Source of the DNA: Isoptericola dokdonensis DS-3
GTDB taxonomy: Bacteria; Actinomycetota; Actinomycetes; Actinomycetales; Cellulomonadaceae
Length of the DNA stretch: 64,000 nucleotides
Direction of reading: 5' to 3'
Assembly (NCBI RefSeq): GCF_001636295.1
Contig: NZ_CP014209.1
Location: forward strand, 3,038,001-3,102,000
Shown here: positions 1 to 64,000 of the stretch, piece after piece
Numbering within the stretch: position 1 is the stretch's first letter
Layout of the letters: each line of letters begins with the position of its first letter
Notes under the pieces: model-generated
Told to the model about the DNA's origin: nothing
Database searches by the model: none
What the model saw: the letters and a program-made list of their open reading frames with translations, nothing else
Made by a program: the position numbers and the translations under genes

Positions 1-75
1 CTCAAGGCGACCCTGGTCAGCTCGAACCTGTCCGACACCGAGACCCGGGAGCTCAAGGAACGGTTCGGCTCCTGA
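1..75 (+). CDS. C-terminal fragment of an unidentified protein
   Basis: An open frame runs in from the left edge and stops at TGA 73-75. Only 24 residues are visible, ending LKERFGS. A charged tail with LKATLVSSNLS is loosely like the end of DUF1269-type membrane proteins, but this is too short to assign. A strong terminator follows 23 nt after the stop, which supports this being a real 3' end. Confidence 0.5.
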   Translation, partial: LKATLVSSNLSDTETRELKERFGS

Positions 76-97
76 ACCGCGCACCCGCGCCCGCCAC

Positions 98-133
98 GAC
101 GCCCTCCGTCCCCCCGTCGGGGCGGAGGGCGTC
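98..133 (+). terminator. Rho-independent-type hairpin after the left-edge gene
   Basis: Perfect 11-bp arms GACGCCCTCCG (98-108) and CGGAGGGCGTC (123-133) enclose a 14-nt loop. It lies directly downstream of the stop codon at 75. There is no long T tract, as is usual in GC-rich actinobacteria. Confidence 0.75.
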
Positions 134-157
134 GTCGTCCCCCGCACCTCGTCACGT

Positions 158-199
158 CCGGATGAGAGTTCTCTCATCCGGGCCTCCTCCGCGTCTCAT
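158..199 (+). promoter_or_regulatory. Operator-like element A: GATGAGA-N4-TCTCATC plus TCTCAT
   Basis: An 11-bp perfect inverted repeat CCGGATGAGAG-TT-CTCTCATCCGG occupies 158-181. A further TCTCAT lies at 194-199. GATGAGA (161), TCTCATC (172) and TCTCAT (194) are spaced 11 and 22 bp apart. The same three elements with the same spacings recur at 942-980, upstream of the paralogous gene. It ends about 54 bp before the ATG at 253. The 11-bp phasing suits tandem binding of an OmpR-type regulator, and one is encoded at 4264-4920 (inference). Confidence 0.55.
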
Positions 200-252
200 G
201 CCCGGCACCCAGGCTGAGGAACGTCAACGAAGTCCGTTCGGAGGGGAACGCC

Positions 253-927
253 ATGAGGTCGTCGGTGAGGAAGCGTTGGGCGGTCGGGACCGTCGCGGTG
301 CTCGGCATGGGAACCGTCAGTGCGGCGGCGCTGGGACTGCTGGACAAGGTGCCGCTCGGCGAGAGCGCCGCGGCCGTGACGCTCTCGGCCGAGGATCTCG
401 CCGCGGCACGGGCCGCCGCCGACGTGAGCCCCACGCCGTCCCCGAGCTCCACGGCCGTCCCGAGCGCGAGCTCGGCCCGGTCGGCGCAGTCCGCCGGGAC
501 GCAGACCGGCGCCTCCGCCGCGTCGGCGCGGTCCGCCGCCTCGGCCACCGGCGCCTCCGGCCAGCAGGCGTCCGCAGCGTCGGCCCGGTCGGCGGCCTCC
601 GCCCGGTCGGCCGCGTCCGCGCGGTCCGCGGCGTCGCCCGCCGCCGCCCCGCGTCAGCAGGCCGCCTCCGCGGCGTCGGCCCGGTCGGCCGCGTCGGCCC
701 GTTCGGCCGCGTCCGCGCGGTCCGCGGCGTCCCCGGCCGCCGCCCCGCGTCAGCAGGCCGCCTCCGCGGCGTCGGCCCGGTCCGCGGCGTCCCCGGCACC
801 CGCCCCGAAGAAGGCCCCGGCCGCCTCGCCGGCGTCACCCGCGACGCCCGACTCGCCCGCCTCCGCGGCCTCGCCCGCGTCGCCGGCCTCGCCCGACTCC
901 CCGGAGTCCGCGGACTCCGGGGACTGA
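253..927 (+). CDS. Ser/Ala/Arg-rich low-complexity exported or membrane-tethered protein (copy 1)
   Basis: A 224-residue protein of unknown function. The N-terminus has basic residues (MRSSVRKRW) followed by a hydrophobic stretch of about 20 residues, so it is probably a signal peptide or anchor. Residues from about 60 onward are almost entirely Ser, Ala, Arg, Gln and Pro. They include many SAASARSA-type units and two nearly identical blocks around APRQQAASAAS. The start is chosen from a strong GGAGGGGAA ribosome site at about 239-247. The first 50 residues match the next gene (RSSVRKRW/KPSVTKRW, TVSAAALGL/VVSAAAVGL, AAVTLSAE/AAVTLPAA), so the two are paralogs. The disordered tail may span the cell wall, which is inference. 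Confidence 0.75.
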   Translation: MRSSVRKRWAVGTVAVLGMGTVSAAALGLLDKVPLGESAAAVTLSAEDLAAARAAADVSPTPSPSSTAVPSASSARSAQSAGTQTGASAASARSAASATGASGQQASAASARSAASARSAASARSAASPAAAPRQQAASAASARSAASARSAASARSAASPAAAPRQQAASAASARSAASPAPAPKKAPAASPASPATPDSPASAASPASPASPDSPESADSGD

Positions 928-937
928 CCCGCCACGA

Positions 938-980
938 CCCCGATGAGACCACTCTCATCGGGGTCTCCCGGAGGTCTCAT
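938..980 (+). promoter_or_regulatory. Operator-like element B, same architecture as element A
   Basis: CCCCGATGAGA (938-948), four bases, then TCTCATCGGGG (953-963), followed by TCTCAT at 975-980. Core spacings of 11 and 22 bp equal those of element A. A degenerate TCTCCC sits between them at 964. The hairpin directly follows the stop of copy 1, so it could also terminate that gene. Shared spacing with element A favours a common regulator site for both paralogs. Confidence 0.55.
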
Positions 981-1045
981 CCCCGGGTCCCACGATGGTC
1001 GTACCCCGCACCGAGCGGGCACCGCAGCACACGAGGAGCAGCACC

Positions 1046-1456
1046 ATGAAGCCGTCCGTCACGAAGCGCTGGATCGTCGCCGGCACCGCCGCCGCCCTGG
1101 GGGTGGGCGTCGTGAGCGCCGCCGCCGTCGGCCTCGACGACAGGGCCGCGCCGACGGAGACGGTCGCCGCGGTGACGCTGCCGGCCGCGCAGACCACCCC
1201 GGCGGCGTCCACCACGGACGCCGTCCCGGGCGACGTCGACCCCTCGCCCGAGTCCGCGGACTCGCCCGCCGAGTCCGCCGTCGACTCCGCCGACTCCCCA
1301 CAGGCGGCGCAGCCGCGCGCGAACGAGGTCGTCGAGACCGCGGCCTCCGCCGGCAGCGGGCAGTCGCCCCAGTCGGCCGACTCGACCGACACCCCGCCCT
1401 CGGTGCAGTCCGCGCGGTCCGCCGACTCCGCGCGCTCGGCCGGCTCGGCGGACTGA
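1046..1456 (+). CDS. Ser/Ala/Asp-rich low-complexity exported or membrane-tethered protein (copy 2)
   Basis: A 136-residue paralog of the preceding gene, with the same N-terminal plan: basic residues, a hydrophobic segment, then AAVTLPAAQ. After residue 55 it is dominated by Pro, Ser, Ala and Asp, with SADSARSAGSAD-type units at the end. ATG 1046 is preferred over an upstream in-frame ATG at 995. GAGGAG lies a suitable distance before 1046, and the upstream part reads through the region of the operator-like repeats. The tail is more acidic (ESADS) than that of copy 1. Function is unknown; being exported or anchored is inferred. Confidence 0.7.
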   Translation: MKPSVTKRWIVAGTAAALGVGVVSAAAVGLDDRAAPTETVAAVTLPAAQTTPAASTTDAVPGDVDPSPESADSPAESAVDSADSPQAAQPRANEVVETAASAGSGQSPQSADSTDTPPSVQSARSADSARSAGSAD

Positions 1457-1532
1457 CGTGCGCGCGACGGGCGCCGTCCTGGACCGGCGTGGTGAACGAG
1501 CGCACCACGCCGGTTCTGGTGAGGATGGGGCC

Positions 1533-2741
1533 GTGGCGCAGAACGACCTGGACCTCCTGACGGGCGAGGACGCGACCGAGCTCCTCGCGACCGCCGTGGC
1601 GACCGCGGGGGGTGAGCTCGTCGACTGGTCCGTGCGGCAGGTCGACCACCGGCCCGGCCGGTCGACGACGGTGGCCTACCGGGCGCGCGTCCGGTGGGCG
1701 GGCCCGGGCGAGGGGACGGTCCGCACCGAGACCCTCGGCGCCTCGCTCGGCCGGCCCGCCGACCAGCAGGTCCCCGGGGTCCTCACCCTCGACGACGGCG
1801 AGCACGCCGTGGCGGTGTGGCGGTTCCCCGGCGACCCGGCGCTGCCCGCGCTGGCGACCGCGTTCGACGCGCACGCCGTGGCCACGCTGCTCGGCGACCT
1901 CGGTGTGCCCGAGGTCGCGCGCGGGCCCGTGACGCTCAAGGTGCGGGCCTACCGGCCGACGCGCCGCGCCGTCATCGAGGCCAGCACTCCCGGGGCCCGG
2001 GTGTTCCTCAAGGTGGTGCGGCCGGACAAGGTCGACGACCTGCACGCCCGGCACGCCCTGCTCGCCGGGGCGGGCCTGCCCGTGCCCAAGCCGCTGGGCC
2101 GCAACAACGACGGTCTGCTCGTCATCGCGCCGCTGCCCGGGGAGTCGATGCGGCACGCCGTCCGGGACGGCGGTGCCGTGCCAGGCCCGGAGGAGGTCGT
2201 CGAGCTGCTCGACCGGCTGCCTCGCGACGTCGCCGACCTCCCGCGCCGCACCTCGTGGAGCGAGAACGCCTCGCACTACGCGTCGGTCATCGGTGCCGCC
2301 CTGCCGGGCGAGGCGCAGCGTGCCGCCCAGCTCGCCACCGCCGTCGAGCAGCGCATCGCCGGGCTCCCCGCCGACGACCCGACGCACGGCGACCTCTACG
2401 AGGCGCAGGTCATGCTCACCGACGGCCGCATCACGGGCCTGCTCGACGTCGACTCCGCCGGGCCGGGCCGCCGCGCCGACGACCTGGCGTGCCTCGTCGC
2501 GCACGTCGAGACCCTGGCCCTGCTGCGCGGCTGGGACACCGAGCGGCTCCACGGGCTCGCCGTGCGGTACGCGCACGGGTTCGCCGGCGTCGTCGACCCG
2601 GACGAGCTCACCGCCCGGATCGCGGGCGTGCTGCTGTCGCTCGCGACCGGTCCGCACCGGGTGCAGGAGGCCGACTGGCCGGCGCAGACGTCCGTGCGCC
2701 TGGACGCCGTCGAGCGGTGGTTCGCCGGGATCCCGGGGTGA
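1533..2741 (+). CDS. Aminoglycoside/choline phosphotransferase-fold kinase-like protein
   Basis: A 402-residue protein of the APH/choline-kinase fold. Visible motifs are HGDLYEAQ at about residue 285 (Brenner motif, catalytic loop) and LLDVDSAG about 20 residues later (metal-binding DFG equivalent). The start is GTG 1533 with GAGG at 1521-1524; the longer frame from 1458 has no clear ribosome site. Its stop overlaps the GTG of the sensor kinase gene (GTGA), so it is the first gene of a three-gene operon with a two-component system. The substrate cannot be read from the sequence. It could be a small-molecule or antibiotic kinase. Confidence 0.75.
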   Translation: MAQNDLDLLTGEDATELLATAVATAGGELVDWSVRQVDHRPGRSTTVAYRARVRWAGPGEGTVRTETLGASLGRPADQQVPGVLTLDDGEHAVAVWRFPGDPALPALATAFDAHAVATLLGDLGVPEVARGPVTLKVRAYRPTRRAVIEASTPGARVFLKVVRPDKVDDLHARHALLAGAGLPVPKPLGRNNDGLLVIAPLPGESMRHAVRDGGAVPGPEEVVELLDRLPRDVADLPRRTSWSENASHYASVIGAALPGEAQRAAQLATAVEQRIAGLPADDPTHGDLYEAQVMLTDGRITGLLDVDSAGPGRRADDLACLVAHVETLALLRGWDTERLHGLAVRYAHGFAGVVDPDELTARIAGVLLSLATGPHRVQEADWPAQTSVRLDAVERWFAGIPG

Positions 2742-4267
2742 GCGGGCGACGGCGCGGCTGGCGCCCGTCGTCCCTGCCCGTCCGCACGAAGGTCCTCGCG
2801 TCCGTCCTGACGATGACGGCGCTGGGCCTGCTGATCGCGTGGGTCGTCACCGACGCCATCCAGGCGCGGGGCCTCACCGCGCGGATCCACGACGAGCTCG
2901 ACCAGGAGGTCGAGGAGTTCCGGGTGCTGGCCGAGCAGGGCGTCGACCCGGAGACCGGCGACCCGTTCGCCAGCGTCGACCAGCTCCTGCGCGTCGCGAT
3001 CGAGCGCAACGTGCCCGGGCCCGACCAGATGCTGGTGACGTTCGTGCAGGACGTCCCGCAGCTGTACGCGCCGCAGTGGGCGCGGCCCGTCGTCGACGAC
3101 CCCGCGCTGCTGGACCTCGTCGCCGCGATCCCGCCCGACGCCGCACGGGTCGTGGAGACGACGATCGACACCGACGTCGGCCGGATGCGCGTCGCGGCCG
3201 TGCCCGTGCGGGTCGACGACGGTGACGAGCACGGCACGTACGTCGTCGGGGTGGACACCCACCTCGCCCGCGAGCAGCAGGACGAGCTGCGGCGCACGTA
3301 CGTGCTGGTGTCGGCGGGCACCCTGGTGCTGGTCGGCGTCGTCGGCTGGCTCGCGACCGGGCGGCTGCTGCGCCCGCTCATGCAGCTGTCCGCGACCGCG
3401 CAGCAGGTCGGCGGCGACGACCTGTCGCTGCGCGCACCGGTCACGGGCGACGACGACGTCGCGACCCTCGGCCGGGCGTTCAACACGATGCTCGACCGGC
3501 TGGCGGCGGCGTTCGAGACGCAGCGCCAGTTCCTCGACGACACCGGCCACGAGCTGCGCACCCCGCTGACGGTGCTGCGCGGCCACCTGGAGCTGCTCGA
3601 CCCGCACGACGCGCACGACGTCACCGAGACCCGCGCGCTGCTGCTCGACGAGACGGAGCGGATGAGCCGGATCGTCGAGGACCTGGTGCTGCTGGCCAAG
3701 GCCGACCGGCCCGACTTCGTCCGGCCGGGCGAGGTCGACCTGGGCCGCCTCACCGACGACCTGCTGGACAAGGCCCGCGCGCTCGGCGACCGTCGGTGGC
3801 GGGTGGACGCCCGGTCCGAGCGGACGGTGCGGGGCGACGAGCAGCGCCTCACGCAGGCCGTCCTCCAGCTCGCGGACAACGCCGTGAAGTACACCGCGCC
3901 CGGCACGACGGTGGCGGTGGGCAGCGCCGTGGTGGACGGCCGGGCGCGGCTGTGGCTGCGCGACGAGGGCCCCGGCGTGCCGGACGGCGACCACGACCGC
4001 ATCTTCGAGCGGTTCGTGCGGGTGGACGCCTCGCCCGACGTGCGCGGGTCCGGCATCGGCCTCGCCATCGTCGCGGCCGTCGCGCAGGGCCACGGCGGCG
4101 ACGTGACCGCCGGGGCCGGGCGGCCCGGCGCGGCGCCTCCGGGTCTGCGGGTGGAGCTGTCCTGGCCCGCCGGTGCGGCGGGCGAACGGGACGTGCCCGA
4201 CGACGTGCCGGACGACACGACCCCAGGACCCGGGCGACCGGGCGACGAGCAGGAGGGACGACGGTGA
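2738..4267 (+). CDS. Membrane sensor histidine kinase (HAMP-HisKA-HATPase_c)
   Basis: A 509-residue kinase that would autophosphorylate and pass phosphate to the regulator encoded next. Transmembrane segments lie at about 18-38 and 188-208, enclosing an extracytoplasmic sensor of about 150 residues. A HAMP linker follows, then the H-box DDTGHELRTP with His about 271. The ATP-binding N-box is LADNAVKYT near 381, with DEGPGVP and GSGIGLAI as the G-boxes. GTG 2738 overlaps the upstream stop, and its own stop overlaps the GTG of the regulator. The acidic, Pro-rich C-terminal tail of about 35 residues is extra. The signal is unknown. Confidence 0.9.
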   Translation: MSGRRRGWRPSSLPVRTKVLASVLTMTALGLLIAWVVTDAIQARGLTARIHDELDQEVEEFRVLAEQGVDPETGDPFASVDQLLRVAIERNVPGPDQMLVTFVQDVPQLYAPQWARPVVDDPALLDLVAAIPPDAARVVETTIDTDVGRMRVAAVPVRVDDGDEHGTYVVGVDTHLAREQQDELRRTYVLVSAGTLVLVGVVGWLATGRLLRPLMQLSATAQQVGGDDLSLRAPVTGDDDVATLGRAFNTMLDRLAAAFETQRQFLDDTGHELRTPLTVLRGHLELLDPHDAHDVTETRALLLDETERMSRIVEDLVLLAKADRPDFVRPGEVDLGRLTDDLLDKARALGDRRWRVDARSERTVRGDEQRLTQAVLQLADNAVKYTAPGTTVAVGSAVVDGRARLWLRDEGPGVPDGDHDRIFERFVRVDASPDVRGSGIGLAIVAAVAQGHGGDVTAGAGRPGAAPPGLRVELSWPAGAAGERDVPDDVPDDTTPGPGRPGDEQEGRR

Positions 4268-4920
4268 GCAGCATCCTCGTGGCCGAGGACGAGGCACGGA
4301 TCGCGCAGTTCGTGCGCAAGGGCCTGCGCGCCCACGGGTTCGCGCCGACGGTGGTGGGCGACGGCCTGACGGCGGTGCAGCACGCCCTGAGCGGGGAGTT
4401 CGACCTCATGGTGCTCGACATCGGGCTGCCCGAGCTGGACGGGTTCGAGGTGCTCGAACGGCTCCGCGGGTCGGGCAGCACCATGCCGGTCATCATCCTC
4501 ACCGCGCGCGACTCCATCACCGACCGCGTGGCGGGCCTGGAGGGTGGCGCCGACGACTACATGGCCAAGCCCTTCGGGTTCGAGGAGCTGCTGGCACGCA
4601 TCCGGCTGCGGCTGCGCGAGCCGGCTCGTGCCGAGCAGTCGGCGCTGGAGCACGGCGGGCTGCGGCTCGACCCCGCGACCCGGCAGGTGAGCGTCGCCGG
4701 GCGCGCCGTCGACCTGTCGGCGCGGGAGTACACCCTGGCCGAGGTGTTCCTGCGCCACCCCGGCCAGGTGCTGTCGCGCGAGCAGCTGCTCTCGCGGGTG
4801 TGGGGCTACGACTTCGACCCGGGCTCGAACGTCGTCGACGTGTACGTGCGCTACCTGCGCCGCAAGATCGGGGCGGAGCGCATCGAGACGGTCCGGGGGA
4901 TGGGGTACCGGCTGGTCTGA
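4264..4920 (+). CDS. OmpR/PhoB-family response regulator
   Basis: A 218-residue regulator. The receiver domain has acidic residues near 9-10, phospho-acceptor Asp52 (VLDIGLPELDG), a conserved Thr in IILTARD and Lys102 (AKPFGF). The C-terminal winged helix includes LSAREYTLAEVFLRHPG and VDVYVRYLRRKI. It is translationally coupled to the kinase through a GTGA overlap. OmpR-type regulators usually bind direct repeats with about 11-bp phasing. That makes it a candidate for the elements at 158-199 and 938-980, though this is inference from position and spacing. Confidence 0.93.
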   Translation: MSSILVAEDEARIAQFVRKGLRAHGFAPTVVGDGLTAVQHALSGEFDLMVLDIGLPELDGFEVLERLRGSGSTMPVIILTARDSITDRVAGLEGGADDYMAKPFGFEELLARIRLRLREPARAEQSALEHGGLRLDPATRQVSVAGRAVDLSAREYTLAEVFLRHPGQVLSREQLLSRVWGYDFDPGSNVVDVYVRYLRRKIGAERIETVRGMGYRLV

Positions 4921-4926
4921 GCCGTG

Positions 4927-4958
4927 GCCCCGGCGCTCCGCCCGGCGCCGGCCGGGGC
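4927..4958. terminator. Bidirectional terminator between convergent genes
   Basis: Arms GCCCCGGC (4927-4934) and GCCGGGGC (4951-4958) lie between the regulator stop (4920, plus) and the LacI-family stop (4961, minus). Confidence 0.5.
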
Positions 4959-4960
4959 GG

Positions 4961-6007
4961 TCAGGCCGGGGCGGGGCCGGTGCTGGCGCGGACCACCAGG
5001 GACGTCGGCAGCCGCAGGTGCTGCTCGCGCGGGGTGCCCTCGAGGACGTCGAGCAGCATCCGCAGCGCCTCGGCGCCCATGCGGTGCAGCGGCTGGGCGA
5101 CGGTGGTCAGCGGGGGAGACGTGGTCGCGGACTCGGGGATGTTGTCGAAGCCGACGACGGAGAGGTCCTCCGGGACGCGCAGGCCGAGCTCGGCGGCGAC
5201 CTCGAGGACGTGGATCGCGGACTGGTCGTTGGCCGCGAAGACGGCGGTGGGGCGCTCGCCGCGGGTCGGCCGCAGGAGCTCGCGGGCGGGGGTGTCGGCG
5301 GTCTCGGGGCGGTAGCCGCCGACCCGGACCAGCGCGGGGTCGACGCCGATGCCGGCCCCGTCGAGCGCCTGCCGGTAGCCGAGCTCGCGCAGGCGGGCGG
5401 ACTCGAGGTCGGTGCGGCCGCCGAGGTGCGCGATGCGGCGGTGGCCGAGGGCGACGAGGTGCTCGACGGCCTCGCGGGCGCCGGTGGTGTTGTCCGAGTC
5501 GACGGTGTGCGTGCCCTCGGGGCCGGTGTGCGGGTCGACGGCGACGACGGGGATGCCGTTGGCCTCGGACAGCACCATGGTGGGGGTGACGACGATCGCG
5601 GCGTCGATGAGCGTGCCGGCGAGCCGGGACAGGGAGCGGCGCTCCCAGCCGGTGACCGTGCCGCCGTCGGACCCGCCGGAGTAGGCGAGGAGCTCATAGC
5701 CGGTGCCGGCGACGGCCGACGAGATGCCCTTGAGCAGCTCGGTGGAGTAGGGCTCGAACTCGGCGACGAGGACGCCGACGACGTTGGTGGACTGGCGGCG
5801 CAGGCTGCGCGCGACGAGCGACGACTCGTAGCCGAGGTCGGCGACGACGCCGAGGACGCGCTCCGCGGTGGCGGACGCGACGCCGTACCGGTTGTTGACG
5901 ACCTTGGAGACCGTGGCGACGGAGACCCCGGCGACGCGCGCGACGTCGGAGATCGTCACGCGGCCGGTGTACGGCTGCGCGGCAGGCTGGTCGGCGGCTG
6001 TGCTCAC
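4961..6007 (-). CDS. LacI-family transcriptional regulator of the adjacent sugar operon
   Basis: A 348-residue repressor. The N-terminal helix-turn-helix spans about residues 19-38 (ISDVARVAGVSVATVSKVVN), followed by the LacI hinge (SLRRQSTNVVGVLV). The periplasmic-binding-like effector domain contains HTVDSDNTTGAREAVEHL and AVFAANDQSA. Start is GTG 6007. It is transcribed divergently from the lipoprotein-permease-permease-GH3 operon, with a LacI-type palindrome between them at 6062-6081. The arrangement matches the bxlR-bxlEFG-bxlA type of xylo-oligosaccharide locus known from Streptomyces, so an oligosaccharide-responsive repressor is likely. The inducer itself is inferred. Confidence 0.9.
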   Translation of the reverse strand: MSTAADQPAAQPYTGRVTISDVARVAGVSVATVSKVVNNRYGVASATAERVLGVVADLGYESSLVARSLRRQSTNVVGVLVAEFEPYSTELLKGISSAVAGTGYELLAYSGGSDGGTVTGWERRSLSRLAGTLIDAAIVVTPTMVLSEANGIPVVAVDPHTGPEGTHTVDSDNTTGAREAVEHLVALGHRRIAHLGGRTDLESARLRELGYRQALDGAGIGVDPALVRVGGYRPETADTPARELLRPTRGERPTAVFAANDQSAIHVLEVAAELGLRVPEDLSVVGFDNIPESATTSPPLTTVAQPLHRMGAEALRMLLDVLEGTPREQHLRLPTSLVVRASTGPAPA

Positions 6008-6061
6008 CCCTGGAGCGTAGCCGTCCCGGGCCCGGGACGCGGGCGTCCGTCCGCGTTGTGA

Positions 6062-6085
6062 AACCGTTATCGAAAACGATTGACA
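6062..6085 (+). promoter_or_regulatory. LacI-type operator with TTGACA -35 box
   Basis: CGTTATCGAAAACG (6065-6078) is palindromic at 12 of 14 positions around a central CG, the usual form of LacI-family operators. A perfect TTGACA follows at 6080-6085, overlapping its edge. A -10 candidate is less clear (GGTAGGC region near 6108). It sits between the repressor gene and the transporter operon, so it probably controls the operon and possibly the repressor too. Confidence 0.75.
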
Positions 6086-6192
6086 GCGGTCCTCCAGGTT
6101 TGCGACGGTAGGCCTGCGCGGGAGCTCGGACCTCAGCGACGCACCGCGCCGGCATTCCGTACGACGAGTCGACGACGACCAAGGGGTTCACG

Positions 6193-7512
6193 ATGACGAG
6201 GACAATGCGCCGCGCAGGAGCGGTCGCGATGGGCGCCACCATCGCCCTCCTGGCCACGGCCTGCGCCGGCCAGGGCACCGCCAACACCGACACGGAGGAG
6301 ACCGCCAGCGCCGGCGGCGACACCACCGTCGAGTGGTGGCACAACTCCAACACCGGTGAGGGCAAGGAGTACTACGACCAGGTCGCCGCCGACTTCGAGG
6401 CGGCCAACCCGGGCGTCACCGTCCAGGTCGAGGCCATGCAGCACGAGGACATGGTCACCAAGCTGCAGGCGGCCATGCAGGCCGGCACCGACGTCCCCGA
6501 CGTGTTCATGAGCCGCGGTGGCGGCGAGCTGCAGGCCGACATCGAGGCCGGCCTCCTGCGCGACCTCACCACCGACGCCTCCGACACGATCGAGAAGATC
6601 TCCTCGTTCGCCGGGCAGTACAGCGTCGACGACAAGGTCTACGCCCTGCCGTTCTCCATGGGCATCGTCGGGTTCTGGTACAACAAGGACCTCTTCGAGC
6701 AGGCCGGCATCACCGACGTGTCGCCCAGCCCGACCATCGAGGAGTTCGACGGCTACCTCGACCAGCTCAAGGCCGCGGAGATCGACCCGATCTCCGTCGG
6801 TGCGGGCGACAAGTGGCCGGCCGCGCACTACTGGTACTACGGCGTCGTGCGCGAGTGCGGCTTCGACACCGTCGAGGCGGCGATCGACTCGGGCGACTAC
6901 TCCGACGAGTGCTTCCTCAAGGCCGGCGAGAACGTCCAGGACATCATCGGCCAGGAGCCGTTCAACCCCGGCTTCCTCGCCACCGCCGCGCAGTCCGGCC
7001 CGACGTCGGCCTCCGGCCTGCTCGCCAGCGAGCGCGTCGGCATGGAGCTCGCCGGTCACTGGGAGCCCGGTGTCGTCGGCGGCCTGCGCGAGGACCAGCA
7101 GGTCCCGGACTGGCTGGGCTGGTTCGCGTTCCCGACCTTCGAGGGTCAGGCCGGCGCCCCCGCCGACCAGATGGGTGGCGGTGACGCCTGGGCCGTGTCC
7201 CAGGACGCCCCCGACGCCGCCGTCGACTTCGCCGCGTACCTGCTGAGCGACGAGGTCCAGACCGGCTTCGCCGAGCTCGACATGGGTCTGCCCACCAACC
7301 CCGCCGCGACCGGCTCGCTGTCCAACGAGACGCTCGCCCAGCTCATCCCGGTGCGCGACGGCGGCGGCGAGACCCAGCTCTACCTGGACACCCGCCTCGG
7401 CCAGTCCGTCGGTGGAGCGATGAACGACGCGATCGCCCTGATGTTCGCCGGCGAGGCCGGCCCGCAGGACGTCGTCGACGCCATCGAAGAAGCCGCTGCG
7501 GCGCAGGGGTGA
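6193..7512 (+). CDS. ABC transporter sugar-binding lipoprotein
   Basis: A 439-residue extracellular solute-binding protein (family 1 type). The signal peptide ends in a lipobox LLATAC with lipidated Cys24. The mature part begins with VEWWHNSN and has the usual family features, for example VDDKVYALPFSMGIVGFWYNKDLFEQAG. It should capture an oligosaccharide outside the membrane and deliver it to the two permeases encoded next. Start ATG 6193 has AAGGGG upstream. It is the first gene of a four-gene operon. No ATPase gene is present, as in MsiK-dependent systems where one shared ATPase serves several importers. Substrate is probably xylobiose or similar, judged from the GH3 partner. Confidence 0.92.
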   Translation: MTRTMRRAGAVAMGATIALLATACAGQGTANTDTEETASAGGDTTVEWWHNSNTGEGKEYYDQVAADFEAANPGVTVQVEAMQHEDMVTKLQAAMQAGTDVPDVFMSRGGGELQADIEAGLLRDLTTDASDTIEKISSFAGQYSVDDKVYALPFSMGIVGFWYNKDLFEQAGITDVSPSPTIEEFDGYLDQLKAAEIDPISVGAGDKWPAAHYWYYGVVRECGFDTVEAAIDSGDYSDECFLKAGENVQDIIGQEPFNPGFLATAAQSGPTSASGLLASERVGMELAGHWEPGVVGGLREDQQVPDWLGWFAFPTFEGQAGAPADQMGGGDAWAVSQDAPDAAVDFAAYLLSDEVQTGFAELDMGLPTNPAATGSLSNETLAQLIPVRDGGGETQLYLDTRLGQSVGGAMNDAIALMFAGEAGPQDVVDAIEEAAAAQG

Positions 7513-8531
7513 CCGAGATGGCAGACGACGCCGCCGTCACCACGACGGCCGCCGTGTCGCCTGCCACCTCCTCCCGCCCGGCTGCCGGTGCGACCCGCGA
7601 GGGTCGACCGGCAGCCGGGCGTCCGGCGGGAGGTCGGCGGACGAGCGGCAAGGACCTCCGCAAGCGCCTGGAGATCGCGTTCTTCGTGACCCCGGCCCTG
7701 GCGATGCTCGTGCTCTTCGTCGTCTGGCCGGTCCTCACGGCCGTCCAGATGTCGGTCTACCGCTGGAACGGGCGCGGCCCGCTCGTGGACTTCGTCGGGC
7801 TCGCGAACTACGTGTCGGTGCTCACCGACGACGTGTTCGTCGGCTCGCTCGTCAACAACCTCGTGATCGTCGTGGCCTCGATCGCGATCCAGCTCCCGCT
7901 GGGTCTCGCGATCGCCCTGCTCCTCAACCGCAAGATGCGGGGACAGGGCGCGCTCCGCACGATCATCTTCGTGCCGTACGTCCTCGCCGAGGTCGTCGCC
8001 GGCGTCATCTGGTTCCAGCTCCTGCAGCCCTACTACGGCGTGCTCGACACGCTCCTGCAGGCCGTCGGCCTCGAACCGCCGGCCCAGGGCTGGCTCGGTG
8101 ACCCGGACCTCGCGCTATGGACCGTGCTGGTCATCCTCACCTGGAAGTACCTCGGCCTCGCCGTCATCCTCTTCCTCGCCGGCCTGCAGAGCGTGCCCGA
8201 GGAGCTGTACGAGGCCGCCCAGCTCGACGGGGCCTCCTGGTGGCAGGTCCAGCGGCGCATCACCATCCCGCTGCTCGGCCCCACCATCCGCACCTGGGGC
8301 TTCCTGTCCATGATCGGGTCGCTCCAGCTGTTCGACATGGTCTGGATCCTCACCAAGGGCGGCCCCGCGAACGCCACCAGCACCATGGCGATCTTCCTCG
8401 TCAACGAGGGAACCCGGAGCAACAACTTCGGCATCGCCGGCGCCGCCTCCGTGATCCTGTTCGGCATCGCGCTCGTCATGGCCGTGCTCTACCAGCGACT
8501 CATCCTGAACCGCGACAAGGGGGTGGCGTGA
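7509..8531 (+). CDS. ABC sugar transporter permease (MalF type)
   Basis: A 340-residue inner-membrane permease. A Thr/Ala/Pro-rich cytoplasmic N-tail of about 50 residues precedes the first membrane helix (ALAMLVLFVVWPVLTAV). The EAA loop that contacts the ATPase is visible as ELYEAAQLDGASWWQVQRR. GTG 7509 overlaps the upstream stop; ATG 7518 is an in-frame alternative. The gene is translationally coupled to both neighbours. Confidence 0.92.
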   Translation: MTEMADDAAVTTTAAVSPATSSRPAAGATREGRPAAGRPAGGRRTSGKDLRKRLEIAFFVTPALAMLVLFVVWPVLTAVQMSVYRWNGRGPLVDFVGLANYVSVLTDDVFVGSLVNNLVIVVASIAIQLPLGLAIALLLNRKMRGQGALRTIIFVPYVLAEVVAGVIWFQLLQPYYGVLDTLLQAVGLEPPAQGWLGDPDLALWTVLVILTWKYLGLAVILFLAGLQSVPEELYEAAQLDGASWWQVQRRITIPLLGPTIRTWGFLSMIGSLQLFDMVWILTKGGPANATSTMAIFLVNEGTRSNNFGIAGAASVILFGIALVMAVLYQRLILNRDKGVA

Positions 8532-9430
8532 TGGCCACGACGACCCGACCGCCGGCCGGCCCGCCGGCCACCGCGCCGCAGCAGACCGCACGGCGGCACA
8601 GCGCGTCACGCCGGTTCCAGGGCGGCAGCCCGCTCGTCTACGCGGTGGCGTTCGTCGTCGTCTGCGCGACCCTCGGACCCGTCGTCTACGGCGTGCTCAG
8701 CGGGTTCCGCAGCAACGGCCAGCTCACCGAGGCGCCCGCCGCCCTGCCGGACCCGTGGGTCTTCACCAACTACACGGGCGTGCTCACCAACCCGTCCTTC
8801 TGGCAGTACTCCCTCAACTCGGTGATCATCGCGGTCGTCACCACGGCGATCGTCGTGGTCTTCGGGGTCATGGCCGCCTATCCGCTGGCGCGGTACACGT
8901 TCCGCGGACGCGAGGCGCTGTTCATGGTGTTCGTCGCCGGGCTGCTGTTCCCCGCCACCGTCGCCGTCATCCCGCTGTTCATCCTCCTCACCCAGAACTT
9001 CGGCCTGGGGAACACCTGGTGGGGCGTCGCGCTGCCGCAGGCGGCCTTCGCGCTGCCGATGACGGTCGTCATCCTGCGGCCGTTCCTGCAGGCCCTGCCG
9101 AAGGAGCTCGAGGAGGCCGCCCAGCTCGACGGGACCAGCCGCATCGGGTTCTTCTGGCGGATCCTGCTGCCGCTGTCCGGCCCCGGCATGGTCACCGTCG
9201 GCGTCCTCGCCTTCGTCGGCTCCTGGAACGCCTACCTGCTGCCGCTGCTGCTGCTGCAGGGCGACATGAAGACGCTGCCGCTGGGCGTCGCCGACTTCTC
9301 CTCCGAGCACTCCGCCGACACCGCCGGCGTGTTCGCCTTCACCTCCCTCGCGATGATCCCCGCGCTCGTCTTCTTCCTCGCGATGCAGAAGCGCATCGTC
9401 AACGGCCTCCAGGGCGCGGTGAAGGGATGA
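8531..9430 (+). CDS. ABC sugar transporter permease (MalG type)
   Basis: A 299-residue inner-membrane permease partner. About six membrane helices follow an N-terminal Pro/Ala/Thr-rich segment. The EAA loop reads ELEEAAQLDGTSRIGFFWRI. The start is ATG 8531, sharing one base with the upstream stop (TGATG). It pairs with the preceding permease to form the channel of the importer. Confidence 0.92.
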   Translation: MATTTRPPAGPPATAPQQTARRHSASRRFQGGSPLVYAVAFVVVCATLGPVVYGVLSGFRSNGQLTEAPAALPDPWVFTNYTGVLTNPSFWQYSLNSVIIAVVTTAIVVVFGVMAAYPLARYTFRGREALFMVFVAGLLFPATVAVIPLFILLTQNFGLGNTWWGVALPQAAFALPMTVVILRPFLQALPKELEEAAQLDGTSRIGFFWRILLPLSGPGMVTVGVLAFVGSWNAYLLPLLLLQGDMKTLPLGVADFSSEHSADTAGVFAFTSLAMIPALVFFLAMQKRIVNGLQGAVKG

Positions 9431-11880
9431 CCGTGCAGAAAGAGAACCCGATGTCCTCCACGCACCTCCCGGCGACGCCGCAGGTCTCCGACCGCGTCGC
9501 CGCCCTCCACGCCCGCATGACCCTCGAGGAGAAGCTGGCGCAGATCGTCGGCTACTGGCTCGACAAGGGCGGCGAGGTCGTCGCACCCCTGCAGGGCGAG
9601 ATGACCGCCCACCAGGCCGGCGCCGACAAGCTCGGCGAGATCACCCGGCACGGCCTCGGCCACTACACCCGCGTGTACGGCACCCGACCCGTCGCACCCG
9701 CCGAGCGTGCCGCGTGGCTGTGGGGCGAGCAGAAGCGGCTCAAGGCCGAGACCCGGCTCGGGATCCCCGCGCTCGTCCACGAGGAGTGCCTCACCGGGCT
9801 CGCCGCGTGGCAGGCCGCCACGTTCCCCACCCCGCTCGCCTGGGGTGCGTCGTTCGACCCCGAGCTCGTCGAGGAGATGGGCGCCGCCATCGGCGAATCC
9901 ATGCGCGAGCTCGGCATCCACCAGGGCCTCGCCCCCGTGCTCGACGTCGTCCGCGACCCCCGCTGGGGCCGCGTCGACGAGTGCATCGGCGAGGACCCCT
10001 ACCTCGTCGGCACCGTCGGCACCTCCTACGTGCGCGGCCTGCAGTCCGCCGGGGTGCACGCCACCCTCAAGCACTTCGTCGGCTACTCCGGCTCCCGGGC
10101 CGGGCGCAACCACGCACCCGTGGCGGCCGGCGCCCGGGAGATCGCCGACGTCTACCTGCCGCCCTTCGAGATGGCCGTCAAGGACGGCGGCGCGCGCTCC
10201 GTCATGGCGTCGTACGTCGACGTCGACGGCGTGCCCCTGCACGCGTCGTCCGAGTACCTCACCGACCTGCTGCGCGAGCAGTGGGGCTTCGACGGGACCG
10301 TCGTCGCCGACTACTTCGGCGTCGCGTTCCTGGAGGTCATGCACCACGTCGCCGCCGACCGCGCCGACGCCGCCGGGCAAGCGCTCGCCGCCGGGCTCGA
10401 CATCGAGCTCCCCACCGGCGACGCGTTCCTCGAACCGCTCGCCACCGCCGTCCGCGACGGCCGCGTCGACGAGGCGCTCGTCGACCGGGCCGTGCTGCGC
10501 GCCCTCGCGCAGAAGGAAGAGCTCGGCCTGCTCGACGACGACGCGTTCGCCGGCGACGCCCCCACCGACATCGACCTCGACACCCCCCGGCACCGCGCCA
10601 TCGCACGCCGCCTCGCCGAGGAGTCCGTCGTCCTGCTCTCCAACGACGGCCTCCTGCCGCTCGCCGGTCGCCCCACCGCCCCGCAGCGGGTCGCCGTCGT
10701 CGGGCCCAACGCCCACCGCGCCGACGCCCTCATGGGCTGCTACTCGTTCGCCAACCACGTGCTCGCCCACCACCCGCAGCACGAGCTCGGGTTCGAGATC
10801 CCCACCGTCCTCGAAGCGCTCGGCGGCGCCTTCGCCGCCGCCGGGGCCAACCGCCCCGCGCTCGCCCACGCCCGCGGCTGCGACGTCGAGGGCGAGGACA
10901 CCTCCGGCTTCGCCGAGGCCGTGGCCACCGCGTCGTCCTCCGACGTCGCGATCGTCGTCGTCGGCGACCAGGCCGGCCTGTTCGGCCGCGGCTCCGTCGG
11001 TGAGGGCAACGACACCGAGACCCTCGACCTGCCCGGCGTGCAGCGGCGCCTCGTCGAAGAGGTCGTCGCCACCGGCACCCCCGTCGTCATGGTCGTCGTG
11101 TCCGGGCGTCCGTACGCCGTCGACTGGGCGCTCGACGGCGACCGCCGACCCGCCGCCGTGATCCAGGCGTTCTTCCCCGGCGAGGAGGGCGGCACCGCCA
11201 TCGCCGGCGTCCTCACCGGAGCCGTCAACCCGTCCGGCCGCCTGCCCGTCTCCCTGCCGCGCTCCGCCGGCGCCCAGCCCTACTCCTACCTGCACCCCGC
11301 CCTCGGCGGACCCAGCGACGTCACCTCCGCCGACTCCACCCCGCTGCGCCCCTTCGGGTTCGGGCTGTCCTACACCGAGTTCGCGTACGCCGACCTCGTC
11401 GTCGCCCCCACCGCCGGCACCGACGCGGGGCTCACCGTCTCCGTGCGCGTCACCAACACCGGGGACGTCGACGGCGCCGACACCGTCCAGCTCTACGGCC
11501 GCGACGTCGTCGGCTCCGTCGCCCGTCCCCTCGTCCAGCTCCTCGCCTACCGGCGCGTGCCGCTCGCCGCCGGGGAGTCCGCCGTCGTCACCTTCGACGT
11601 CCCCGCCACCCGCCTCGCCTTCACCGACCGGCGCGGCGTCCGCGTCGTCGAGCCCGGCGACCTCGAGGTGTGGGTCGGCTCCCACGTCGCCGCCGTCGCC
11701 GGCGAGACCACCGAGCCGGACGACGCCACCGGTGGCGCCATCTCCAACGCCAAGGCCACCGCCAAGCGGGAGCTGCCCGGCACCGCCACCGAGCGCGCCG
11801 TCGTCCGGCTCACCGGCCCCGTGTACCCGCTCACCGGCGACGAGCCCCGGCTCGTCGGGGTGACCGTCACCGGCGGCTGA
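9427..11880 (+). CDS. Glycoside hydrolase family 3 beta-xylosidase/beta-glucosidase
   Basis: An 817-residue cytoplasmic GH3 enzyme with no signal peptide, which would cleave imported oligosaccharides. The N-terminal TIM-barrel has VRDPRWGRVDECIGEDPYLVG, KHFVGYSGSRAGRNHAP and the nucleophile motif TVVADYFGV, with Asp about 295. A middle alpha/beta sandwich (VVLLSNDGLLPLAG) and a C-terminal fibronectin-III-like domain (RVTNTGDVDGADTVQLY) follow. ATG 9427 overlaps the permease stop (ATGA); ATG 9451 is an alternative. The ADYFG form and gene order resemble bxlA-type beta-xylosidases. Activity on glucosides cannot be excluded. A terminator follows at 11890. Confidence 0.9.
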   Translation: MTVQKENPMSSTHLPATPQVSDRVAALHARMTLEEKLAQIVGYWLDKGGEVVAPLQGEMTAHQAGADKLGEITRHGLGHYTRVYGTRPVAPAERAAWLWGEQKRLKAETRLGIPALVHEECLTGLAAWQAATFPTPLAWGASFDPELVEEMGAAIGESMRELGIHQGLAPVLDVVRDPRWGRVDECIGEDPYLVGTVGTSYVRGLQSAGVHATLKHFVGYSGSRAGRNHAPVAAGAREIADVYLPPFEMAVKDGGARSVMASYVDVDGVPLHASSEYLTDLLREQWGFDGTVVADYFGVAFLEVMHHVAADRADAAGQALAAGLDIELPTGDAFLEPLATAVRDGRVDEALVDRAVLRALAQKEELGLLDDDAFAGDAPTDIDLDTPRHRAIARRLAEESVVLLSNDGLLPLAGRPTAPQRVAVVGPNAHRADALMGCYSFANHVLAHHPQHELGFEIPTVLEALGGAFAAAGANRPALAHARGCDVEGEDTSGFAEAVATASSSDVAIVVVGDQAGLFGRGSVGEGNDTETLDLPGVQRRLVEEVVATGTPVVMVVVSGRPYAVDWALDGDRRPAAVIQAFFPGEEGGTAIAGVLTGAVNPSGRLPVSLPRSAGAQPYSYLHPALGGPSDVTSADSTPLRPFGFGLSYTEFAYADLVVAPTAGTDAGLTVSVRVTNTGDVDGADTVQLYGRDVVGSVARPLVQLLAYRRVPLAAGESAVVTFDVPATRLAFTDRRGVRVVEPGDLEVWVGSHVAAVAGETTEPDDATGGAISNAKATAKRELPGTATERAVVRLTGPVYPLTGDEPRLVGVTVTGG

Positions 11881-11889
11881 ACCCCAGCC

Positions 11890-11928
11890 ACCTGCCGGAC
11901 CGTTCGCCCCCCGGGCGGTCCGGCAGGT
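11890..11928 (+). terminator. Terminator of the sugar-uptake operon
   Basis: Perfect 13-bp arms ACCTGCCGGACCG (11890-11902) and CGGTCCGGCAGGT (11916-11928) are followed by CTTT, ten bases after the GH3 stop. Confidence 0.85.
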
Positions 11929-11940
11929 CTTTCACGTGGC

Positions 11941-12050
11941 GAGTCAGCGCAGGTTGGCGCGAGTCAGCGCTGATTGGCGCGAGTCAGCGTGAACTTCGTT
12001 CAATCAGCGCAGGTGGGCGCCAGTCAGCACACGGCGGCGTGAGGCAGCGT
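11941..12050 (+). repeat. 20-bp period array A-left (6 units, GAGTCAGCGC orientation)
   Basis: Units related to GAGTCAGCGC begin at 11941, 11961, 11981, 12001, 12021 and 12041, exactly 20 bp apart, with 10-nt variable linkers. The last three units are degenerate (AATCAGCGC, CAGTCAGCAC, GAGGCAGCGT). No gene lies in the 606-nt gap 11881-12486, which holds only this array, two hairpins and array A-right. Confidence 0.9.
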
Positions 12051-12062
12051 GCTTCGGGTTCC

Positions 12063-12157
12063 GGACGGCGGAGGGTGCCGCGCGTCGTCGCGTTCACGGG
12101 CCCCAGGGGGCCCTCCACTTCGGGTTGGACGACGACGCGCGGCACCCTCCGCCGTCC
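12063..12157. repeat. Long hairpin element, copy 1
   Basis: Arms at 12063-12090 and 12130-12157 are perfect 28-bp inverted repeats, containing GGGTGCCGCGCGTCGTCG on the left. The loop is 39 nt and contains GGGCCCC-A-GGGGGCCC (12098-12113), which can pair with itself. A near-identical element occurs at 63096-63192. It is flanked by array A-left and array A-right, which run in opposite orientations. Confidence 0.9.
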
Positions 12158-12159
12158 TT

Positions 12160-12198
12160 CGTCGTCGTCACGTCGGGCTTGGGGTGTTGACGACGACG
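12160..12198. repeat. Secondary hairpin next to long hairpin copy 1
   Basis: Perfect 11-bp arms CGTCGTCGTCA (12160-12170) and TGACGACGACG (12188-12198) enclose a 17-nt loop. It starts two bases after the long hairpin. No equivalent is seen beside the second long hairpin copy. Confidence 0.7.
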
Positions 12199-12246
12199 GT
12201 GGCGGCGACAGCGAGGCAGTCGCGTCGGGCTGTCGTGCACGGTCGT

Positions 12247-12460
12247 GTGCTGACTGAACGACGTTCACGCTGACTCGCGCCCGCCTGTGCTAACTGGGTG
12301 AGAACTGCGCTGACTCGCGCCGTCGTGTGCTGACTGAACGACATTCACGCTGACTCGCGCCCGCTTGCGCTGACTGGGCGAGCCCTGCGCTGACTCGCGC
12401 CCGCTTGCGCTGACTCGCGTCGAACCGCGCTGACCGGCGGCCGATTGCGCTGACTCGGCG
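12247..12460 (-). repeat. 20-bp period array A-right (11 units, GCGCTGACTCGCG orientation)
   Basis: Cores starting TGACT (or variants TAACT, TGACC) lie at 12251, 12271, 12291, 12311, 12331, 12351, 12371, 12391, 12411, 12431 and 12451, exactly 20 bp apart. Orientation is opposite to array A-left. A 40-bp higher-order pattern appears: TGACTGAACG/TGACTCGCGC alternate, with ACGTTCACGC or ACATTCACGC linkers. The array ends 27 bp before the next start codon. Confidence 0.9.
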
Positions 12461-12486
12461 GCGGGCCGGCGTGGGAGAGTGGACGG

Positions 12487-12843
12487 ATGCGGATCGACAT
12501 CTGGCTCTGGGCGGTGCGGCTCTTCAAGAGTCGCTCGGTGGCGGCCTCGACGCTGCGGTCCGGCAGGGTCCGCGTCAACGGGACGGTCGCCAAGCCGGCG
12601 ACGTCGGTGCAGGTCGGTGACCGTGTCACGTGGCGTGACCCGCTGCGGGACCGTGTCGTCGTCGTCCGAGAGCTCCTGCCGAAGCGGGTCGGTGCGCCCC
12701 TCGCCGTCAAGGCCTACACCGACCAGAGCCCGCCCGTCCCGACTCGCGAGGAACGCGCCGAGGTCGGTCTGCGCGACCGTGGCGCCGGACGACCCACGAA
12801 GCGGGAACGCCGCGACATCGACAGGTTGCGCGGGCGCCGGTAG
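12487..12843 (+). CDS. S4-domain RNA-binding protein (Hsp15/HslR-like)
   Basis: A 118-residue basic protein. The S4 RNA-binding fold covers about residues 1-60 (RIDIWLWAVRLFKSRSVAASTL, then SGRVRVNGTVAKPATSVQVGD). A Lys/Arg-rich C-terminal tail follows (RPTKRERRDIDRLRGRR). Length and layout match the Hsp15 family, which in E. coli binds stalled 50S ribosomal subunits carrying nascent chains. The role here is inferred from the family. GGGAG upstream supports the ATG at 12487. The gene starts just after repeat array A-right. Confidence 0.88.
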   Translation: MRIDIWLWAVRLFKSRSVAASTLRSGRVRVNGTVAKPATSVQVGDRVTWRDPLRDRVVVVRELLPKRVGAPLAVKAYTDQSPPVPTREERAEVGLRDRGAGRPTKRERRDIDRLRGRR

Positions 12844-12899
12844 TCGACGGCCCCGGCACCCGCGGTGCGCGCCGCGGACGCGCCGCGCACACTGGTCGG

Positions 12900-13388
12900 A
12901 TGGCGAGAACCAGCGCGGGGCTGCTGCTCTACCGTCTCGCCGGGCAGGCCCTCGAGGTGCTGGTCGGCCACATGGGCGGCCCCTTCTGGGCGCGCAAGGA
13001 CGCCGGCGCCTGGACGGTGCTCAAGGGTGAGGCGGAGGACGGCGAGGACCTGCACGCCGCCGCCGAGCGGGAAGCCGTCGAGGAGCTCGGCCTCGTCCTA
13101 CCGCCGTCGTCCGGCGACGTCGACCTGGGCGAGGTGCGGCAACGCTCCGGCAAACGCGTCGTCGCCTGGGCGCGGGAGTGGCCGCCGCCCGGTCCCGACC
13201 TCACGGCGGCGCGGAGCAACACCGTCGCGATCGAGTGGCCGCCGCGGTCCGGGCGCACCGTCGACGTTCCCGAGATCGACCGGTTCGCCTGGTTGGCGCC
13301 CGACGATGCGCGACGGCTGCTCGTCCCGGCCCAGGCCGCCTTCGTCGACCGACTGTGCGCGGCCGTCGCCCACGCGGAGGTGCGCTGA
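12900..13388 (+). CDS. NUDIX hydrolase
   Basis: A 162-residue pyrophosphohydrolase-fold protein with a complete Nudix box, GEAEDGEDLHAAAEREAVEELGL, at about residues 43-65. This fits GX5EX7REUXEEXGU. The N-terminal ARTSAGLLLYR and GGPFWARKDAGAWTVLKG resemble the predicted NTP pyrophosphohydrolases of this class. The substrate is unknown. Its stop codon TGA (13386-13388) is the TGA of the first unit of repeat array B. No Shine-Dalgarno is obvious; CACACT shortly before the ATG suggests leaderless expression. Confidence 0.9.
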   Translation: MARTSAGLLLYRLAGQALEVLVGHMGGPFWARKDAGAWTVLKGEAEDGEDLHAAAEREAVEELGLVLPPSSGDVDLGEVRQRSGKRVVAWAREWPPPGPDLTAARSNTVAIEWPPRSGRTVDVPEIDRFAWLAPDDARRLLVPAQAAFVDRLCAAVAHAEVR

Positions 13389-13480
13389 CTCGCGCCGTCG
13401 TGCGCTGACTGGCGCCGACCTGCGCTGACTGGCGGCCACCGGCGCTGACTCGTGCCGACCTGCGCTGACTCGCGCCGCGC
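13382..13480 (-). repeat. 20-bp period array B (5 units) between convergent genes
   Basis: TGACT cores lie at 13386, 13406, 13426, 13446 and 13466, exactly 20 bp apart, with GCGC before and CGCGC, GGCGC or GGCGG after. The first core supplies the stop codon of the NUDIX gene. The array fills the whole gap to the convergent gene ending at 13481. No long hairpin is present at this locus. Confidence 0.9.
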
Positions 13481-13741
13481 TCAGACGCCGAGGGAGCGGG
13501 CGGACCAGGTGAGGCCGAGCGCCTGGAGGACGTCGGACGGCTCCCGGTCGGCGGCGTCGGCGTACGCCTGCAGGGACAGCACGGACGCGGTGAGCATCGT
13601 CGTGATGACCTGCCGGGCCAGCCGGGGGTCGGAGGTCGCCTCGTCCAGCATCTCCTGGACGACGGCGGACCGGATCCCGAGGTCGGGATCCGAGCATGCG
13701 GTGAGGAGCGCGATCGTCGTCGCTCCGGCGTCACTGGCCAT
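13481..13741 (-). CDS. Small conserved-looking hypothetical protein
   Basis: An 86-residue helical, mildly acidic protein (MASDAGATTIALLTACSDPD at the start, then VVQEMLDEATSDPRLARQVI). ATG 13741 has a GGGGGG ribosome site six bases upstream and is preferred over the GTG at 13747. I recognise no family. No signal peptide or membrane helix is apparent. It converges on the NUDIX gene, with repeat array B filling the gap. Confidence 0.65.
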   Translation of the reverse strand: MASDAGATTIALLTACSDPDLGIRSAVVQEMLDEATSDPRLARQVITTMLTASVLSLQAYADAADREPSDVLQALGLTWSARSLGV

Positions 13742-13888
13742 GCGCACCCCCCGATGTCACGACGTGTCACCATCCGGTGTACCGCAGCGGAACGATCTCC
13801 GCGACCCGAGTCGAACCGTTTCGCCTCCGGGTGGCGCTACCATGACGCTCCGGCAGCCAGGGCGGCTGCCGACGACGACGGGGCAGAC

Positions 13889-15994
13889 GTGGCACGAACG
13901 GATCGACCGGCTATCCACCTCCTCGCTCGACGGGTCGCCTCGACGGCGGCCGTCGTGGCGCTGGCGCTCGTGGGGCTGGTCGTCGCCCCGACGGCCCCGG
14001 CCTCGGCGGCGAACGGCCTCACCGAGGAGTCGCACGCCCGGTACACGGTCTCGGCCAAGGGCCGGGTCACGGCCGAGGTGACCACCACCATCACCAACGT
14101 GACGCCGGACCGGGGCAGCACCTACTACTTCTGGGACGCGTACAGCATCCCCGTGCCGACGGGTGCCGACGACGTCACCGCGACGAGCGGCGGTGCGCGG
14201 CTGGCCACGTCGACCCGCGGCACCGACGACCCCGACACCGAGGTGGTGCAGGCCTCGTTCTCGCCGCTGCGCTACGGGGCCAGCCGCACCATCACGTGGA
14301 CGTACGAGGTCGACGGCGCACCGGTGCGCTCGCAGCGCTGGACGCGCGTCGGGCCCGGGTACGCGACGTTCGCCGCGCAGTCGTGGGGCGACGACGGACG
14401 CACCACCGTGGAGATCGACGTCCCGCGGGACATGACGCTCGACTCCACCGCCGCGTTCACGCAGGCCCGGGGGGACCGCAACAAGCGCACCGTCTACTCC
14501 CTGGACGACCAGAACGCCGACGGCGGCATCTGGGCGGCGGTCTCCGTGCGGGACCCGGACCGCGCCGACGAGCGTGAGGTGACGGTGGGCGACGCCACCC
14601 TCACCGTCGAGGGCTTCCCCGGCGACGAGAAGTGGCTGGCCTTCGCGGCGAAGCAGGTCGAGGCGGGGCTGCCCGAGCTGGAGCGGCTCGTCGGCAGCCC
14701 CTGGCCCGCCCGTGTGGACGTCGTCCGCGAGGACGTGTCCCCGCAGGTGCTCGGCTACGCATGGTTCGACGACCGGGGGAACGAGATCGTCGTCGGGGAG
14801 GAGCTGGACGCCGCGACGATCTTCCACGAGCTGGGCCACGCCTGGTTCGACGACGAACGGTTCGAGGGCCGCTGGCTGTACGAGGGGCTGACGGAGGTCA
14901 CCGCGCACCGGGTGCTGGCGGCGACCGGCGGTGACGGCGCGCCGCGCCGGGCCCCGGCCCGGGACGCGAAGCACGCGCTGGCGCTGACGGGCTGGTCGGA
15001 GCAGGACCGGGACCACGACGTCGACGACTACGCGTACGCCGCGGCCTCCACGGCGGTGCACCGGATCCTCGGCGACCTCGACGACGAGACGTTCACCGCC
15101 GTCGTCCGGGCCGCCCACGCCGGCGAGAGCGCGTACGAGGAGCCGGGCAGCAGGGTCGGCACCCGGCGGACGGTCGGCTGGCAGGGCTTCCTCGACCTCG
15201 CCGCCGAGCGCGGCGGCGTGGACGGCTCGCAGGTGTACCGCACGTGGGTCCTCACCCCGAAGCAGGCGAGGACGCTCGACGCGCGCGCCGACGCCCGCGA
15301 CGCGTACGCGGCGTTCGACGAGTCCGACGGCGACTGGCAGGTCCCCGCCGGGCTGCGCGCCCACATGACCGACTGGGACTTCGCGGACGCGACGGAGGAC
15401 CTGACCGTCCTCGGCCCGGTCGCCGAGCAGGCCGTGGCCGTGCAGGCCGCGTCCGCGGCGTCGGGCCTGGCCGTGCCGGACACGGTGCGCGGCGCGTACG
15501 AGCGGGCCCGGGACGCCGACGACTACGCCGAGGTCGCGGACCTCCTGCCGCGGGCCGCGACGGTCCTGACCGCCGTGGGCGCGGTCTCCGACGACGTGGC
15601 GGCCGAGTCCGACCCCGTCACCGAGCTGGGGGAGCGGCTGCTCGACGCCGAGGGCTCCGCCACCGGGGCACGGGCGGCGCTCGCCGACGGCGAGCTCGAC
15701 CTGGCGGCGGCGCGCGCCGACGACGCCGAGACCCGGGCGGACCGGGCCACGCTGGTCGGGGCGGGGGTCGTCGCGGGGGTCCTGCTGGTCCTCGCGCTGC
15801 TCGTGCTGGTCCCCGTGCTGCTCGTGCGGCGACGTCGGCGGCGCCGGGCGGAGGCGGACGCCACGGACGGCACGGACGGCGCGCCGGCCGGGACCGCACC
15901 CGCCCCCGGGGCGCCGGAGGGCGACGACGCCACGCCGGCCGGGCAGCCGACCGGGCAGGAGGACCGCCCCGCGCGCACCGGCGCCGAGGCGTAG
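13889..15994 (+). CDS. Secreted, C-terminally membrane-anchored gluzincin (M1-like) metallopeptidase
   Basis: A protein of about 701 residues. The signal peptide covers about 1-38 and ends in APASA. The zinc site is HELGH at about 313-317 followed by Glu336, which is exactly the HEXXH-X18-E spacing of M1-type gluzincins. A beta-rich domain precedes it, in the region of VTAEVTTTITNVTPDRGSTY. At the C-terminus one membrane helix (about 622-648) is followed by an Arg-rich stop-transfer and a Pro/Ala-rich cytoplasmic tail, so the enzyme should face outwards. GTG 13889 is chosen because the signal peptide starts there; the open frame extends back to 13754. The usual M1 GAMEN exopeptidase motif is not seen, so specificity is unclear. 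Confidence 0.8.
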   Translation: MARTDRPAIHLLARRVASTAAVVALALVGLVVAPTAPASAANGLTEESHARYTVSAKGRVTAEVTTTITNVTPDRGSTYYFWDAYSIPVPTGADDVTATSGGARLATSTRGTDDPDTEVVQASFSPLRYGASRTITWTYEVDGAPVRSQRWTRVGPGYATFAAQSWGDDGRTTVEIDVPRDMTLDSTAAFTQARGDRNKRTVYSLDDQNADGGIWAAVSVRDPDRADEREVTVGDATLTVEGFPGDEKWLAFAAKQVEAGLPELERLVGSPWPARVDVVREDVSPQVLGYAWFDDRGNEIVVGEELDAATIFHELGHAWFDDERFEGRWLYEGLTEVTAHRVLAATGGDGAPRRAPARDAKHALALTGWSEQDRDHDVDDYAYAAASTAVHRILGDLDDETFTAVVRAAHAGESAYEEPGSRVGTRRTVGWQGFLDLAAERGGVDGSQVYRTWVLTPKQARTLDARADARDAYAAFDESDGDWQVPAGLRAHMTDWDFADATEDLTVLGPVAEQAVAVQAASAASGLAVPDTVRGAYERARDADDYAEVADLLPRAATVLTAVGAVSDDVAAESDPVTELGERLLDAEGSATGARAALADGELDLAAARADDAETRADRATLVGAGVVAGVLLVLALLVLVPVLLVRRRRRRRAEADATDGTDGAPAGTAPAPGAPEGDDATPAGQPTGQEDRPARTGAEA

Positions 15995-16003
15995 CGTGGA
16001 CGC

Positions 16004-16651
16004 ATGGGCCCCGACGTCGTGCGCGTCGTCCTCGTGGACGACCACGAGGTGGTCCGGCGCGGGGTGGCCGACCTCCTGGAGGCCGAGCCCGACATCGAGG
16101 TCGTGGGGGAGGCAGGCTCGGTCGCGGAGGCCCTCGCCCGCGTCCCGGCCCTGCGGCCCGACGTGGCGGTGCTGGACGTCCGGCTGCCCGACGGCGACGG
16201 CGTGGGGCTGTGCCGGGAGCTGCGGTCCCGCACGGACGTCGCCTGCCTCGTGCTGACGTCGTTCGACGACGACGAGGCGCTGTTCGACGCGATCCTCGCG
16301 GGGGCCGCCGGGTACGTGCTCAAGCAGGTGCGCGGCACCGACCTCGTCGCGGCGATCCGCACGGTCGCCGCGGGCGGCTCCACGCTGGACCCGCGGGCGG
16401 CTGGTCTCGTCATGGAGCGGCTGCGGGCGCAGGAGCACCCGGACGCGGACCCGCTGGCCGACCTCACCGAGCAGGAGCGCCGCGTGCTGGCGCTGGTGGG
16501 GCAGGGCCTGACGAACCGGCAGATCGGCGAGCGGCTGTTCCTCGCGGAGAAGACGGTGAAGAACTACGTGTCGCACGTGCTGGCGAAGCTGGGCGTGGAG
16601 CGGCGGGTGCAGGCCGCGGTGCTGGCGGCACGCCTCGAGCAGCGGTCCTGA
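16004..16651 (+). CDS. NarL/LuxR-family response regulator, DevR/DosR-like
   Basis: A 215-residue regulator. The receiver has [10 protein letters not shown], phospho-acceptor Asp58 ([11 protein letters not shown]), TSFDDDEAL and Lys in YVLKQVRG. The LuxR-type helix-turn-helix is at about 155-205 ([20 protein letters not shown], then [14 protein letters not shown]). TAGCGT at 15992-15997 overlaps the upstream stop and lies six bases before the ATG, which fits a leaderless transcript. The convergent gene encodes a DevS-like kinase. Together with the nearby universal stress protein this suggests a hypoxia/redox dormancy-type system (inference from mycobacterial DosR). Confidence 0.9.
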
Positions 16652-16657
16652 CGCCCC

Positions 16658-18268
16658 TCACCGCGGCAGCGGCACCGCCCAGCGCAGCCGCGTCCCGGGC
16701 GTGCGCGACCGCGTGGTGAACGTGCCGCCCAGCTCGACGGCGCGCCGCTCCAGGTTCGCCAGGCCGCTGCGCGGCGCGTCCGGCGGGAGGCCGACGCCGT
16801 CGTCGTCGACGACGAGCACCACGGCGTCCCCGACGGCCAGGTGGACGTCGACGTGGCCGGCCCCGGCGTGCCGGGCCGCGTTCGACAGCGACTCCCGCAG
16901 CACCGCCACGAGATGGTCGGCGACCGGCGGCGGCACGAGCGTGTCGACGGTGCCCGTCATCCGCAGGGACGGAGCGAACCCGAGCGGGCCGGCCGCGGCC
17001 TCGACCTCCGCCAGGAGCCGGGCCCGCACCCCCACCGTGCGGGACCCGCCGAGAGCGGGGGACAGCCCGCGGATCGTGGTGCGCACGAGCGCGATCGTCT
17101 CGTCGATCTCCTCGACGGCCGCCGACACCCGTGCGGCGTCCTCCGGGCGGTCCTGCAGGCGTCGGCCGACCACCTGGAGCGACAGCCCGGTCGCGTACAG
17201 CCGCTGGACGGCGAGGTCGTGCAGGTCGCGGGCGATGCGGTCGCGGTCCCGCAGGACGGCGAGCCGCTCGGCGTCGTCGCGCCGCTCCGCGAGCTCCAGG
17301 GCGACGGCGGCGTGCCCCGCGAACGCGACCAGCGCGTCCACCACCACCGCCGGGAACGCCGGGGTGCCGCGTCGTCGGCCCACCAGCAGCACGCCCGCCG
17401 TCCGCCCCGGGCCGCCGAGGGGGAGGGCGGCCAGCGGCCCCACGACCTCCGGGGGGTGTGCCGTGAGCGTGCCCAGGGTCGCCGTCGCGGCGTCGGCGGT
17501 GACGACCGGCCGTCCGGTCGAGCAGGCCTCGGCCGCGAACGTCCCCCGCGCGGGGAGCACCGTCCCGACGAGGCCGTCCGTGCCCGGACCCAGCGCGGAC
17601 CGCACCCGCAGGTGGTCGGGTGCCGCGTCCGTCGCCGTGGCGAGCACCGCGACGTCGGCCTCCGCGACGCGCAGCGCCTGCTCCGCGACGACGTCGAGCA
17701 CGGTGCCCGGGTCGTGGCCGGCCAGCACCCGGCGGGAGATCGCGTCGTCGCCGACCGCCCACCGTTCGCGCAGACGGGCCTCGTCGTACAGGCGGGCGTT
17801 CTCCACCGCGACGCTCGCCGCGGCGGCCAGGCCCTCGACCAGCCGTTCGTCGTTCGCGGTGAACGGCTCGCCCGTCCGCTTCTGGGTGAGGTAGAGGTTG
17901 CCGAACGGCTCGCCGTGGACGTGCAGCGGCACCCCGAGGAAGGACCGCATCGGCGGGTGGTGCGCCGGGAAGCCGGTCGCCCGCGGGTCCGCCGTGAGGT
18001 CGTCGAGGCGCAGCGGCACCGGGTGGGCGACCAGCTCGCCCAGCAGTCCCCGACCGCGTGGCGGCGGGCCGATCCGTGCCGCCTGCTCGGCGTCCATGCC
18101 CTCGGTGATGAACTCGGCGATCCGGCCGTCGTCGCCGAGGACCCCCAGGGCCGCGTAGCGGGCGCCGGTCACGTCCGCGGCCGCCCGCACGAGCCGGCGC
18201 AGCGTCGTGGGCAGGTCGAGCCCGCGACCGATCGACAGCACCGCCCCGAGCAGCACGCCGTCGGTCAT
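16658..18268 (-). CDS. GAF-GAF sensor histidine kinase, DevS/DosT-like
   Basis: A 536-residue soluble kinase. The first GAF domain lies at about 20-170 (TGARYAALGVLGDDGRIAEFITEG, then SFLGVPLHVHGEPFGNLYLTQ). The second GAF follows at about 195-335. The HisKA_3 dimerisation box is RIARDLHDLAVQRL with His350, and the ATPase domain includes RESLSNAARHAGAG and DDGVGLPPDAPRSGLANL. In mycobacterial DevS/DosT the first GAF carries haem and senses O2 and NO; haem ligation here is inferred. ATG 18268 has GGGAG just upstream. It converges on the regulator gene with a six-base gap, its likely partner. Confidence 0.88.
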   Translation of the reverse strand: MTDGVLLGAVLSIGRGLDLPTTLRRLVRAAADVTGARYAALGVLGDDGRIAEFITEGMDAEQAARIGPPPRGRGLLGELVAHPVPLRLDDLTADPRATGFPAHHPPMRSFLGVPLHVHGEPFGNLYLTQKRTGEPFTANDERLVEGLAAAASVAVENARLYDEARLRERWAVGDDAISRRVLAGHDPGTVLDVVAEQALRVAEADVAVLATATDAAPDHLRVRSALGPGTDGLVGTVLPARGTFAAEACSTGRPVVTADAATATLGTLTAHPPEVVGPLAALPLGGPGRTAGVLLVGRRRGTPAFPAVVVDALVAFAGHAAVALELAERRDDAERLAVLRDRDRIARDLHDLAVQRLYATGLSLQVVGRRLQDRPEDAARVSAAVEEIDETIALVRTTIRGLSPALGGSRTVGVRARLLAEVEAAAGPLGFAPSLRMTGTVDTLVPPPVADHLVAVLRESLSNAARHAGAGHVDVHLAVGDAVVLVVDDDGVGLPPDAPRSGLANLERRAVELGGTFTTRSRTPGTRLRWAVPLPR

Positions 18269-18397
18269 GCTCCCACGGTAGCGATCCGGTGTCCCCGATG
18301 CCCGGTCCGGGACCATCGGTCGCGGGGTCGATGACCAGCGGCACTGCCGCCCCGGCGCCGCGGGTGCGGTACTGGGAGGAGGACGAAGGAGGACGTC

Positions 18398-19315
18398 ATG
18401 AACACACGTCGTGCCGTGGTCGTCGGGGTCGACGGCTCCTCGGCGAGCGACCAGGCTCTCGACTGGGCCGCGGCGGAGACCGTCCGCCGCGCCGCGTGGC
18501 TGACCGTCGTGAGCGCCTATGAGCTGGTGAACGCCCCCGGACCGGCGGAGTTCGGGGTCGGGCTCGAGGACCTGCACCGGGCTGCGCAGGCCAACGTCTG
18601 GCGCGCCATGTCACGGCTCGACGGCGCACGGGAGCGCGGCTGCCTCGTCCCCGACGCCGCCGACGTCACCGGCGAGGTCGTGCACGGCCACCCTGCGGGG
18701 AGCCTCGTCGACCTGTCGGCCACGAGCGACCTCGTGGTGGTCGGCCGACGTGGCCTGAACGGGTTCGCCCGGCTCGTGCTGGGCTCGGTGTCGGCGGCCG
18801 TGAGCGCGCAGGCGCGCGGCCCGGTCGCCGTGGTCCCGGACGACCCGGTCGCGGCCCGGTCCCGCTGCCCGGCGGACGAGGTCGGCCCCGTGTGGCGGGT
18901 CGTCGCCGCGGTCGACTTCGACGACCACCTCGGCCGGGTCCTCGGCCAGGCGTTCGAGGAGGCGCGCCACGCGCAGGTGCCCCTGCTCGTGGTCCACGCG
19001 CTGGACCGCGAGCGCAGCCCCGTCGAGCACGCCTACGAGGCCCAGTGGGTGCGCGGCTACCGGGACGAGGCCGTCGCCGCCCTGCACGACGAGCTGGTCC
19101 GCTGGCAGGACAAGTACCCGCGGGTCGCGTGGACGACGACGGTCGAGCGCGGACGGCCTGTGGACCTGCTGGCCGCCACCGTGCAGCGGCGCGACCTGCT
19201 CGTCGTCGGCGGGCGGCCGCACGCGCCGATCACGGGACGCATCCTGCGCTCCGTGGCCGACCGGATCGGCCGCGACGTGGGCTGCCCGGTGGTGATCGCG
19301 CACCACCAGCCCTGA
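18398..19315 (+). CDS. Tandem-domain universal stress protein
   Basis: A 305-residue protein with two UspA domains (about 1-145 and 160-303). The first begins VVVGVDGSSASDQALDWA and ends with the ATP-loop form VVVGRRGLNGFARLVLGSVS. The second ends VVGGRPHAPITGRILRSVAD. A strong GGAGG precedes the ATG. It is divergent from the DevS-like kinase gene; tandem USPs are classic DosR-regulon members. The gap contains GGTCCGGGACCATCGGTC near 18303, only weakly like a DevR box. Confidence 0.9.
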   Translation: MNTRRAVVVGVDGSSASDQALDWAAAETVRRAAWLTVVSAYELVNAPGPAEFGVGLEDLHRAAQANVWRAMSRLDGARERGCLVPDAADVTGEVVHGHPAGSLVDLSATSDLVVVGRRGLNGFARLVLGSVSAAVSAQARGPVAVVPDDPVAARSRCPADEVGPVWRVVAAVDFDDHLGRVLGQAFEEARHAQVPLLVVHALDRERSPVEHAYEAQWVRGYRDEAVAALHDELVRWQDKYPRVAWTTTVERGRPVDLLAATVQRRDLLVVGGRPHAPITGRILRSVADRIGRDVGCPVVIAHHQP

Positions 19316-19325
19316 GGGCCTGCGG

Positions 19326-19892
19326 TCAGGCGGGGTCGTCCGACAGCACGCGCTGGAACAGGACGTGGTCCTGCCAGCGGCCCGCGATGTGCAGGTACTG
19401 CGGGGCGAGGCCGATCCGCACGAACCCGGTGCGGGCCAGGACCGCCTGGGAGGCGTGGTTGTGCAGCAGCGTCGCTGCCTGGAGCCGGTGCAGCCCGAGG
19501 ACGTCGCGGGCGTGCGCGGCGCCGGCCTGCACGGCGGCGGTCATGACGCCGTGGCCGGTGAGGTCCGACGCCAGCCAGTAGCCGACGTGGGCGGACCGGG
19601 CGGCGCCCCGCTCGATGCCGGTGAGGTTCAGCCGACCGACGATCGCGTCGTCGCGGACGAGCACGAGCGGCACCGCGCGGCCCGCACCGTGCTCGAGCAG
19701 CAGCACCGGGATGCGCGCCGTGTGGTACCCCGCCTCGTGGAACGCCGCCGGGCGAGCCGGCTCCCAGGGCTCGAGGTGGTCGCGGTCGCGGTCGTAGGCC
19801 GCGGCGAGCGCAGGCCCGTCGCCAGGGTGCAGGAGCCGCAGCACCACACCGGCGGGCAGCTCGACCGGGGTGACGGCGGGCTGCTCAGGCAT
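19326..19892 (-). CDS. GNAT-family N-acetyltransferase (RimJ/RimL-like)
   Basis: A 188-residue acyl-CoA N-acetyltransferase. The order LRLLHPGDGPAL, then HVGYWLASDLTGHGVMTAAV (acetyl-CoA loop region), then HRLQAATLLHNHASQAVLAR and GFVRIGLAPQYLHIAGRWQD is typical of the RimJ/RimL ribosomal-protein acetyltransferase group. The actual acceptor is unknown. Its start overlaps the end of the acyltransferase gene by eight bases, so the two are probably cotranscribed. Confidence 0.88.
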   Translation of the reverse strand: MPEQPAVTPVELPAGVVLRLLHPGDGPALAAAYDRDRDHLEPWEPARPAAFHEAGYHTARIPVLLLEHGAGRAVPLVLVRDDAIVGRLNLTGIERGAARSAHVGYWLASDLTGHGVMTAAVQAGAAHARDVLGLHRLQAATLLHNHASQAVLARTGFVRIGLAPQYLHIAGRWQDHVLFQRVLSDDPA

Positions 19893-20460
19893 CCTCGGAG
19901 CGCAGCCGCGGCTCGGTGCGCAGGGCGGGGCGCAGCCCGGCCTTGTCGGCGTAGAAGGCGCGGACCCGGTCCATGTCGGCGCGGACGTCGCCGGTGAGCC
20001 GCAGGGTGGGCCCGAGGCCGGTCGTCATGGTGGTGCGGTCGACGTAGCCGAGCGTGACGGGCAGGTCGGCCTCACGGGCGATGCGGTAGAAGCCCGACTT
20101 CCAGCCGTCGCCGGACCGGGTGCCCTCGGGGGTGACGACGAGGTGGAAGACCTCGCCCCCGCGGACACGCCCGAGCACCTCGGTGACGACCCCGCTGGGG
20201 TCGCGACGGTCGACGGGGATGCCGCCGAGCGCCCGCATGACCGGACCCTTCCACCCGGCGAACAGCGTGTGCTTGCCCAGCCAGCGCGCGTCGATGCCGA
20301 GCTTCCACGCGATGGCGAGCATGAGCACGAAGTCCCAGTTGGACGTGTGCGGGGCGCCGATGAGGAGGCCCGCCTCGGCGGGGGCCGGCTCGGAGCGGAG
20401 CCGCCAGCGGCTCAGCCGCCAGTAGAGGCCCGCGGCGGTGCGGCGGAAGGGGGAGGACAC
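19885..20460 (-). CDS. 1-acyl-sn-glycerol-3-phosphate acyltransferase family protein
   Basis: A 191-residue PlsC-type acyltransferase. The catalytic HX4D motif is HTSNWD near residue 38, and the substrate-binding motif is VTPEGTRS near 108. It lacks obvious membrane helices and is short for PlsC, as in the compact actinobacterial branch. It would acylate lysophosphatidate or a related lipid at the membrane. Start is GTG 20460. It overlaps the downstream GNAT gene. Confidence 0.88.
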   Translation of the reverse strand: MSSPFRRTAAGLYWRLSRWRLRSEPAPAEAGLLIGAPHTSNWDFVLMLAIAWKLGIDARWLGKHTLFAGWKGPVMRALGGIPVDRRDPSGVVTEVLGRVRGGEVFHLVVTPEGTRSGDGWKSGFYRIAREADLPVTLGYVDRTTMTTGLGPTLRLTGDVRADMDRVRAFYADKAGLRPALRTEPRLRSEDA

Positions 20461-20540
20461 GGCTGAATCGTACGGCGGGGCAGGGGATTCTCACGCATCA
20501 GGCGCCTCCCGCGTGAGGAACGACGGCGTCCCCACGGACA

Positions 20541-20591
20541 GCGCCGCGGCTCCTCAGGCATCGGTGCGTGATGCCTGAGGAACCGCGGCGC
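20541..20591. terminator. Long intergenic hairpin downstream of the subtilase
   Basis: Arms 20541-20561 and 20571-20591 are 21 bp with one mismatch, enclosing a 9-nt loop CGGTGCGTG. It lies 40 bases beyond the subtilase stop on the minus strand and 80 bases upstream of the acyltransferase start. The loop-stem junction holds GTGATGCCTGAGG, related to the GATGCGTGAGG repeats at 43871, 43933 and 56580. Confidence 0.75.
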
Positions 20592-20630
20592 GGGTCCGGC
20601 GTTCCTGCGGGGCTCACCGGGGAGGCCGGG

Positions 20631-23600
20631 TCACCTCCCGCAGCGGACGGGCTCGTAGCCCGCCTCGTACCGCGTCGTCACCGCGAGGGTGCCCACGGTG
20701 CCGGTCGCGACGACGTCCGCGACGCCGCCGGTGCGCAGGCGGGCGGCGCCCGTGTCGAACAGCCGGTACGCGCCCTGGCCCGGGGCGACGTCCTCGACCG
20801 TGACCGTGCCCCACGGCGACGTCAGGGTGACGTCGGCGGTGTGCTCGCCGGTGTTGCGGGCGTGGACCGCGACCATGGCGCGGTCGTCCACGCACTGCGA
20901 GCGGGCGTTGACGACCAGGTCGAGGCGGCCGCCCACCTGATAGGTCCGCACCATCGCCTGGGTGACGGCGGAGCCGTCCGCGGCGGTCATCGTCGTGCGC
21001 AGGTGCACGAAGCTCCCCACGGGGGCGTCGGTCGGCACGTCGGCCGTCCAGGTGCCGTCGGCGCCGCGGGTGACGGCGACGTCGGTCCAGGTCGGGACCG
21101 CCGCGACGGTGGTCTGGTCGCCGACGGCGTACTGCAGGGTGACGGCGTCGAGGTCGACCCGCTCCTTCGTGGCGTCCGAGGACGCCGCGAGGGTGACGTG
21201 CGCGTCGGTGCCGGCCAGGACCCGGTTGGTGAGGTCCATGTCGACGTCCACGGACGGGACCAGCAGCGGCTGCGCCCCCTGGTCCGCCCGACCGGTCGGG
21301 AACGTCCAGTCCGTCGTGAAGGCCAGGCCGAGCGTCGTGACCGTGGACGGACGACGCGTGAACGCCGTCTGGACGTGCACCTCCGCGTCCTCCGCCGGCA
21401 GTGCGTAGACGCCGCCGACCGCGGGGTTCACCGCGACGTCGTCGACCCACACGCGGCGCAGGGTCGAGTCCTGGTAGGCCAGGCCGGTCGAGTCGTGCCC
21501 GGCCGCGTCGCCCCACGTCGACAGCGCCAGGCTGAGCGCGTTGAGGGAACGGGTGGCCAGCGGTCGGTCGTACGTGTTGCTGGTCGCCCCGAGCGGCGTC
21601 TTGAACCACGACGTCGGCTCGGTGCTCCCCGGTGCGTAGGTGCGCGGGCCGTCGAACGACGCCGCGCTGGCGATGTTCGAGGTCATGCGGGAGATCGTCG
21701 TCCACGCGAAGTCGTCCGACGCCGTGTAGTAGACGGTGCGCTCGGCCGGCGAGGTCACCGGCAGCATCGTGCCGCCGGCGTACACCGACGACGACACGCC
21801 CGGCATGGTCAGGGCGAGGTCGAGGTACCAGGTGCGCTGGTCGACACCCTGGGTGTAGAACGCGGTGGGCACGGTCGCGAGGTCGGACGCCTCGACGCGC
21901 TGGCGGCCGCCGGGGACCTTGCCGTCGACGACGGTGGCCACGTTGTACATGTACGGGCTGGACGCGACGGCGGTGCCGTCCCACGAGACGGTGGTCCCGC
22001 CGCCGGCGACCTCGGCGACGAGCGCCTCGGCGTCGGCGGCCGTGATCGAGGCCATCGGCAGGGTGACCCCGGAGCCGCCGAGGTTGATCCGGCCCACGTT
22101 CGTCGACGAGTAGGCGAGCAGGCCGACCGCGCCGCGACCCGCGAGGGCGCGGTCCCAGGCGAGGGTGTTGCCGCCCTGCACGGAGCTGCTCGCGTCGACG
22201 ACGACGATCCTGCCCTCGACGTCCGCGGCGGCGAGGTTCTCCGCCGTGCCCGGGCCGACGTGGACGACCGGCGCGGAGCCGGTGCCGTCGAACGCGGCGG
22301 CGAAGGCGACCGGCAGGTCGTCGAGGGTGCGGCCGCCCGTGGAGGTGAACGTGACCCCCGGTGCGACGAGGCGCGCGGTGGCCTCGAACGTGTAGCGGTC
22401 GTCGACCCGTCCACCCGAGGTGTACAGGCCCTTGACGTAGGACGGCACGGTGGTGAGGACACCGGTGCGGCGCGAGCCCTCGTCACCGAGGGCGTACGTG
22501 TAGCCGATCGAGTAGCCCTGCGCCTCGGTGGGCCGGTCCGTCCGCCAGGAGAGCTCGCGGGCGTCCCGGGCGTCGAGCGCCACGGTGGTGTCGCCGTCGA
22601 CCGTCACGGTCTCGTGCACGAGCGACACGGAGGCGACCTGACCCTGGTTGCCGGGCGCGTCCCGCGTGAGGAGGGTGCCCGCGATCTCGTAGGTGCCGTG
22701 CGGCAGCGTGAGCGCCACCTCGCCGGAGCCGACGCCGTAGCGGTAGTCGCGGCCACGCTCGACGTCGATCACCTGGAAGGACGAGTTCGAGTCCGGCGCC
22801 TGACCGAACCGGTCCGTGAGGGACACGACGACGGATGCCGTCGGGCCCTCCATGAGGACGGAGAACGGCACGGTGACGCGGGTGTCGCCGGCGGTGCCCA
22901 CGAGGCGCGCCGTGACGGTGCCGTAGTCGTCGGCCTGGAGCGGGACGGTCGGGTCGATCGTGACGGGCACGTCGGCGGTGCCGCCGGCCGGGACGACGAC
23001 CCGGTTCTTCTTCAGCCCGACGGTGAACATGCGGCGCGGGACGCTGCTGCCGTCCTGGCCGAACCCGTCGACGGTGAGGTCGAGCGTGACGTCCTCGTCG
23101 GAGGAGTTGCTGAGCCGCACGGCGCGGGTGCGCGGCGCGAGGTCGGCCTGCGGGTACCCGAACGACGCGAGCTCGGTGCCCGGGGCCCCGGTCACGTCCT
23201 GTGTGACGGCGCGGCCGACGTCCATCGGCCCGGCGCCCTGGTCGAGCGGCGGGGCGTCGGAGGCCTTCACGGCCGAGGTGAGCGCCGCCTTGACCTGGGC
23301 GGGGGTGTACTCCGGGTGCGCCTGGAGGACGATCGCGGCGCCGCCGGCGACGTGCGGGGTCGCCATCGAGGTGCCGGAGAACGCCACGTACGGCATGTCG
23401 GTGCCGCCGCCCGTGCGGGCGGAGACGACGTCGACACCCTGGGAGGCGATGTCGGGCTTCGCGGCGGTGCCGCCCACCGAGGGGCCACGGCTGGAGAACG
23501 ACGCCGTGGCGTCGTCGCGGTCCACCGCGCTGACGGTCAGCGCGGCCGGCGCGCAGCCGGGCGTCGAGACCTGGCCGTGCAGGCCCTCGTTGCCGGCGGC

Positions 23601-24692
23601 GACGACGAACAGCGCCTCGTCGGACAGCGCCTGGACCAGGTCGACGTCGGGGCCGGAGCAGGACGTCGCGGCCGAGTTGCCCAGCGACATCGACACGACG
23701 TCCGCGCCGGCGTCCACGGCCCACTGCATGCCCGCGAGGATCCACGACGACTGGCCGGAGCCGTCGTCGCCGAGGACCTTGCCGACCAGGAGGTCCGCGC
23801 CCGGCGCGACACCCGCGTAGGTGCCGTCCGACGCCGCGCCCGTGCCCGCGACCGACCCGGCCACGTGGGTGCCGTGCCCGTTCGCGTCCTGGACGGTCGT
23901 GCCGCCGTACGTGACGAACGAGCGGGAGTCCGCGACCTGACCCGTCAGGTCGACGTGCGCGGCGTCGTAGCCGGAGTCCAGCACCGCCACGGTGACGCCC
24001 TCGCCGTCGAGCCCGAGCTCGTGGGCGGCGCCCGCCCCGGTGAGGGGGACGGTCGGGGCGAGGTCGTCGACGGCGGTGGCGCGCACCTTGGCGTCCAGCC
24101 AGATCTTCTCCACGCCCGCGCTCGACCGCGCGGCGGAGCCGGGCTCCAGGGCGCTCCACGCGGCTGCCGCCCGGTCCTTGTCGACCGACACCGCAGCGGC
24201 GTCGATCGCGTCGATCTCCACCGTCGTCATCGTCCCGCGGGCCTGGGAGCGGGCCCGCGCCCCGTCCGCGTACTCGACGATGATCGGCAGCGCGTCGGTG
24301 GACGCGTCGTCGTAGCCGTCCTCCCACAGCCCGGTGATGTCGAACAGGGCGAGGTCGAGCGAGCCGTCGTCGACGAGCGGCTGGGCCACCGACGGCACGA
24401 GGTAGGTGCGGCCGTCCCGGACCCACGTCGAGTAGACCGGGTCGACGTCCTCGGAGACGAGACGCACCTCGGCGACGTCACCGGCGGCGTCGATGCGGGC
24501 CTCGACGACGTCACCCGTGACGAGGGTGAACGTCGCCCAGGAGGACGCGGCCTCGACGGTGGACGTCGGGTCGGCGGGCGGCAGGTCGTCGGCGGTGGCG
24601 GTCCCCGCGACGGCCGTGGCCGCTGTGGTCGCGAGCAGGGCGGACGCGGCGATGGTGGCCGCCGTCCGCCGCACGCGGGCGTGCTGGATCAT
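20631..24692 (-). CDS. Large secreted subtilisin-like serine protease (S8), PA-like insert
   Basis: A 1353-residue secreted protease. The signal peptide covers about 1-34 (ending TATA-DD). After a propeptide of about 190 residues the catalytic triad is Asp239 (VAVLDSGYD), His273 (NGHGTHVAGS) and Ser442 (SGTSMATPHVAGG), with oxyanion-hole Asn in VAAGNEG. Beyond about residue 500 lie several beta-rich domains. One around 780-900 looks like a protease-associated domain (GRIVVVDASSSVQGGNTLAW and PMASITAADAEALV). No LPxTG or membrane anchor is seen, so it is probably released. GGGAG precedes ATG 24692. Substrate is unknown; nutrient acquisition or processing of cell-surface proteins are both possible. 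Confidence 0.9.
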   Translation of the reverse strand: MIQHARVRRTAATIAASALLATTAATAVAGTATADDLPPADPTSTVEAASSWATFTLVTGDVVEARIDAAGDVAEVRLVSEDVDPVYSTWVRDGRTYLVPSVAQPLVDDGSLDLALFDITGLWEDGYDDASTDALPIIVEYADGARARSQARGTMTTVEIDAIDAAAVSVDKDRAAAAWSALEPGSAARSSAGVEKIWLDAKVRATAVDDLAPTVPLTGAGAAHELGLDGEGVTVAVLDSGYDAAHVDLTGQVADSRSFVTYGGTTVQDANGHGTHVAGSVAGTGAASDGTYAGVAPGADLLVGKVLGDDGSGQSSWILAGMQWAVDAGADVVSMSLGNSAATSCSGPDVDLVQALSDEALFVVAAGNEGLHGQVSTPGCAPAALTVSAVDRDDATASFSSRGPSVGGTAAKPDIASQGVDVVSARTGGGTDMPYVAFSGTSMATPHVAGGAAIVLQAHPEYTPAQVKAALTSAVKASDAPPLDQGAGPMDVGRAVTQDVTGAPGTELASFGYPQADLAPRTRAVRLSNSSDEDVTLDLTVDGFGQDGSSVPRRMFTVGLKKNRVVVPAGGTADVPVTIDPTVPLQADDYGTVTARLVGTAGDTRVTVPFSVLMEGPTASVVVSLTDRFGQAPDSNSSFQVIDVERGRDYRYGVGSGEVALTLPHGTYEIAGTLLTRDAPGNQGQVASVSLVHETVTVDGDTTVALDARDARELSWRTDRPTEAQGYSIGYTYALGDEGSRRTGVLTTVPSYVKGLYTSGGRVDDRYTFEATARLVAPGVTFTSTGGRTLDDLPVAFAAAFDGTGSAPVVHVGPGTAENLAAADVEGRIVVVDASSSVQGGNTLAWDRALAGRGAVGLLAYSSTNVGRINLGGSGVTLPMASITAADAEALVAEVAGGGTTVSWDGTAVASSPYMYNVATVVDGKVPGGRQRVEASDLATVPTAFYTQGVDQRTWYLDLALTMPGVSSSVYAGGTMLPVTSPAERTVYYTASDDFAWTTISRMTSNIASAASFDGPRTYAPGSTEPTSWFKTPLGATSNTYDRPLATRSLNALSLALSTWGDAAGHDSTGLAYQDSTLRRVWVDDVAVNPAVGGVYALPAEDAEVHVQTAFTRRPSTVTTLGLAFTTDWTFPTGRADQGAQPLLVPSVDVDMDLTNRVLAGTDAHVTLAASSDATKERVDLDAVTLQYAVGDQTTVAAVPTWTDVAVTRGADGTWTADVPTDAPVGSFVHLRTTMTAADGSAVTQAMVRTYQVGGRLDLVVNARSQCVDDRAMVAVHARNTGEHTADVTLTSPWGTVTVEDVAPGQGAYRLFDTGAARLRTGGVADVVATGTVGTLAVTTRYEAGYEPVRCGR

Positions 24693-24886
24693 GAAGAGCT
24701 CCCTTCGGTGCGCTCACCCTCCCTGACGAGCGGGTGTCCGGGGAGGCCCAGGAGCTGGCGAGAACCCGCCATGTCGGACAGTCGCCACACCGGCGGCACG
24801 CAGCGGTGCGGCCACGTCTCGAAGCGGCGCGGGGGCGGGTGCTAGCGTGCGAGGCGCCCGACCGCACCCGACCTCTGGAGGGCCCC

Positions 24887-25126
24887 ATGGCCGCCGCCGA
24901 CCGACGCTCCGACGACGCGCGGGCCCGCAAGCTCGAGAACCCGGTGATGGTGGGCGGGGCGGTCGCGGTCGTGCTGGCCGTCGTCGGCGCCTTCGCCGGC
25001 TTCGACCTGCTCGGCGAGGTCGCCGGGATCCCGGTGCTCGTCGTCGTGATCGTCGTGGTGTTCGTCGTCGGCGCCGTGCTGACGGCGCGGCGCATCGCCG
25101 CGCTGCGCACCCCCGAGGACTCCTGA
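24887..25126 (+). CDS. Small two-helix membrane protein
   Basis: A 79-residue protein with a charged N-terminus (AAADRRSDDARARKLENP) and two hydrophobic helices at about 20-40 and 46-66, ending TARRIAALRTPEDS. GGAGG at 24877-24881 fixes the start at ATG 24887; the open frame upstream of it lacks a ribosome site. I recognise no function. Confidence 0.75.
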   Translation: MAAADRRSDDARARKLENPVMVGGAVAVVLAVVGAFAGFDLLGEVAGIPVLVVVIVVVFVVGAVLTARRIAALRTPEDS

Positions 25127-25142
25127 CCCGAGCGTCCCCGCG

Positions 25143-25943
25143 TCAGCGTCCGGTGCGGCCCCGCGCGTCGCGGCGTGCGCGGGCCGCGGCCAGGCGGGCC
25201 TGGCGCTCGCGGGCGTCCAGGGCGGTGACGGGCACGTCACCGGCACCGGTGGCGGCGTCGTCGAACCGGCGTCGCCAGGCGCGCCGGGCCAGGACGGTGC
25301 TCCAGGCCGCGAGGCATGCCGCGGCGGCGAGCAGCAGCACCCGCGCCGGGGCGGGCAGGTCCTGCGCGAGCCCCACGAGGGCCAGCAGCCAGGCGGCGCC
25401 CGCAGGCAGCATCGCGACGAGCTGGCCGGCCCGCGGCTGCCAGCCCGTGACGTACCAGCGCATGAGGAGGTCCGTCGCCCGGGTGGCGTGGACAGGCTGC
25501 AGGGAGAGCGCGACGCCGAACAGCGTGGGCAGGCCCGTCGCCCGGCCGGCCCCCACGTATCGGGTCCCCGAGAGCGGGCCGGTGGCGTACCGCGGGTCGA
25601 ACGACCGGCCCACGTAGAGGAACGACAGGGCGGCCAGCGGCCAGGTCGCGGCGGTGAGCACGCCCAGCACGCCCGGACCCCAGATCAGCACGATCAGCGG
25701 GACGCAGAGCAGGAACGCGACCAGCTCGCCAGGCTCCGCGGCGAGCCCGTCCACGATGCCGCCCACCGTCATCGTGCCGTCGAGGGCGATCCACACCAGG
25801 ACGCCCGGCCCCAGGGCCAGGACCACGAGCGCGAGCACCGTCCAGACCAGGCCCACGAGCAGGTAGCCGACGGGGCGCAGCACGCGCCGGGACACCGGCA
25901 GGGGCGGCTCGGCGTCGACCGGTCCGGGCACCGGGTGGGTCAT
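25143..25943 (-). CDS. Multi-pass membrane protein, last gene of the T7SS-like operon
   Basis: A 266-residue integral membrane protein with about five hydrophobic helices (around 24-50, two between 65 and 105, 168-190 and 195-215). An Arg/Ala-rich cytoplasmic C-terminus follows. ATG 25943 overlaps the upstream stop (ATGA). No family is recognised. It is the last of five tightly packed minus-strand genes that begin with an ESX/WXG-like small protein, so a role in exporting or anchoring those products is possible, but this is only context. Confidence 0.75.
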   Translation of the reverse strand: MTHPVPGPVDAEPPLPVSRRVLRPVGYLLVGLVWTVLALVVLALGPGVLVWIALDGTMTVGGIVDGLAAEPGELVAFLLCVPLIVLIWGPGVLGVLTAATWPLAALSFLYVGRSFDPRYATGPLSGTRYVGAGRATGLPTLFGVALSLQPVHATRATDLLMRWYVTGWQPRAGQLVAMLPAGAAWLLALVGLAQDLPAPARVLLLAAAACLAAWSTVLARRAWRRRFDDAATGAGDVPVTALDARERQARLAAARARRDARGRTGR

Positions 25944-26575
25944 GACCCGTCCGCCGCCGTGGCGGGCTCGGCGGTGCGGGCGGGCTCCATGAAGGTCAGG
26001 GAGTCCATGATCTCGTCGAACAGCGTCGCGAACGGCTCCGCGGACGGGATGCCCGGGACGTTGACGCGGGCCAGGAGCAGCCGCGAACGGTCCGGGTAGG
26101 GCACGTGGTACTCGAGGCGCATCGTGAGCACCTCGTCGCCGTCGGGCGTCGTCCCGCGGGTCATCTCCACCACCCGCGCGACCGGTCCGGTGCGCTGCTC
26201 GGCCACCTCGCCGTCGGGGTAGGCGGCCCGCAGCGCGGCCTCGACGTCGCCCGCGGCGAGCGCGTCGGCGGCCGCGGTGGGCCACTCCTCGTCGATCGCG
26301 AGGAGCGCCGCGGGGAACGGCACGCCCGGCAGCAGCTCGAGCGACGTGAGATAGGTGTGGACGCCCGCCGCGCGCGCGGCGGTCACGTTGTCGAGGATCT
26401 CCTGCGTCGCCTCGCGGCGGGCCCGGGCGAGCCGGTCCGCGGGGCCCACCTGCCGGCGCACCAGGCGGCGGACGTACGCCGCGGCGGCCTCCGGGTCGGC
26501 CAGGGGCACGTTGCCCCAGGTGCCCGGCAGGACGATCCGCATCCGACCCTCGTGGAACCCGACCGCGCGCGTCAT
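25940..26575 (-). CDS. Hypothetical protein, possible LpqN/DcrB-like fold, in T7SS-like operon
   Basis: A 211-residue soluble-looking protein without a clear signal peptide. It starts with RIVLPGTWGNVPLADPEAAAAYVRRL. It ends with VNVPGIPSAEPFATLFDEIMDSLTFMEP, a pattern like the strand-helix ending of LpqN/DcrB/PsbP-type proteins (tentative). It overlaps both neighbours by four bases. Possible roles include chaperone or immunity partner of the secreted products of the operon; neither is shown by the sequence. Confidence 0.7.
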   Translation of the reverse strand: MTRAVGFHEGRMRIVLPGTWGNVPLADPEAAAAYVRRLVRRQVGPADRLARARREATQEILDNVTAARAAGVHTYLTSLELLPGVPFPAALLAIDEEWPTAAADALAAGDVEAALRAAYPDGEVAEQRTGPVARVVEMTRGTTPDGDEVLTMRLEYHVPYPDRSRLLLARVNVPGIPSAEPFATLFDEIMDSLTFMEPARTAEPATAADGS

Positions 26576-27246
26576 GCCCGCCCCAGCTCCGGGGTGAGGC
26601 CCCCGGCGAGGTCGATGACGGTCTGCGGCATGTCGTCGAAGACGTCGACGCCGGCGGACACGGCGGTCAGCTCGATCATGTCGGGGCAGTCGGGCGGGAA
26701 CACCCCGAGCACCACCCGTTCCTCGAGGTGCGCGACCTCCTGCCCGAGCTCGGGGTCCACGTGCCCGATCATGAGGTGCGCGCCGTGCGCCGCGCCGCCC
26801 GGCAGGTCGGCCTCGACCTGCTGCGCGTACAGGTACGGCGGGTCGTCGGACTCTGCGACCAGGCGCTCCAGGTCGGCGAGGAAGGCCTCCGGGGTCAGGC
26901 CGGTCTGCGCGACGAGCGTCACCATGGCGTCCACGCTCCCCGTCGAGGGGTCGCGCACGAGGAACGCCGTCGTGAGCGCGTCGACGCCCGTGCCCGACGC
27001 CGAGGCCACCACCGCGGTGATCGCCTCGGCCAGGTCCGCGACCGGGTCGGCGGGGGGCTCCGCCGCGAACGCCGCCCCCGCCTCGGGGGACAGCGACGGC
27101 GGCTCCCCGGTCGCCGGGGGAGCGCCGGGGCCGACGAGGTGGCGTGCCGCCTCCAGCGCCCACGTCGTGACGTCGAACGGGGCCTCGGGCACGACCGTCC
27201 AGCCGTCGCCGAGCGCCAGCTCGTAGCCGACCAGCCTGAGTGTCAC
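26572..27246 (-). CDS. Hypothetical protein, second gene pair member in T7SS-like operon
   Basis: A 224-residue acidic protein beginning VTLRLVGYELALGDGWTVVP. It contains HLMIGHVDPELGQEVAHLEERVV and ends with IDLAGGLTPELGRA. GTG 27246 is chosen from GAAGAGGAC just upstream. The alternation of a strand such as VDAMVTLVAQTGL with a C-terminal helix recalls the next gene, so both may share a fold; this is a weak visual impression. It follows the LXG-like gene after 58 bases. Confidence 0.65.
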   Translation of the reverse strand: MTLRLVGYELALGDGWTVVPEAPFDVTTWALEAARHLVGPGAPPATGEPPSLSPEAGAAFAAEPPADPVADLAEAITAVVASASGTGVDALTTAFLVRDPSTGSVDAMVTLVAQTGLTPEAFLADLERLVAESDDPPYLYAQQVEADLPGGAAHGAHLMIGHVDPELGQEVAHLEERVVLGVFPPDCPDMIELTAVSAGVDVFDDMPQTVIDLAGGLTPELGRA

Positions 27247-27304
27247 GGGGTCCTCTTCTCGGGTCGCGACGCCCGTCGAGGGGCGCCCCGCCATCGTACG
27301 AGCA

Positions 27305-28717
27305 TCAGTTCGGCGGGATCGCGCTGCCCGCGACGTTGATGACGCCGCCGACCAGGTTGCCGTAGGGGCCGCCGAGCGGGCTCGACCCGAGCGAGACGCC
27401 CGGACCCAGCGCCTGACCGGGGTCGCCGTAGCCGAGCTCGCTCGCGGCCGAGACCGTGTTCCGCACGCCGTTGAACGTGGTGATGCCGATCGCGCCCACC
27501 GCGGCGACCGACGCCGTCGTGGAGGCCACGTTGTCGACGCGGGTCCCCGTGATCGCCATCGTGCTGAGCATGTCGGCCACGTCGTCGTTGCGGAACAGGG
27601 CTCGCATCCCCGCCCCGGTGAACGGGTTGGGGAACAGCTTCTTGGCGGCCTGGCCGTAGGCGCCGTTCTTGATCATGCCGGCCACGGCCTTGTCGCCCGC
27701 CGACCGGATGAACGGGGACTTCAGGACGCCCGTGACGCGCTGGCCGGTCGTCATCGCGAACACCTTGCGCGTGCTCTTGAGGGTGGACGTCCCGAACGTC
27801 GCCTTGGCGACCCGCGGCGTCATGCGTCCTGCGGACTGCACGACGATCCGCGCCTTGGAGTACTTCGCGATCGCGCTGATCGCGCGGCCGCCGAACAGCG
27901 ACAGCACCGCGAGGCCCGCCGCCCCGACGACGCCCCACCACGACCCCTTGCCGCGCGCCGCGTCGAACACGGCGTTGACCACGGCCAGCACGGCGCCGAC
28001 GGCTGCCAGCACCAGCAGGACCTGACCGAGGATCGGCACCCACGACAGGAAGATCGCGAGGATGCCCGCGACGTCGCAGATGATCTTCACGACCTTGTAC
28101 ACGCTGTCCCAGACTTCGCCGGCCTTGTCCCAGAACCCGTCCTCCAGGCCGTGGGCGTTCTTCCCGGTGACGACCTCCTGGATCTGGGAGGCCGCGGTGC
28201 GGGCGGCGGAGTCCTTGGCCTCGTGGCCGGCCGTCCACTCGCCCTCCTGGCGGGTGATCTCGGCCTCGAGGTCGTCGACGCGGTCACCGGCGCGGGTCTC
28301 CGCACGGGTCGCGTCGGCGCGCTCGGCGGGGGTGGCGGTGGAGGGCAGCGCGTCGGTGGACGTCTGCGCGGCCCACGCCTGGCCGCGGGCGGTGTCCAGG
28401 TCGGAGCGCAGCCGCCGCAGCTCGCGGGCCGCCGGGTTCGCCCGCTCCTTGGCGGCCTCCAGCTGGTCGGCGTACGTCGTCAGCGCGTCGCCGGCCTCCC
28501 GGTAACGGGTCTGCGCCTTGTCGATGGACTCGCTCACGGTCGCGGCGAGCTTGCGCGTCTCGTCCATCGCCAGCGACTTCGTGCCGATCTCGTCGACGAT
28601 GCTGTCGAGCGCCTTCGTCGAGCGGGCGATCGCCTCCGCGATCCTCGTGTACCGCTCGCCCTTGGTCCGGACCAGGTACGCCGACCCGTCCAGCTCTTCC
28701 CACTGCGTGTCCGCCAT
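27305..28717 (-). CDS. WXG/LXG-like long coiled-coil protein with membrane segments, putative T7SS substrate
   Basis: A 470-residue protein. Residues 1-190 are predicted helical coiled-coil rich in Ala, Glu and Arg, as in WXG/LXG-type N-termini of type VII substrates. They begin ADTQWEELDGSAYLVRTKGERY. Residues about 208-285 contain two or three hydrophobic helices (VVKIICDVAGILAIFLSWVP, then VLLVLAAVGAVLAVVNAVF). The C-terminal 180 residues (AKYSKARIVVQSAGRMTPRV onwards) end in Gly/Pro-rich sequence with no toxin motif I know. It lies nine bases after the small ESX-like gene and is probably coupled to it. A membrane-inserting effector or structural wall protein are both possible. Confidence 0.7.
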   Translation of the reverse strand: MADTQWEELDGSAYLVRTKGERYTRIAEAIARSTKALDSIVDEIGTKSLAMDETRKLAATVSESIDKAQTRYREAGDALTTYADQLEAAKERANPAARELRRLRSDLDTARGQAWAAQTSTDALPSTATPAERADATRAETRAGDRVDDLEAEITRQEGEWTAGHEAKDSAARTAASQIQEVVTGKNAHGLEDGFWDKAGEVWDSVYKVVKIICDVAGILAIFLSWVPILGQVLLVLAAVGAVLAVVNAVFDAARGKGSWWGVVGAAGLAVLSLFGGRAISAIAKYSKARIVVQSAGRMTPRVAKATFGTSTLKSTRKVFAMTTGQRVTGVLKSPFIRSAGDKAVAGMIKNGAYGQAAKKLFPNPFTGAGMRALFRNDDVADMLSTMAITGTRVDNVASTTASVAAVGAIGITTFNGVRNTVSAASELGYGDPGQALGPGVSLGSSPLGGPYGNLVGGVINVAGSAIPPN

Positions 28718-28726
28718 CGCCCGCTC

Positions 28727-29026
28727 CTACTTCTCCGCCGCGTCCTCGAGCGCCCGCGCCAGGTCGGCGTCGACCTGCGTGAACGTGTCGACGATCTGCG
28801 TCATGATCCCGCTCAGCTTCTGCACGTCGGACAGCATGTCCTCGCGCTTGATCCGCCACTTGTCCGAGAAGTCGTGCAGGCGGTCCGCGAGCTCGTCGTG
28901 GCCCGTCGCCTCCGCGGCCGAGCCCGCCCGGTCGTCGGCGTTCTCCAGCTCGCGCACGATCGCGGACAGGTCGTCGGCCAGCGTGCTCAGCGTGCCCATG
29001 TCGATGGACAGGTCGTACCCGGCCAC
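28727..29026 (-). CDS. Small helical ESX/WXG100-like protein
   Basis: A 99-residue protein, the usual WXG100 length, entirely helical. It begins VAGYDLSIDMGTLSTLADDL, contains DKWRIKREDMLSDVQKL and ends RALEDAAEK. A central Trp is present but the canonical WXG turn is not. GTG 29026 is selected because GGGAGCGGAG lies just upstream. It is the first gene of the five-gene operon. ESX-type proteins dimerise and are exported by type VII machinery, but no EccC ATPase is encoded in this window. Confidence 0.7.
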   Translation of the reverse strand: MAGYDLSIDMGTLSTLADDLSAIVRELENADDRAGSAAEATGHDELADRLHDFSDKWRIKREDMLSDVQKLSGIMTQIVDTFTQVDADLARALEDAAEK

Positions 29027-29091
29027 TGCTCCGCTCCCTGCGCTCGTCCCTCTGGTCGGGGAAACCGTAGCCCGGCGCACCGGCGCCGTCG

Positions 29092-29109
29092 ATGGGGAGC
29101 ACTCCCCAT
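29092..29109. promoter_or_regulatory. Palindromic operator-like site GGGGAG-N2-CTCCCC (site 1)
   Basis: ATGGGGAG-CA-CTCCCCAT is an 8-bp perfect inverted repeat with a 2-bp centre. It lies in the divergent gap between the ESX-like gene (start 29026, minus) and the secreted subtilase (start 29221, plus). The same GGGGAG-N2-CTCCCC core, again followed by CAT, recurs at 51331-51344 between another divergent pair. Confidence 0.55.
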
Positions 29110-29220
29110 GCGGCCGACGGCCCGTGCCGGTGTGCCCGGGAGGGGACCGGTAACGGCGCAGTAACGGCCGCTGCCTAGCGTGCGAGCCACCCCTGCACCT
29201 GCTCCTGGAGGAATGCTCCG

Positions 29221-31755
29221 ATGCACCAGTCCCGACCCCCCGGGCGCCGCCGCGCCGCGTGGACGGTGGCCACGCTCACCGCGGCCGCCCTGCTGACCGG
29301 GCCGCTGACCGCGGCCGCCGACACCGCCGGCCCCCTCGCCGACAGCCCGAAGGTCGACCCCGCCCTCGCGAGCGCCGTCTCCGACGGTGCCGAGGCGACC
29401 TTCTTCGTCGTCCTGAAGGACCAGGCCGACCTGGCCGCGCCGCGCGCGAAGCGGTCCCACGCGGCGAAGGCGGAGGCCGCCTACGACGAGCTGCGCGAGC
29501 ACGCCGCGTCCAGCCAGAAGTCCCTGACGGCCTTCCTGGACCGCAAGAAGGTCGGGCACGAGGACTTCTGGATCGCCAACACGGTCCAGGTGACCGGCGA
29601 CGCCGACCTGGTCGCCGAGCTGTCGAAGCGGTCGGACGTCGCGTCGGTCGTCCCGGAGCAGACCTACTACCTGGACGCCACGGAGGCGTCGCCCGCCGGC
29701 GACGTGGAGTCCGAACGGGCGACCACCGCCGCCGCCCCGGAGTGGGGCGTCGCGGACATCAACGCGGACGACGTGTGGGCGCAGTACGAGGACCGTGGCG
29801 AGGGCATCGTCATCGCCAACATCGACTCCGGCGTGCAGTACGACCACCCGGACCTCGTGGGGACCTACCGCGGCAACGACGGTGACGGCACGTTCACCCA
29901 CGACTACAACTTCTACGACCCGACGGGCACCTGCACCGACGGGCCGTGCGACAACAACGGCCACGGCACCCACACGATGGGCACGATGGTCGGCGCGAAC
30001 GGCATCGGCGTCGCGCCCGGCGCCACGTGGATCGCCGCGAAGGGGTGCGAGGCGCGGTCCTGCTCGGACGCCTCGCTGCTCAAGGCCGGCCAGTGGATCC
30101 TTGCCCCGACCGACGCCGAGGGCCTGAACCCGCGCCCGGACCTGGCGCCGAACATCGTCAACAACTCGTGGGGCGGCGGCCGGACGACGTTCTACCAGGA
30201 CATCGTCGAGGCCTGGAACGCCGTCGGGATCTTCGAGGCGTTCGCCGCGGGCAACTCCGGCGACGGCGCCACCTGCTCGACGACGGAGTCGCCGGGTGCG
30301 CAGGCTCCCGCCTACGGGGTCGGCGCGTACGACGTCACGGGAACCATCGCGGACTTCTCCGGCTTCGGTCCGTCGCCCGTCGACGGCTCCGCCAAGCCGA
30401 ACATCGCCGCACCGGGCGTGAACGTGCGCTCCACCGTCCCGGGCTCCGCCTACCAGGCGAACAACGGGACCTCCATGGCGACGCCGCACGTCGCCGGTGC
30501 CGTGGCACTGCTGTGGGCGGCGTCCCCGGCGCTCATCGGTGACATCGCCGGGACCCGCGAGCTGCTGGACGCCGGTGCCCGCGACGTCGACGACACGCAC
30601 TGCGGCGGCACCGCCGCCATGAACAACGTCTGGGGCGAGGGCAAGCTCGACGTGCTCGCGTCGGTCGAGCTCGCGCCGCGGACGGCCGGCACCCTGACGG
30701 GCACCGTCAAGGAGAAGGGCACGGGCACGCCGCTGGAGGGCGTCACCGTCACGGCCGAGAACGCGGCGGGCGTGCGCTCCGTCGTCACGGGGCCCGACGG
30801 CACCTACCGCCTCAACCTGGTGCCGGGCACCTACGACGTCACGATGCGCGGCTACGGCTACGCCACCCGGACCTTCACCGGCATCGAGGTCACGGACGGT
30901 GCGACGACGAAGCGCGGCGCGCAGCTCGCCGCGACGGCCCAGCACGCCGTGACCGGCACCGTGCTCGACGTGACGGGAGCGCCGCTGGCCGGTGCGACCG
31001 TCCAGGTCGAGGGTGCGCCGCTGGCCGCGGTCACCACCGGCGCCGACGGTTCCTTCCAGGTGCCGGCCGTGGCCGAGGGCGACTACGCGCTCGTCGCGAC
31101 GCCCGCCGAGCCCGTGCTGTGCAACGGCACCTCCCGCACCGACCTCACGGTCGACGGGGCGGAGGCCCGCACGGTGCAGCTCCCCGCCAAGGCCGACTTC
31201 TTCGGCAACTCCTGCACGCCGGTGGAGTACTCCTGGGTCAAGGGCGCCTCCACGGTCGCGCTCAGCGGCGACGAGGACGCGGCGACGATCTCGCTGCCGT
31301 TCTGGGTGAGCCTGTACGGCGTCGACTACTCCAGCGCGTCCGTCACGACCAACGGTCTGGTGAACTTCCTGTCCCCGCGGCTCGGCGACTACGAGAACAC
31401 CGCCCTGCCGGAGGCCGCCGCCCCCAACGGCGTCGTCGCCCCGTTCTGGGACGACCTGATGCTCGACAAGAGGTCCAGCGTGCAGACGGCCACGAAGGGC
31501 AAGGCGGGGAACCGCACCTTCGCGATCGTGTGGAACAAGGCGGTGCTGGTCGACGACGGCGGGCGCGTCACGTTCGAGGTCCTCTTCCACGAGGCCTCCG
31601 GCGACGTCACGTTCCAGTACCAGTCCGTGCCGGGATCCGGCGCGTCGGCCACCGTCGGCATCGAGAACCAGACCGGTGCCGACGCCCTCCAGTACTCGTT
31701 CGACCAGCCCGTCCTGACCGACGGCTCGGCGATCCGCATCACCCCGGGAGCCTGA
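29221..31755 (+). CDS. Secreted subtilisin-like protease (S8) with inhibitor I9 and regulatory-like domains
   Basis: An 844-residue secreted protease resembling bacillopeptidase F. After the signal peptide (about 1-32) comes an I9-type propeptide (ATFFVVLKDQADL, DLVAELSKRSDVASVVPEQ). The triad is Asp202 (IANIDSGVQYDH), His248 (NNGHGTHTMG) and Ser418 (NNGTSMATPHVAG), with Asn in AAGNSGDG. Two carboxypeptidase-regulatory-like beta-sandwich repeats follow (GTLTGTVKEKGTGTPLEGVT, then HAVTGTVLDVTGAPLAGATV). The C-terminal beta domain includes YSWVKGA and VVAPFWDDLML. GGAGGAATG-like spacing supports ATG 29221. It is followed after two bases by the FG-GAP gene, so they form an operon. Confidence 0.9.
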   Translation: MHQSRPPGRRRAAWTVATLTAAALLTGPLTAAADTAGPLADSPKVDPALASAVSDGAEATFFVVLKDQADLAAPRAKRSHAAKAEAAYDELREHAASSQKSLTAFLDRKKVGHEDFWIANTVQVTGDADLVAELSKRSDVASVVPEQTYYLDATEASPAGDVESERATTAAAPEWGVADINADDVWAQYEDRGEGIVIANIDSGVQYDHPDLVGTYRGNDGDGTFTHDYNFYDPTGTCTDGPCDNNGHGTHTMGTMVGANGIGVAPGATWIAAKGCEARSCSDASLLKAGQWILAPTDAEGLNPRPDLAPNIVNNSWGGGRTTFYQDIVEAWNAVGIFEAFAAGNSGDGATCSTTESPGAQAPAYGVGAYDVTGTIADFSGFGPSPVDGSAKPNIAAPGVNVRSTVPGSAYQANNGTSMATPHVAGAVALLWAASPALIGDIAGTRELLDAGARDVDDTHCGGTAAMNNVWGEGKLDVLASVELAPRTAGTLTGTVKEKGTGTPLEGVTVTAENAAGVRSVVTGPDGTYRLNLVPGTYDVTMRGYGYATRTFTGIEVTDGATTKRGAQLAATAQHAVTGTVLDVTGAPLAGATVQVEGAPLAAVTTGADGSFQVPAVAEGDYALVATPAEPVLCNGTSRTDLTVDGAEARTVQLPAKADFFGNSCTPVEYSWVKGASTVALSGDEDAATISLPFWVSLYGVDYSSASVTTNGLVNFLSPRLGDYENTALPEAAAPNGVVAPFWDDLMLDKRSSVQTATKGKAGNRTFAIVWNKAVLVDDGGRVTFEVLFHEASGDVTFQYQSVPGSGASATVGIENQTGADALQYSFDQPVLTDGSAIRITPGA

Positions 31756-31757
31756 TC

Positions 31758-34694
31758 ATGAGAAACCCTCGAACCGGGCGGGCCGCGCAGCTCGCCTCCA
31801 CCCTCGTCGCCGCGAGCCTCGTGCTCGCCGCGGCACCGCAGGTGGCCACGGCCGCCGACGACGAGACGCTCACCCTCAGCACCACCGAGGCCGAGGCGCT
31901 CGCCGACCGACTGGGCGCCGTGGTCTACGGCGGCCAGGACGCCCTCGAGACGATCGAGGCCGAGACCGGTGTCTCCCTCGACGCGGCGGACGCACCGTCC
32001 GCCGCCGCAGCGGACGCGGGCGCGGGCGCGACCGCTGACGTCGACCCGACCACGCCCGTGACGTTCACGGCGACGTCGTCCCTGGAGGGGGCGCGCGGCC
32101 TCGGCGTCACGCTGCCCGCGGCGGGCCAGAAGTACTTCACGCTGCACAGCCTCGGCCAGGTCCAGCTGAGCAGGCCCGACGGCAGCGCGGTCTGGCAGCG
32201 CACGGCCACGTCGCTCATCGCCGACTGGGGCGTCAAGCCGGTCCGCGTGTGGGAGAGGGAGATCTACCCGCCGCAGGTCCTCATGGGCTACAACGCCGTG
32301 AGCCCGTTCACGCCGACCTCCGACGCGGGCTACGACACCGGCGACCTCACCGGCGACGGCACCCCGGACGTCGTGTTCTCGGCGGCCTTCGGCATGAACC
32401 CGCCGACCGGCGTCACGCTGCCGGGCTCAACGATGCGGGCCGGCACGATCGTCACCGTCCTCGACGGTGCGACCGGGACGATGGCCTGGTCGAAGGTGTA
32501 CCCCTTCGCCGCGCTGGCGCAGGTCGTCGGCGACACCCTGCTCGTCGGCGACGCCCCGCGGCAGAACCAGTACGCGCCCGCCGCGGCGACCGCGACCCTC
32601 ACCGGCATCCGCTTCACGTCCGCCGACGGCGTGCTCACCCCGGTGTCCACGTGGACGTACGACACGGGTCTGACCTCCGCGGCGACCTGGGGCGACGTCG
32701 AGGACCTCGGTGACGGCCGCGTCGCCGTCTCCTGGAACCAGCGCCGGACGGACACGACCCCGGCGGCGGGCCGCACGCTCGTGCTCGACACCGCCGACGG
32801 CTCCGTCGTCTGGCGCACCGACGCCGGCCTGTACGGCCGCCAGCTCCACCTGGACGGCGCCCGCGGCCGGGTCGTCGCCCTCGAGCAGGCCGACACCTCC
32901 GACGCCGTGCGGTACGCGATCGTCGCCTACGACGTGGCGACGGGCGAGCGCACCGTGCTCAGCACCCGCGAGAACGCGCTCGCCACGGCCATGACCGTGG
33001 GGAACGCCGCCCAGGGCAAGGGCACCGAGTACGTCGTCAGCGAGTCGACGCTCGACGCGAACCTCTACCTCAACTCGTCGACGGTCCGGGTCCTGGACGG
33101 CAAGGACGGCGCCACCGTCCGGTGGACCTCGACGACGAAGCGCGGCGCGGACAACCACGGGGACGCCCCGAGCACGTGGAGCCTCGACGCCGCGGGCGGC
33201 ATGCTGGTCGCCACGTCCCAGGACGACACGGGCATGTCCACCGCCGACAACCCGGGCGGCCTGCGCTACGGCACCGTCACCGGCTACACGGACGCCGGCA
33301 AGGTCCGCTGGCAGCACGAGGGCACCGAGGCCTCCCCGGTGTTCCAGCAGGTGTACCGCTCCGGCGGCACCGACCACGTCCGCGTGGTCGACCAGGGCCA
33401 GAACGTCCGCACCTACACGGTGGCCCAGGGCAAGGAGAAGAGCCTCGTCCCGCTGCAGGGCGACCTGAGCTCCGGCCAGGCCGTGGACCTCGACGGTGAC
33501 GGGAAGGACGACGTCGTCGCCGGTGGCAGCTCGCGCGGCGTGTGGGCCTGGAAGGGCACCTCGCTCGTCAAGGGCGCGCCGAAGGAGCTGTGGCGGGCGA
33601 CGGTTCCCGGCGAGGTGCACGACGTCGAGACCGGCGACGTGAACGGTGACGGACGACCCGAGGTGGTCGTGGCCGCCGACACCGCGACGGTCGTCCTCGA
33701 CGGCGCCACCGGCAACGTCCTCACCACGATCGACGGCGGTGGGCAGTACGTCCGCTCCGTCACCGTGGCCGACGTGGACGGCGACGGCAAGGACGAGGTG
33801 GTCGTCCCGACCGACGCGCTGCGCGTCCACAACGCCCGCGGCAAGCTGCTGTGGGTCTACGAGGCCCCCGCCGAGGCCGGCGACGTCGTCTTCTCCGACG
33901 CGGTCACCGGTGACGGCCGCGTGTACGTCCAGTACTCCGAGGTCGGTGCGCTCGCCGTGGCCGACGCCGTGGAGAACGGCGTCGCGCTGGACGGGAGGAC
34001 GGGCGCGGAGCTCTGGACGGCCGACCCGGTCGCCCCCGCGAGCGCGGCCGACGGCAAGCTGCACGGCGCGCTGCTGCGCAACGCCGTGTTCGCGTCGCCG
34101 AACATCCCGTACGCCGACGGTCACGCCGTCGCCTACACCTGGATCGCGAGCATGGCGCCGAACGCGGCCGACACGTCCGCCCTCCCCAGCCCGAGGGTCG
34201 TCGTCGAGATCCGCGACGGTCGCACCGGCGAGCTGCTCCGCCAGGAGGCCACCGGCAGCCCGTGGTCGCACGACAACTTCTTCATCGACGGCCCGGGCGA
34301 CCCGCTGTACGCGCTGAGCTTCGGCACCCTGCGGGGCTTCGGCGCCGACGGCGCCGACACGTCCAGCTCGGTGGTCTCCCCGCTGCGCGGCGTGGAGTTC
34401 ATCACCGGGCCGGGCGGCCGCAAGCTGCTCGCCGGCGGGACCGAGGGCGGCGTCGGGGCGTGGGACCCGTCGGTCCTCACCACCGGGTGGTCGTTCCAGA
34501 ACGGCGTCGGCACGGGCAGCGCGTCCGGCGGGCGCAGCTACCTCGCCGGGGACCTCGACGGGGACGGCGGCGACGAGCTGGTCTCGCTCAACTTCGACAG
34601 CCACGGGTACGACCGCATGGCCCAGTCCCTGGGCAGCCGCGTGCTGTCGCTGGACGACTCCACCCACAAGATGGTGACGTTCAAGCTCTCCTGA
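31758..34694 (+). CDS. Secreted FG-GAP/PQQ-like beta-propeller protein
   Basis: A 978-residue secreted protein. The signal peptide covers about 1-34. FG-GAP-type calcium-loop repeats are visible, e.g. DLTGDGTPDVVFSA, DLDGDGKDDVVAGG, DVNGDGRPEVVVAA, DVDGDGKDEVVVPT and DLDGDGGDELVSLN. Between them lie PQQ/quinoprotein-like blade motifs (VLDGATGTMAWSK, VLDTADGSVVWRTD, LDGRTGAELWT). This indicates one or two extracellular beta-propellers. No catalytic residue set is recognised. It starts two bases after the subtilase stop with GGGAG as ribosome site, so the two proteins probably work together at the surface, for example as protease and binding partner. Confidence 0.85.
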   Translation: MRNPRTGRAAQLASTLVAASLVLAAAPQVATAADDETLTLSTTEAEALADRLGAVVYGGQDALETIEAETGVSLDAADAPSAAAADAGAGATADVDPTTPVTFTATSSLEGARGLGVTLPAAGQKYFTLHSLGQVQLSRPDGSAVWQRTATSLIADWGVKPVRVWEREIYPPQVLMGYNAVSPFTPTSDAGYDTGDLTGDGTPDVVFSAAFGMNPPTGVTLPGSTMRAGTIVTVLDGATGTMAWSKVYPFAALAQVVGDTLLVGDAPRQNQYAPAAATATLTGIRFTSADGVLTPVSTWTYDTGLTSAATWGDVEDLGDGRVAVSWNQRRTDTTPAAGRTLVLDTADGSVVWRTDAGLYGRQLHLDGARGRVVALEQADTSDAVRYAIVAYDVATGERTVLSTRENALATAMTVGNAAQGKGTEYVVSESTLDANLYLNSSTVRVLDGKDGATVRWTSTTKRGADNHGDAPSTWSLDAAGGMLVATSQDDTGMSTADNPGGLRYGTVTGYTDAGKVRWQHEGTEASPVFQQVYRSGGTDHVRVVDQGQNVRTYTVAQGKEKSLVPLQGDLSSGQAVDLDGDGKDDVVAGGSSRGVWAWKGTSLVKGAPKELWRATVPGEVHDVETGDVNGDGRPEVVVAADTATVVLDGATGNVLTTIDGGGQYVRSVTVADVDGDGKDEVVVPTDALRVHNARGKLLWVYEAPAEAGDVVFSDAVTGDGRVYVQYSEVGALAVADAVENGVALDGRTGAELWTADPVAPASAADGKLHGALLRNAVFASPNIPYADGHAVAYTWIASMAPNAADTSALPSPRVVVEIRDGRTGELLRQEATGSPWSHDNFFIDGPGDPLYALSFGTLRGFGADGADTSSSVVSPLRGVEFITGPGGRKLLAGGTEGGVGAWDPSVLTTGWSFQNGVGTGSASGGRSYLAGDLDGDGGDELVSLNFDSHGYDRMAQSLGSRVLSLDDSTHKMVTFKLS

Positions 34695-34727
34695 CGGCGG
34701 TCCGCGAGCCGGACCGCCCCACCTGAC

Positions 34728-34768
34728 CACAGGACCCCTGGCCCACCCCCGAGGCCGGGGGTCCTGTG
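34728..34768 (+). terminator. Terminator of the subtilase/FG-GAP operon
   Basis: Arms CACAGGACCCC (34728-34738) and GGGGTCCTGTG (34758-34768) are perfect over 11 bp, 33 bases after the FG-GAP stop. Confidence 0.75.
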
Positions 34769-34790
34769 CTCTGGGCTACTGTTCGACGTC

Positions 34791-37700
34791 ATGACCGCAC
34801 GGCCCGCCACCGGCGCGGCGCCCGGAGGTCCCTCCCCGGCGCCGCTCCTGCGCCTGCACCTCCTGGGCGGGTTCCGCGTCACCCGTGACGGCGGCCCCGA
34901 GCTGCCGGAGCGGTGGCCGCGGCCCGGCGCACGAGCCCTGGTCAAGCTGCTCGCCGTGGTGCCCGACCACCGCCTGCACCGCGAGCAGGCCATCGACGTG
35001 TGCTGGCCCGACGCCGACCCCTCGGCGGCCGTGGGAAGCCTGCGCGTCGCGCTGCACGCGGCCCGGCATGCCATCGAGCCCGAGCTCGCCCCGCGGGCGG
35101 CGTCGTCGTACCTGGTGGCGGACGGCGCCCTGCTCCGCCTCGACCCGCAGCGCGTGTGGATCGACGCCGACCACGCCGAGGAGGTCGCGCTGGCCGCGCT
35201 CGCCGGCGGGTCCGCCGCCGACCTCGCCGCGGCGCTCGAGGAGTTCGTCGGTGAGCTGCTGCCCGAGGACCGGTACGCCACCTGGGCACAGGCCCGCCGC
35301 GACCGGCTCGGAGCGTTGCGCGACCAGGTGCGGCTCGCGCTCGCGGCCGCCCACCTGCGCGCCGGGGACCTCGCGTCCGCGGTCGCCCGCGCCGAGCAGG
35401 TGCTCGCCGACCACCCGGCGGAGGAGCCCGCCCACCAGGTGCTCATCGAGGCGTACCTCCGCCAGGGCCTGCGCCGCCGCGCCGTGTACCAGTACCACGC
35501 GTGCCGGGAGGCGCTCGACGCTGAGCTCGGCGTCCGGCCGGGCCCCGAGACGGAGCGGCTCCACGGGCTCGCGCTGGCGGCCGCGCCGGTCGGGGCACCG
35601 TCCGCCACGACGCCCCTGCCGGCACCGCTGCGGGCACCCGATCCCTCCCCGCTGCGCGGCCGGGACACCGCCGTGGACCGGCTCGGCGAACCCGCCGGAC
35701 CGCCCGTCCGGGTGCTGTCGGGCGAGCCCGGCGTCGGCAAGACCCGGCTCGTCACCGAGGTGGCGCGGCGTGCGGCCGCCGACGGCGCGACGGTCCTGTG
35801 GGGAGGGGGGCACGAGGCCGAGGGGCACACGCCCTACGGGGCGTTCGCGGAAGCCCTCGACGGCTGGCTGGCCGAGCAGGACGCCACCGCGCGCGCCCGG
35901 GTCGGGGCGGAGCACCCCGAGCTCGCCGCGCTCCTGCCGTCGCTCGGCCGGACCGACGCCGTCCGGCGCAGCCCGGAGGAGGAGCGCGACCGGCTCTTCC
36001 GCGCCACCGCGGCCCTGCTGGACGACCTCGCGTCCGTCCGCCCCGTGCTCGTCGTGCTGGACGACCTGCACGCCGCCGACGCGGGCTCGTTCCAGCTGCT
36101 CGGCCACCTCGCACGGCACGCCTCCCGCAACGCCGGCCGGCTGCGGTTCCTCGTCACCCTGCGCGAGGAGGAGCTGCCCGAGGGTGACGCCCGCCGGACG
36201 GGGATGCTGTCCCTCGCCCGCGCCGGGCTCGCCGTCGAGGAGGAGGTCGCGCGCCTCGACCGGGACGCCTGCCTGGCCGTCGCCGCCGACGTGACCGGGC
36301 CTGCCGGCGGCGACCCCGACCACCTCGCGCGGGTGTGGGAGCTCTCGCTCGGCAACCCGCTGTTCGCCGCCGAGCTCGCCAGGGCCGGCGGCCGGGACGA
36401 CGTGCCCGGCACGCCGGGCAGCGGCACCGAGACGGAACCCGGCGACGCCGGCGCGACCCCCGCCGGGGTCCGGCGCGTCGTCGCGGAACGGCTGGGACGG
36501 CTCGACGGCGACGCCCGCCGCGTCGTCGAGGCCCTCGCGGTCGCCGGCGCCGACGCCGCGCTCACCGAGGTGCTCGACGTCGCCGCGTCCGGGCTGCACC
36601 CGCCGCTCACCGGAGCGGCCGCCGCCGACGCGGTGGAGCGCGCGCTCGCCGCCGCGGTCGTCGAGGAACGGGCCGTCGTCGTCGGCGGGCGCACCGAGAC
36701 CGGGCTCGCGTTCCGGCACCCGCTCGTGCGCCTCACCTGCTACGAGCGCCTCAGCGGCGTCCGGCGGCGGCTGCTCCACGCGGCGTACGCCCGCACCGTG
36801 CTGCGCCGCCGGCCCGACGACGTGGACACCCTCGCCGGGCACCTCGCCCGCGCCGACGACCCCCGCGCCGCCGAGTACCTGCGCCGGGCCGCGGAACGCG
36901 CCGCCGCGCTGTACGCCAACGACACCGCCGACCGCTACTACCGCGACCTCGTCGCCCGCCTCGACGCCGACGCCGCGCGGGCCCGGCTGGACCACGCGCA
37001 GGTGCTGCGCCGCATGGGGCAGTTCGACCAGGCCGCCGACGTGCTGCGACCCGCGCTCGCCGAGCTCTCCCGGCGGGGCGACGACGACGGCGCGGTCCTC
37101 GCCGCGGCCCGCCTCGCCGAGATGGTCGTCCGCACGGGCGACCTCGACCACGGCCGCCAGGTGCTGGACCGGTACGCGCCCGCGGCCGGGACCGCGCCCG
37201 AGCCCGCCACCGCGCACCACCTGTCCCGTTCGGCCCTGGAGAACAAGCAGGGTCGGTACGGCGCCGCGCTCGCGGCGGCGGACCGGGCGCTCGCGGCCGC
37301 CCGGGGCGTACCGGGCGCACCCGGTGTCGGGCTCGTCGCCCGCGCCCACGCGCAGCGGGCGACCAACCTCGGCCTGTCCGGGCGGGTCGACGAGGCCCAG
37401 GCGGCGGCCGCGCAGGCGCTGCCGCGGGCCGAGGAGTTCGGCGACCCCACGCTGCTCGGCAGCGTGCTGTCCACCTGCCGGGAGAACGCCCGCCGCGCCG
37501 GGCGGCTCACCGAGGCCGTGCGGATCGGGCGCCGGGCCCTCGACCTGGTGGCCGGATCGGGCGACCCGGTGTCCGCGGCGTTCGAGCGCGCCAACCTCGC
37601 CGAGCTGCACCTGCTCCTCGGCGAGGTCGACGTCGCCCGCACGCTCGCCGAGGAGGCCGTGACCGGGGCCGAGGGCGAGGCGGGCTGGATCCTGCCGTAC

Positions 37701-37874
37701 GCGCTGATCGCCCTCGGCCGGGTCCGGGCCGCGACCGGTGACCCGGACGACGCGGCGCGCCTGTACGGGCGGGCCGCGGAGTCCGCCGAGCGGCTCGCCG
37801 ACCGGCAGGCCCAGCGCGAGGCGAGCGCCGCCCTCTCCGGCCTGGACCGCCCGTCGGTCGAGCCGCCCGGCTGA
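34791..37874 (+). CDS. SARP/AfsR-type transcriptional regulator: BTAD, NTPase, TPR
   Basis: A 1027-residue cytoplasmic regulator. The N-terminus carries a winged-helix of the SARP type ([16 protein letters not shown], then [20 protein letters not shown]). A BTAD helical domain extends to about residue 265 ([36 protein letters not shown]). The NTPase has Walker [11 protein letters not shown] near 311-320 and Walker [15 protein letters not shown]-like repeats fill the last 450 residues. A C-terminal LuxR helix-turn-helix is absent, so DNA binding must be N-terminal. Such proteins often control secondary metabolism, but no biosynthetic cluster lies here and the target is unknown. Confidence 0.88.
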
Positions 37875-38013
37875 CGGCGCCACGGCCGGGCCCGCGCCGA
37901 CGTGCGGCACGCCACGTCGAGAACAGGCCCGGAACCGGCCGGAACGCGCCCGAGCGCGGCCCCGGCGGGGGACACTGGGAGACAGCAACCTCTGCCGAGA
38001 CAAGGAGTTCACC

Positions 38014-38940
38014 GTGCCGCAGGGAACAGTCCGATGGTTCGACACCGACCGAGGGTTCGGTTTCATCGACCTCGGGAACGGGGCCGACGACCTGTTCGTC
38101 CACGCGTCCGAGATCGTCGGCGACGACGGTCCCAAGCAGCTCCGCGAGGGGCAGTCCGTCGAGTTCGAGGTGGGCGAGGGCGACCGCGGCCCGCAGGCGC
38201 GTCGCGTCCGGGTCACGGGTGACCTGGCCGCCGGCGCACCCGTGGGCGTGCTCGGCACCGTCGCCTGGTACGAGCCGGCCAAGGGCTACGGCTTCGCCAC
38301 GACCGAGGACGGTCGCGAGATCTTCGTGCACAGCTCCGCCATCGTCACCGGCGGCGTGATCGTGGAGGGCCAGCGGGTGGCGTTCCTCGTCGTCGACGGC
38401 GAGAAGGGGCCGCAGGCGGACAACCTGCTGCCGCTCGCGGCGGAGGCCGCCCGTCCGGCGTCGGACGGCGCCGACGGCACCGTGACCTGGTACGACGACG
38501 CCAAGGGCTTCGGGTTCATCGCCCCCGACGCGGGCAGCGAGGACGTCTTCGTGCACGTCAAGGCGCTCGGCCGGGGCACGACCGAGCTCGCCGAGGGCGC
38601 CCGCGTGTCGTTCGACGTCGTCGCCGGCGACAAGGGGCCGAACGCCCGCAACGTGCAGGTCGTCGGCGGACACCGCGGCGCACGCGGGGGCGCGGACCGC
38701 GGCCGGTCGGGCCGTCCCGGGGCGTCCGGCGGGCCGGTGCGCGGCGGCGAGGGCACCGTCTCGCGCTACGACGAGGACCGCGGCTTCGGCTTCATCACCC
38801 CCGACGCCGGGGGTGACGACCTGTTCGTGCACGTCTCGGTCGTGCGGGGTTCCGAGGTCCTGGAGGAGGGCGACCGCGTCCGCTTCAAGGTGCGCCAGAG
38901 CGACCGGGGGCCGCAGGCCGACGGTGTCGAGATCGTGTGA
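38014..38940 (+). CDS. Four-domain cold-shock protein
   Basis: A 308-residue protein of four tandem cold-shock (OB-fold) domains. Each carries RNP1- and RNP2-like motifs: [58 protein letters not shown] and [19 protein letters not shown]. Domains lie at about 1-68, 75-140, 150-215 and 242-308. An Arg/Gly-rich linker ([20 protein letters not shown]) precedes the last. Typical bacterial Csp is a single domain of about 67-70 residues. GTG 38014 is fixed by AAGGAG at 38002-38007. It likely binds single-stranded RNA or DNA cooperatively. It sits just upstream of the dnaK operon, separated by the HAIR promoter region. Confidence 0.88.
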
Positions 38941-39004
38941 GCCGGCGATCGCTCAGGGCGAACCGGTGCCTCCGCCTGGGGGAATAGCCGCGTCGGGTCC
39001 GAGG

Positions 39005-39087
39005 TTGAGCCATGCAGACTCAACTTTGGGCCCGTCCGGCTGGACACCTCCGGATCGGCGTCCTAGGTTGAGTGCAGACGACTCAAC
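39005..39087 (+). promoter_or_regulatory. dnaK promoter with two HAIR operators for HspR
   Basis: TGGACA (39041-39046), a 17-bp spacer and TAGGTT (39064-39069) form a good promoter. HAIR-1 at 39005-39023 is TTGAGC-N7-ACTCAA and HAIR-2 at 39068-39086 is TTGAGT-N7-ACTCAA. Both match the HspR consensus CTTGAGT-N7-ACTCAAG. HAIR-2 begins in the -10 box, so HspR binding there should block initiation. hspR itself is the last gene of the operon, giving negative feedback. Confidence 0.9.
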
Positions 39088-39110
39088 CCCGATCACGAAG
39101 GAGCGCCAAC

Positions 39111-40978
<1,868 letters not shown>

Positions 40979-40982
<4 letters not shown>

Positions 40983-41617
40983 CGGCCGGCGAGTCGCAGG
41001 GCACCCCCGAGCAGCCCGAGGGCGGCTCGGGGGACTCCCCCTTCCACTTCACGGACAAGCGCAAGGTCGACCCGACCACCGGTGCCCCCCGCGAGGGTGG
41101 CACCGGGTCGGACGGCCCGTCGGGCGAGCCCGCCGACCCGCTGGACGCGCTCGACTTCGAGCCGTCGGTCGAGGCCGTCGAGGACTCCGAGCTGCTGGCC
41201 GCCAAGGCCGAGGCCGCGGAGCACCTCGACGCCCTCCAGCGGGAGCGGGCGAGCTTCACGAACTACCGCAACCGGGCGCTGCGCGACCAGGAGGCCGCGC
41301 GGACGCGGGGCACCCAGGACGTGCTCGCCGCCCTGCTGCCGGTGCTCGACGACATCGAGCGGGCCAAGGCCCACGCCGAGCTGTCGGGCCCGATGGCGGC
41401 GATCGCGGAGAAGCTGGACGCGTCCCTCGCCAAGTTCGGCGTGGAGCGGTTCGGCACGGTCGGCGAGGAGTTCGACCCGACGGTGCACGAGGCGCTCATG
41501 CACTCGACCGACGCGGACGCCGAGGCCACCACGGTGAACCTCGTCGTCGAGCCGGGCTACCGGATCGGCGACAAGATCGTCCGGGCGGCCCGGGTCGGGG
41601 TCGTCGGACCCGAGTGA
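40979..41617 (+). CDS. grpE: Nucleotide exchange factor GrpE
   Basis: A 212-residue GrpE. A disordered acidic N-terminus of about 75 residues precedes the dimerisation helix ([20 protein letters not shown], then [19 protein letters not shown]). The C-terminal beta domain has the signature around [20 protein letters not shown] and [23 protein letters not shown] 40979 overlaps the dnaK stop (GTGA), so translation is coupled. It releases ADP from DnaK. Confidence 0.97.
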
Positions 41618-41621
41618 GGAT

Positions 41622-41704
41622 GTCGGTGCTGCGGGGCCCTGTGCGCTCGAATGATTCGCTCGTTCCTCGCTCGGCTCTCGCGAACAGGGCCCCGCACCAC
41701 CGAC
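41622..41704 (+). promoter_or_regulatory. Intercistronic hairpin between grpE and dnaJ
   Basis: Arms 41622-41642 and 41684-41704 are 21 bp with one mismatch (core GCGGGGCCCTGT), enclosing a 41-nt loop that includes CGAATGATTCG. It starts five bases after the grpE stop, in the only large gap inside the operon. It could attenuate transcription or protect the dnaK-grpE message, so that dnaJ and hspR are made in lower amounts (inference). Confidence 0.6.
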
Positions 41705-41757
41705 CACGAGCCCGGCGCCGCCCGCGCCGGGCGCAGTAGGAGACGAAAAGAGGCGTC

Positions 41758-42762
41758 GTGACCGGTCAGGACTGGATGGAGAAGGACTTCTACGCTGCGC
41801 TGGGCGTCTCCAAGGACGCCGACCAGGCGGAGATCAAGAAGGCGTACCGCAAGCTGGCGCGCCAGTTCCACCCTGACCAGAACCAGGGCGACCCGAAGGC
41901 CGAGGCGCGCTTCAAGGAGATCGGCGAGGCGTACTCGGTGCTGTCGGACGCCGAGCAGAAGCAGCAGTACGACGCGATCCGCTCGATGGCGGGTGGCGGT
42001 GCCCGCTTCGCCGGTGGTCCGGGCGGCGGCCCGGCGGGGTTCGAGGACGTCTTCGGCTCCATGTTCGGCGGCGGGGCACCTCCGGGGCGTGCCGGCGGAC
42101 CCGGGGGACCGCGCGTGCAGTACCAGCAGACGGGCGGCTTCGAGGACATCCTCGGGCAGATGTTCGGCGGCGGTGCCGGACGGCGCCCGGCCGGGTTCGG
42201 CGGGCCGCAGCAGCAGCGCGGTGCCGACATCGAGCACAAGGCCTCGCTGTCGTTCCGGGCCGCCGTGCAGGGCACGACGGTCGATCTGACGGTCGACGGC
42301 CGGGACATGACGGCCCGCATCCCCGCGGGGGTGCACGACGGGCAGCGGATCCGCCTGCGAGGCAAGGGCCGCCCCGGTGTGAACGGGGGCCCGGCGGGCG
42401 ACCTGATGATCCGCATCCAGGTGGAGCCGCACCCCGTGTTCTCGATGGACGGCGACAACCTCCGCATGACGCTCCCGGTGACGTTCGCCGAGGCGGCGCT
42501 CGGCACCACCGTCGAGGTGCCCACCCTCGCGGGCGAGACGGTGCGCCTCAAGGTGCCCGGTGGGACGCCGTCGGGCCGGGTGCTGCGGCTCAAGGGCCGC
42601 GGCCTGGCCACGGCGAAGCACACCGGCGACCTGCTGGTCACGGTGCAGGTCGTGGTCCCGCAGAAGCTGAGCCGCGTCGCGAAGAAGGCGCTGGAGGAGT
42701 TCGCCGCCGTGTCGGACGGCGAGGACGTGCGCGCCGGACTGGCTGCCCGCGCCGCGCAGTAG
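41758..42762 (+). CDS. dnaJ: DnaJ-family co-chaperone lacking the zinc-finger domain
   Basis: A 334-residue type II J-protein (CbpA-like architecture). The J domain at about 7-75 has the HPD motif in ARQFHPDQN. A long Gly/Phe-rich region (about 75-155, with GSMFGGG and GQMFGGG) leads straight into the C-terminal substrate domains (VDLTVDGRDMTARIPAGVHD, then FAEAALGTTVEVPTLAGETV). None of the four CXXCXGXG zinc repeats of classical DnaJ is present. It stimulates DnaK ATPase. Start is GTG 41758 after AAAAGAGG. A second, zinc-containing DnaJ is probably encoded elsewhere, as is common in actinobacteria. Confidence 0.93.
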   Translation: MTGQDWMEKDFYAALGVSKDADQAEIKKAYRKLARQFHPDQNQGDPKAEARFKEIGEAYSVLSDAEQKQQYDAIRSMAGGGARFAGGPGGGPAGFEDVFGSMFGGGAPPGRAGGPGGPRVQYQQTGGFEDILGQMFGGGAGRRPAGFGGPQQQRGADIEHKASLSFRAAVQGTTVDLTVDGRDMTARIPAGVHDGQRIRLRGKGRPGVNGGPAGDLMIRIQVEPHPVFSMDGDNLRMTLPVTFAEAALGTTVEVPTLAGETVRLKVPGGTPSGRVLRLKGRGLATAKHTGDLLVTVQVVVPQKLSRVAKKALEEFAAVSDGEDVRAGLAARAAQ

Positions 42763-42833
42763 CCGGCGTCGGCGGCGTCCGCCCTGGTGGTGGGTGCCGC
42801 CGACGGTAGCCTTCGGGCCGGGAGGAGGTCGTG

Positions 42834-43286
42834 ATGGTCACCGACGACGCACCCGTGCTGACGGTCTCGCAGGCCGCGCAGCTCGCGGGCATGCACCCGC
42901 AGACGCTGCGGCAGTACGACCGGCTGGGGCTCGTGGTGCCGCGGCGCACCCGCGGGCGCGGCCGCCGCTACTCGCGCCGCGACGTCGCACGCCTGCTGGA
43001 GGTGCAGCGCCTCGCGCAGGAGGACGGCGTCAACCTGGCGGGCATCAAGCGGATCCTCGAGCTGGAGCAGCACGTGACCGTGCTCGAGCAACGGTTGCAC
43101 GACCTCGCCCGGATGCTCGCGGAGCGTGAGCACGCGAGCGGTCGGGTGTTCACGGCGGGCTCCGGCGGCGACGTCGTCGCGATGCCGCTGGGTCGCCGTG
43201 TGCGCCGCACGGACCTGCGGGTGGACGTGCAGACGCACCAGGAGAGCGGTGCGCTCGTGCTGTGGCGTCCGCATCCGCGAGGCTGA
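42834..43286 (+). CDS. hspR: MerR-family heat-shock repressor HspR
   Basis: A 150-residue repressor. The MerR-type helix-turn-helix covers about 9-75 (LTVSQAAQLAGMHPQTLRQY, then GRRYSRRDVARLLEVQRLAQ). A coiled coil (LELEQHVTVLEQRLHDLARM) follows. GGAGGAGG at 42821-42828 favours ATG 42834; GTG 42831 is also possible. It binds HAIR sites, two of which lie before dnaK, and in Streptomyces uses DnaK as co-repressor. The His/Asp-containing C-terminus is longer than the minimal HspR. Confidence 0.95.
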   Translation: MVTDDAPVLTVSQAAQLAGMHPQTLRQYDRLGLVVPRRTRGRGRRYSRRDVARLLEVQRLAQEDGVNLAGIKRILELEQHVTVLEQRLHDLARMLAEREHASGRVFTAGSGGDVVAMPLGRRVRRTDLRVDVQTHQESGALVLWRPHPRG

Positions 43287-43290
43287 GCTT

Positions 43291-43312
43291 TAGGAAACAC
43301 GGCTGTTTCCTA
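43291..43312. terminator. Hairpin TAGGAAACA-CGGC-TGTTTCCTA after hspR
   Basis: A perfect 9-bp inverted repeat with a 4-nt loop lies five bases after the hspR stop and is followed by pyrimidine-rich sequence. It lies at the start of an unusually AT-rich stretch. Terminator of the dnaK operon is the simplest reading; an operator for the next gene is possible. Confidence 0.55.
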
Positions 43313-43373
43313 TTCCTTCCACCATTCGGCAAGGCTCTCCTTATTTTTACTCGGGTCGAATTCTTTGGTGGCC

Positions 43374-43412
43374 AGAATGCGAATTCGCTCCTATGATCGA
43401 GAGATCAGAGCG
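43374..43412 (+). promoter_or_regulatory. Promoter and palindromes upstream of the DUF1540 gene
   Basis: TATGAT at 43392-43397 is a strong -10 box. TGGCCA at 43369-43374 with 17-bp spacing is a modest -35. The palindrome GCGAATTCGC (43379-43388) lies in the spacer, and GATC-GAGA-GATC follows at the start site. The stretch 43287-43400 is much richer in A and T than anything else in the window. Confidence 0.6.
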
Positions 43413-43439
43413 AGGCGCGACGGCCGACGAGGAGCTGAC

Positions 43440-43748
43440 ATGACGACCCTGATGGAGATGCCCGAGGTCACCGAGTGCTCGATGGACGGGTGCGGTTACA
43501 ACCACGACCACGACTGTCACGCGGGCGCCGTCACCATCGGTGGCGTCCCCGGTGACGCCGCCTGCGCGACCTTCATCCCGCTCGGCACCAAGGGTGGGCT
43601 CGACAAGGTCGTCGCCCACGTCGGCGCCTGCCAGCGCGTCGACTGCGTCCACAACGAGCACCTGGAGTGCGGGGCGTCCGCGATCCGCGTCGGTGCCGGC
43701 CCGCAGGACGAGGGCCACGCCGACTGCCTCACGTTCCAGAGCACCTGA
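43440..43748 (+). CDS. DUF1540 Cys-rich protein
   Basis: A 102-residue protein with two DUF1540-like Cys repeats. The first is ECSMDGCGYNHDHDCHAGAV ending DAACATF, the second ACQRVDCVHNEHLECGASAI ending HADCLTF. The eight Cys plus His residues suggest metal binding. DUF1540 has no firmly established function. ATG 43440 has GAGGAG nine bases upstream. It has its own strong promoter and a strong terminator, so it is probably a highly expressed monocistronic gene. Confidence 0.88.
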   Translation: MTTLMEMPEVTECSMDGCGYNHDHDCHAGAVTIGGVPGDAACATFIPLGTKGGLDKVVAHVGACQRVDCVHNEHLECGASAIRVGAGPQDEGHADCLTFQST

Positions 43749-43782
43749 GCCCCGCCGGCCCACAGCGGCCGACGGAACCCCC

Positions 43783-43820
43783 CGACGGGCCCGGACGGAT
43801 CCCTCCGTCCGGGCCCGTCG
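43783..43820. terminator. Strong terminator after the DUF1540 gene
   Basis: Perfect 17-bp arms CGACGGGCCCGGACGGA (43783-43799) and its complement (43804-43820) enclose the loop TCCC. It lies 34 bases beyond the stop, between convergent genes. Confidence 0.85.
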
Positions 43821-43870
43821 TCGTCCCGGGGAGCTCGCCCGGCGCCGTCGTTCCTCCGGCGTCACGGTCT

Positions 43871-43956
43871 GATGCGTGAGGTGGTGCAGCGCGGGGCGTG
43901 GCCGCGCCGTCGCACCTCCCGCGTGACAGGTGGATGCGTGAGGTGGTGCAGCGCGG
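43871..43956. repeat. 24-bp direct repeat pair with GATGCGTGAGG core
   Basis: GATGCGTGAGGTGGTGCAGC followed by GCGG occurs identically at 43871-43894 and 43933-43956, 62 bp apart. An inverted relative (GCACCTCCCGCGTGAC) lies between them. Related GATGCGTGAGG or GATGCCTGAGG copies occur at 20570 and 56580, also intergenic. Confidence 0.75.
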
Positions 43957-43965
43957 CGGGTGGAG

Positions 43966-44727
43966 TCAGCGGCGCAGGTGCTGGAGCAGGTCCACGGCCG
44001 CCGCGTGCGACGACGGTAGCCGCTCCAACCAGACCCGCACCGGGCGGCGCAGGGTGCCGGCGACGCCGAGGATCTGCGCGTTGCGCTCGATGATGCGCCG
44101 GACGGACTGGGACAGCCGGGCGACGTCGGGCGAACGCTCGCACAGGACGGCGAAGACGCCGTCGCTCAGCGAGGCCATGGGGTGCCCGCTGCCGAACACC
44201 TGGTCGAGGGTGCGGCCGACGGAGGCGGCGCGGGCCATGCGCTGCCAGGCGTCGAGGTCGTCGACGGCGACGTCGACGACGACGAGGCAGTGGGTCTCGG
44301 ACACGGGCAGCGCAGCACCGGTGGCGCGCCCGTAGGTCTCCCGCAGACGCTCGCCGAGGTAGTCGACCGTCGGCAGCCCGGTGGCGGGGTCGCGGACGCC
44401 GGACAGCGTGGGTTCCCGCTCGCGGCCCTGGACCCAGCCGAGCGCCGCGCCGCGCACGACGTCGACGTCGACGGGCGCTCCGACGGCGCGGTAGAGGCAG
44501 GCGACGTCCTCGAGGGTCTCGTCCAGACCGATGCCGGCCGACGAGCGCGCGACGCCGAGCCGGTGCGCGGGCGCCTCGGGGGAGCGGCCGTCCGCGACAG
44601 CCTCGACGACGGCGTCCACCGCCGGGTGGTACCAGTCACCCGGGCGGAGCCAGACGTCGGTGAGGCTCGCGGTGCGCCAGCGCTCGCGCGTGTCGACGGC
44701 CCATGCGCCGCCGGTCGGCATGGTCAT
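43966..44727 (-). CDS. Degenerate GGDEF-like domain protein
   Basis: A 253-residue soluble protein. Residues from about 130 begin with VRDPATGLPTVDYLGERL, the classic opening of a diguanylate cyclase GGDEF domain (DPXTGLXNR). Where the catalytic GGDEF loop should be, the sequence reads ASLSDGVFAVL, so cyclase activity is unlikely. The N-terminal half is helical with no recognised domain. Start ATG 44727 follows GAGGGAGG. It is divergent from the ECF fusion gene and may share its control region. It may act as a binding or scaffold protein, which is inference. Confidence 0.65.
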   Translation of the reverse strand: MTMPTGGAWAVDTRERWRTASLTDVWLRPGDWYHPAVDAVVEAVADGRSPEAPAHRLGVARSSAGIGLDETLEDVACLYRAVGAPVDVDVVRGAALGWVQGREREPTLSGVRDPATGLPTVDYLGERLRETYGRATGAALPVSETHCLVVVDVAVDDLDAWQRMARAASVGRTLDQVFGSGHPMASLSDGVFAVLCERSPDVARLSQSVRRIIERNAQILGVAGTLRRPVRVWLERLPSSHAAAVDLLQHLRR

Positions 44728-44771
44728 GCTGGAGAGACCTCCCTCTGCCACGTTCATGACGCGGTTTCGGC

Positions 44772-44841
44772 GGGTGAAAACGTGCCAAGGGTGTTTCACC
44801 CGCCCGCGCCCTGTTCCGGCTTGGGGCGCTCCCCGTAGAGT
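44772..44841. promoter_or_regulatory. Divergent control region of GGDEF-like and ECF-fusion genes
   Basis: GGGTGAAA (44772-44779) and TTTCACCC (44794-44801) form an 8-bp inverted repeat with a 14-bp centre. A -10-like TAGAGT lies at 44836-44841, toward the plus-strand gene. A related GGGTGAAAAAGT stands upstream of the LPxTG gene near 51295. Either a repressor site or overlapping divergent promoters are possible. Confidence 0.45.
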
Positions 44842-44903
44842 AACGCTGACCCGTGCCCGACGCGGCCCGGGCTTTTCCGAGAGTGGGACGAAGCGGGGCC
44901 GAC

Positions 44904-47900
44904 GTGACCGACGTGTTCGTGGGATCGGACGGTACAGCTCCCAGTGACGGCGAGCTGATCCTTGAGGTGCGCGGAGGCAGCCTCGACGCCTACGGCGCGC
45001 TGTACGAGCGCCACGCCTCCGCGGCCCGGATCCTCGCCCGCCAGTACGTGCGCAGCCAGGCCGACGCGGACGACGTCGTGGCCGACGCCTTCCAGCGCGT
45101 GCTCGGCGTCCTGCGTCAGGGCAGCGGCCCGGACACGCACTTCCGCGCCTACCTGTTCACCGTCGTCCGCCGTCTCGCCGCGGACCTCGCCGCCGGTGCG
45201 CACCGCACCCGACCCACCGCCGACGACGGCACGTTCGAGCTGGCGCTCGGACCGTCCGGATCGTCGGAGGACCCGGCGCTCGCCGGCTTCGAGAGCTCGG
45301 TCGTGGCGCGCGCCTACGAACGGTTGCCGGAGCGCTGGCAGGCCGTCCTCTGGTACACGGAGGTCGAGCGCCTGTCGCCGGCCGACGTCGCGCCGATCCT
45401 CGGCCTGACGCCCAACGGCGTGTCCGCGCTGGCGTACCGCGCCCGGGAGGGGCTGCGCGTCGGCTACCTGCAGGAGCACCTCACGGCGGTGCCCGCGGAC
45501 TCGTGCCGGGTGGTCAACCCGATGCTCGGCGGGTACGTGCGCGGCAGCCTGTCGCAGCGGGAGGTCGCCAAGGTCGACGGCCACCTGGGCGGCTGCGACG
45601 ACTGCCGGATGCTCGTCCTCGAGCTGGGCGACGTCGCCCACGGCATGCGGGTGGTCATCGCACCCCTCGTGCTGGGCGTTGCCGGGCTCGCCCTGATGGG
45701 TGCGCTCCCACTCGGTGCGGTGACGGGTGCCGGGCTGGCCGGCGTCGCGGCGGCCGGTGCCGGTGGCACGGGAGCCGGCGTCGCGGGCGCGGGTGCGTCC
45801 GTCGGCTCGGGCGTGGCGTCGGGCGGCGCCGGGCTCGCGACCGGGTCGGCCGCGACGGCCGGAGCGGGGGCGGGTGCCGCAGGAACGGGTGCCGCAGGCG
45901 CCGCGGGTGCTGCAGGTGCGGGCGCAGGTGCCGGAGCAGGTGCGGCCGGCGCCGGAGTCGCCGGTGCGGCCGGCTCCGCCGCCGCGAGCGGCACCGCCGC
46001 GGCGACGGCGGCGACCACGGCGGCGACCGCCGCCACCGCCTCGACCGCGACGTCGGTCGCGACCACGGCGGTGGTCGCGACGGGCACGGCGGGGATGTCC
46101 GCGGTGACGGTCGCCGCGTCCACCGGGGCGGTCGCGGCCGCCACCGTCGGCGTGGTGTCCGTGCTGGGGGCGATGAGCGGAGGCGAGCCCGCGCCGCTCC
46201 CGGAGCTGCCGCCCGTCGCCGTCGCGTCGCCCTGGCCGAGCCCCGAGGCCGAGGAGCTCCCCGAGGTGGTCGCCTCGCCGGCACCCGAGCCGAGCGCCGA
46301 CCCGACGAACCCCGTCAACGTGCCTCCGCTCGTCGATGCGGACGCGGTCGACCACGTCGTCGTGCCCCCGCCGGCGGACGTCACGGTCGCCCTGGTCGAC
46401 CCGGGCGACGTGATCGAGCCGCGGGTCACCGACCACGTCGCCCTCCAGGTCGGCAACGCAGGCGGCAGCACCGCGACGGACGCCCAGCTGCGGGTGACGC
46501 TCCCGGCCGGGATGGCGCTGGGTGTCTCGTCGTCCCCGGCGGGCGCGTCGACGGGACCGCAGGTGCCGATCGACACGACGTCCCTGCCGTGCACGGCCAC
46601 GGTCGAGCCGCAGGTCGTGCAGTGCCGCGTCGGCACGCTCGACCCGGGCGAGACGCGGACCGTGACGGTGCCCGTGGTCGCGAGCTCCGGCGGCACCTAC
46701 GGTCTCGGCGCCAGTGTGTGGGCCGACGGGCTCGAGGAGCGCACGACCGCCCTGCCCGAGACGCAGGTGGCGTACTTCGGGCCGGAGCTGACGGCCGACG
46801 CGGGCCAGGTCGCGGCGGTCGACAACCCGGGCCGCGCCGACGTGACCTTCACCGTACGGAACTCGGGCGACCTCACGGCCGCGGCCGGCTGGGTCACGCG
46901 CGTCAAGGTCCCGGCGAGCCTCGCCCCCCACTCCGTCGCCGGGGGGCTCACCTGCGAGGGCGCGGGCGACGCCGCCGACGGCTACCGGTCGTGGCGCTGC
47001 ACCGGCCCCGAGCTCGACGCCGGAGCCAGCCTCGCCGGGGTGGCGACGGTCGTCGCCGACGGCGCGACCAGCGCCGGGTACTACACCCTCCAGGTGGTGC
47101 CGGAGCTGCCCGGCGACGGCCCGGTCGTGCGTGACGCGGCCACGTTCCCCGTGGCGCGCGCCTGGGCCGGCGCGGTCGCGGGCGCGGGCGCGATGGAGGC
47201 CTCGTGCCGGGCCGGCGGGGGGATCGGTGTGGCCGACGCCGTCGTGACGGGCAAGTACACCAACCTCACGTCCCGGACGCTGACGGTCGCCCTCGACGCC
47301 GCCGGGTCCAGCTCCGCGTCGTCGCGGACTCTGGCGCCGGGGGAGTCGGCGAACCTCGTCGTCCCCGACGGTCTGCGCGTCCCGGCGGGGACGGGGACCT
47401 GGCGGCTCTCGACGACGGTCGCCGGCGGCACCTACTCCCGCACGGTCGACACGTCCGGGTTCGGGGACGCGGAGTGCTACGACCCGCCGTGGAACGTGGA
47501 CCCCACCGCCCGGGTCGTCAACGACGGCGGCACAGTGCGGATCGAGGGCACCCTCGTCAACCGCGACGACGACCCCATGCAGGTGACGATGAACGCCGCG
47601 GGCACGTCCTCGGGCGCCACGCAGCTCGGTGCCGGGGAGACCCTGACGCTCTCGGTCGCCACCGACAAGCGGTCGGTGGACGCCGGCTCCGTGACGTTCG
47701 ACGTCGTGCGCTGGCGCACCGACCGGGACGGCGACCAGCCCACCCGCGGCGTGCGACCGGCGAGCACGCCGACCGCCGCCTACCGGGCCGCGACGATCGC
47801 CCCGGCGGCCGGCGACGCCCAGGGGGCCGACGAGTGCGCCTACGACCCGGCGTCGGAGACGTCGACCCGCACCTTCACCGTGCTGCTCGACAACTCGGCC

Positions 47901-48893
47901 TCGACGCTCCCGGTGGACTTCGAGGTCCGGGTCGGCGACCGCACCGAGCGGGTTCGTCTCGCCGACGGCGTGACGAAGACCGTCCGGCTGTCGGTGCCGT
48001 GGGGCACGGCGTCCGGCCGGGTCCTCGCCGACGGTCGCGAGATCCGCACCCTCGACGTGTCGTTCGCGTCGTGCGCGACCCCGCTCACCTGGCCCGACGA
48101 CGTCACGGTGACCGCGGCCGCGCAGTGCGAGGCCGGCTCGGTGCTGGTGGTCGTCGACGTGGCCAACGGCGGCGTCCGGGCGTGGGACGCGTCGGTGGAG
48201 CGGCGCGGGGCGACCGCCGCCTCGGGGAAGCTCGCCGCGTCCGGCGCGCAGCGGTTCGTCATCGACACCGACCGCTGGTACGCCCGCGGCGGCGAGGTGA
48301 CGGTGCGGCTGGCCCGCACCGTCGAGGGTTCCGAGCAGGTGGTGTCCCGCACGGCGACCCACCGCGGCGCACGCTGCCCGGTCGTGGCCCCGGCCGCCCG
48401 CCTGGCGGACGTCGAGACGCGTCTGGACCGCTACGGGGACTGGGCGACGTCGTGGCGCGAGCCCCAGGTCGTGCTCGACAACTCCGGTTCCAACATCCCC
48501 GTGACGTTCACGGTGACCGGGCCGGCAGGGTTCGAGCGCGCGGTGAAGGTCGCCGCCGGCGGCAGCGAGACGGTGGCCGCGCCCCGGGTCGACGGCCGGC
48601 ACGGCGCCACGTACACCGTGACGACCCGGAGGTGGAGCACCACCCTGGACACGGGGACCTTCACGGCCGCCGAGGCCGGCTGGTGCGCCGAGGGCATCGC
48701 GTGGGGCATGCAGTACACCGCCGGTGACGTGCGGTCCTGGAAGGGCGTCGCCTACCGGTACGCGGGCTGGGACGGCTCCGCTCCGGAGGGTGCGCCCACC
48801 GACGGTCCGGGCGCGGCGTGGTGGAAGGACGGCAGCCGCTGGAACGGCCAGTGGCGCCAGTGGGAGAAGATCGGGCTCTGCGAGTACCGCTGA
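44904..48893 (+). CDS. Giant fusion: ECF sigma factor, zf-HC2 domain, membrane segment, ectodomain, C-terminal CBM-like module
   Basis: A protein of about 1329 residues. Residues 1-195 are an ECF sigma factor: sigma-2 with ILARQYVRSQADADDVVADA, and sigma-4 with YERLPERWQAVLWYTEVERL and LSPADVAPILGLTPNGVSAL. Residues 205-245 resemble a zf-HC2 anti-sigma zinc finger with HLGGCDDC. A hydrophobic segment at about 250-285 is followed by an Ala/Gly/Thr-rich stretch to about 420 and a Pro-rich linker. Then come several beta-rich domains, including VALQVGNAGGSTATDAQLRV. The last 75 residues, rich in Trp and Tyr (YTAGDVRSWKGVAYRYAGW), look like a chitin-binding CBM5/12 module. A surface signal could thus free or degrade the chain to release sigma. 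GTG 44904 is the preferred start; GTG 44853 is possible. Confidence 0.85.
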   Translation: MTDVFVGSDGTAPSDGELILEVRGGSLDAYGALYERHASAARILARQYVRSQADADDVVADAFQRVLGVLRQGSGPDTHFRAYLFTVVRRLAADLAAGAHRTRPTADDGTFELALGPSGSSEDPALAGFESSVVARAYERLPERWQAVLWYTEVERLSPADVAPILGLTPNGVSALAYRAREGLRVGYLQEHLTAVPADSCRVVNPMLGGYVRGSLSQREVAKVDGHLGGCDDCRMLVLELGDVAHGMRVVIAPLVLGVAGLALMGALPLGAVTGAGLAGVAAAGAGGTGAGVAGAGASVGSGVASGGAGLATGSAATAGAGAGAAGTGAAGAAGAAGAGAGAGAGAAGAGVAGAAGSAAASGTAAATAATTAATAATASTATSVATTAVVATGTAGMSAVTVAASTGAVAAATVGVVSVLGAMSGGEPAPLPELPPVAVASPWPSPEAEELPEVVASPAPEPSADPTNPVNVPPLVDADAVDHVVVPPPADVTVALVDPGDVIEPRVTDHVALQVGNAGGSTATDAQLRVTLPAGMALGVSSSPAGASTGPQVPIDTTSLPCTATVEPQVVQCRVGTLDPGETRTVTVPVVASSGGTYGLGASVWADGLEERTTALPETQVAYFGPELTADAGQVAAVDNPGRADVTFTVRNSGDLTAAAGWVTRVKVPASLAPHSVAGGLTCEGAGDAADGYRSWRCTGPELDAGASLAGVATVVADGATSAGYYTLQVVPELPGDGPVVRDAATFPVARAWAGAVAGAGAMEASCRAGGGIGVADAVVTGKYTNLTSRTLTVALDAAGSSSASSRTLAPGESANLVVPDGLRVPAGTGTWRLSTTVAGGTYSRTVDTSGFGDAECYDPPWNVDPTARVVNDGGTVRIEGTLVNRDDDPMQVTMNAAGTSSGATQLGAGETLTLSVATDKRSVDAGSVTFDVVRWRTDRDGDQPTRGVRPASTPTAAYRAATIAPAAGDAQGADECAYDPASETSTRTFTVLLDNSASTLPVDFEVRVGDRTERVRLADGVTKTVRLSVPWGTASGRVLADGREIRTLDVSFASCATPLTWPDDVTVTAAAQCEAGSVLVVVDVANGGVRAWDASVERRGATAASGKLAASGAQRFVIDTDRWYARGGEVTVRLARTVEGSEQVVSRTATHRGARCPVVAPAARLADVETRLDRYGDWATSWREPQVVLDNSGSNIPVTFTVTGPAGFERAVKVAAGGSETVAAPRVDGRHGATYTVTTRRWSTTLDTGTFTAAEAGWCAEGIAWGMQYTAGDVRSWKGVAYRYAGWDGSAPEGAPTDGPGAAWWKDGSRWNGQWRQWEKIGLCEYR

Positions 48894-48899
48894 CCGGCG

Positions 48900-48930
48900 C
48901 TGCGGCCCGGGGAGCTCCGCGGGCCCGCAG
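48900..48930. terminator. Bidirectional terminator between ECF fusion and upp
   Basis: Imperfect arms CTGCGGCCCGG and CGGGCCCGCAG lie just after the stop at 48893, facing the upp stop at 48943 on the other strand. Confidence 0.45.
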
Positions 48931-48942
48931 ACCGGGACGGGG

Positions 48943-49578
48943 TCAGACGACGCCGTAGAGGCGGTCCCCGGCGTCGCCGAGCCCCGGCACGATGTACTTC
49001 TTCTCGTTGAGCCGCTCGTCGACGGCGGCGACGACGATCTGCACGTCGGCGCGGTCACCCACGGCGTCCTGGACGACCTGGACACCCTCGGGGGCGGCCA
49101 GCAGGCAGACGGCGGTGACGTCGCGGGCACCACGCTGGAGCACGTAGTCGATCGAGGCGACGAGCGTGGCGCCGGTCGCGAGCATCGGGTCGAGGAGGAA
49201 CACCTGGCGGCCGGTGAGGTCGTCGGGCAGGCGGTTGGCGTACGTCACCGCCTCGAAGGTGCTCTCGTCGCGCTGCAGGCCGAGGAACCCGACCTCGGCG
49301 GTCGGCAGCAGCCGGGTCATGCCGTCCAGCATCCCCAGGCCGGCGCGCAGGATGGGGATGACGATCGGGCTGGGGTCGCTCAGCTTCACGCCCGTCGTCG
49401 TGGTGACCGGTGTGCGGACCTCCTGCGGCTCGACGCGGACGTGCCGCGTCGCCTCGTACGCCAGGAGGGTGACCAGCTCGTCGACCAGGAGCCGGAAGAT
49501 CGGCGACGGCGTGGCCTCGTCGCGCAGGACGGACAGCTTGTGGGCGACCAGCGGGTGGTCGGCGACGTGCAGGCGCAT
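48943..49578 (-). CDS. upp: Uracil phosphoribosyltransferase
   Basis: A 211-residue pyrimidine salvage enzyme making UMP from uracil and PRPP. The PRPP loop is [19 protein letters not shown]. Family blocks [16 protein letters not shown] and [20 protein letters not shown], with the C-terminal GDAGDRLYG, are intact. ATG 49578 gives the standard length; the open frame upstream is an extension without support. Confidence 0.97.
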
Positions 49579-49692
49579 GCTGCCACGGTACCGGGCCCCC
49601 GGCCGCCAGGCCCGGGCCGGCGGTGTGACACGCGTCCGGCTCCGGTTCGCCCGCCGCACCCGGTCGCGCACGACAGCCCGTACCGGCAGGGA

Positions 49693-49740
49693 CGACGACG
49701 GGCCCGGTGCGGGGGAGTCCCCGCGCCGGGCCCGTCGTCG
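49693..49740. terminator. Strong terminator of the LPxTG gene
   Basis: Arms of 22 bp (49693-49714 and 49719-49740, one mismatch, core GGGCCCGG) enclose the loop GAGT, directly after the LPxTG stop on the minus strand. Confidence 0.85.
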
Positions 49741-49745
49741 AGGGG

Positions 49746-51203
49746 TCAGCGCTGCGACACGCGGCGGCGCACCACGAACAGGGTGGCGCCGGCGGCGACG
49801 AGCAGGGCGGCCACGGCGGCGGTGATGCCGACGGTCGCACCCGTGCGGGGGAGCTCGGTCGTCTGCGCGGCGACCTGCTCACCCGTGGCGTCCTCGACCT
49901 CGGTGTCGTCCACCTCGGTGTCCACGGCGACCTCCTGGGCGCCCGCGCGGTCCTCGGTGGGCTCCTCGACGGCCTCGGTGGGCTCCTCGGTGGGCTCCTC
50001 GGCCGGCGTGGTCGCGCACGGCTCGTCCGTGAAGACGGACTCGTCGACGGCGTAGACGGCGGTGGACGCGTCGACCGCGGCGTACCCGGCGGGCAGCTCG
50101 CCCAGCGTGTAGCCCGCGGCGGCGGTGGCCACGATGCCCTCGGCGGACGAGGAGTACGTCAGGCCCTCGGCGGCGGCCGGCAGGACCAGCTCGTCGGCCT
50201 CGGTGCCGCACTCGTCGATCACCTGCGGGGCGTCCGGCGTTACCACGACGGGCTCGCTCGCGCAGGCCTCACCGGTGAGCGTGTAGGTCCACGACAGGGC
50301 GGTCTCGGGAGCCACCTCGACGCCCTCGGCGAGGGCCGCGGTGACCATCACCTCGGTGCGGTCCCCGTTCCACTCCTCGGAGTAGGTCGCGAGGTCCGTG
50401 TCGGGCATCGTCACGGTGATCCCGGCGTCGCAGCTCTCCACGAAGGACGGGGAGGGCACGGCGACGGGCTCGGGGGCGTCCTCGCCGCACTCGGCCAGGT
50501 AGTTGCTCAGGTCGTCGTGGCGGGCCTTCTGGAGGCGGTCGCCGAACAGCGGGCCGTCGGGGTAGGTGATGTGCTGGAACTCGTCCCAGGAGAAGTCACC
50601 ATCGACGCGCACGACGTCCTGCTGGACGCCCCAGGAGCCCTCGCAGACGTCCGCCGGCAGGGTGGTGCCGTCGAACAGCTCACCGGGGTACTCCTGCGGC
50701 AGCTCGTCCCAGAACTCCTCGCCCTCGCGGGTGGTGATCAGGGTCTGCTCGCCCGAGTTCTCCCAGGCGGCCGGCTTGGTCGAGTCCAGCTTCGGGTAGA
50801 CGTAGAAGGCGGTCTCCAGCTCCGGCTCGACCTCCGGCGTGGGCTCGGGCGTGGGCTCCGGCTCGACGCAGGCGGCCAGGTCGCCCGACATGTTCCAGTC
50901 CCAGTCGTCGTCGTCCCACGCGTCGACGGACACGGTCCACGTGTGGGCCTCGTCCTCGGACAGCTCGAGCTCGGTGCGGAACTCCCGGCCGAAGGACTCC
51001 TCGACGCGGGTCTCGTCGTCGACGACGACGGTGACCGTGTTCGTGTTCCCGCCGCTCGAGCCGGCGTACTGCGTCAGGTTGATCGACAAGGAGCCGCAGA
51101 CAGCATCGACGTCCGGGGTGTGGGCGGCGGCGGTCGTCGCGGTGGCGACGAGCCCGCCGAGAGCGAGCGTCGCGGTCGCGACGGTCGCCAGAATCCTCTT
51201 CAC
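49746..51203 (-). CDS. LPxTG-type surface protein
   Basis: A 485-residue secreted and probably wall-anchored protein. The signal peptide covers about 1-27. The C-terminus has the sortase motif LPRTG, then a hydrophobic helix ([20 protein letters not shown]) and a basic tail (VVRRRVSQR). The ectodomain is acidic, with Pro/Glu spacers ([17 protein letters not shown] and [17 protein letters not shown]). Paired Cys suggest disulphides. LPXTG with Arg at the third position fits a class E or general sortase; no sortase gene lies here. Start is GTG 51203. No enzymatic domain is recognised, so a structural or adhesive role is likely. Confidence 0.85.
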
Positions 51204-51330
51204 GTGGGGGTCTTTCCCTTCGGTGGTGGGTCGAGCACCGGCACAGCACCCGACAGTGGGTCTCAGGGGGAACTACGACATCCCAGCACCATCGGGTGAA
51301 AAAGTACAGATGACGGACAAGTCCTCCACA

Positions 51331-51344
51331 GGGGAGTTCTCCCC
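51331..51344. promoter_or_regulatory. Palindromic operator-like site GGGGAG-N2-CTCCCC (site 2)
   Basis: GGGGAG-TT-CTCCCC followed by CATCG stands in the divergent gap between the LPxTG gene (minus, start 51203) and tadA (plus, start 51387). It has the same core and spacing as the site at 29094-29107. Confidence 0.55.
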
Positions 51345-51386
51345 ATCGACTCCGCGGCACCGGTGCCGGTTCCCTACGCTGAGCCC

Positions 51387-51935
51387 GTGGACGAACAGCA
51401 GGACGGCGAGCGGGGGCTGGCGCTGCCGTGGGCGGACGGCACGTTCCCGCCCGGCACGTTGAGCGCGCGGCGCGCCGTCTGGCACGACCTCATGGGCCTG
51501 GCCCTGCACGAGGCGACGCACGCGCTGGCGTCCGACGACGTCCCCGTGGGCGCCCTCGTCGTCTCCCCGGACGGCCGCCTGCTCGGTGTGGGGCGCAACC
51601 GTCGCGAGGAGACCGGCGACCCCACCGCGCACGCCGAGGTCCTGGCACTGCGCCAGGCCGCGGCATCCTGGGGGCGGTGGCGGTTGGAGGGCTGCACCCT
51701 CGTCGTCACCCTCGAGCCGTGCGTGATGTGCGCGGGCGCGCTCGTCGCCGCGCGCGTCGACCGGCTCGTCGTCGGCGCCTGGGACCCGAAGGCCGGCGCC
51801 ACGGGCTCCGTGTGGGACCTGGTGCGCGACCAGCGGTCCCTGCACGCCGTCGAGGTGGTCGGCGGCGTCCGCGAGGACGAGTGCGCCGCCGTGCTCCAGG
51901 AGTTCTTCGCCGCCCGCCGCGGCACGGCGGGGTAG
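51387..51935 (+). CDS. tadA: tRNA-specific adenosine deaminase
   Basis: A 182-residue zinc deaminase converting A34 to inosine in tRNA-Arg. Catalytic motifs are TAHAEVLAL (zinc His and proton-shuttle Glu) and LEPCVMCAGALV (zinc Cys pair). WDPKAGATGSVWDLVRD is typical of TadA. GTG 51387 is preferred: TACGCT at 51374-51379 stands seven bases before it and no ribosome site is visible, suggesting leaderless expression. An in-frame start at 51363 is less likely. The N-terminus is about 20 residues longer than minimal TadA. Confidence 0.92.
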   Translation: MDEQQDGERGLALPWADGTFPPGTLSARRAVWHDLMGLALHEATHALASDDVPVGALVVSPDGRLLGVGRNRREETGDPTAHAEVLALRQAAASWGRWRLEGCTLVVTLEPCVMCAGALVAARVDRLVVGAWDPKAGATGSVWDLVRDQRSLHAVEVVGGVREDECAAVLQEFFAARRGTAG

Positions 51936-52006
51936 GGCGAGCCCTACCCCGGAGACGGGGGCGTGCCGCATGTCGCGGCACGTCGCCGCTCCGTAGTGTC
52001 GTGGGC

Positions 52007-53350
52007 ATGACGATCCCTGCTCCGACGAGCCGCGTCGCCCCGGCACTCACGGACCTGCGTGGTCTGCTGCGCGCCCCCTGGGCACGGGCGACCTTCGACG
52101 GCGTCGCCCAGATCGTGGTGGGCTGGTTCTGGCTGCTCGTCGTCGGGCTGCCGCTGTGGATCCTCGTGGTCACCTCCGTGGGTCTCGTGCCGGCGCTCGG
52201 GATCGGCCTGCTCCTGCTCCCGCTCACGCTGGGGCTGGCCCGCGGGTTCGGCGCGGTCGAGCGGGCCCGGCTGGCCGCACAGACCGGCGTCGTCGTCGGG
52301 ACGCCGCCGCGTCGCGTGCCCGCCCGGCCCGGCTGGTGGTCGTGGCTGTGGGCGCAGGTGGCCGACGGTCGCAGCTGGCTCGCCGCCGCCTACCTCCTCG
52401 TCGCTCTCCTGCTCTACGAGGTGCTGTTCACGCTCGTCGTCGCCGCGTCCGCCGCGTCGGTGGCCGCCGTCGTGCTCGGCGTAGGGGCGCTCGCCGACGG
52501 CGACCTCCTCGGTCTGCTCGCGATCCCCGCCGCCGTGCTGCTCGTCTGGCTGGCGGCCGTCGTCGCCCAGCTCGGCAGCCTCGTCACCCTCCTGCTCGCT
52601 CGCGCCCTGCTCGGGCCGCCCCTCGACGCCGAGGCCCGAGCCGCCCAGCAGGCCGCCGAGCACCAGGCTCGCGCCGCCGAGTCCGCCGCCGCCACCGCCA
52701 CCGCGCGCGCCGACGTCCTCACCGAGACCCGGGCCGCCGCCCTCGAGGCCGCCGACGCCGAGCGCCGCCGCATCGAGCGGGACCTGCACGACGGCGTCCA
52801 GCAGCGGCTCGTCGCCCTCGGCGTCACCCTCGGCACGGCCCGCCGCGAGGCGGAGCGCGACCCGTCCACCGCCGTCGCCGCCCTGGAGCACGCGCACGGC
52901 GAGGTCAAGGAGTCCCTCGCCGAGCTGCGCGACCTCGTGCGCGGCATCCACCCCGCCGTGCTCGCCGACCGCGGCCTCGACGCCGCCCTGTCGGCGCTCG
53001 CCGCCCGCAGCCCCGTCCCCGTCCGGGTCGAGGCGGGCACCGGCCTGGAACGCGCCGGCACGACGGCGCAGGCCGCCGCCTACTTCGTCGTCGCCGAAGC
53101 GCTGACGAACGTCGCCCGCCACGCCGACGCGGGCAGCGCCGTCGTGCGCGCCGCCGTCGTCGAGGACGACCGGGGCGGGCGGCTGCGCGTCGAGGTCGCC
53201 GACGACGGCCACGGCGGCGCCGAGCCGGCCCCCGGCAGCGGCCTGGCCGGCCTGCGCGGACGCGTCGCCGCCCTCGACGGCACCTTCGACCTGACCAGCC
53301 CGACCGGCGCTGGCACCCGACTGACCGTGGAGGTGCCGTGCGCATCGTGA
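52007..53350 (+). CDS. Membrane sensor histidine kinase (HisKA_3 type)
   Basis: A 447-residue kinase of the NarL-partner class. Four hydrophobic segments lie in the first 210 residues (for example VVGWFWLLVVGLPLWILVV, then YLLVALLLYEVLFTLVVAAS), with short extracellular loops. An Ala-rich coiled linker leads to RRIERDLHDGVQQRL with His261. The ATPase core has VVAEALTNVARHADAGS and DDGHGGAEPAPGSGLAGL. TAGTGT at 51994-51999, seven bases before ATG 52007, suggests a leaderless transcript. It overlaps the regulator gene by 13 bases. Small-loop kinases of this kind often sense membrane or envelope stress (inference). Confidence 0.9.
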   Translation: MTIPAPTSRVAPALTDLRGLLRAPWARATFDGVAQIVVGWFWLLVVGLPLWILVVTSVGLVPALGIGLLLLPLTLGLARGFGAVERARLAAQTGVVVGTPPRRVPARPGWWSWLWAQVADGRSWLAAAYLLVALLLYEVLFTLVVAASAASVAAVVLGVGALADGDLLGLLAIPAAVLLVWLAAVVAQLGSLVTLLLARALLGPPLDAEARAAQQAAEHQARAAESAAATATARADVLTETRAAALEAADAERRRIERDLHDGVQQRLVALGVTLGTARREAERDPSTAVAALEHAHGEVKESLAELRDLVRGIHPAVLADRGLDAALSALAARSPVPVRVEAGTGLERAGTTAQAAAYFVVAEALTNVARHADAGSAVVRAAVVEDDRGGRLRVEVADDGHGGAEPAPGSGLAGLRGRVAALDGTFDLTSPTGAGTRLTVEVPCAS

Positions 53351-53997
53351 TCGCGGAGGACTCCGTCCTCCTGCTCGACGGGCTCGCCCGGCTGCTGCGT
53401 GCGGAGGGCCACGGCGTGGCCACGTTCCGCACCGCCGAGGAGATGGTGGCCGCGCTGACCCGCTCCGCCGACATGCTGCCGGACCTGCTCGTCACCGACG
53501 TGCGGATGCCGCCGTCGCACACCGACGAGGGCCTGCGCGCCGCCGTCCACCTGCGCTCGCTGCACCCCGACCTGCCCGTCCTCGTGCTGTCCCAGTACGT
53601 CGAGCAGCGGTACGCCGCCGAGCTGTTCGCCGCCGGCACCCGCGGCCTGGGCTACGTGCTCAAGGACCGCGTGGCCGACGTCGACGAGTTCCTCGGCGCG
53701 GTCGAGCGGGTCGCCTCCGGCGGCACCGTCCTCGACCCGGAGGTCGTCTCCCAGGTCCTCGCCCGGTCGCGCAGCGACCTCGGGGACCTCACCCGGCGCG
53801 AGCGCGAGGTCCTCGCGCTCATCGCCGAAGGACTGTCCAACGCCGCGATCGCGGAGCGGCTCGTCGTCGGCCTGCCCGCCGTCGAGAAGCACGTGACCAA
53901 CATCCTCACCAAGCTGGGGCTGCCGCCCGACGCCGACACCCACCGGCGCGTGCTCGCGGTGCTCCGCTGGCTCGACCTGAACGGAGACCTGCGATGA
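53338..53997 (+). CDS. NarL/LuxR-family response regulator
   Basis: A 219-residue regulator. The receiver has IAEDSVLLLDGLARLL, phospho-acceptor Asp54 (LVTDVRMPPSHTDEG), SQYVEQRYA and Lys in GYVLKDRVAD. The LuxR-type helix-turn-helix is at about 150-205 (LTRREREVLALIAEGLSNAA, then VEKHVTNILTKLGL). GTG 53338 lies inside the end of the kinase gene. It is followed by a DUF4097 gene with an ATGA overlap, a frequent partner of such systems. Confidence 0.92.
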   Translation: MRIVIAEDSVLLLDGLARLLRAEGHGVATFRTAEEMVAALTRSADMLPDLLVTDVRMPPSHTDEGLRAAVHLRSLHPDLPVLVLSQYVEQRYAAELFAAGTRGLGYVLKDRVADVDEFLGAVERVASGGTVLDPEVVSQVLARSRSDLGDLTRREREVLALIAEGLSNAAIAERLVVGLPAVEKHVTNILTKLGLPPDADTHRRVLAVLRWLDLNGDLR

Positions 53998-54947
53998 CCG
54001 AGACCCGAGACCTCAGCCCGGCGGGTGCTGTGCCCCCTGCCGACCCTCCCGGCCCGGCCGGAGGCGAACCCGCCCGTCCCCGCAGCGCCGTCGGCCGGGT
54101 GCTGCTCGTCGTCGGCGTGACGTTCGGGGCGCTCGCGGCCGTCTGGGGCGGCGTGCACCTCGTGGACCTCGCCCTGAACGACACCACCCGTGCCCAGGAG
54201 TCGTACGACGCCGTCGCGCGGGTCGAGCTCGTGGCCGACGGCGAGGTGACCGTCCGCGCCGCCGACGACGCCACCGGTGTCGAGGTGGAGGCGGTCTCCC
54301 GGGGCGGCCTCGTCACCCCGGAGTACTCGGCGCAGGAGATCGGCTCCGACGGCCTCGTCGTCACGAACGAGTGCCCCGCCTGGGCCGGGCTGGTGTCGTG
54401 GTCGTGCTCCGGCGGGCTGAACGCCGTCGTGCCCGCCGGGACCGAGGTCGTGGTGCGGACGTCGAACGGCGACGTGATCGCCGCGGGTCCCGTCGGGTCC
54501 GTGGACGTGCAGACCTCCAACGGCGAGGTGCAGGCCGACGGCGTCGGCGGTGACCTGGTCGCCCGGTCGTCCAACGGGGACGTCGAGGTGCGCTCCGTCA
54601 CCGGCGACGCCGACGTGCGGACCTCCAACGGCAGCATCGACGTCTCCGGCGTGACCGGCGACCTCACCGCGCAGACGTCGAACGGCCGGGCCGAGGCGTC
54701 CGACGTCGGCGGGTCGGCGGACGTGCGTTCCAGCAACGGCCGCGTCGACGTCGCCGGGGTCGCGGGGGACGTGCTCGCCCGGACCTCGAACGGTGACGTG
54801 ACCGTCGTCGGCGACGGGGAGCCCGTGCGGCTCACCCTCGACACGTCCAACGGCGACGAGATCATCGAGGGTCCGACCGACCCGGCCGCGACCCGCACGG
54901 TGGAGATCCGCAGCGCCAACGGGGACGTCGCCTACCTGGCCCCCTGA
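53994..54947 (+). CDS. DUF4097-type membrane-anchored beta-helix protein
   Basis: A 317-residue protein. A Pro/Ala-rich cytoplasmic N-tail (1-33) precedes one membrane helix (about 34-55). The rest is an extracytoplasmic beta-solenoid made of short rungs that each carry a T/S-SNG turn, e.g. VRTSNGDVIAAGPVGSVDVQ, ARSSNGDVEV, RTSNGSIDV, QTSNGRAEA, RSSNGRVDV and RTSNGDVTV. This is typical of DUF4097/DUF4098 proteins. It is the last gene of a kinase-regulator operon and may act as its surface sensor or effector. A terminator follows. Confidence 0.85.
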   Translation: MTETRDLSPAGAVPPADPPGPAGGEPARPRSAVGRVLLVVGVTFGALAAVWGGVHLVDLALNDTTRAQESYDAVARVELVADGEVTVRAADDATGVEVEAVSRGGLVTPEYSAQEIGSDGLVVTNECPAWAGLVSWSCSGGLNAVVPAGTEVVVRTSNGDVIAAGPVGSVDVQTSNGEVQADGVGGDLVARSSNGDVEVRSVTGDADVRTSNGSIDVSGVTGDLTAQTSNGRAEASDVGGSADVRSSNGRVDVAGVAGDVLARTSNGDVTVVGDGEPVRLTLDTSNGDEIIEGPTDPAATRTVEIRSANGDVAYLAP

Positions 54948-54959
54948 CCGGCCGTCCCG

Positions 54960-54991
54960 CGGCGCCGACGACCACCCGCTCGTCGGCGCCG
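54960..54991. terminator. Bidirectional terminator between DUF4097 and FAD oxidoreductase genes
   Basis: Perfect 12-bp arms CGGCGCCGACGA (54960-54971) and TCGTCGGCGCCG (54980-54991) enclose an 8-nt loop between convergent genes. Confidence 0.8.
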
Positions 54992-54997
54992 TGCTGC

Positions 54998-56455
54998 TCA
55001 CAGGGTGGGCAGGCGCAGGCCGAACACATCGCGGGCCGCGCGCCGGGCCGCGTGGTGGCCGGCCATGCCGTGCACGCCCGGGCCGGGCGGCGTGGAGGCC
55101 GAGCACAGGAAGACGCCCCCGGCCTGGCGGTAGGGGTTCGCGGTCGGCGTCGGCCGGGCGATCATCCGCCACAGGTCCGGCGAGCCGCCGGCGATGTCCC
55201 CGCCGACGAGGCTCGGGTTGTGGTGGGCCATCTCGGCGGCGGGCGTGCAGCGGCTCGCCACGACGACGTCCCGCACCCCGGGCGCGAACCGTTCGAGCCG
55301 GCCCAGCACGTCCTGCGTGACGTCCCGGGTGGAGCCCGCCGGGACGTGCGCGTACGCCCACAGCGGGCGCAGGCCGCGCACCTCCCGGGTGGTGTCGACG
55401 ACGGCGGGGTCGCTCACCAGGCACATCGGCGTCTCGGCGTGCCGGCCCGCCGCGACGGCCCCCTCGGCGCCCACCATCTCGGTGCGGGTGCCGCCCACGT
55501 GCACCGTCCCGGCGAGGCCGACCTCCGGGTCCGTCCACGGCACCGGGCCCGACAGCACGAGGTCGACCTTCGCGGCGGCGTTGCCGCGGGGGAACGCCGT
55601 CAGCGCCCGGCGTCGTGCGGGGCGCAGGACCGCCCCGAGGACGCGCACCAGCGTGGCCGGGTCCGTGTCGAACAGGTACGCGCGCGCCGGGGGCAGGTCG
55701 GCGCGCGTGCGCACCGGGTGGTCCGTGACGACCGTGCCGCCGTGCGCCGCCAGGTCCGCGAGCAGCGCCGCCGTGATCGCGCCGGAGCCGCCGCGGGGGA
55801 TCGGCCAGCCCGCCCCGGCGTGCCCGAGCGTGGCGAGCAGCAGCGCGGTCCCCGCGGCGGCGAGGGAGGGCAGCGGGGTGATGGCGTGCGCGCCGACGCC
55901 GGTCAGCAGGGCGGCGGCCTCCGCCGTCCGGAACCGGGAGCCCCACGCGCGGGTGCCCTGCTCCAGCAGCCCGGCCCCGAACCGGGCGGCCGTGACCAGG
56001 CCGCCGACGTCGTCCGCCCCGGGCGGGAGCGAGCGCTTGTCGCCCATCGCGACGCCGACGACCGCGTCCCACCGGGCGGCGAGGGGGCCCAGCAGGCGTC
56101 GCCAGGCCGGGCCGTCGACGCCGAGCCGGCCCAGCGTGCGGTCCAGGTCCCGGTAGGCGATCCCGGCACGACCACCGGGCAGCGGCTGCGCGTACGACAC
56201 CTCCGGCGTCAGCAGCTCCACGCCGTGCGCGGGCAGGTCGAACGCGCGGAAGAACGGCGACGCCCACGCCATCGGGTGGACGGCGGAGCAGACGTCGTGC
56301 ACCACGCCGTCCGCCAGGCCGAGGTCCAGCGTGCGCGCACCCCCGCCCGGCGTGGGCTGCGCCTCCAGGACGGTGACCGACAGCCCGACCCGGGCGAGCG
56401 TCACCGCTGCTGACAGCCCGTTCGGGCCGGAGCCCACCACGACGACGTCGTTCAT
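54998..56455 (-). CDS. FAD-dependent phytoene-dehydrogenase-like oxidoreductase
   Basis: A 485-residue flavoprotein of the CrtI/PYROXD2-like amine oxidase superfamily. The dinucleotide-binding fold is VVVVGSGPNGLSAAVTLARV, followed by an Glu-containing strand end (VLEAQPTPGGGARTLDLGL). The C-terminal block GVFLCSASTPPGPGVHGMAG completes the FAD site. PYROXD2-type proteins are distinct from true carotenoid desaturases and their substrate is unknown. No carotenoid genes are adjacent. ATG 56455 is preferred; GTG 56464 is an alternative. Confidence 0.87.
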   Translation of the reverse strand: MNDVVVVGSGPNGLSAAVTLARVGLSVTVLEAQPTPGGGARTLDLGLADGVVHDVCSAVHPMAWASPFFRAFDLPAHGVELLTPEVSYAQPLPGGRAGIAYRDLDRTLGRLGVDGPAWRRLLGPLAARWDAVVGVAMGDKRSLPPGADDVGGLVTAARFGAGLLEQGTRAWGSRFRTAEAAALLTGVGAHAITPLPSLAAAGTALLLATLGHAGAGWPIPRGGSGAITAALLADLAAHGGTVVTDHPVRTRADLPPARAYLFDTDPATLVRVLGAVLRPARRRALTAFPRGNAAAKVDLVLSGPVPWTDPEVGLAGTVHVGGTRTEMVGAEGAVAAGRHAETPMCLVSDPAVVDTTREVRGLRPLWAYAHVPAGSTRDVTQDVLGRLERFAPGVRDVVVASRCTPAAEMAHHNPSLVGGDIAGGSPDLWRMIARPTPTANPYRQAGGVFLCSASTPPGPGVHGMAGHHAARRAARDVFGLRLPTL

Positions 56456-56579
56456 GGTGGCCACCCTAGGGCGACCGGTCCCGACGGGTGCTGCACCTTC
56501 TCCGCCGTCGGCGACCGATGGGTGAGGTTCCGCGGTGGCGTGAGGAGCGGCGCCGTGAATCCTCTGCCATCGGCGCGTG

Positions 56580-56600
56580 ATGCGTGAGGAGGTGCGTCGC
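56580..56600. repeat. GATGCGTGAGG-type repeat, third locus
   Basis: GATGCGTGAGGAGGTGCG at 56580-56597 matches the direct repeats at 43871 and 43933 over GATGCGTGAGG-N-GGTGC. A diverged GATGGGTGAGGTTCCGCGG lies at 56517 in the same 143-bp gap. All copies seen are intergenic. Confidence 0.5.
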
Positions 56601-56607
56601 CGCCGGG

Positions 56608-57516
56608 TCAGAGCCGTGCGGCCAGCGCGGTGAGGGTCGGGGTCACCCCGGCGTCGACCTTGACGGTCGCGAGCGGGTCGCCACGGGTCTCGCCCCGGTT
56701 GACGATGACGACCGGCATCCCGGCCTTCGCCGCGTGCCGCACGAACCGCAGCCCGCTCATCACGGTGAGGCTCGTACCCGCCACGAGCAGTGCGTCGGCC
56801 GAGTCGACCAGGTCGAAGGCCCGCCGCACCCGCTCGCGCGGCACGTTCTCCCCGAAGTAGACGATCTCCGGCTTGAGCACCCCGCCGCAGAACTCACAGT
56901 CCGCGGGCCGGAAGTGCGACGTCCGCTCGATGACGGCGTCGGCGTCGGGCGCCACCTCGATGTCCGCGACCGTCGTGCCGCCGTGGAGCACCGACTCCAC
57001 GAAGCCCGGGTTGAGCGCGTCCAGCCGCTCCGCGAGGTGCGCGCGCGAGATGACGCGCGAGCACTGGAGGCAGATGACGCGGTCGTAGCGTCCGTGCAGG
57101 TCGATGACGGTGCGCGAGCCGGCGTCCTCGTGCAGCAGGTCCACGTTCTGCGTGATGACGCCCCGCACGACGCCCCGCTCCTCCAGCTCCGCGAGCACCC
57201 GGTGCCCGGCGTTCGGGTGCGTGCGGCGCACGTGCTGCCAGCCCACGTGGTTGCGCGCCCAGTAATGGCGGCGGAACGCGTCGTCGCCGACGAACTGCTG
57301 GTACGTCATCGGGTTGCGCGGCGGCGAGTCGGGGGAGCGGTAGTCGGGGATGCCCGAGTCCGTGGAGACCCCCGCCCCGGTCAGCACGGTCAGGGTGCGG
57401 CCCTCCAGCACGCGGGCGGCGTCGTCCACCGTGCCGTGGTGCACCACCGCGTCCGGCGGCAGCTCCCAGCGGCGGTCCTGGTAGGTCGGGGCGAGCGGTC
57501 GGGCGGCGGGCTGCAC
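56608..57516 (-). CDS. Sir2-family NAD-dependent protein deacylase
   Basis: A 302-residue sirtuin. Motifs are GAGVSTDSGIPDYRSPDSPP (NAD loop), ITQNVDLLHEDAGS, catalytic His in DLHGRYD, zinc Cys pairs CLQC and CEFC, and PEIVYFGENVP followed by LLVAGTSLTV. The zinc-module insertion between the Cys pairs is longer than in small class III sirtuins. It removes acyl groups from protein lysines using NAD. Start is GTG 57516. No obvious operon partner. Confidence 0.95.
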   Translation of the reverse strand: MQPAARPLAPTYQDRRWELPPDAVVHHGTVDDAARVLEGRTLTVLTGAGVSTDSGIPDYRSPDSPPRNPMTYQQFVGDDAFRRHYWARNHVGWQHVRRTHPNAGHRVLAELEERGVVRGVITQNVDLLHEDAGSRTVIDLHGRYDRVICLQCSRVISRAHLAERLDALNPGFVESVLHGGTTVADIEVAPDADAVIERTSHFRPADCEFCGGVLKPEIVYFGENVPRERVRRAFDLVDSADALLVAGTSLTVMSGLRFVRHAAKAGMPVVIVNRGETRGDPLATVKVDAGVTPTLTALAARL

Positions 57517-57583
57517 CGTTCGAGCGTACGTCGGTCGGCCGTCCGACGACGTCGTTCACCGGCGCCGCGCGGACGGAGGGCAC

Positions 57584-57616
57584 CGAGATGTTCATCGGAC
57601 GTTCGTCGACATCTCG
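57584..57616 (+). promoter_or_regulatory. Inverted repeat CGAGATGT-N17-ACATCTCG before the secreted-protein gene
   Basis: Perfect 8-bp arms at 57584-57591 and 57609-57616 stand 26 bases before GTG 57642. A third ACATCTCG lies just inside the gene at about 57653. The arms may be an operator or an mRNA hairpin near the ribosome site. Confidence 0.45.
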
Positions 57617-57641
57617 GGCACCGGCTGGGAGCATCCGAGAC

Positions 57642-59120
57642 GTGCGCCGAACATCTCGCCTGGTCACCGTCCTCCTCGCAGCCCTCTCGCTCGTCCTCGT
57701 CGGTCTCGTGCCGGCAGAGGCGGCCCCTCCCAGGGGGACCGGGACGTTCACGCTCAAGCAGGTCGACCTCGACGTCACCGTGTCGATGGCCGACGTCGTC
57801 GTGGGGCCGTCGCCGAAGGTGGCCCGGATGTGGTTCACGTTCGACCACCCGCGCGAACGCCTGTCGCTCGACGGCAGCGGCAAGAGCGTGGTTTCCGTCG
57901 ACGGTCCAGGCATCAGCTCGCTCGGGATCGCCTACCTCGTCAAGACGTCGGAGCGTCGCGCCTACGCCGACTTCGTGCTGTCCGCCGGGGACCGGCCCGG
58001 GACCTACGCCGCCACCGTGGAGCTGCGGACGACGGTGGACGGCCAGGACTACGTCTTCTTCCGCGAGAACGCCGTCTCGTTCCAGGTGCGACGAGCCACC
58101 CAGGCGTCGGCGTCGGCGAAGCGATCGGGCGGGAAGGCCGTCGTCACCGGGCGCCTGACGCGATGGCAGGACGTCGAGCATCGGACGGCGATCGCTCGAC
58201 GACCCGTCGCGGGGGCCGCGGTGCGACTGTCGTTCGACCCGAAGGGCAAGGCCGGGGCACGGTATGTGACGACCGTCCGCACCGACGGCGACGGCCGATT
58301 CCGCAAGGTCCTCCGGGATCGGGGCAAGGGACGGTGGGTCGCCTCCTACCGGGGGAGCGCACAGCAGGCGCCGTCGTGGGCACGGCCGACGGGAGCGAAG
58401 GAACCGGCCGTCGACCACTGGTTCTCGCGCAGCCGGACCACGGACGGCACGAGGGTCACGATGAAGGTCCGCACGCGGGACGTGGTCGTCAAGGGCGCGT
58501 CGACGAAGACCCGTGTCGACGTCGAGTGGTCCGCCTCCGGTCCCGGTCGGCTGGAGCACGGGACGACGTACGTCTGTGCGTCGAGCCGGATCGGCCGCTA
58601 CGAGGGGGGCTGCTCCACGGTGCGCAAGGACGGCCCGAACAAGGTGTACGCACACCTGTACCTGGGGCCGGACGAACCTGCCGGGGTCTACGACGTCGAG
58701 GTCTGGGCGGACCCGGAGGTCCGCACGACGTCCGGGACGTCGTTCACCTACTTCCCGACCGCGCGGGCCGGGAGCTTCCGTGTCAGCAAGGCGACGCGGA
58801 CGAACGTGCGGGTGAGCGACACGTCGGTCCGCCAGGGTGAGCGGGTCGTCGTGTCCGGCAGGCTGCGCATGCCGTCGCAGCTGGACCGGTGGAACTACGG
58901 GGGCTGGCGCGGTGCCGCCGGGGAGAAGGTCAAGATCTACTTCGACCCGAAGGGCTCCCGTGGCCCGGTGCTCAAGGGTTCCGACACGGTGGGTGCCGAC
59001 GGGCGGTTCCGGCAGACGTTCGCCGTGCGCAAGTCGGGGACGTGGGTCGTGAGGTACGCGGGGTCGTCGGTGGCGCACCTGCGGCCGTCGTCGGCGAAGG
59101 TGTCCGTGGTGGTGCGCTGA
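57642..59120 (+). CDS. Secreted protein of repeated Ig-like/beta-sandwich domains
   Basis: A 492-residue secreted protein. The signal peptide covers about 1-29 (RRTSRLVTVLLAALSLVLVG, ending AEA). Two related segments share VRLSFDPKGK/VKIYFDPKGS, then VRTDGDGRFRKVLRD/VGADGRFRQTFAVR, then WVASYRGSAQQAPSWARP/WVVRYAGSSVAHLRPSSA. This is a duplicated beta-sandwich as seen in actinobacterial exported proteins of unknown role. Cys pairs lie only in the middle. GTG 57642 is chosen as the start of the signal peptide. Its codon use is slightly less GC-biased than that of its neighbours. Function is unknown. Confidence 0.75.
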   Translation: MRRTSRLVTVLLAALSLVLVGLVPAEAAPPRGTGTFTLKQVDLDVTVSMADVVVGPSPKVARMWFTFDHPRERLSLDGSGKSVVSVDGPGISSLGIAYLVKTSERRAYADFVLSAGDRPGTYAATVELRTTVDGQDYVFFRENAVSFQVRRATQASASAKRSGGKAVVTGRLTRWQDVEHRTAIARRPVAGAAVRLSFDPKGKAGARYVTTVRTDGDGRFRKVLRDRGKGRWVASYRGSAQQAPSWARPTGAKEPAVDHWFSRSRTTDGTRVTMKVRTRDVVVKGASTKTRVDVEWSASGPGRLEHGTTYVCASSRIGRYEGGCSTVRKDGPNKVYAHLYLGPDEPAGVYDVEVWADPEVRTTSGTSFTYFPTARAGSFRVSKATRTNVRVSDTSVRQGERVVVSGRLRMPSQLDRWNYGGWRGAAGEKVKIYFDPKGSRGPVLKGSDTVGADGRFRQTFAVRKSGTWVVRYAGSSVAHLRPSSAKVSVVVR

Positions 59121-59132
59121 TCATCGTGATGG

Positions 59133-59203
59133 TCTCCGCCGAGCGTCTCTGAAAGTCGGGATCCGCCGCCGTATGGCCGACATTCAGAGACGCTCGGCGG
59201 AGA
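59133..59203. terminator. 21-bp perfect inverted repeat after the secreted-protein gene
   Basis: Arms 59133-59153 and 59183-59203 pair perfectly over 21 bp (core CCGCCGAGCGTCTCTGAA on the left) around a 29-nt loop. GTCGG and CCGAC inside the loop can extend the stem. It lies 12 bases past the stop, so termination is likely. The size and perfection also fit a mobile REP-like palindrome. Confidence 0.65.
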
Positions 59204-59211
59204 TTGCACCC

Positions 59212-59260
59212 TTGACGAACCGTTGGGCAAGCGGTTACCTTACGAGAAACCGGTTTCTCG
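59212..59260 (+). promoter_or_regulatory. Promoter with perfect 18-bp LacI-type operator for the pectate lyase
   Basis: TTGACG (59212-59217), a 17-bp spacer and TTACCT (59235-59240) form the promoter. CGAGAAACCGGTTTCTCG (59243-59260) is a perfect palindrome covering the expected start site, of the kind bound by LacI-family repressors. It differs from the operator at 6065, and no regulator gene lies next to it, so control is probably in trans. Confidence 0.8.
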
Positions 59261-59303
59261 CGTCGATCACCGCAGAACGACGCGCATCTCGACGAGGAGA
59301 TCC

Positions 59304-62300
59304 ATGACACCGATCGGGCGGACCCTCCGCACGTCGCTGGCAGCCCTGGCCGCCGCGGCGCTCACCCTCACCCCCGCGGTCACCGCGTCCGCCGTCGGAC
59401 CGGCGGGCGCCTTCGACGCGAACGACCTCACCCCCGGCAACATCACCGCGGACCTCGTGGTGGGGGACTTCACCGTCAAGGCCACCGCCGCCAAGGGCGT
59501 GACCGTCGACGCGTCGGACCGCACCTCCGACCGCGGCGACGTCTACACCCAGCGCGTCAAGCTCAACGGCTCCGGCGACGCCGCCCAGCGCTCCCTGCAG
59601 CTCACCGCCGAGGGCCCCGGCGAGGTGATCGTCCACGCCCGCAGCGGCAGCGGCACCGCCGACCGCGCGCTCGCGCTCTACGACGCCGCGTGGACGCCGC
59701 TGGACACCGCGCCGGCGCTCGCCGACGACGGCAGCCGCACCATCACCACCGAGACCCTCGACATCCCGGCCGCCGGGACGTACTGGATCGCGTCCCCGAG
59801 CTCGGGCGTCAACCTCTACTACGCCGAGATCAGCGACGGCTCCGCGCCGCAGCGCGCCCCGTGGACCGACGTCGCCGCACCCGTCGTGGACGCCGTCGAG
59901 GTCGACCCGGCCGACCCGTCGAGCCTGCTCGTGCACTACACGGGTCTGCTCGGCGAGGACGGCGCCGACGTCGCGCACGCCGTCCTCACGGACGCCGCGG
60001 GCGCCGAGGTGGACCGCGCGTTCACCGCGACCGACGGCACCTCCGGCACGATCGCGCTGTCCCCGCCGTCGTCCGGCACCTACACCGTGCAGGTCGAGCT
60101 CACCCGCTCCGGGGAAGCCGACGGCCTCGTCTCCGAGCCCGTGGCCGCCCCCGCGTTCCGGCTGCCCCTCGGTGCGCCCGCCGTGACCGGGGCGCTGACC
60201 TCCGGCGTGAGCGGCGGCCAGGCCACCGTCACCGTCGACTGGGGCGCCGTCGCCGAGGCCGAGACCTACTCGGTGCAGACCGCCCAGGGTGGCGACTTCA
60301 CGGACGCCGTCACCGGCGTCACCGGCACCACCGCGGACGTCGCCGGCCTCACGCCGGGCGGCGTCTACCAGGTGCGCGTCGTCGCCCACCGCGGCACCGA
60401 CTCCACCGCGGGCGAGCCGACCGAGGTCACCGTGGCCGCCGCCGTCGAGCGCTGGCAGTCCGCCGACATCGGCTCCAACGCGAACTCCGGCGGGTCGATC
60501 GTCGAGAACGCCGACGGCACCATCACGTTCGACGCGCGCGCCAGCTCGACCAAGCTCGCCTCCTCCGAGGACGGGTTCCAATACCACTACACGGAGATCG
60601 ACCCCGAGACGGAGAACTTCACGCTCACCGCGACGTTCACCGTGGACGACGCCGCCGCGAAGGACAACCAGTCCGGCTTCGGCGTGCTCGCCGTCGACAC
60701 CCTCACCCCCGGCGTCTCCGCCGCCCGCTACATGAACTCCGCGGGCGCCCTCATCACCCGCTACGGCGAGGGCACCGGCACCGTGAGCGACGGCACCCCC
60801 GGCGCGCGGTTCGTGCACGGGTACACCGGCGCACCGACCGACAACACCGCCGGGGCGCGCGACTCCTCCGACTCGGTCGTCTTCGACGAGACGTGGCGCT
60901 CCGACGTCGCGACCGGCCCCAAGTTCGCCACCGGCGACGTGTTCACGCTCAGCCTGCGCAAGTCGAACACCGGCTACCACGCGACCTGGCTGCGTGACGC
61001 CGCCGACGGCGGGGACGTCGAGGTCATCCAGTACGACCCCGACATGCTGCTCCAGCAGGACGGCGAGCGCCTCTACGTCGGCATGGCCGTCGCCCGCAAG
61101 ATCATGGTGACGGTCTCCGACTGGGAGCTCACCACGATCCTGCCGGCCGACGACGAGGCCGCCCAGGAGCCGCCGACCGAGTACGTCCCGGCGACCCTCG
61201 GCGTCGACATCACCTCGACGACGCCGCACGACAGCCTCGACATCCCCCTCGTCGCGAACATGTACGGCACCGGGCAGATCCTCGACGCCGCCGGTGACGT
61301 CGTCGTCGACGGCGTCGCGCTCGCTCCCGGCGAGCGGGCGCTCGCCACCGTGGAGCTGGCCGACGGCGTCAACGAGCTCACCGCGCGGCTCCTCCCGGAC
61401 GCCGAGCAGCCGCACCTCGGCGAGCGGGAGGAGATCGAGTCCACCGACCCGGTCGACGTGCCGCTCACCATCACGGTGAAGGCGTACGGCGAGCCCGGCC
61501 AGTCCCTCCGGGTCGCGCCCGACGGCACCCCCGACGGCGCCGGCACCACCGCCGACCCGCTCGACCTGCACACCGCCGTGGGCTTCGCCCAGCCCGGCCA
61601 GCAGATCGTGCTCGCCGGCGGCGACTACGCCCTCGACCGCAAGGTCGTCGTCGAGCGCGGCCGCGACGGCACGCCCGACGCGCCCATCACGCTCATGTCC
61701 GAGCCGGGGGCCCGCGCGACCCTCGACCTCGCCGGTTCGCCCGACGGCGGACTCGTGCTCCGCGGCGACTGGTGGCACGTCTACGACCTGGAGATCACCG
61801 GGTCGCGCGACAAGGCCAAGCCGATGCTCATCGAGGGCAACCACAACGTCGTCGAACGCGTCGAGTCGCACCACAACGCCGACACCGGCATCCAGATCTC
61901 CGGCCGCAGCGCCGAGCCGCCGTCGATGTGGCCGTCGCACAACCTCGTCGTGTCCTCCGAGTCGCACAACAACGCCGACCCGGGCGGCAACGACGCGGAC
62001 GGGTTCGGCGTCAAGCTCACCGTCGGCGAGGGCAACGTGCTGCGGCACAACATCGCCCACCACAACATCGACGACGGCTGGGACCTCTACGCCAAGTCGA
62101 CCACCGGACCCATCGGCACCGTGATCGTCGAGGACTCCGTCGCGTACGCCAACGGGTTCCTCGAGGCCGACCCGAGCAAGACGGGCGAGGGCAACGGGTT
62201 CAAGCTCGGCGGCGAGTCCATGCCGGGCGACCACCTGCTGCGCAACTCGCTCAGCTATGGCAACCTCGGCACCGGCGTCACGTCGAACTCCGGGCCCGAC

Positions 62301-63011
62301 GTCCGGCTGCGCGACGTCACCACCGTCAGCAACGACCGCGGCGTCCGCCTCGAGACCAACGCCGCCACCACGGCGTACGAGGCGACCGGCGTCATCTCCT
62401 GGCAGAACCCCACCGTCGACCTGCTCGACCTCCAGCAGGCCGACACCTCCCTGCTGACCGACCCGTCGAACCACTGGCACCTCGGCGCCGGGACCGACGT
62501 CGACGCCTCCTGGTTCGTCTCCACCGACGAGACCCTGCGCCCCGAGATCGCCGCCGACGGATCCGTCGAGATGCACGGGCTCTACGAGCTGACCGACGCC
62601 GCACCGGCCGACACGGGCGCACGCTTCGTGCCCGTCGAGGACCCGACCGTCATCGACGTCCTGCCCGAGGTCTCCGCCGGCGAGCCCGGCCCCGCCGCCT
62701 GGTACGACACCGCCGTGTACGTGCGTGGCGACGTCGTCCAGCACGACGGCGTCGTCTACGAGGCCCGCTGGTGGACCCGCAACCAGGAGCCCGGTGCCCC
62801 CGGCTACGGGCCGTGGGCGGAGGTCGGCCCCGCCGACGCCGCCCCCGCCGTCGCCGAGTGCGCCCCCGCCTGGGACCCGCGGACCGTCTACACCGGCGGA
62901 GAGATCGTCTCCTTCGACGGCCTCAACCACCGCGCCCTGTGGTGGACGCTCCGCCAGGAGCCGGGTGCCTCCGTCTGGGGTGCCTGGTCGGCGGTCGAGG
63001 CCTGCGCCTGA
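59304..63011 (+). CDS. Secreted pectate lyase (PL9-type) with two CBM5/12-like modules
   Basis: A 1235-residue secreted enzyme. The signal peptide covers about 1-31. Beta-sandwich regions follow, one of them fibronectin-III-like at about 293-380, then a laminin-like jelly-roll region. The right-handed parallel beta-helix at about 740-1080 has PL9 hallmarks: RVESHHNADTGIQISGR near 852, NNADPGGNDADGFGVKL and DDGWDLYAKS near 923-930, where the Lys is the probable catalytic base. It should cleave polygalacturonate by beta-elimination using calcium. Two C-terminal Trp-rich modules of about 45 residues (YVRGDVVQHDGVVYEARWWT, then YTGGEIVSFDGLNHRALWWT) are CBM5/12-like. GAGGAG precedes ATG 59304. 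Confidence 0.88.
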   Translation: MTPIGRTLRTSLAALAAAALTLTPAVTASAVGPAGAFDANDLTPGNITADLVVGDFTVKATAAKGVTVDASDRTSDRGDVYTQRVKLNGSGDAAQRSLQLTAEGPGEVIVHARSGSGTADRALALYDAAWTPLDTAPALADDGSRTITTETLDIPAAGTYWIASPSSGVNLYYAEISDGSAPQRAPWTDVAAPVVDAVEVDPADPSSLLVHYTGLLGEDGADVAHAVLTDAAGAEVDRAFTATDGTSGTIALSPPSSGTYTVQVELTRSGEADGLVSEPVAAPAFRLPLGAPAVTGALTSGVSGGQATVTVDWGAVAEAETYSVQTAQGGDFTDAVTGVTGTTADVAGLTPGGVYQVRVVAHRGTDSTAGEPTEVTVAAAVERWQSADIGSNANSGGSIVENADGTITFDARASSTKLASSEDGFQYHYTEIDPETENFTLTATFTVDDAAAKDNQSGFGVLAVDTLTPGVSAARYMNSAGALITRYGEGTGTVSDGTPGARFVHGYTGAPTDNTAGARDSSDSVVFDETWRSDVATGPKFATGDVFTLSLRKSNTGYHATWLRDAADGGDVEVIQYDPDMLLQQDGERLYVGMAVARKIMVTVSDWELTTILPADDEAAQEPPTEYVPATLGVDITSTTPHDSLDIPLVANMYGTGQILDAAGDVVVDGVALAPGERALATVELADGVNELTARLLPDAEQPHLGEREEIESTDPVDVPLTITVKAYGEPGQSLRVAPDGTPDGAGTTADPLDLHTAVGFAQPGQQIVLAGGDYALDRKVVVERGRDGTPDAPITLMSEPGARATLDLAGSPDGGLVLRGDWWHVYDLEITGSRDKAKPMLIEGNHNVVERVESHHNADTGIQISGRSAEPPSMWPSHNLVVSSESHNNADPGGNDADGFGVKLTVGEGNVLRHNIAHHNIDDGWDLYAKSTTGPIGTVIVEDSVAYANGFLEADPSKTGEGNGFKLGGESMPGDHLLRNSLSYGNLGTGVTSNSGPDVRLRDVTTVSNDRGVRLETNAATTAYEATGVISWQNPTVDLLDLQQADTSLLTDPSNHWHLGAGTDVDASWFVSTDETLRPEIAADGSVEMHGLYELTDAAPADTGARFVPVEDPTVIDVLPEVSAGEPGPAAWYDTAVYVRGDVVQHDGVVYEARWWTRNQEPGAPGYGPWAEVGPADAAPAVAECAPAWDPRTVYTGGEIVSFDGLNHRALWWTLRQEPGASVWGAWSAVEACA

Positions 63012-63020
63012 CGAGCGTGT

Positions 63021-63057
63021 GCTGACCGACGCCGGCTTCGAGCTGGCGTCGGTCAGC
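63021..63057 (+). terminator. Terminator of the pectate lyase gene
   Basis: Perfect 13-bp arms GCTGACCGACGCC (63021-63033) and GGCGTCGGTCAGC (63045-63057) are followed by TTT, ten bases after the stop. Confidence 0.85.
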
Positions 63058-63095
63058 TTTCCGCTCGGTGTCAGGTCCGGTGTGGGTGTCGGTCC

Positions 63096-63192
63096 GGCCG
63101 GTGGAGGGGTGCCGCGCGTCGTCGCGTTCACGGGCCCCAGGGGGCCCTCCACTCCCGGTCTGACGACGACGCGCGGCACCCCTCCACCGGCC
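63096..63192. repeat. Long hairpin element, copy 2
   Basis: Perfect 29-bp arms (63096-63124 and 63164-63192) enclose a 39-nt loop, the same loop length as copy 1 at 12063-12157. The first 29 loop bases and the inner stem (GGTGCCGCGCGTCGTCG) are identical in both. The outer stem differs, GGACGGCGGA in copy 1 and GGCCGGTGGAG here, yet pairs fully in each. The gap 63012-63603 holds no gene, only the terminator, this hairpin and arrays C-left and C-right. Confidence 0.9.
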
Positions 63193-63221
63193 TTCGGCGT
63201 CCGGGCCTGCACCCTTGGCGC

Positions 63222-63433
63222 GAGTCAGCGCAGGTCCAGCCGAGTCAGCGCAAGAAACGGCCAGTCAGCGCAGGTCGGCGCGAGTCAGCGTACGAAACGG
63301 CCAGTCATCGCAAGCGGGTGGTCAGTCAGCGCAAGAGCTGCCGAGTCAGCGTAAGTAGGGACCAGTCAGCGCTCGTGTTCGTCAGTCAGCGCAGATGGGC
63401 GCGAGTCAGCGCAAGGAACGGCGAGTCAGCGCG
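63222..63433 (+). repeat. 20-bp period array C-left (11 units, GAGTCAGCGC orientation)
   Basis: Units related to GAGTCAGCGCA begin at 63222, 63242, 63262, 63282, 63302, 63323, 63343, 63363, 63383, 63403 and 63423. All steps are 20 bp except one of 21. Linkers recur in a few forms (CAAGAAACGGC, TACGAAACGGC, CAAGGAACGGC). Confidence 0.92.
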
Positions 63434-63450
63434 GACTTCGAGAAGACCTT

Positions 63451-63600
63451 GCGCTGACTCGCGCTCGCCTGCGCTGACTCGCGCTCGCCTGCGCTGACTC
63501 GCGCTCGCTTGCGCTGACTCGCGCTCGCTTGCGCTGACTCGCGCTCGCTTGCGCTGAATCGCGCCGTCGTGCGCTGACTCGCGCTGGTTTGCGCTGACTC
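63451..63600 (-). repeat. 20-bp period array C-right (8 units, GCGCTGACTCGCG orientation)
   Basis: GCGCTGACTC (once GCGCTGAATC) begins at 63451, 63471, 63491, 63511, 63531, 63551, 63571 and 63591, exactly 20 bp apart. It points against array C-left with an 18-bp gap between them. Five consecutive linkers are GCGCTCGCCT or GCGCTCGCTT, so these are recent duplications. The array ends three bases before the stop codon of the convergent gene. Confidence 0.93.
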
Positions 63601-63603
63601 GCG

Positions 63604-64000
63604 TCAGGCGTCGGTCGTCGTCCCGTCCGTCGTGCCCGACGTCGTGCCCGACGTCGTGCCCGACGTCGTGCCGTCGGTGGTGCCGCCGGGCAGCTGGCCG
63701 CCCTCGGGCGGGGTCACACCCTCCGGCAGCTCGCCCTCGGGCGGGGTGCCGCCGCCGGGCCGCTGCCCGCCGCCGGGGCCGCCACCCATGGTGCCGGTCA
63801 CCGACTCCTCGGCGGTGGCGGTGCCGACCTGCTCGCCGTCGACGAGCACCGTCACCTCGTCGCCCGCGGTCATGCCGTCGGCGGTGAACCCGAGCGACGA
63901 CGTCTCCCGCGTCAGCTCGACGGACGCCAGTGTCTCGCCGTCCGACGACGCGACCTCGACCGTGGCGCCCGCCGCGACGGACGCGTCCAGGCTCGCCCAG
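63604..64000 (-). CDS. C-terminal part of a Gly/Pro/Thr-rich, probably secreted protein (5' end beyond the window)
   Basis: The frame runs in from the right edge; 131 residues are visible. A beta-rich segment (WASLDASVAAGATVEVASSD, LGFTADGMTAGDEVTVLVDG) is followed by GGGPGGGQRPGGGTPPEGEL and a Thr/Gly tail with TTSGTTSGTTSGTTDGTT. This resembles the tails of carbohydrate-binding (DUF4353) proteins that accompany CotH kinases, but this is tentative. The tail is encoded by tandem 12- to 15-bp DNA repeats (GACGTCGTGCCC) near 63634-63672. The stop lies next to repeat array C-right. Confidence 0.6.
   Translation of the reverse strand, partial: WASLDASVAAGATVEVASSDGETLASVELTRETSSLGFTADGMTAGDEVTVLVDGEQVGTATAEESVTGTMGGGPGGGQRPGGGTPPEGELPEGVTPPEGGQLPGGTTDGTTSGTTSGTTSGTTDGTTTDA

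What the first reader, a model, noticed from the sequence alone, without database searches (positions are those of the whole stretch)
63096..63600. Second full repeat locus: hairpin plus facing arrays (locus C)
The same components recur 51 kb away: the long hairpin, eleven GAGTCAGCGC units and eight GCGCTGACTC units facing each other, all inside one 590-bp gap between convergent genes. The order differs (hairpin first, then both arrays), so the parts behave as modules. Facing arrays could form a large cruciform or an RNA stem if transcribed. Together with locus A this looks like a defined multi-part element rather than chance repeats.
Basis: partly seen in the sequence, partly recalled or inferred. 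Interest (0 to 1): 0.85.

Follow-up and report, generated by a model that had tools for sequence, protein, structure and literature searches.

The report
Gene-end repeat arrays with species dialects
Short signposts repeated every 20 letters sit at the ends of genes all over this bacterium's chromosome, and related species carry the same kind of signposts at many of the same places but spelled differently, which suggests that something unknown reads them.

Summary
In detail: locus C holds a 97-bp hairpin, eleven GAGTCAGCGC-type and eight GCGCTGACTC-type units in a 592-bp gap between convergent genes. It is one of roughly 80 such places in a 3.83-Mb actinobacterial chromosome. Units have a 20-bp period, a constrained core and a free spacer, and lie at gene ends (464-kb sample: convergent gaps 9/64, tandem 8/266, divergent 0/65). 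Arrays of the generic form CTNNCTCG with the same period occur in 14 of 18 genomes of the genus, but the core is a species dialect (CTGACTCG here, CTACCTCG in eleven others). Of 7 comparable gaps with an array here, 6 hold one, in the other dialect, in relative G017 at 76% protein identity (convergent gaps: 5 shared, 12 empty, 0 discordant). In four species no array was found. The hairpin is a second module: arms covary, the apical part is conserved, and it is found in 17 of 18 genomes, array-less ones included; it is tied to arrays only in some lineages. So: two modules sharing one niche, strongly associated here. Best reading: helically phased binding-site arrays for an unidentified sequence-specific factor acting where transcription ends. 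No factor was found; the tyrosine transposase of REP elements is absent (0 of 18).

The parts
63096..63192 (+). Locus C hairpin: covarying outer stem with conserved apical part GTTCACGGGC...GCCCTCCACT at 63126-63153
63222..63432 (-). Locus C '<' array: eleven GAGTCAGCGC-type units, period 20 (one step of 21)
63451..63600 (+). Locus C '>' array: eight GCGCTGACTC-type units, 20-bp period
59304..63011 (+). Gene on the left of locus C, pointing into it (ends TGA)
   Evidence: own gene caller
63604..64000 (-). 3' part of the convergent gene on the right (runs on beyond the window); its stop codon lies three bases from the last unit
11941..12050 (-). Locus A '<' array: three clear units to 11990, three degenerate ones after (by eye)
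12063..12166 (+). Locus A hairpin
12248..12458 (+). Locus A '>' array; the first unit or two degenerate
13382..13473 (+). Locus B: five '>' units, no hairpin; the stop codon TGA of the gene 12900-13388 lies inside the first unit. The orthologous gene end carries an array in 5 of 12 other species (G008, G017, G003, G004, G010)

Best explanation
Locus C is one of roughly 80 extragenic places that carry tandem arrays of a roughly 10-bp core (frame CTNNCTCG) on a 20-bp period, about two helical turns. Shown: the arrays sit at gene 3' ends and between convergent genes; core and spacing are held while spacers drift; the core is species-specific; arrays stay at orthologous gaps although the core has changed; in some species none is found. 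Inferred: the units are binding sites, phased on the helix, for an unidentified sequence-specific DNA-binding factor whose recognition has changed between lineages, the genome's arrays following it; facing arrays at converging transcription units most likely act as a two-way stop or insulator (roadblock to RNA polymerase, possibly also a supercoil sink). The hairpin is a separate structured module that occupies the same niche and in this lineage is embedded in the arrays.
For: Gap class: arrays in 9/64 convergent, 8/266 tandem, 0/65 divergent gaps of a 464-kb stretch (p = 4e-4 for convergent against the rest); in 480 kb of G017 12/79, 11/264, 5/80 (an earlier gene call gave 10/65, 7/265, 0/65 for G000). 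Core constraint: in near-duplicate units of the same array (1-3 differences), differences fall core:spacer 27:81 (G000) and 37:95 (G017) where 60% would be core if neutral (p about 1e-13). Spacing: 79 of 88 (G000) and 147 of 172 (G017) neighbouring same-strand units within 110 bp lie exactly 20 bp apart although spacers differ. Dialects: GCGCTGACT pairs in 2/18 genus genomes, CTACCTCG pairs in 11 others, the generic frame in 14/18, with CCTGACTCG in G013; none of the 18 holds both of the first two patterns. Positional conservation across dialects, G000 against G017: 145 orthologous gaps, both 6, G000 only 1, G017 only 3, neither 135; convergent only: 5 both, 12 neither, 0 discordant, p = 1.6e-4; gene-3'-end table 11/4/10/199, p = 2.9e-10. 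The exact core avoids genes: 67 outside, 1 inside in G000, with 88% of the stretch coding.
Against: No factor was identified and none could be sought by gene content. In four of 18 species no array was found, so the function is dispensable. The '<>' order (12:0 in G017, 6:1 in G000) and the strong fold fit an RNA stem at least as well. G017 has arrays in 5 of 80 divergent gaps. Pairs in the near-duplicate test are not independent, and units were picked with at most 2 mismatches to the core, which trims core differences somewhat. An exact period could partly reflect recent duplication. Shared positions could be repeated invasion of permissive gaps; the ortholog tests use 12% and 15% of two genomes, and the G000-G003 comparison (22 gaps) showed no shared gap and the 3'-end table there is not significant (p = 0.15). 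Gene calls come from a simple script of mine.
Confidence: 0.45

Rival explanations
1. RNA-level: the facing arrays and the hairpin are modular stem-loops in 3' UTRs that terminate transcription in both directions or are cut by a double-strand RNase; the core is a conserved stem.
For: Locus C arrays fold as one stem, z = -14.1; facing order '<>' 12:0 in G017 and 6:1 in G000; in G017 the array next to a gene 3' end reads CGAGGTAG in the gene's sense 28:6; in L212 (G410), L215 (G004), L225 (G413) and L327 (G440) facing units are palindromic including their spacers (by eye); the hairpin has covarying arms (own 92% paired against 62% when swapped).
Against: Many arrays run one way only (6 of 17 array gaps in G000, 16 of 28 in G017; locus B) and cannot form such a stem; spacers of the two locus C arrays are mostly not complementary; no T tract; orientation next to gene ends is not significant in G000 (13:8); tandem-gap hairpins show no strand preference (7 against 9); a stem alone does not explain a species-wide dialect or a fixed 20-bp period.
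Confidence: 0.25
2. Selfish or neutral extragenic repeat family (REP/BIME- or satellite-like): units spread and amplify by slippage and recombination and persist only where harmless, after stop codons; dialects arise by replacement of one variant by another.
For: Local tandem amplification is plain (identical neighbouring units and 40-bp alternations); arrays avoid genes; none found in 4 of 18 species; the six G014 gaps orthologous to G000 array gaps are short, -4 to 143 bp.
Against: Position-dependent constraint within duplicated units and fixed spacing despite spacer drift are not expected of neutral copies; no Y1 transposase family match in 18 genomes; 6 of 7 shared gaps at 76% protein identity.
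Confidence: 0.2
3. DNA-uptake-sequence-like signals with species dialects that bias natural transformation.
For: Species dialects of a short core, inverted pairs associated with terminators and a stop codon in nearly all dialects are described for the uptake sequences of Neisseriaceae (PMC3630211, passages seen).
Against: Uptake sequences are commonly intragenic too (same passages); here 1 of 68 exact cores in G000 and 10 of 154 in G017 are. Units are clustered in 20-bp arrays at roughly 80 places instead of spread through the genome. No receptor was sought.
Confidence: 0.05

Closest known systems
REP / BIME elements of enterobacteria and pseudomonads (PMC3733652: abstract start and passages; PMC2817692 and PMC8266576: listing and abstract start only)
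   Same: Extragenic, gene 3' ends, convergent or tandem rather than divergent gaps (the last point recalled), clusters in both orientations, many copies, proposed roles in termination and supercoiling.
   Different: Units are not palindromes but direct repeats with a 20-bp period; the dialect here has no GTAG or CGTC tag; no Y1 transposase match in 18 of 18 genomes.
DNA uptake sequence dialects of Neisseriaceae (PMC3630211, passages)
   Same: Short species-specific core with dialects; inverted pairs at terminators; stop codon in the core.
   Different: Tandem 20-bp arrays; almost absent from genes; far fewer loci (recalled for Neisseria); no known uptake function.
Neisseria intergenic mosaic elements, pneumococcal BOX, cyanobacterial STRR (all recalled, not looked up)
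   Same: Modular intergenic repeats with tandem sub-units.
   Different: None is known to me with a dialect that changes genome-wide while positions are kept.
Iteron or centromere arrays of plasmids (recalled)
   Same: Direct repeats of about 20 bp, two helical turns, bound by one protein.
   Different: One locus per replicon, whereas here roughly 80 places are spread over a chromosome at gene ends.

Membership tests
REP / BIME | Extragenic, at gene 3' ends, not in divergent gaps | tested here: met
   0/65 divergent gaps in G000; but 5/80 in G017
REP / BIME | Palindromic unit of 20-40 bp with GTAG or CGTC tag | tested here: not met
   Units are direct repeats with a non-palindromic core; GAGTCAGCGC holds no such tag, although CGAGGTAG of the other dialect contains GTAG
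REP / BIME | REP-associated tyrosine transposase in the genome | tested here: not met
   PF01797: 0 of 18 genus genomes (two of them incomplete, 74% and 86%); control rings in 5 of 14
DNA uptake sequence | Species-specific dialects of a short core | tested here: met
DNA uptake sequence | Copies within genes as well as between them | tested here: not met
   1 of 68 exact cores inside genes in G000; 10 of 154 in G017
DNA uptake sequence | Enhances DNA uptake through a pilin receptor | not testable with these tools
   needs transformation assays
Intrinsic transcription terminator | GC-rich stem-loop followed by a T run | tested here: not met
   0 sites in 62900-63700; stems present, no T run; other loci not scanned
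Known RNA family (Rfam) for the hairpin | Match at the family's gathering score | tested here: not met
   12 hairpin loci scanned in E-value mode (up to 1 and up to 0.1); weak matches only, mostly microRNA models, all below gathering score

The most novel reading that the evidence does not exclude
A group of bacteria carries a chromosome-wide, gene-end array code read by one unknown factor: phased binding arrays at roughly 80 places whose core was rewritten at orthologous gaps when the factor's specificity changed, and which vanish from the genome where the factor is lost, a bacterial counterpart of the co-evolution of satellites with their binding proteins.
Probability: 0.33. Interest if true: 0.9.

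Novelty: new variant of a known kind. Interest (0 to 1): 0.72.

Why it matters
Extragenic repeat families are often explained as products of transposition. Here the sequence changes between species while many of the places do not, the core is held while the spacer drifts, and the REP transposase is absent. That makes a directly testable case for a trans-acting reader of gene ends in high-GC bacteria. The covarying hairpin with a conserved apical part (17 of 18 genomes, no Rfam match above gathering score in the 12 loci scanned) is a second element, not described as far as I could find, worth its own study.

Tried and rejected
RAYT/REP origin: no PF01797 match in 18 genomes. Known RNA: no Rfam family above gathering score in 12 hairpin loci. 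Strand domains along the chromosome: suggested by the listings, but an artefact of truncated listings that put one strand first; dropped. Uptake-signal reading: core almost absent from genes. An element-encoded factor next to the few arrays of low-copy relatives: in ten loci the flanking genes look ordinary and differ from locus to locus (read by eye, no family scan). Named relatives: the pattern scan of named genomes gave 0 (the own genome may be left out there) and the second scan returned Cellulomonas, Oerskovia and more distant bacteria but, as far as identity shows, no record of the genus; the genus name is therefore not established. A lag scan of 65 named loci found no 20-bp array at its threshold. 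Literature: searches listed no paper that by its title and abstract start deals with these arrays, and one search had no hit; subscription journals and preprints are not held, so absence from print is not claimed. The tree of the gene 12900-13388 covers 13 of 18 species, is one short gene with low support, and is used only as a hint that the array-less G002, G009 and G014 are not one clade. In one search loci on the minus strand were read the wrong way round; one search corrects this. Gene names used in the notes (NUDIX, S4) are by eye; no protein family library was scanned.

Full report
What is there. Locus C (63096-63600) consists of a 97-bp hairpin, eleven '<' units (GAGTCAGCGC type) and eight '>' units (GCGCTGACTC type) in a 592-bp gap between convergent genes. 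Locus A has the order '<', hairpin, '>' between two co-oriented genes; a third array, locus B at 13382-13473, has '>' units only.

Genome scale. The window is 3038001-3102000 of a single 3,826,972-bp contig. The 14-mer GCGCTGACTCGCGC occurs 189 times and never backwards; pairs of GCGCTGACT 20 bp apart occur 265 times. Places with such a 14-mer or pair that were listed, merged within 2 kb, number 71 over the first 3.5 Mb (the listings were capped, and some places hold a single exact 14-mer), hence 'roughly 80', an extrapolation. The hairpin query gave 44 rows; I dropped three that repeat or adjoin another row, leaving 41, a lower bound because only 40 of 126 candidates were scored. In the 30 hairpin loci fetched, most show '<<<[hairpin]>>>' or '[hairpin]<<<>>>' or a part of these; exceptions are L024 ('>>[hairpin]'), L021 (one '<' among the '>'), L022 and L026 (units only at a distance), and L018, L025, L027, L028, L029 (no units).

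Where arrays sit. In 464 kb of this genome arrays (at least 2 units) lie in 9 of 64 convergent, 8 of 266 tandem and 0 of 65 divergent gaps; in 480 kb of G017 in 12 of 79, 11 of 264 and 5 of 80 (my own gene caller). Exact cores are outside genes 67 times and inside once in G000, 144 and 10 in G017; in a genome with the other dialect or none they occur 0-1 times outside genes. Often the gene's stop codon is part of a unit at the array edge: TGA in GCGCTGACTC here (3 gene ends), TAG in CGAGGTAG in G017, where 9 gene ends fall in the first unit and 2 in the second.

Anatomy of the unit. Information is 1.2-2.0 bits at each position of GCGCTGACTCG and mostly 0.1-0.6 bits in the spacer (126 units picked with at most 2 mismatches to the core, so the core figure is partly selected). 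When two units of one array differ at only 1-3 positions, the differences avoid the core (27 core, 81 spacer in G000; 37 and 95 in G017; 5 and 26 in G008; 0 and 4 in G003). Mere copying would not know core from spacer, so the core is under constraint, with the caveats that the pairs are not independent and the same selection applies. Neighbouring units are exactly 20 bp apart in 79 of 88 cases in G000 and 147 of 172 in G017.

Dialects. Looking at the same gene ends in relatives showed 20-bp arrays with other cores: GCGCTACCTCG in G017, GAACTACCTCG in G003, GTACTACCTCG in G010, GCGCTACCTCG in G004, and units of the kind GCCTACCTCG in G001 on the far side of the neighbouring gene. Counts of CTACCTCG pairs: G017 286, G007 226, G016 179, G005 171, G010 163, G003 140, G001 121, G015 114, G004 98, G012 46, G011 14; zero in G000, G008, G013, G002, G009, G006, G014; 4 of 30 other genomes of the family (28, 7, 1, 1) and 0 of 30 of other families; reversed control 0 in all 78 genomes. 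A generic three-unit pattern CTNNCTCG found 14 of 18 genus genomes (G013 with CCTGACTCG, locus L324), 5 of 72 other genomes of the family and 0 of 58 of other families in the order; the reversed control gave 1-2 hits in four genomes. G002, G006, G009 and G014 gave none with any of the three patterns, and 480 kb of G014 showed no excess at lag 20; a dialect outside the frame is excluded only there. In 80 kb of G005, which has arrays elsewhere, none was seen either, so small samples prove little.

Same places, different spelling. Between G000 and G017 (224 reciprocal best hits, median identity 76%), 145 gaps are orthologous: array in both 6, in G000 only 1, in G017 only 3, in neither 135. Within convergent gaps it is 5, 0, 0 and 12. 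Counting gene 3' ends gives 11, 4, 10 and 199 (p = 2.9e-10). Smaller comparisons: G003 against G017, 2 shared and no discordant of 21 gaps; G003 against G000, none shared and 1 discordant of 22. In the sister species G008 (87.5% identity in the sample) locus C is present in the same orientation, hairpin, then a long '<' run, then '>', with about seven further '<' units before the hairpin; a stretch holding the hairpin aligns at 82% over 186 columns while no spacer is identical by eye. Positions are stable, units turn over and the core changes as a whole. In 464 kb of G000 outside genes there is no exact CGCTACCTCG and one GCGCTACCTC.

The hairpin. Fifty-five copies from the genus and two other genera were collected with the pattern GTTCACGGGC...GCCCTCCACT allowing one mismatch per half, so those positions are conserved partly by selection; but the flanking GC before it and CGGG after it, which were not selected for, are also fixed or nearly so (48-55 of 55). 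The stem positions -29 to -2 are paired in at least 89% of copies, with three or four kinds of pair at most positions from -29 to -6. Swapping arms between copies lowers pairing from 92% to 62% (54 copies). The exact pattern occurs in 17 of 18 genus genomes (not in G016, 74% complete) and in G409 and G421, and in 0 of 30 genomes of other families. In copies away from arrays the apical part mostly lies 31-79 nt after a stop codon; 33 of 50 copies with gene context are between convergent genes, and in tandem gaps there is no strand preference (7 against 9). It is tied to arrays in G000 (23 of 30 loci); of the 30 loci fetched by the pattern, 5 of 5 in G007, G008 and G012, 1 of 2 in G010, 1 of 2 in G000 and 0 of 21 in 14 other genomes have array units in register within 450 bp.

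How it works. I favour phased binding sites for an unknown factor at transcription ends (0.45). The RNA-stem reading (0.25) explains the facing order and the fold but not the one-way arrays (6 of 17 array gaps in G000, 16 of 28 in G017), the 20-bp period or the dialects. The neutral or selfish reading (0.2) explains amplification and loss but not the constraint on core and spacing. No factor was found.

Limits.

Noticed in passing
G000 whole chromosome; dnaA at 2665347-2665832: Hairpins and arrays are scarce in the fifth of the chromosome furthest from dnaA: 1 of 41 hairpins (p = 0.003) and 4 of 71 array places (p = 3e-4; list incomplete beyond 3.5 Mb). Cause unknown.
   Followed up: partly
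window 20541-20602, 43842-43903, 43904-43965, 56550-56611: A further dispersed repeat of 62 nt that looks by eye like another stem-loop family with a shared middle and differing arms (D7).
   Followed up: no
window 12240-12360; L009; G008 933-bp gap: A composite unit recurs in arrays of both GCGCTGAC-dialect species, with a small palindrome of the kind TGAAC...GTTCA in place of the usual spacer between two cores (by eye).
   Followed up: no
G008:C1:955971/956434, 3428884/3429338, 3496086/3496543; G005:C1:3028204/3028359; G014:C1:4018526/4019116; G000 1711986/1712240: Hairpins sometimes come as facing pairs about 150-600 bp apart, as if each of two convergent genes had its own copy.
   Followed up: no
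G017 stretch 2980001-3060000 (L126-L129), gap of 506 bp: Another long hairpin of a different sequence stands beside an array; whether it is multi-copy was not tested.
   Followed up: no
window 63616-63684: 12-bp tandem repeat inside the C-terminal coding end of the right-hand gene, encoding a G/T/S/D-rich tail.
   Followed up: no
L215 (G004), L225 and L238 (G413), L212 (G410), L327 (G440): In G004 and in other genera of the family, facing units are palindromic including their spacers, suggesting that arrays may start as simple stem-loops at gene ends (read by eye).
   Followed up: partly
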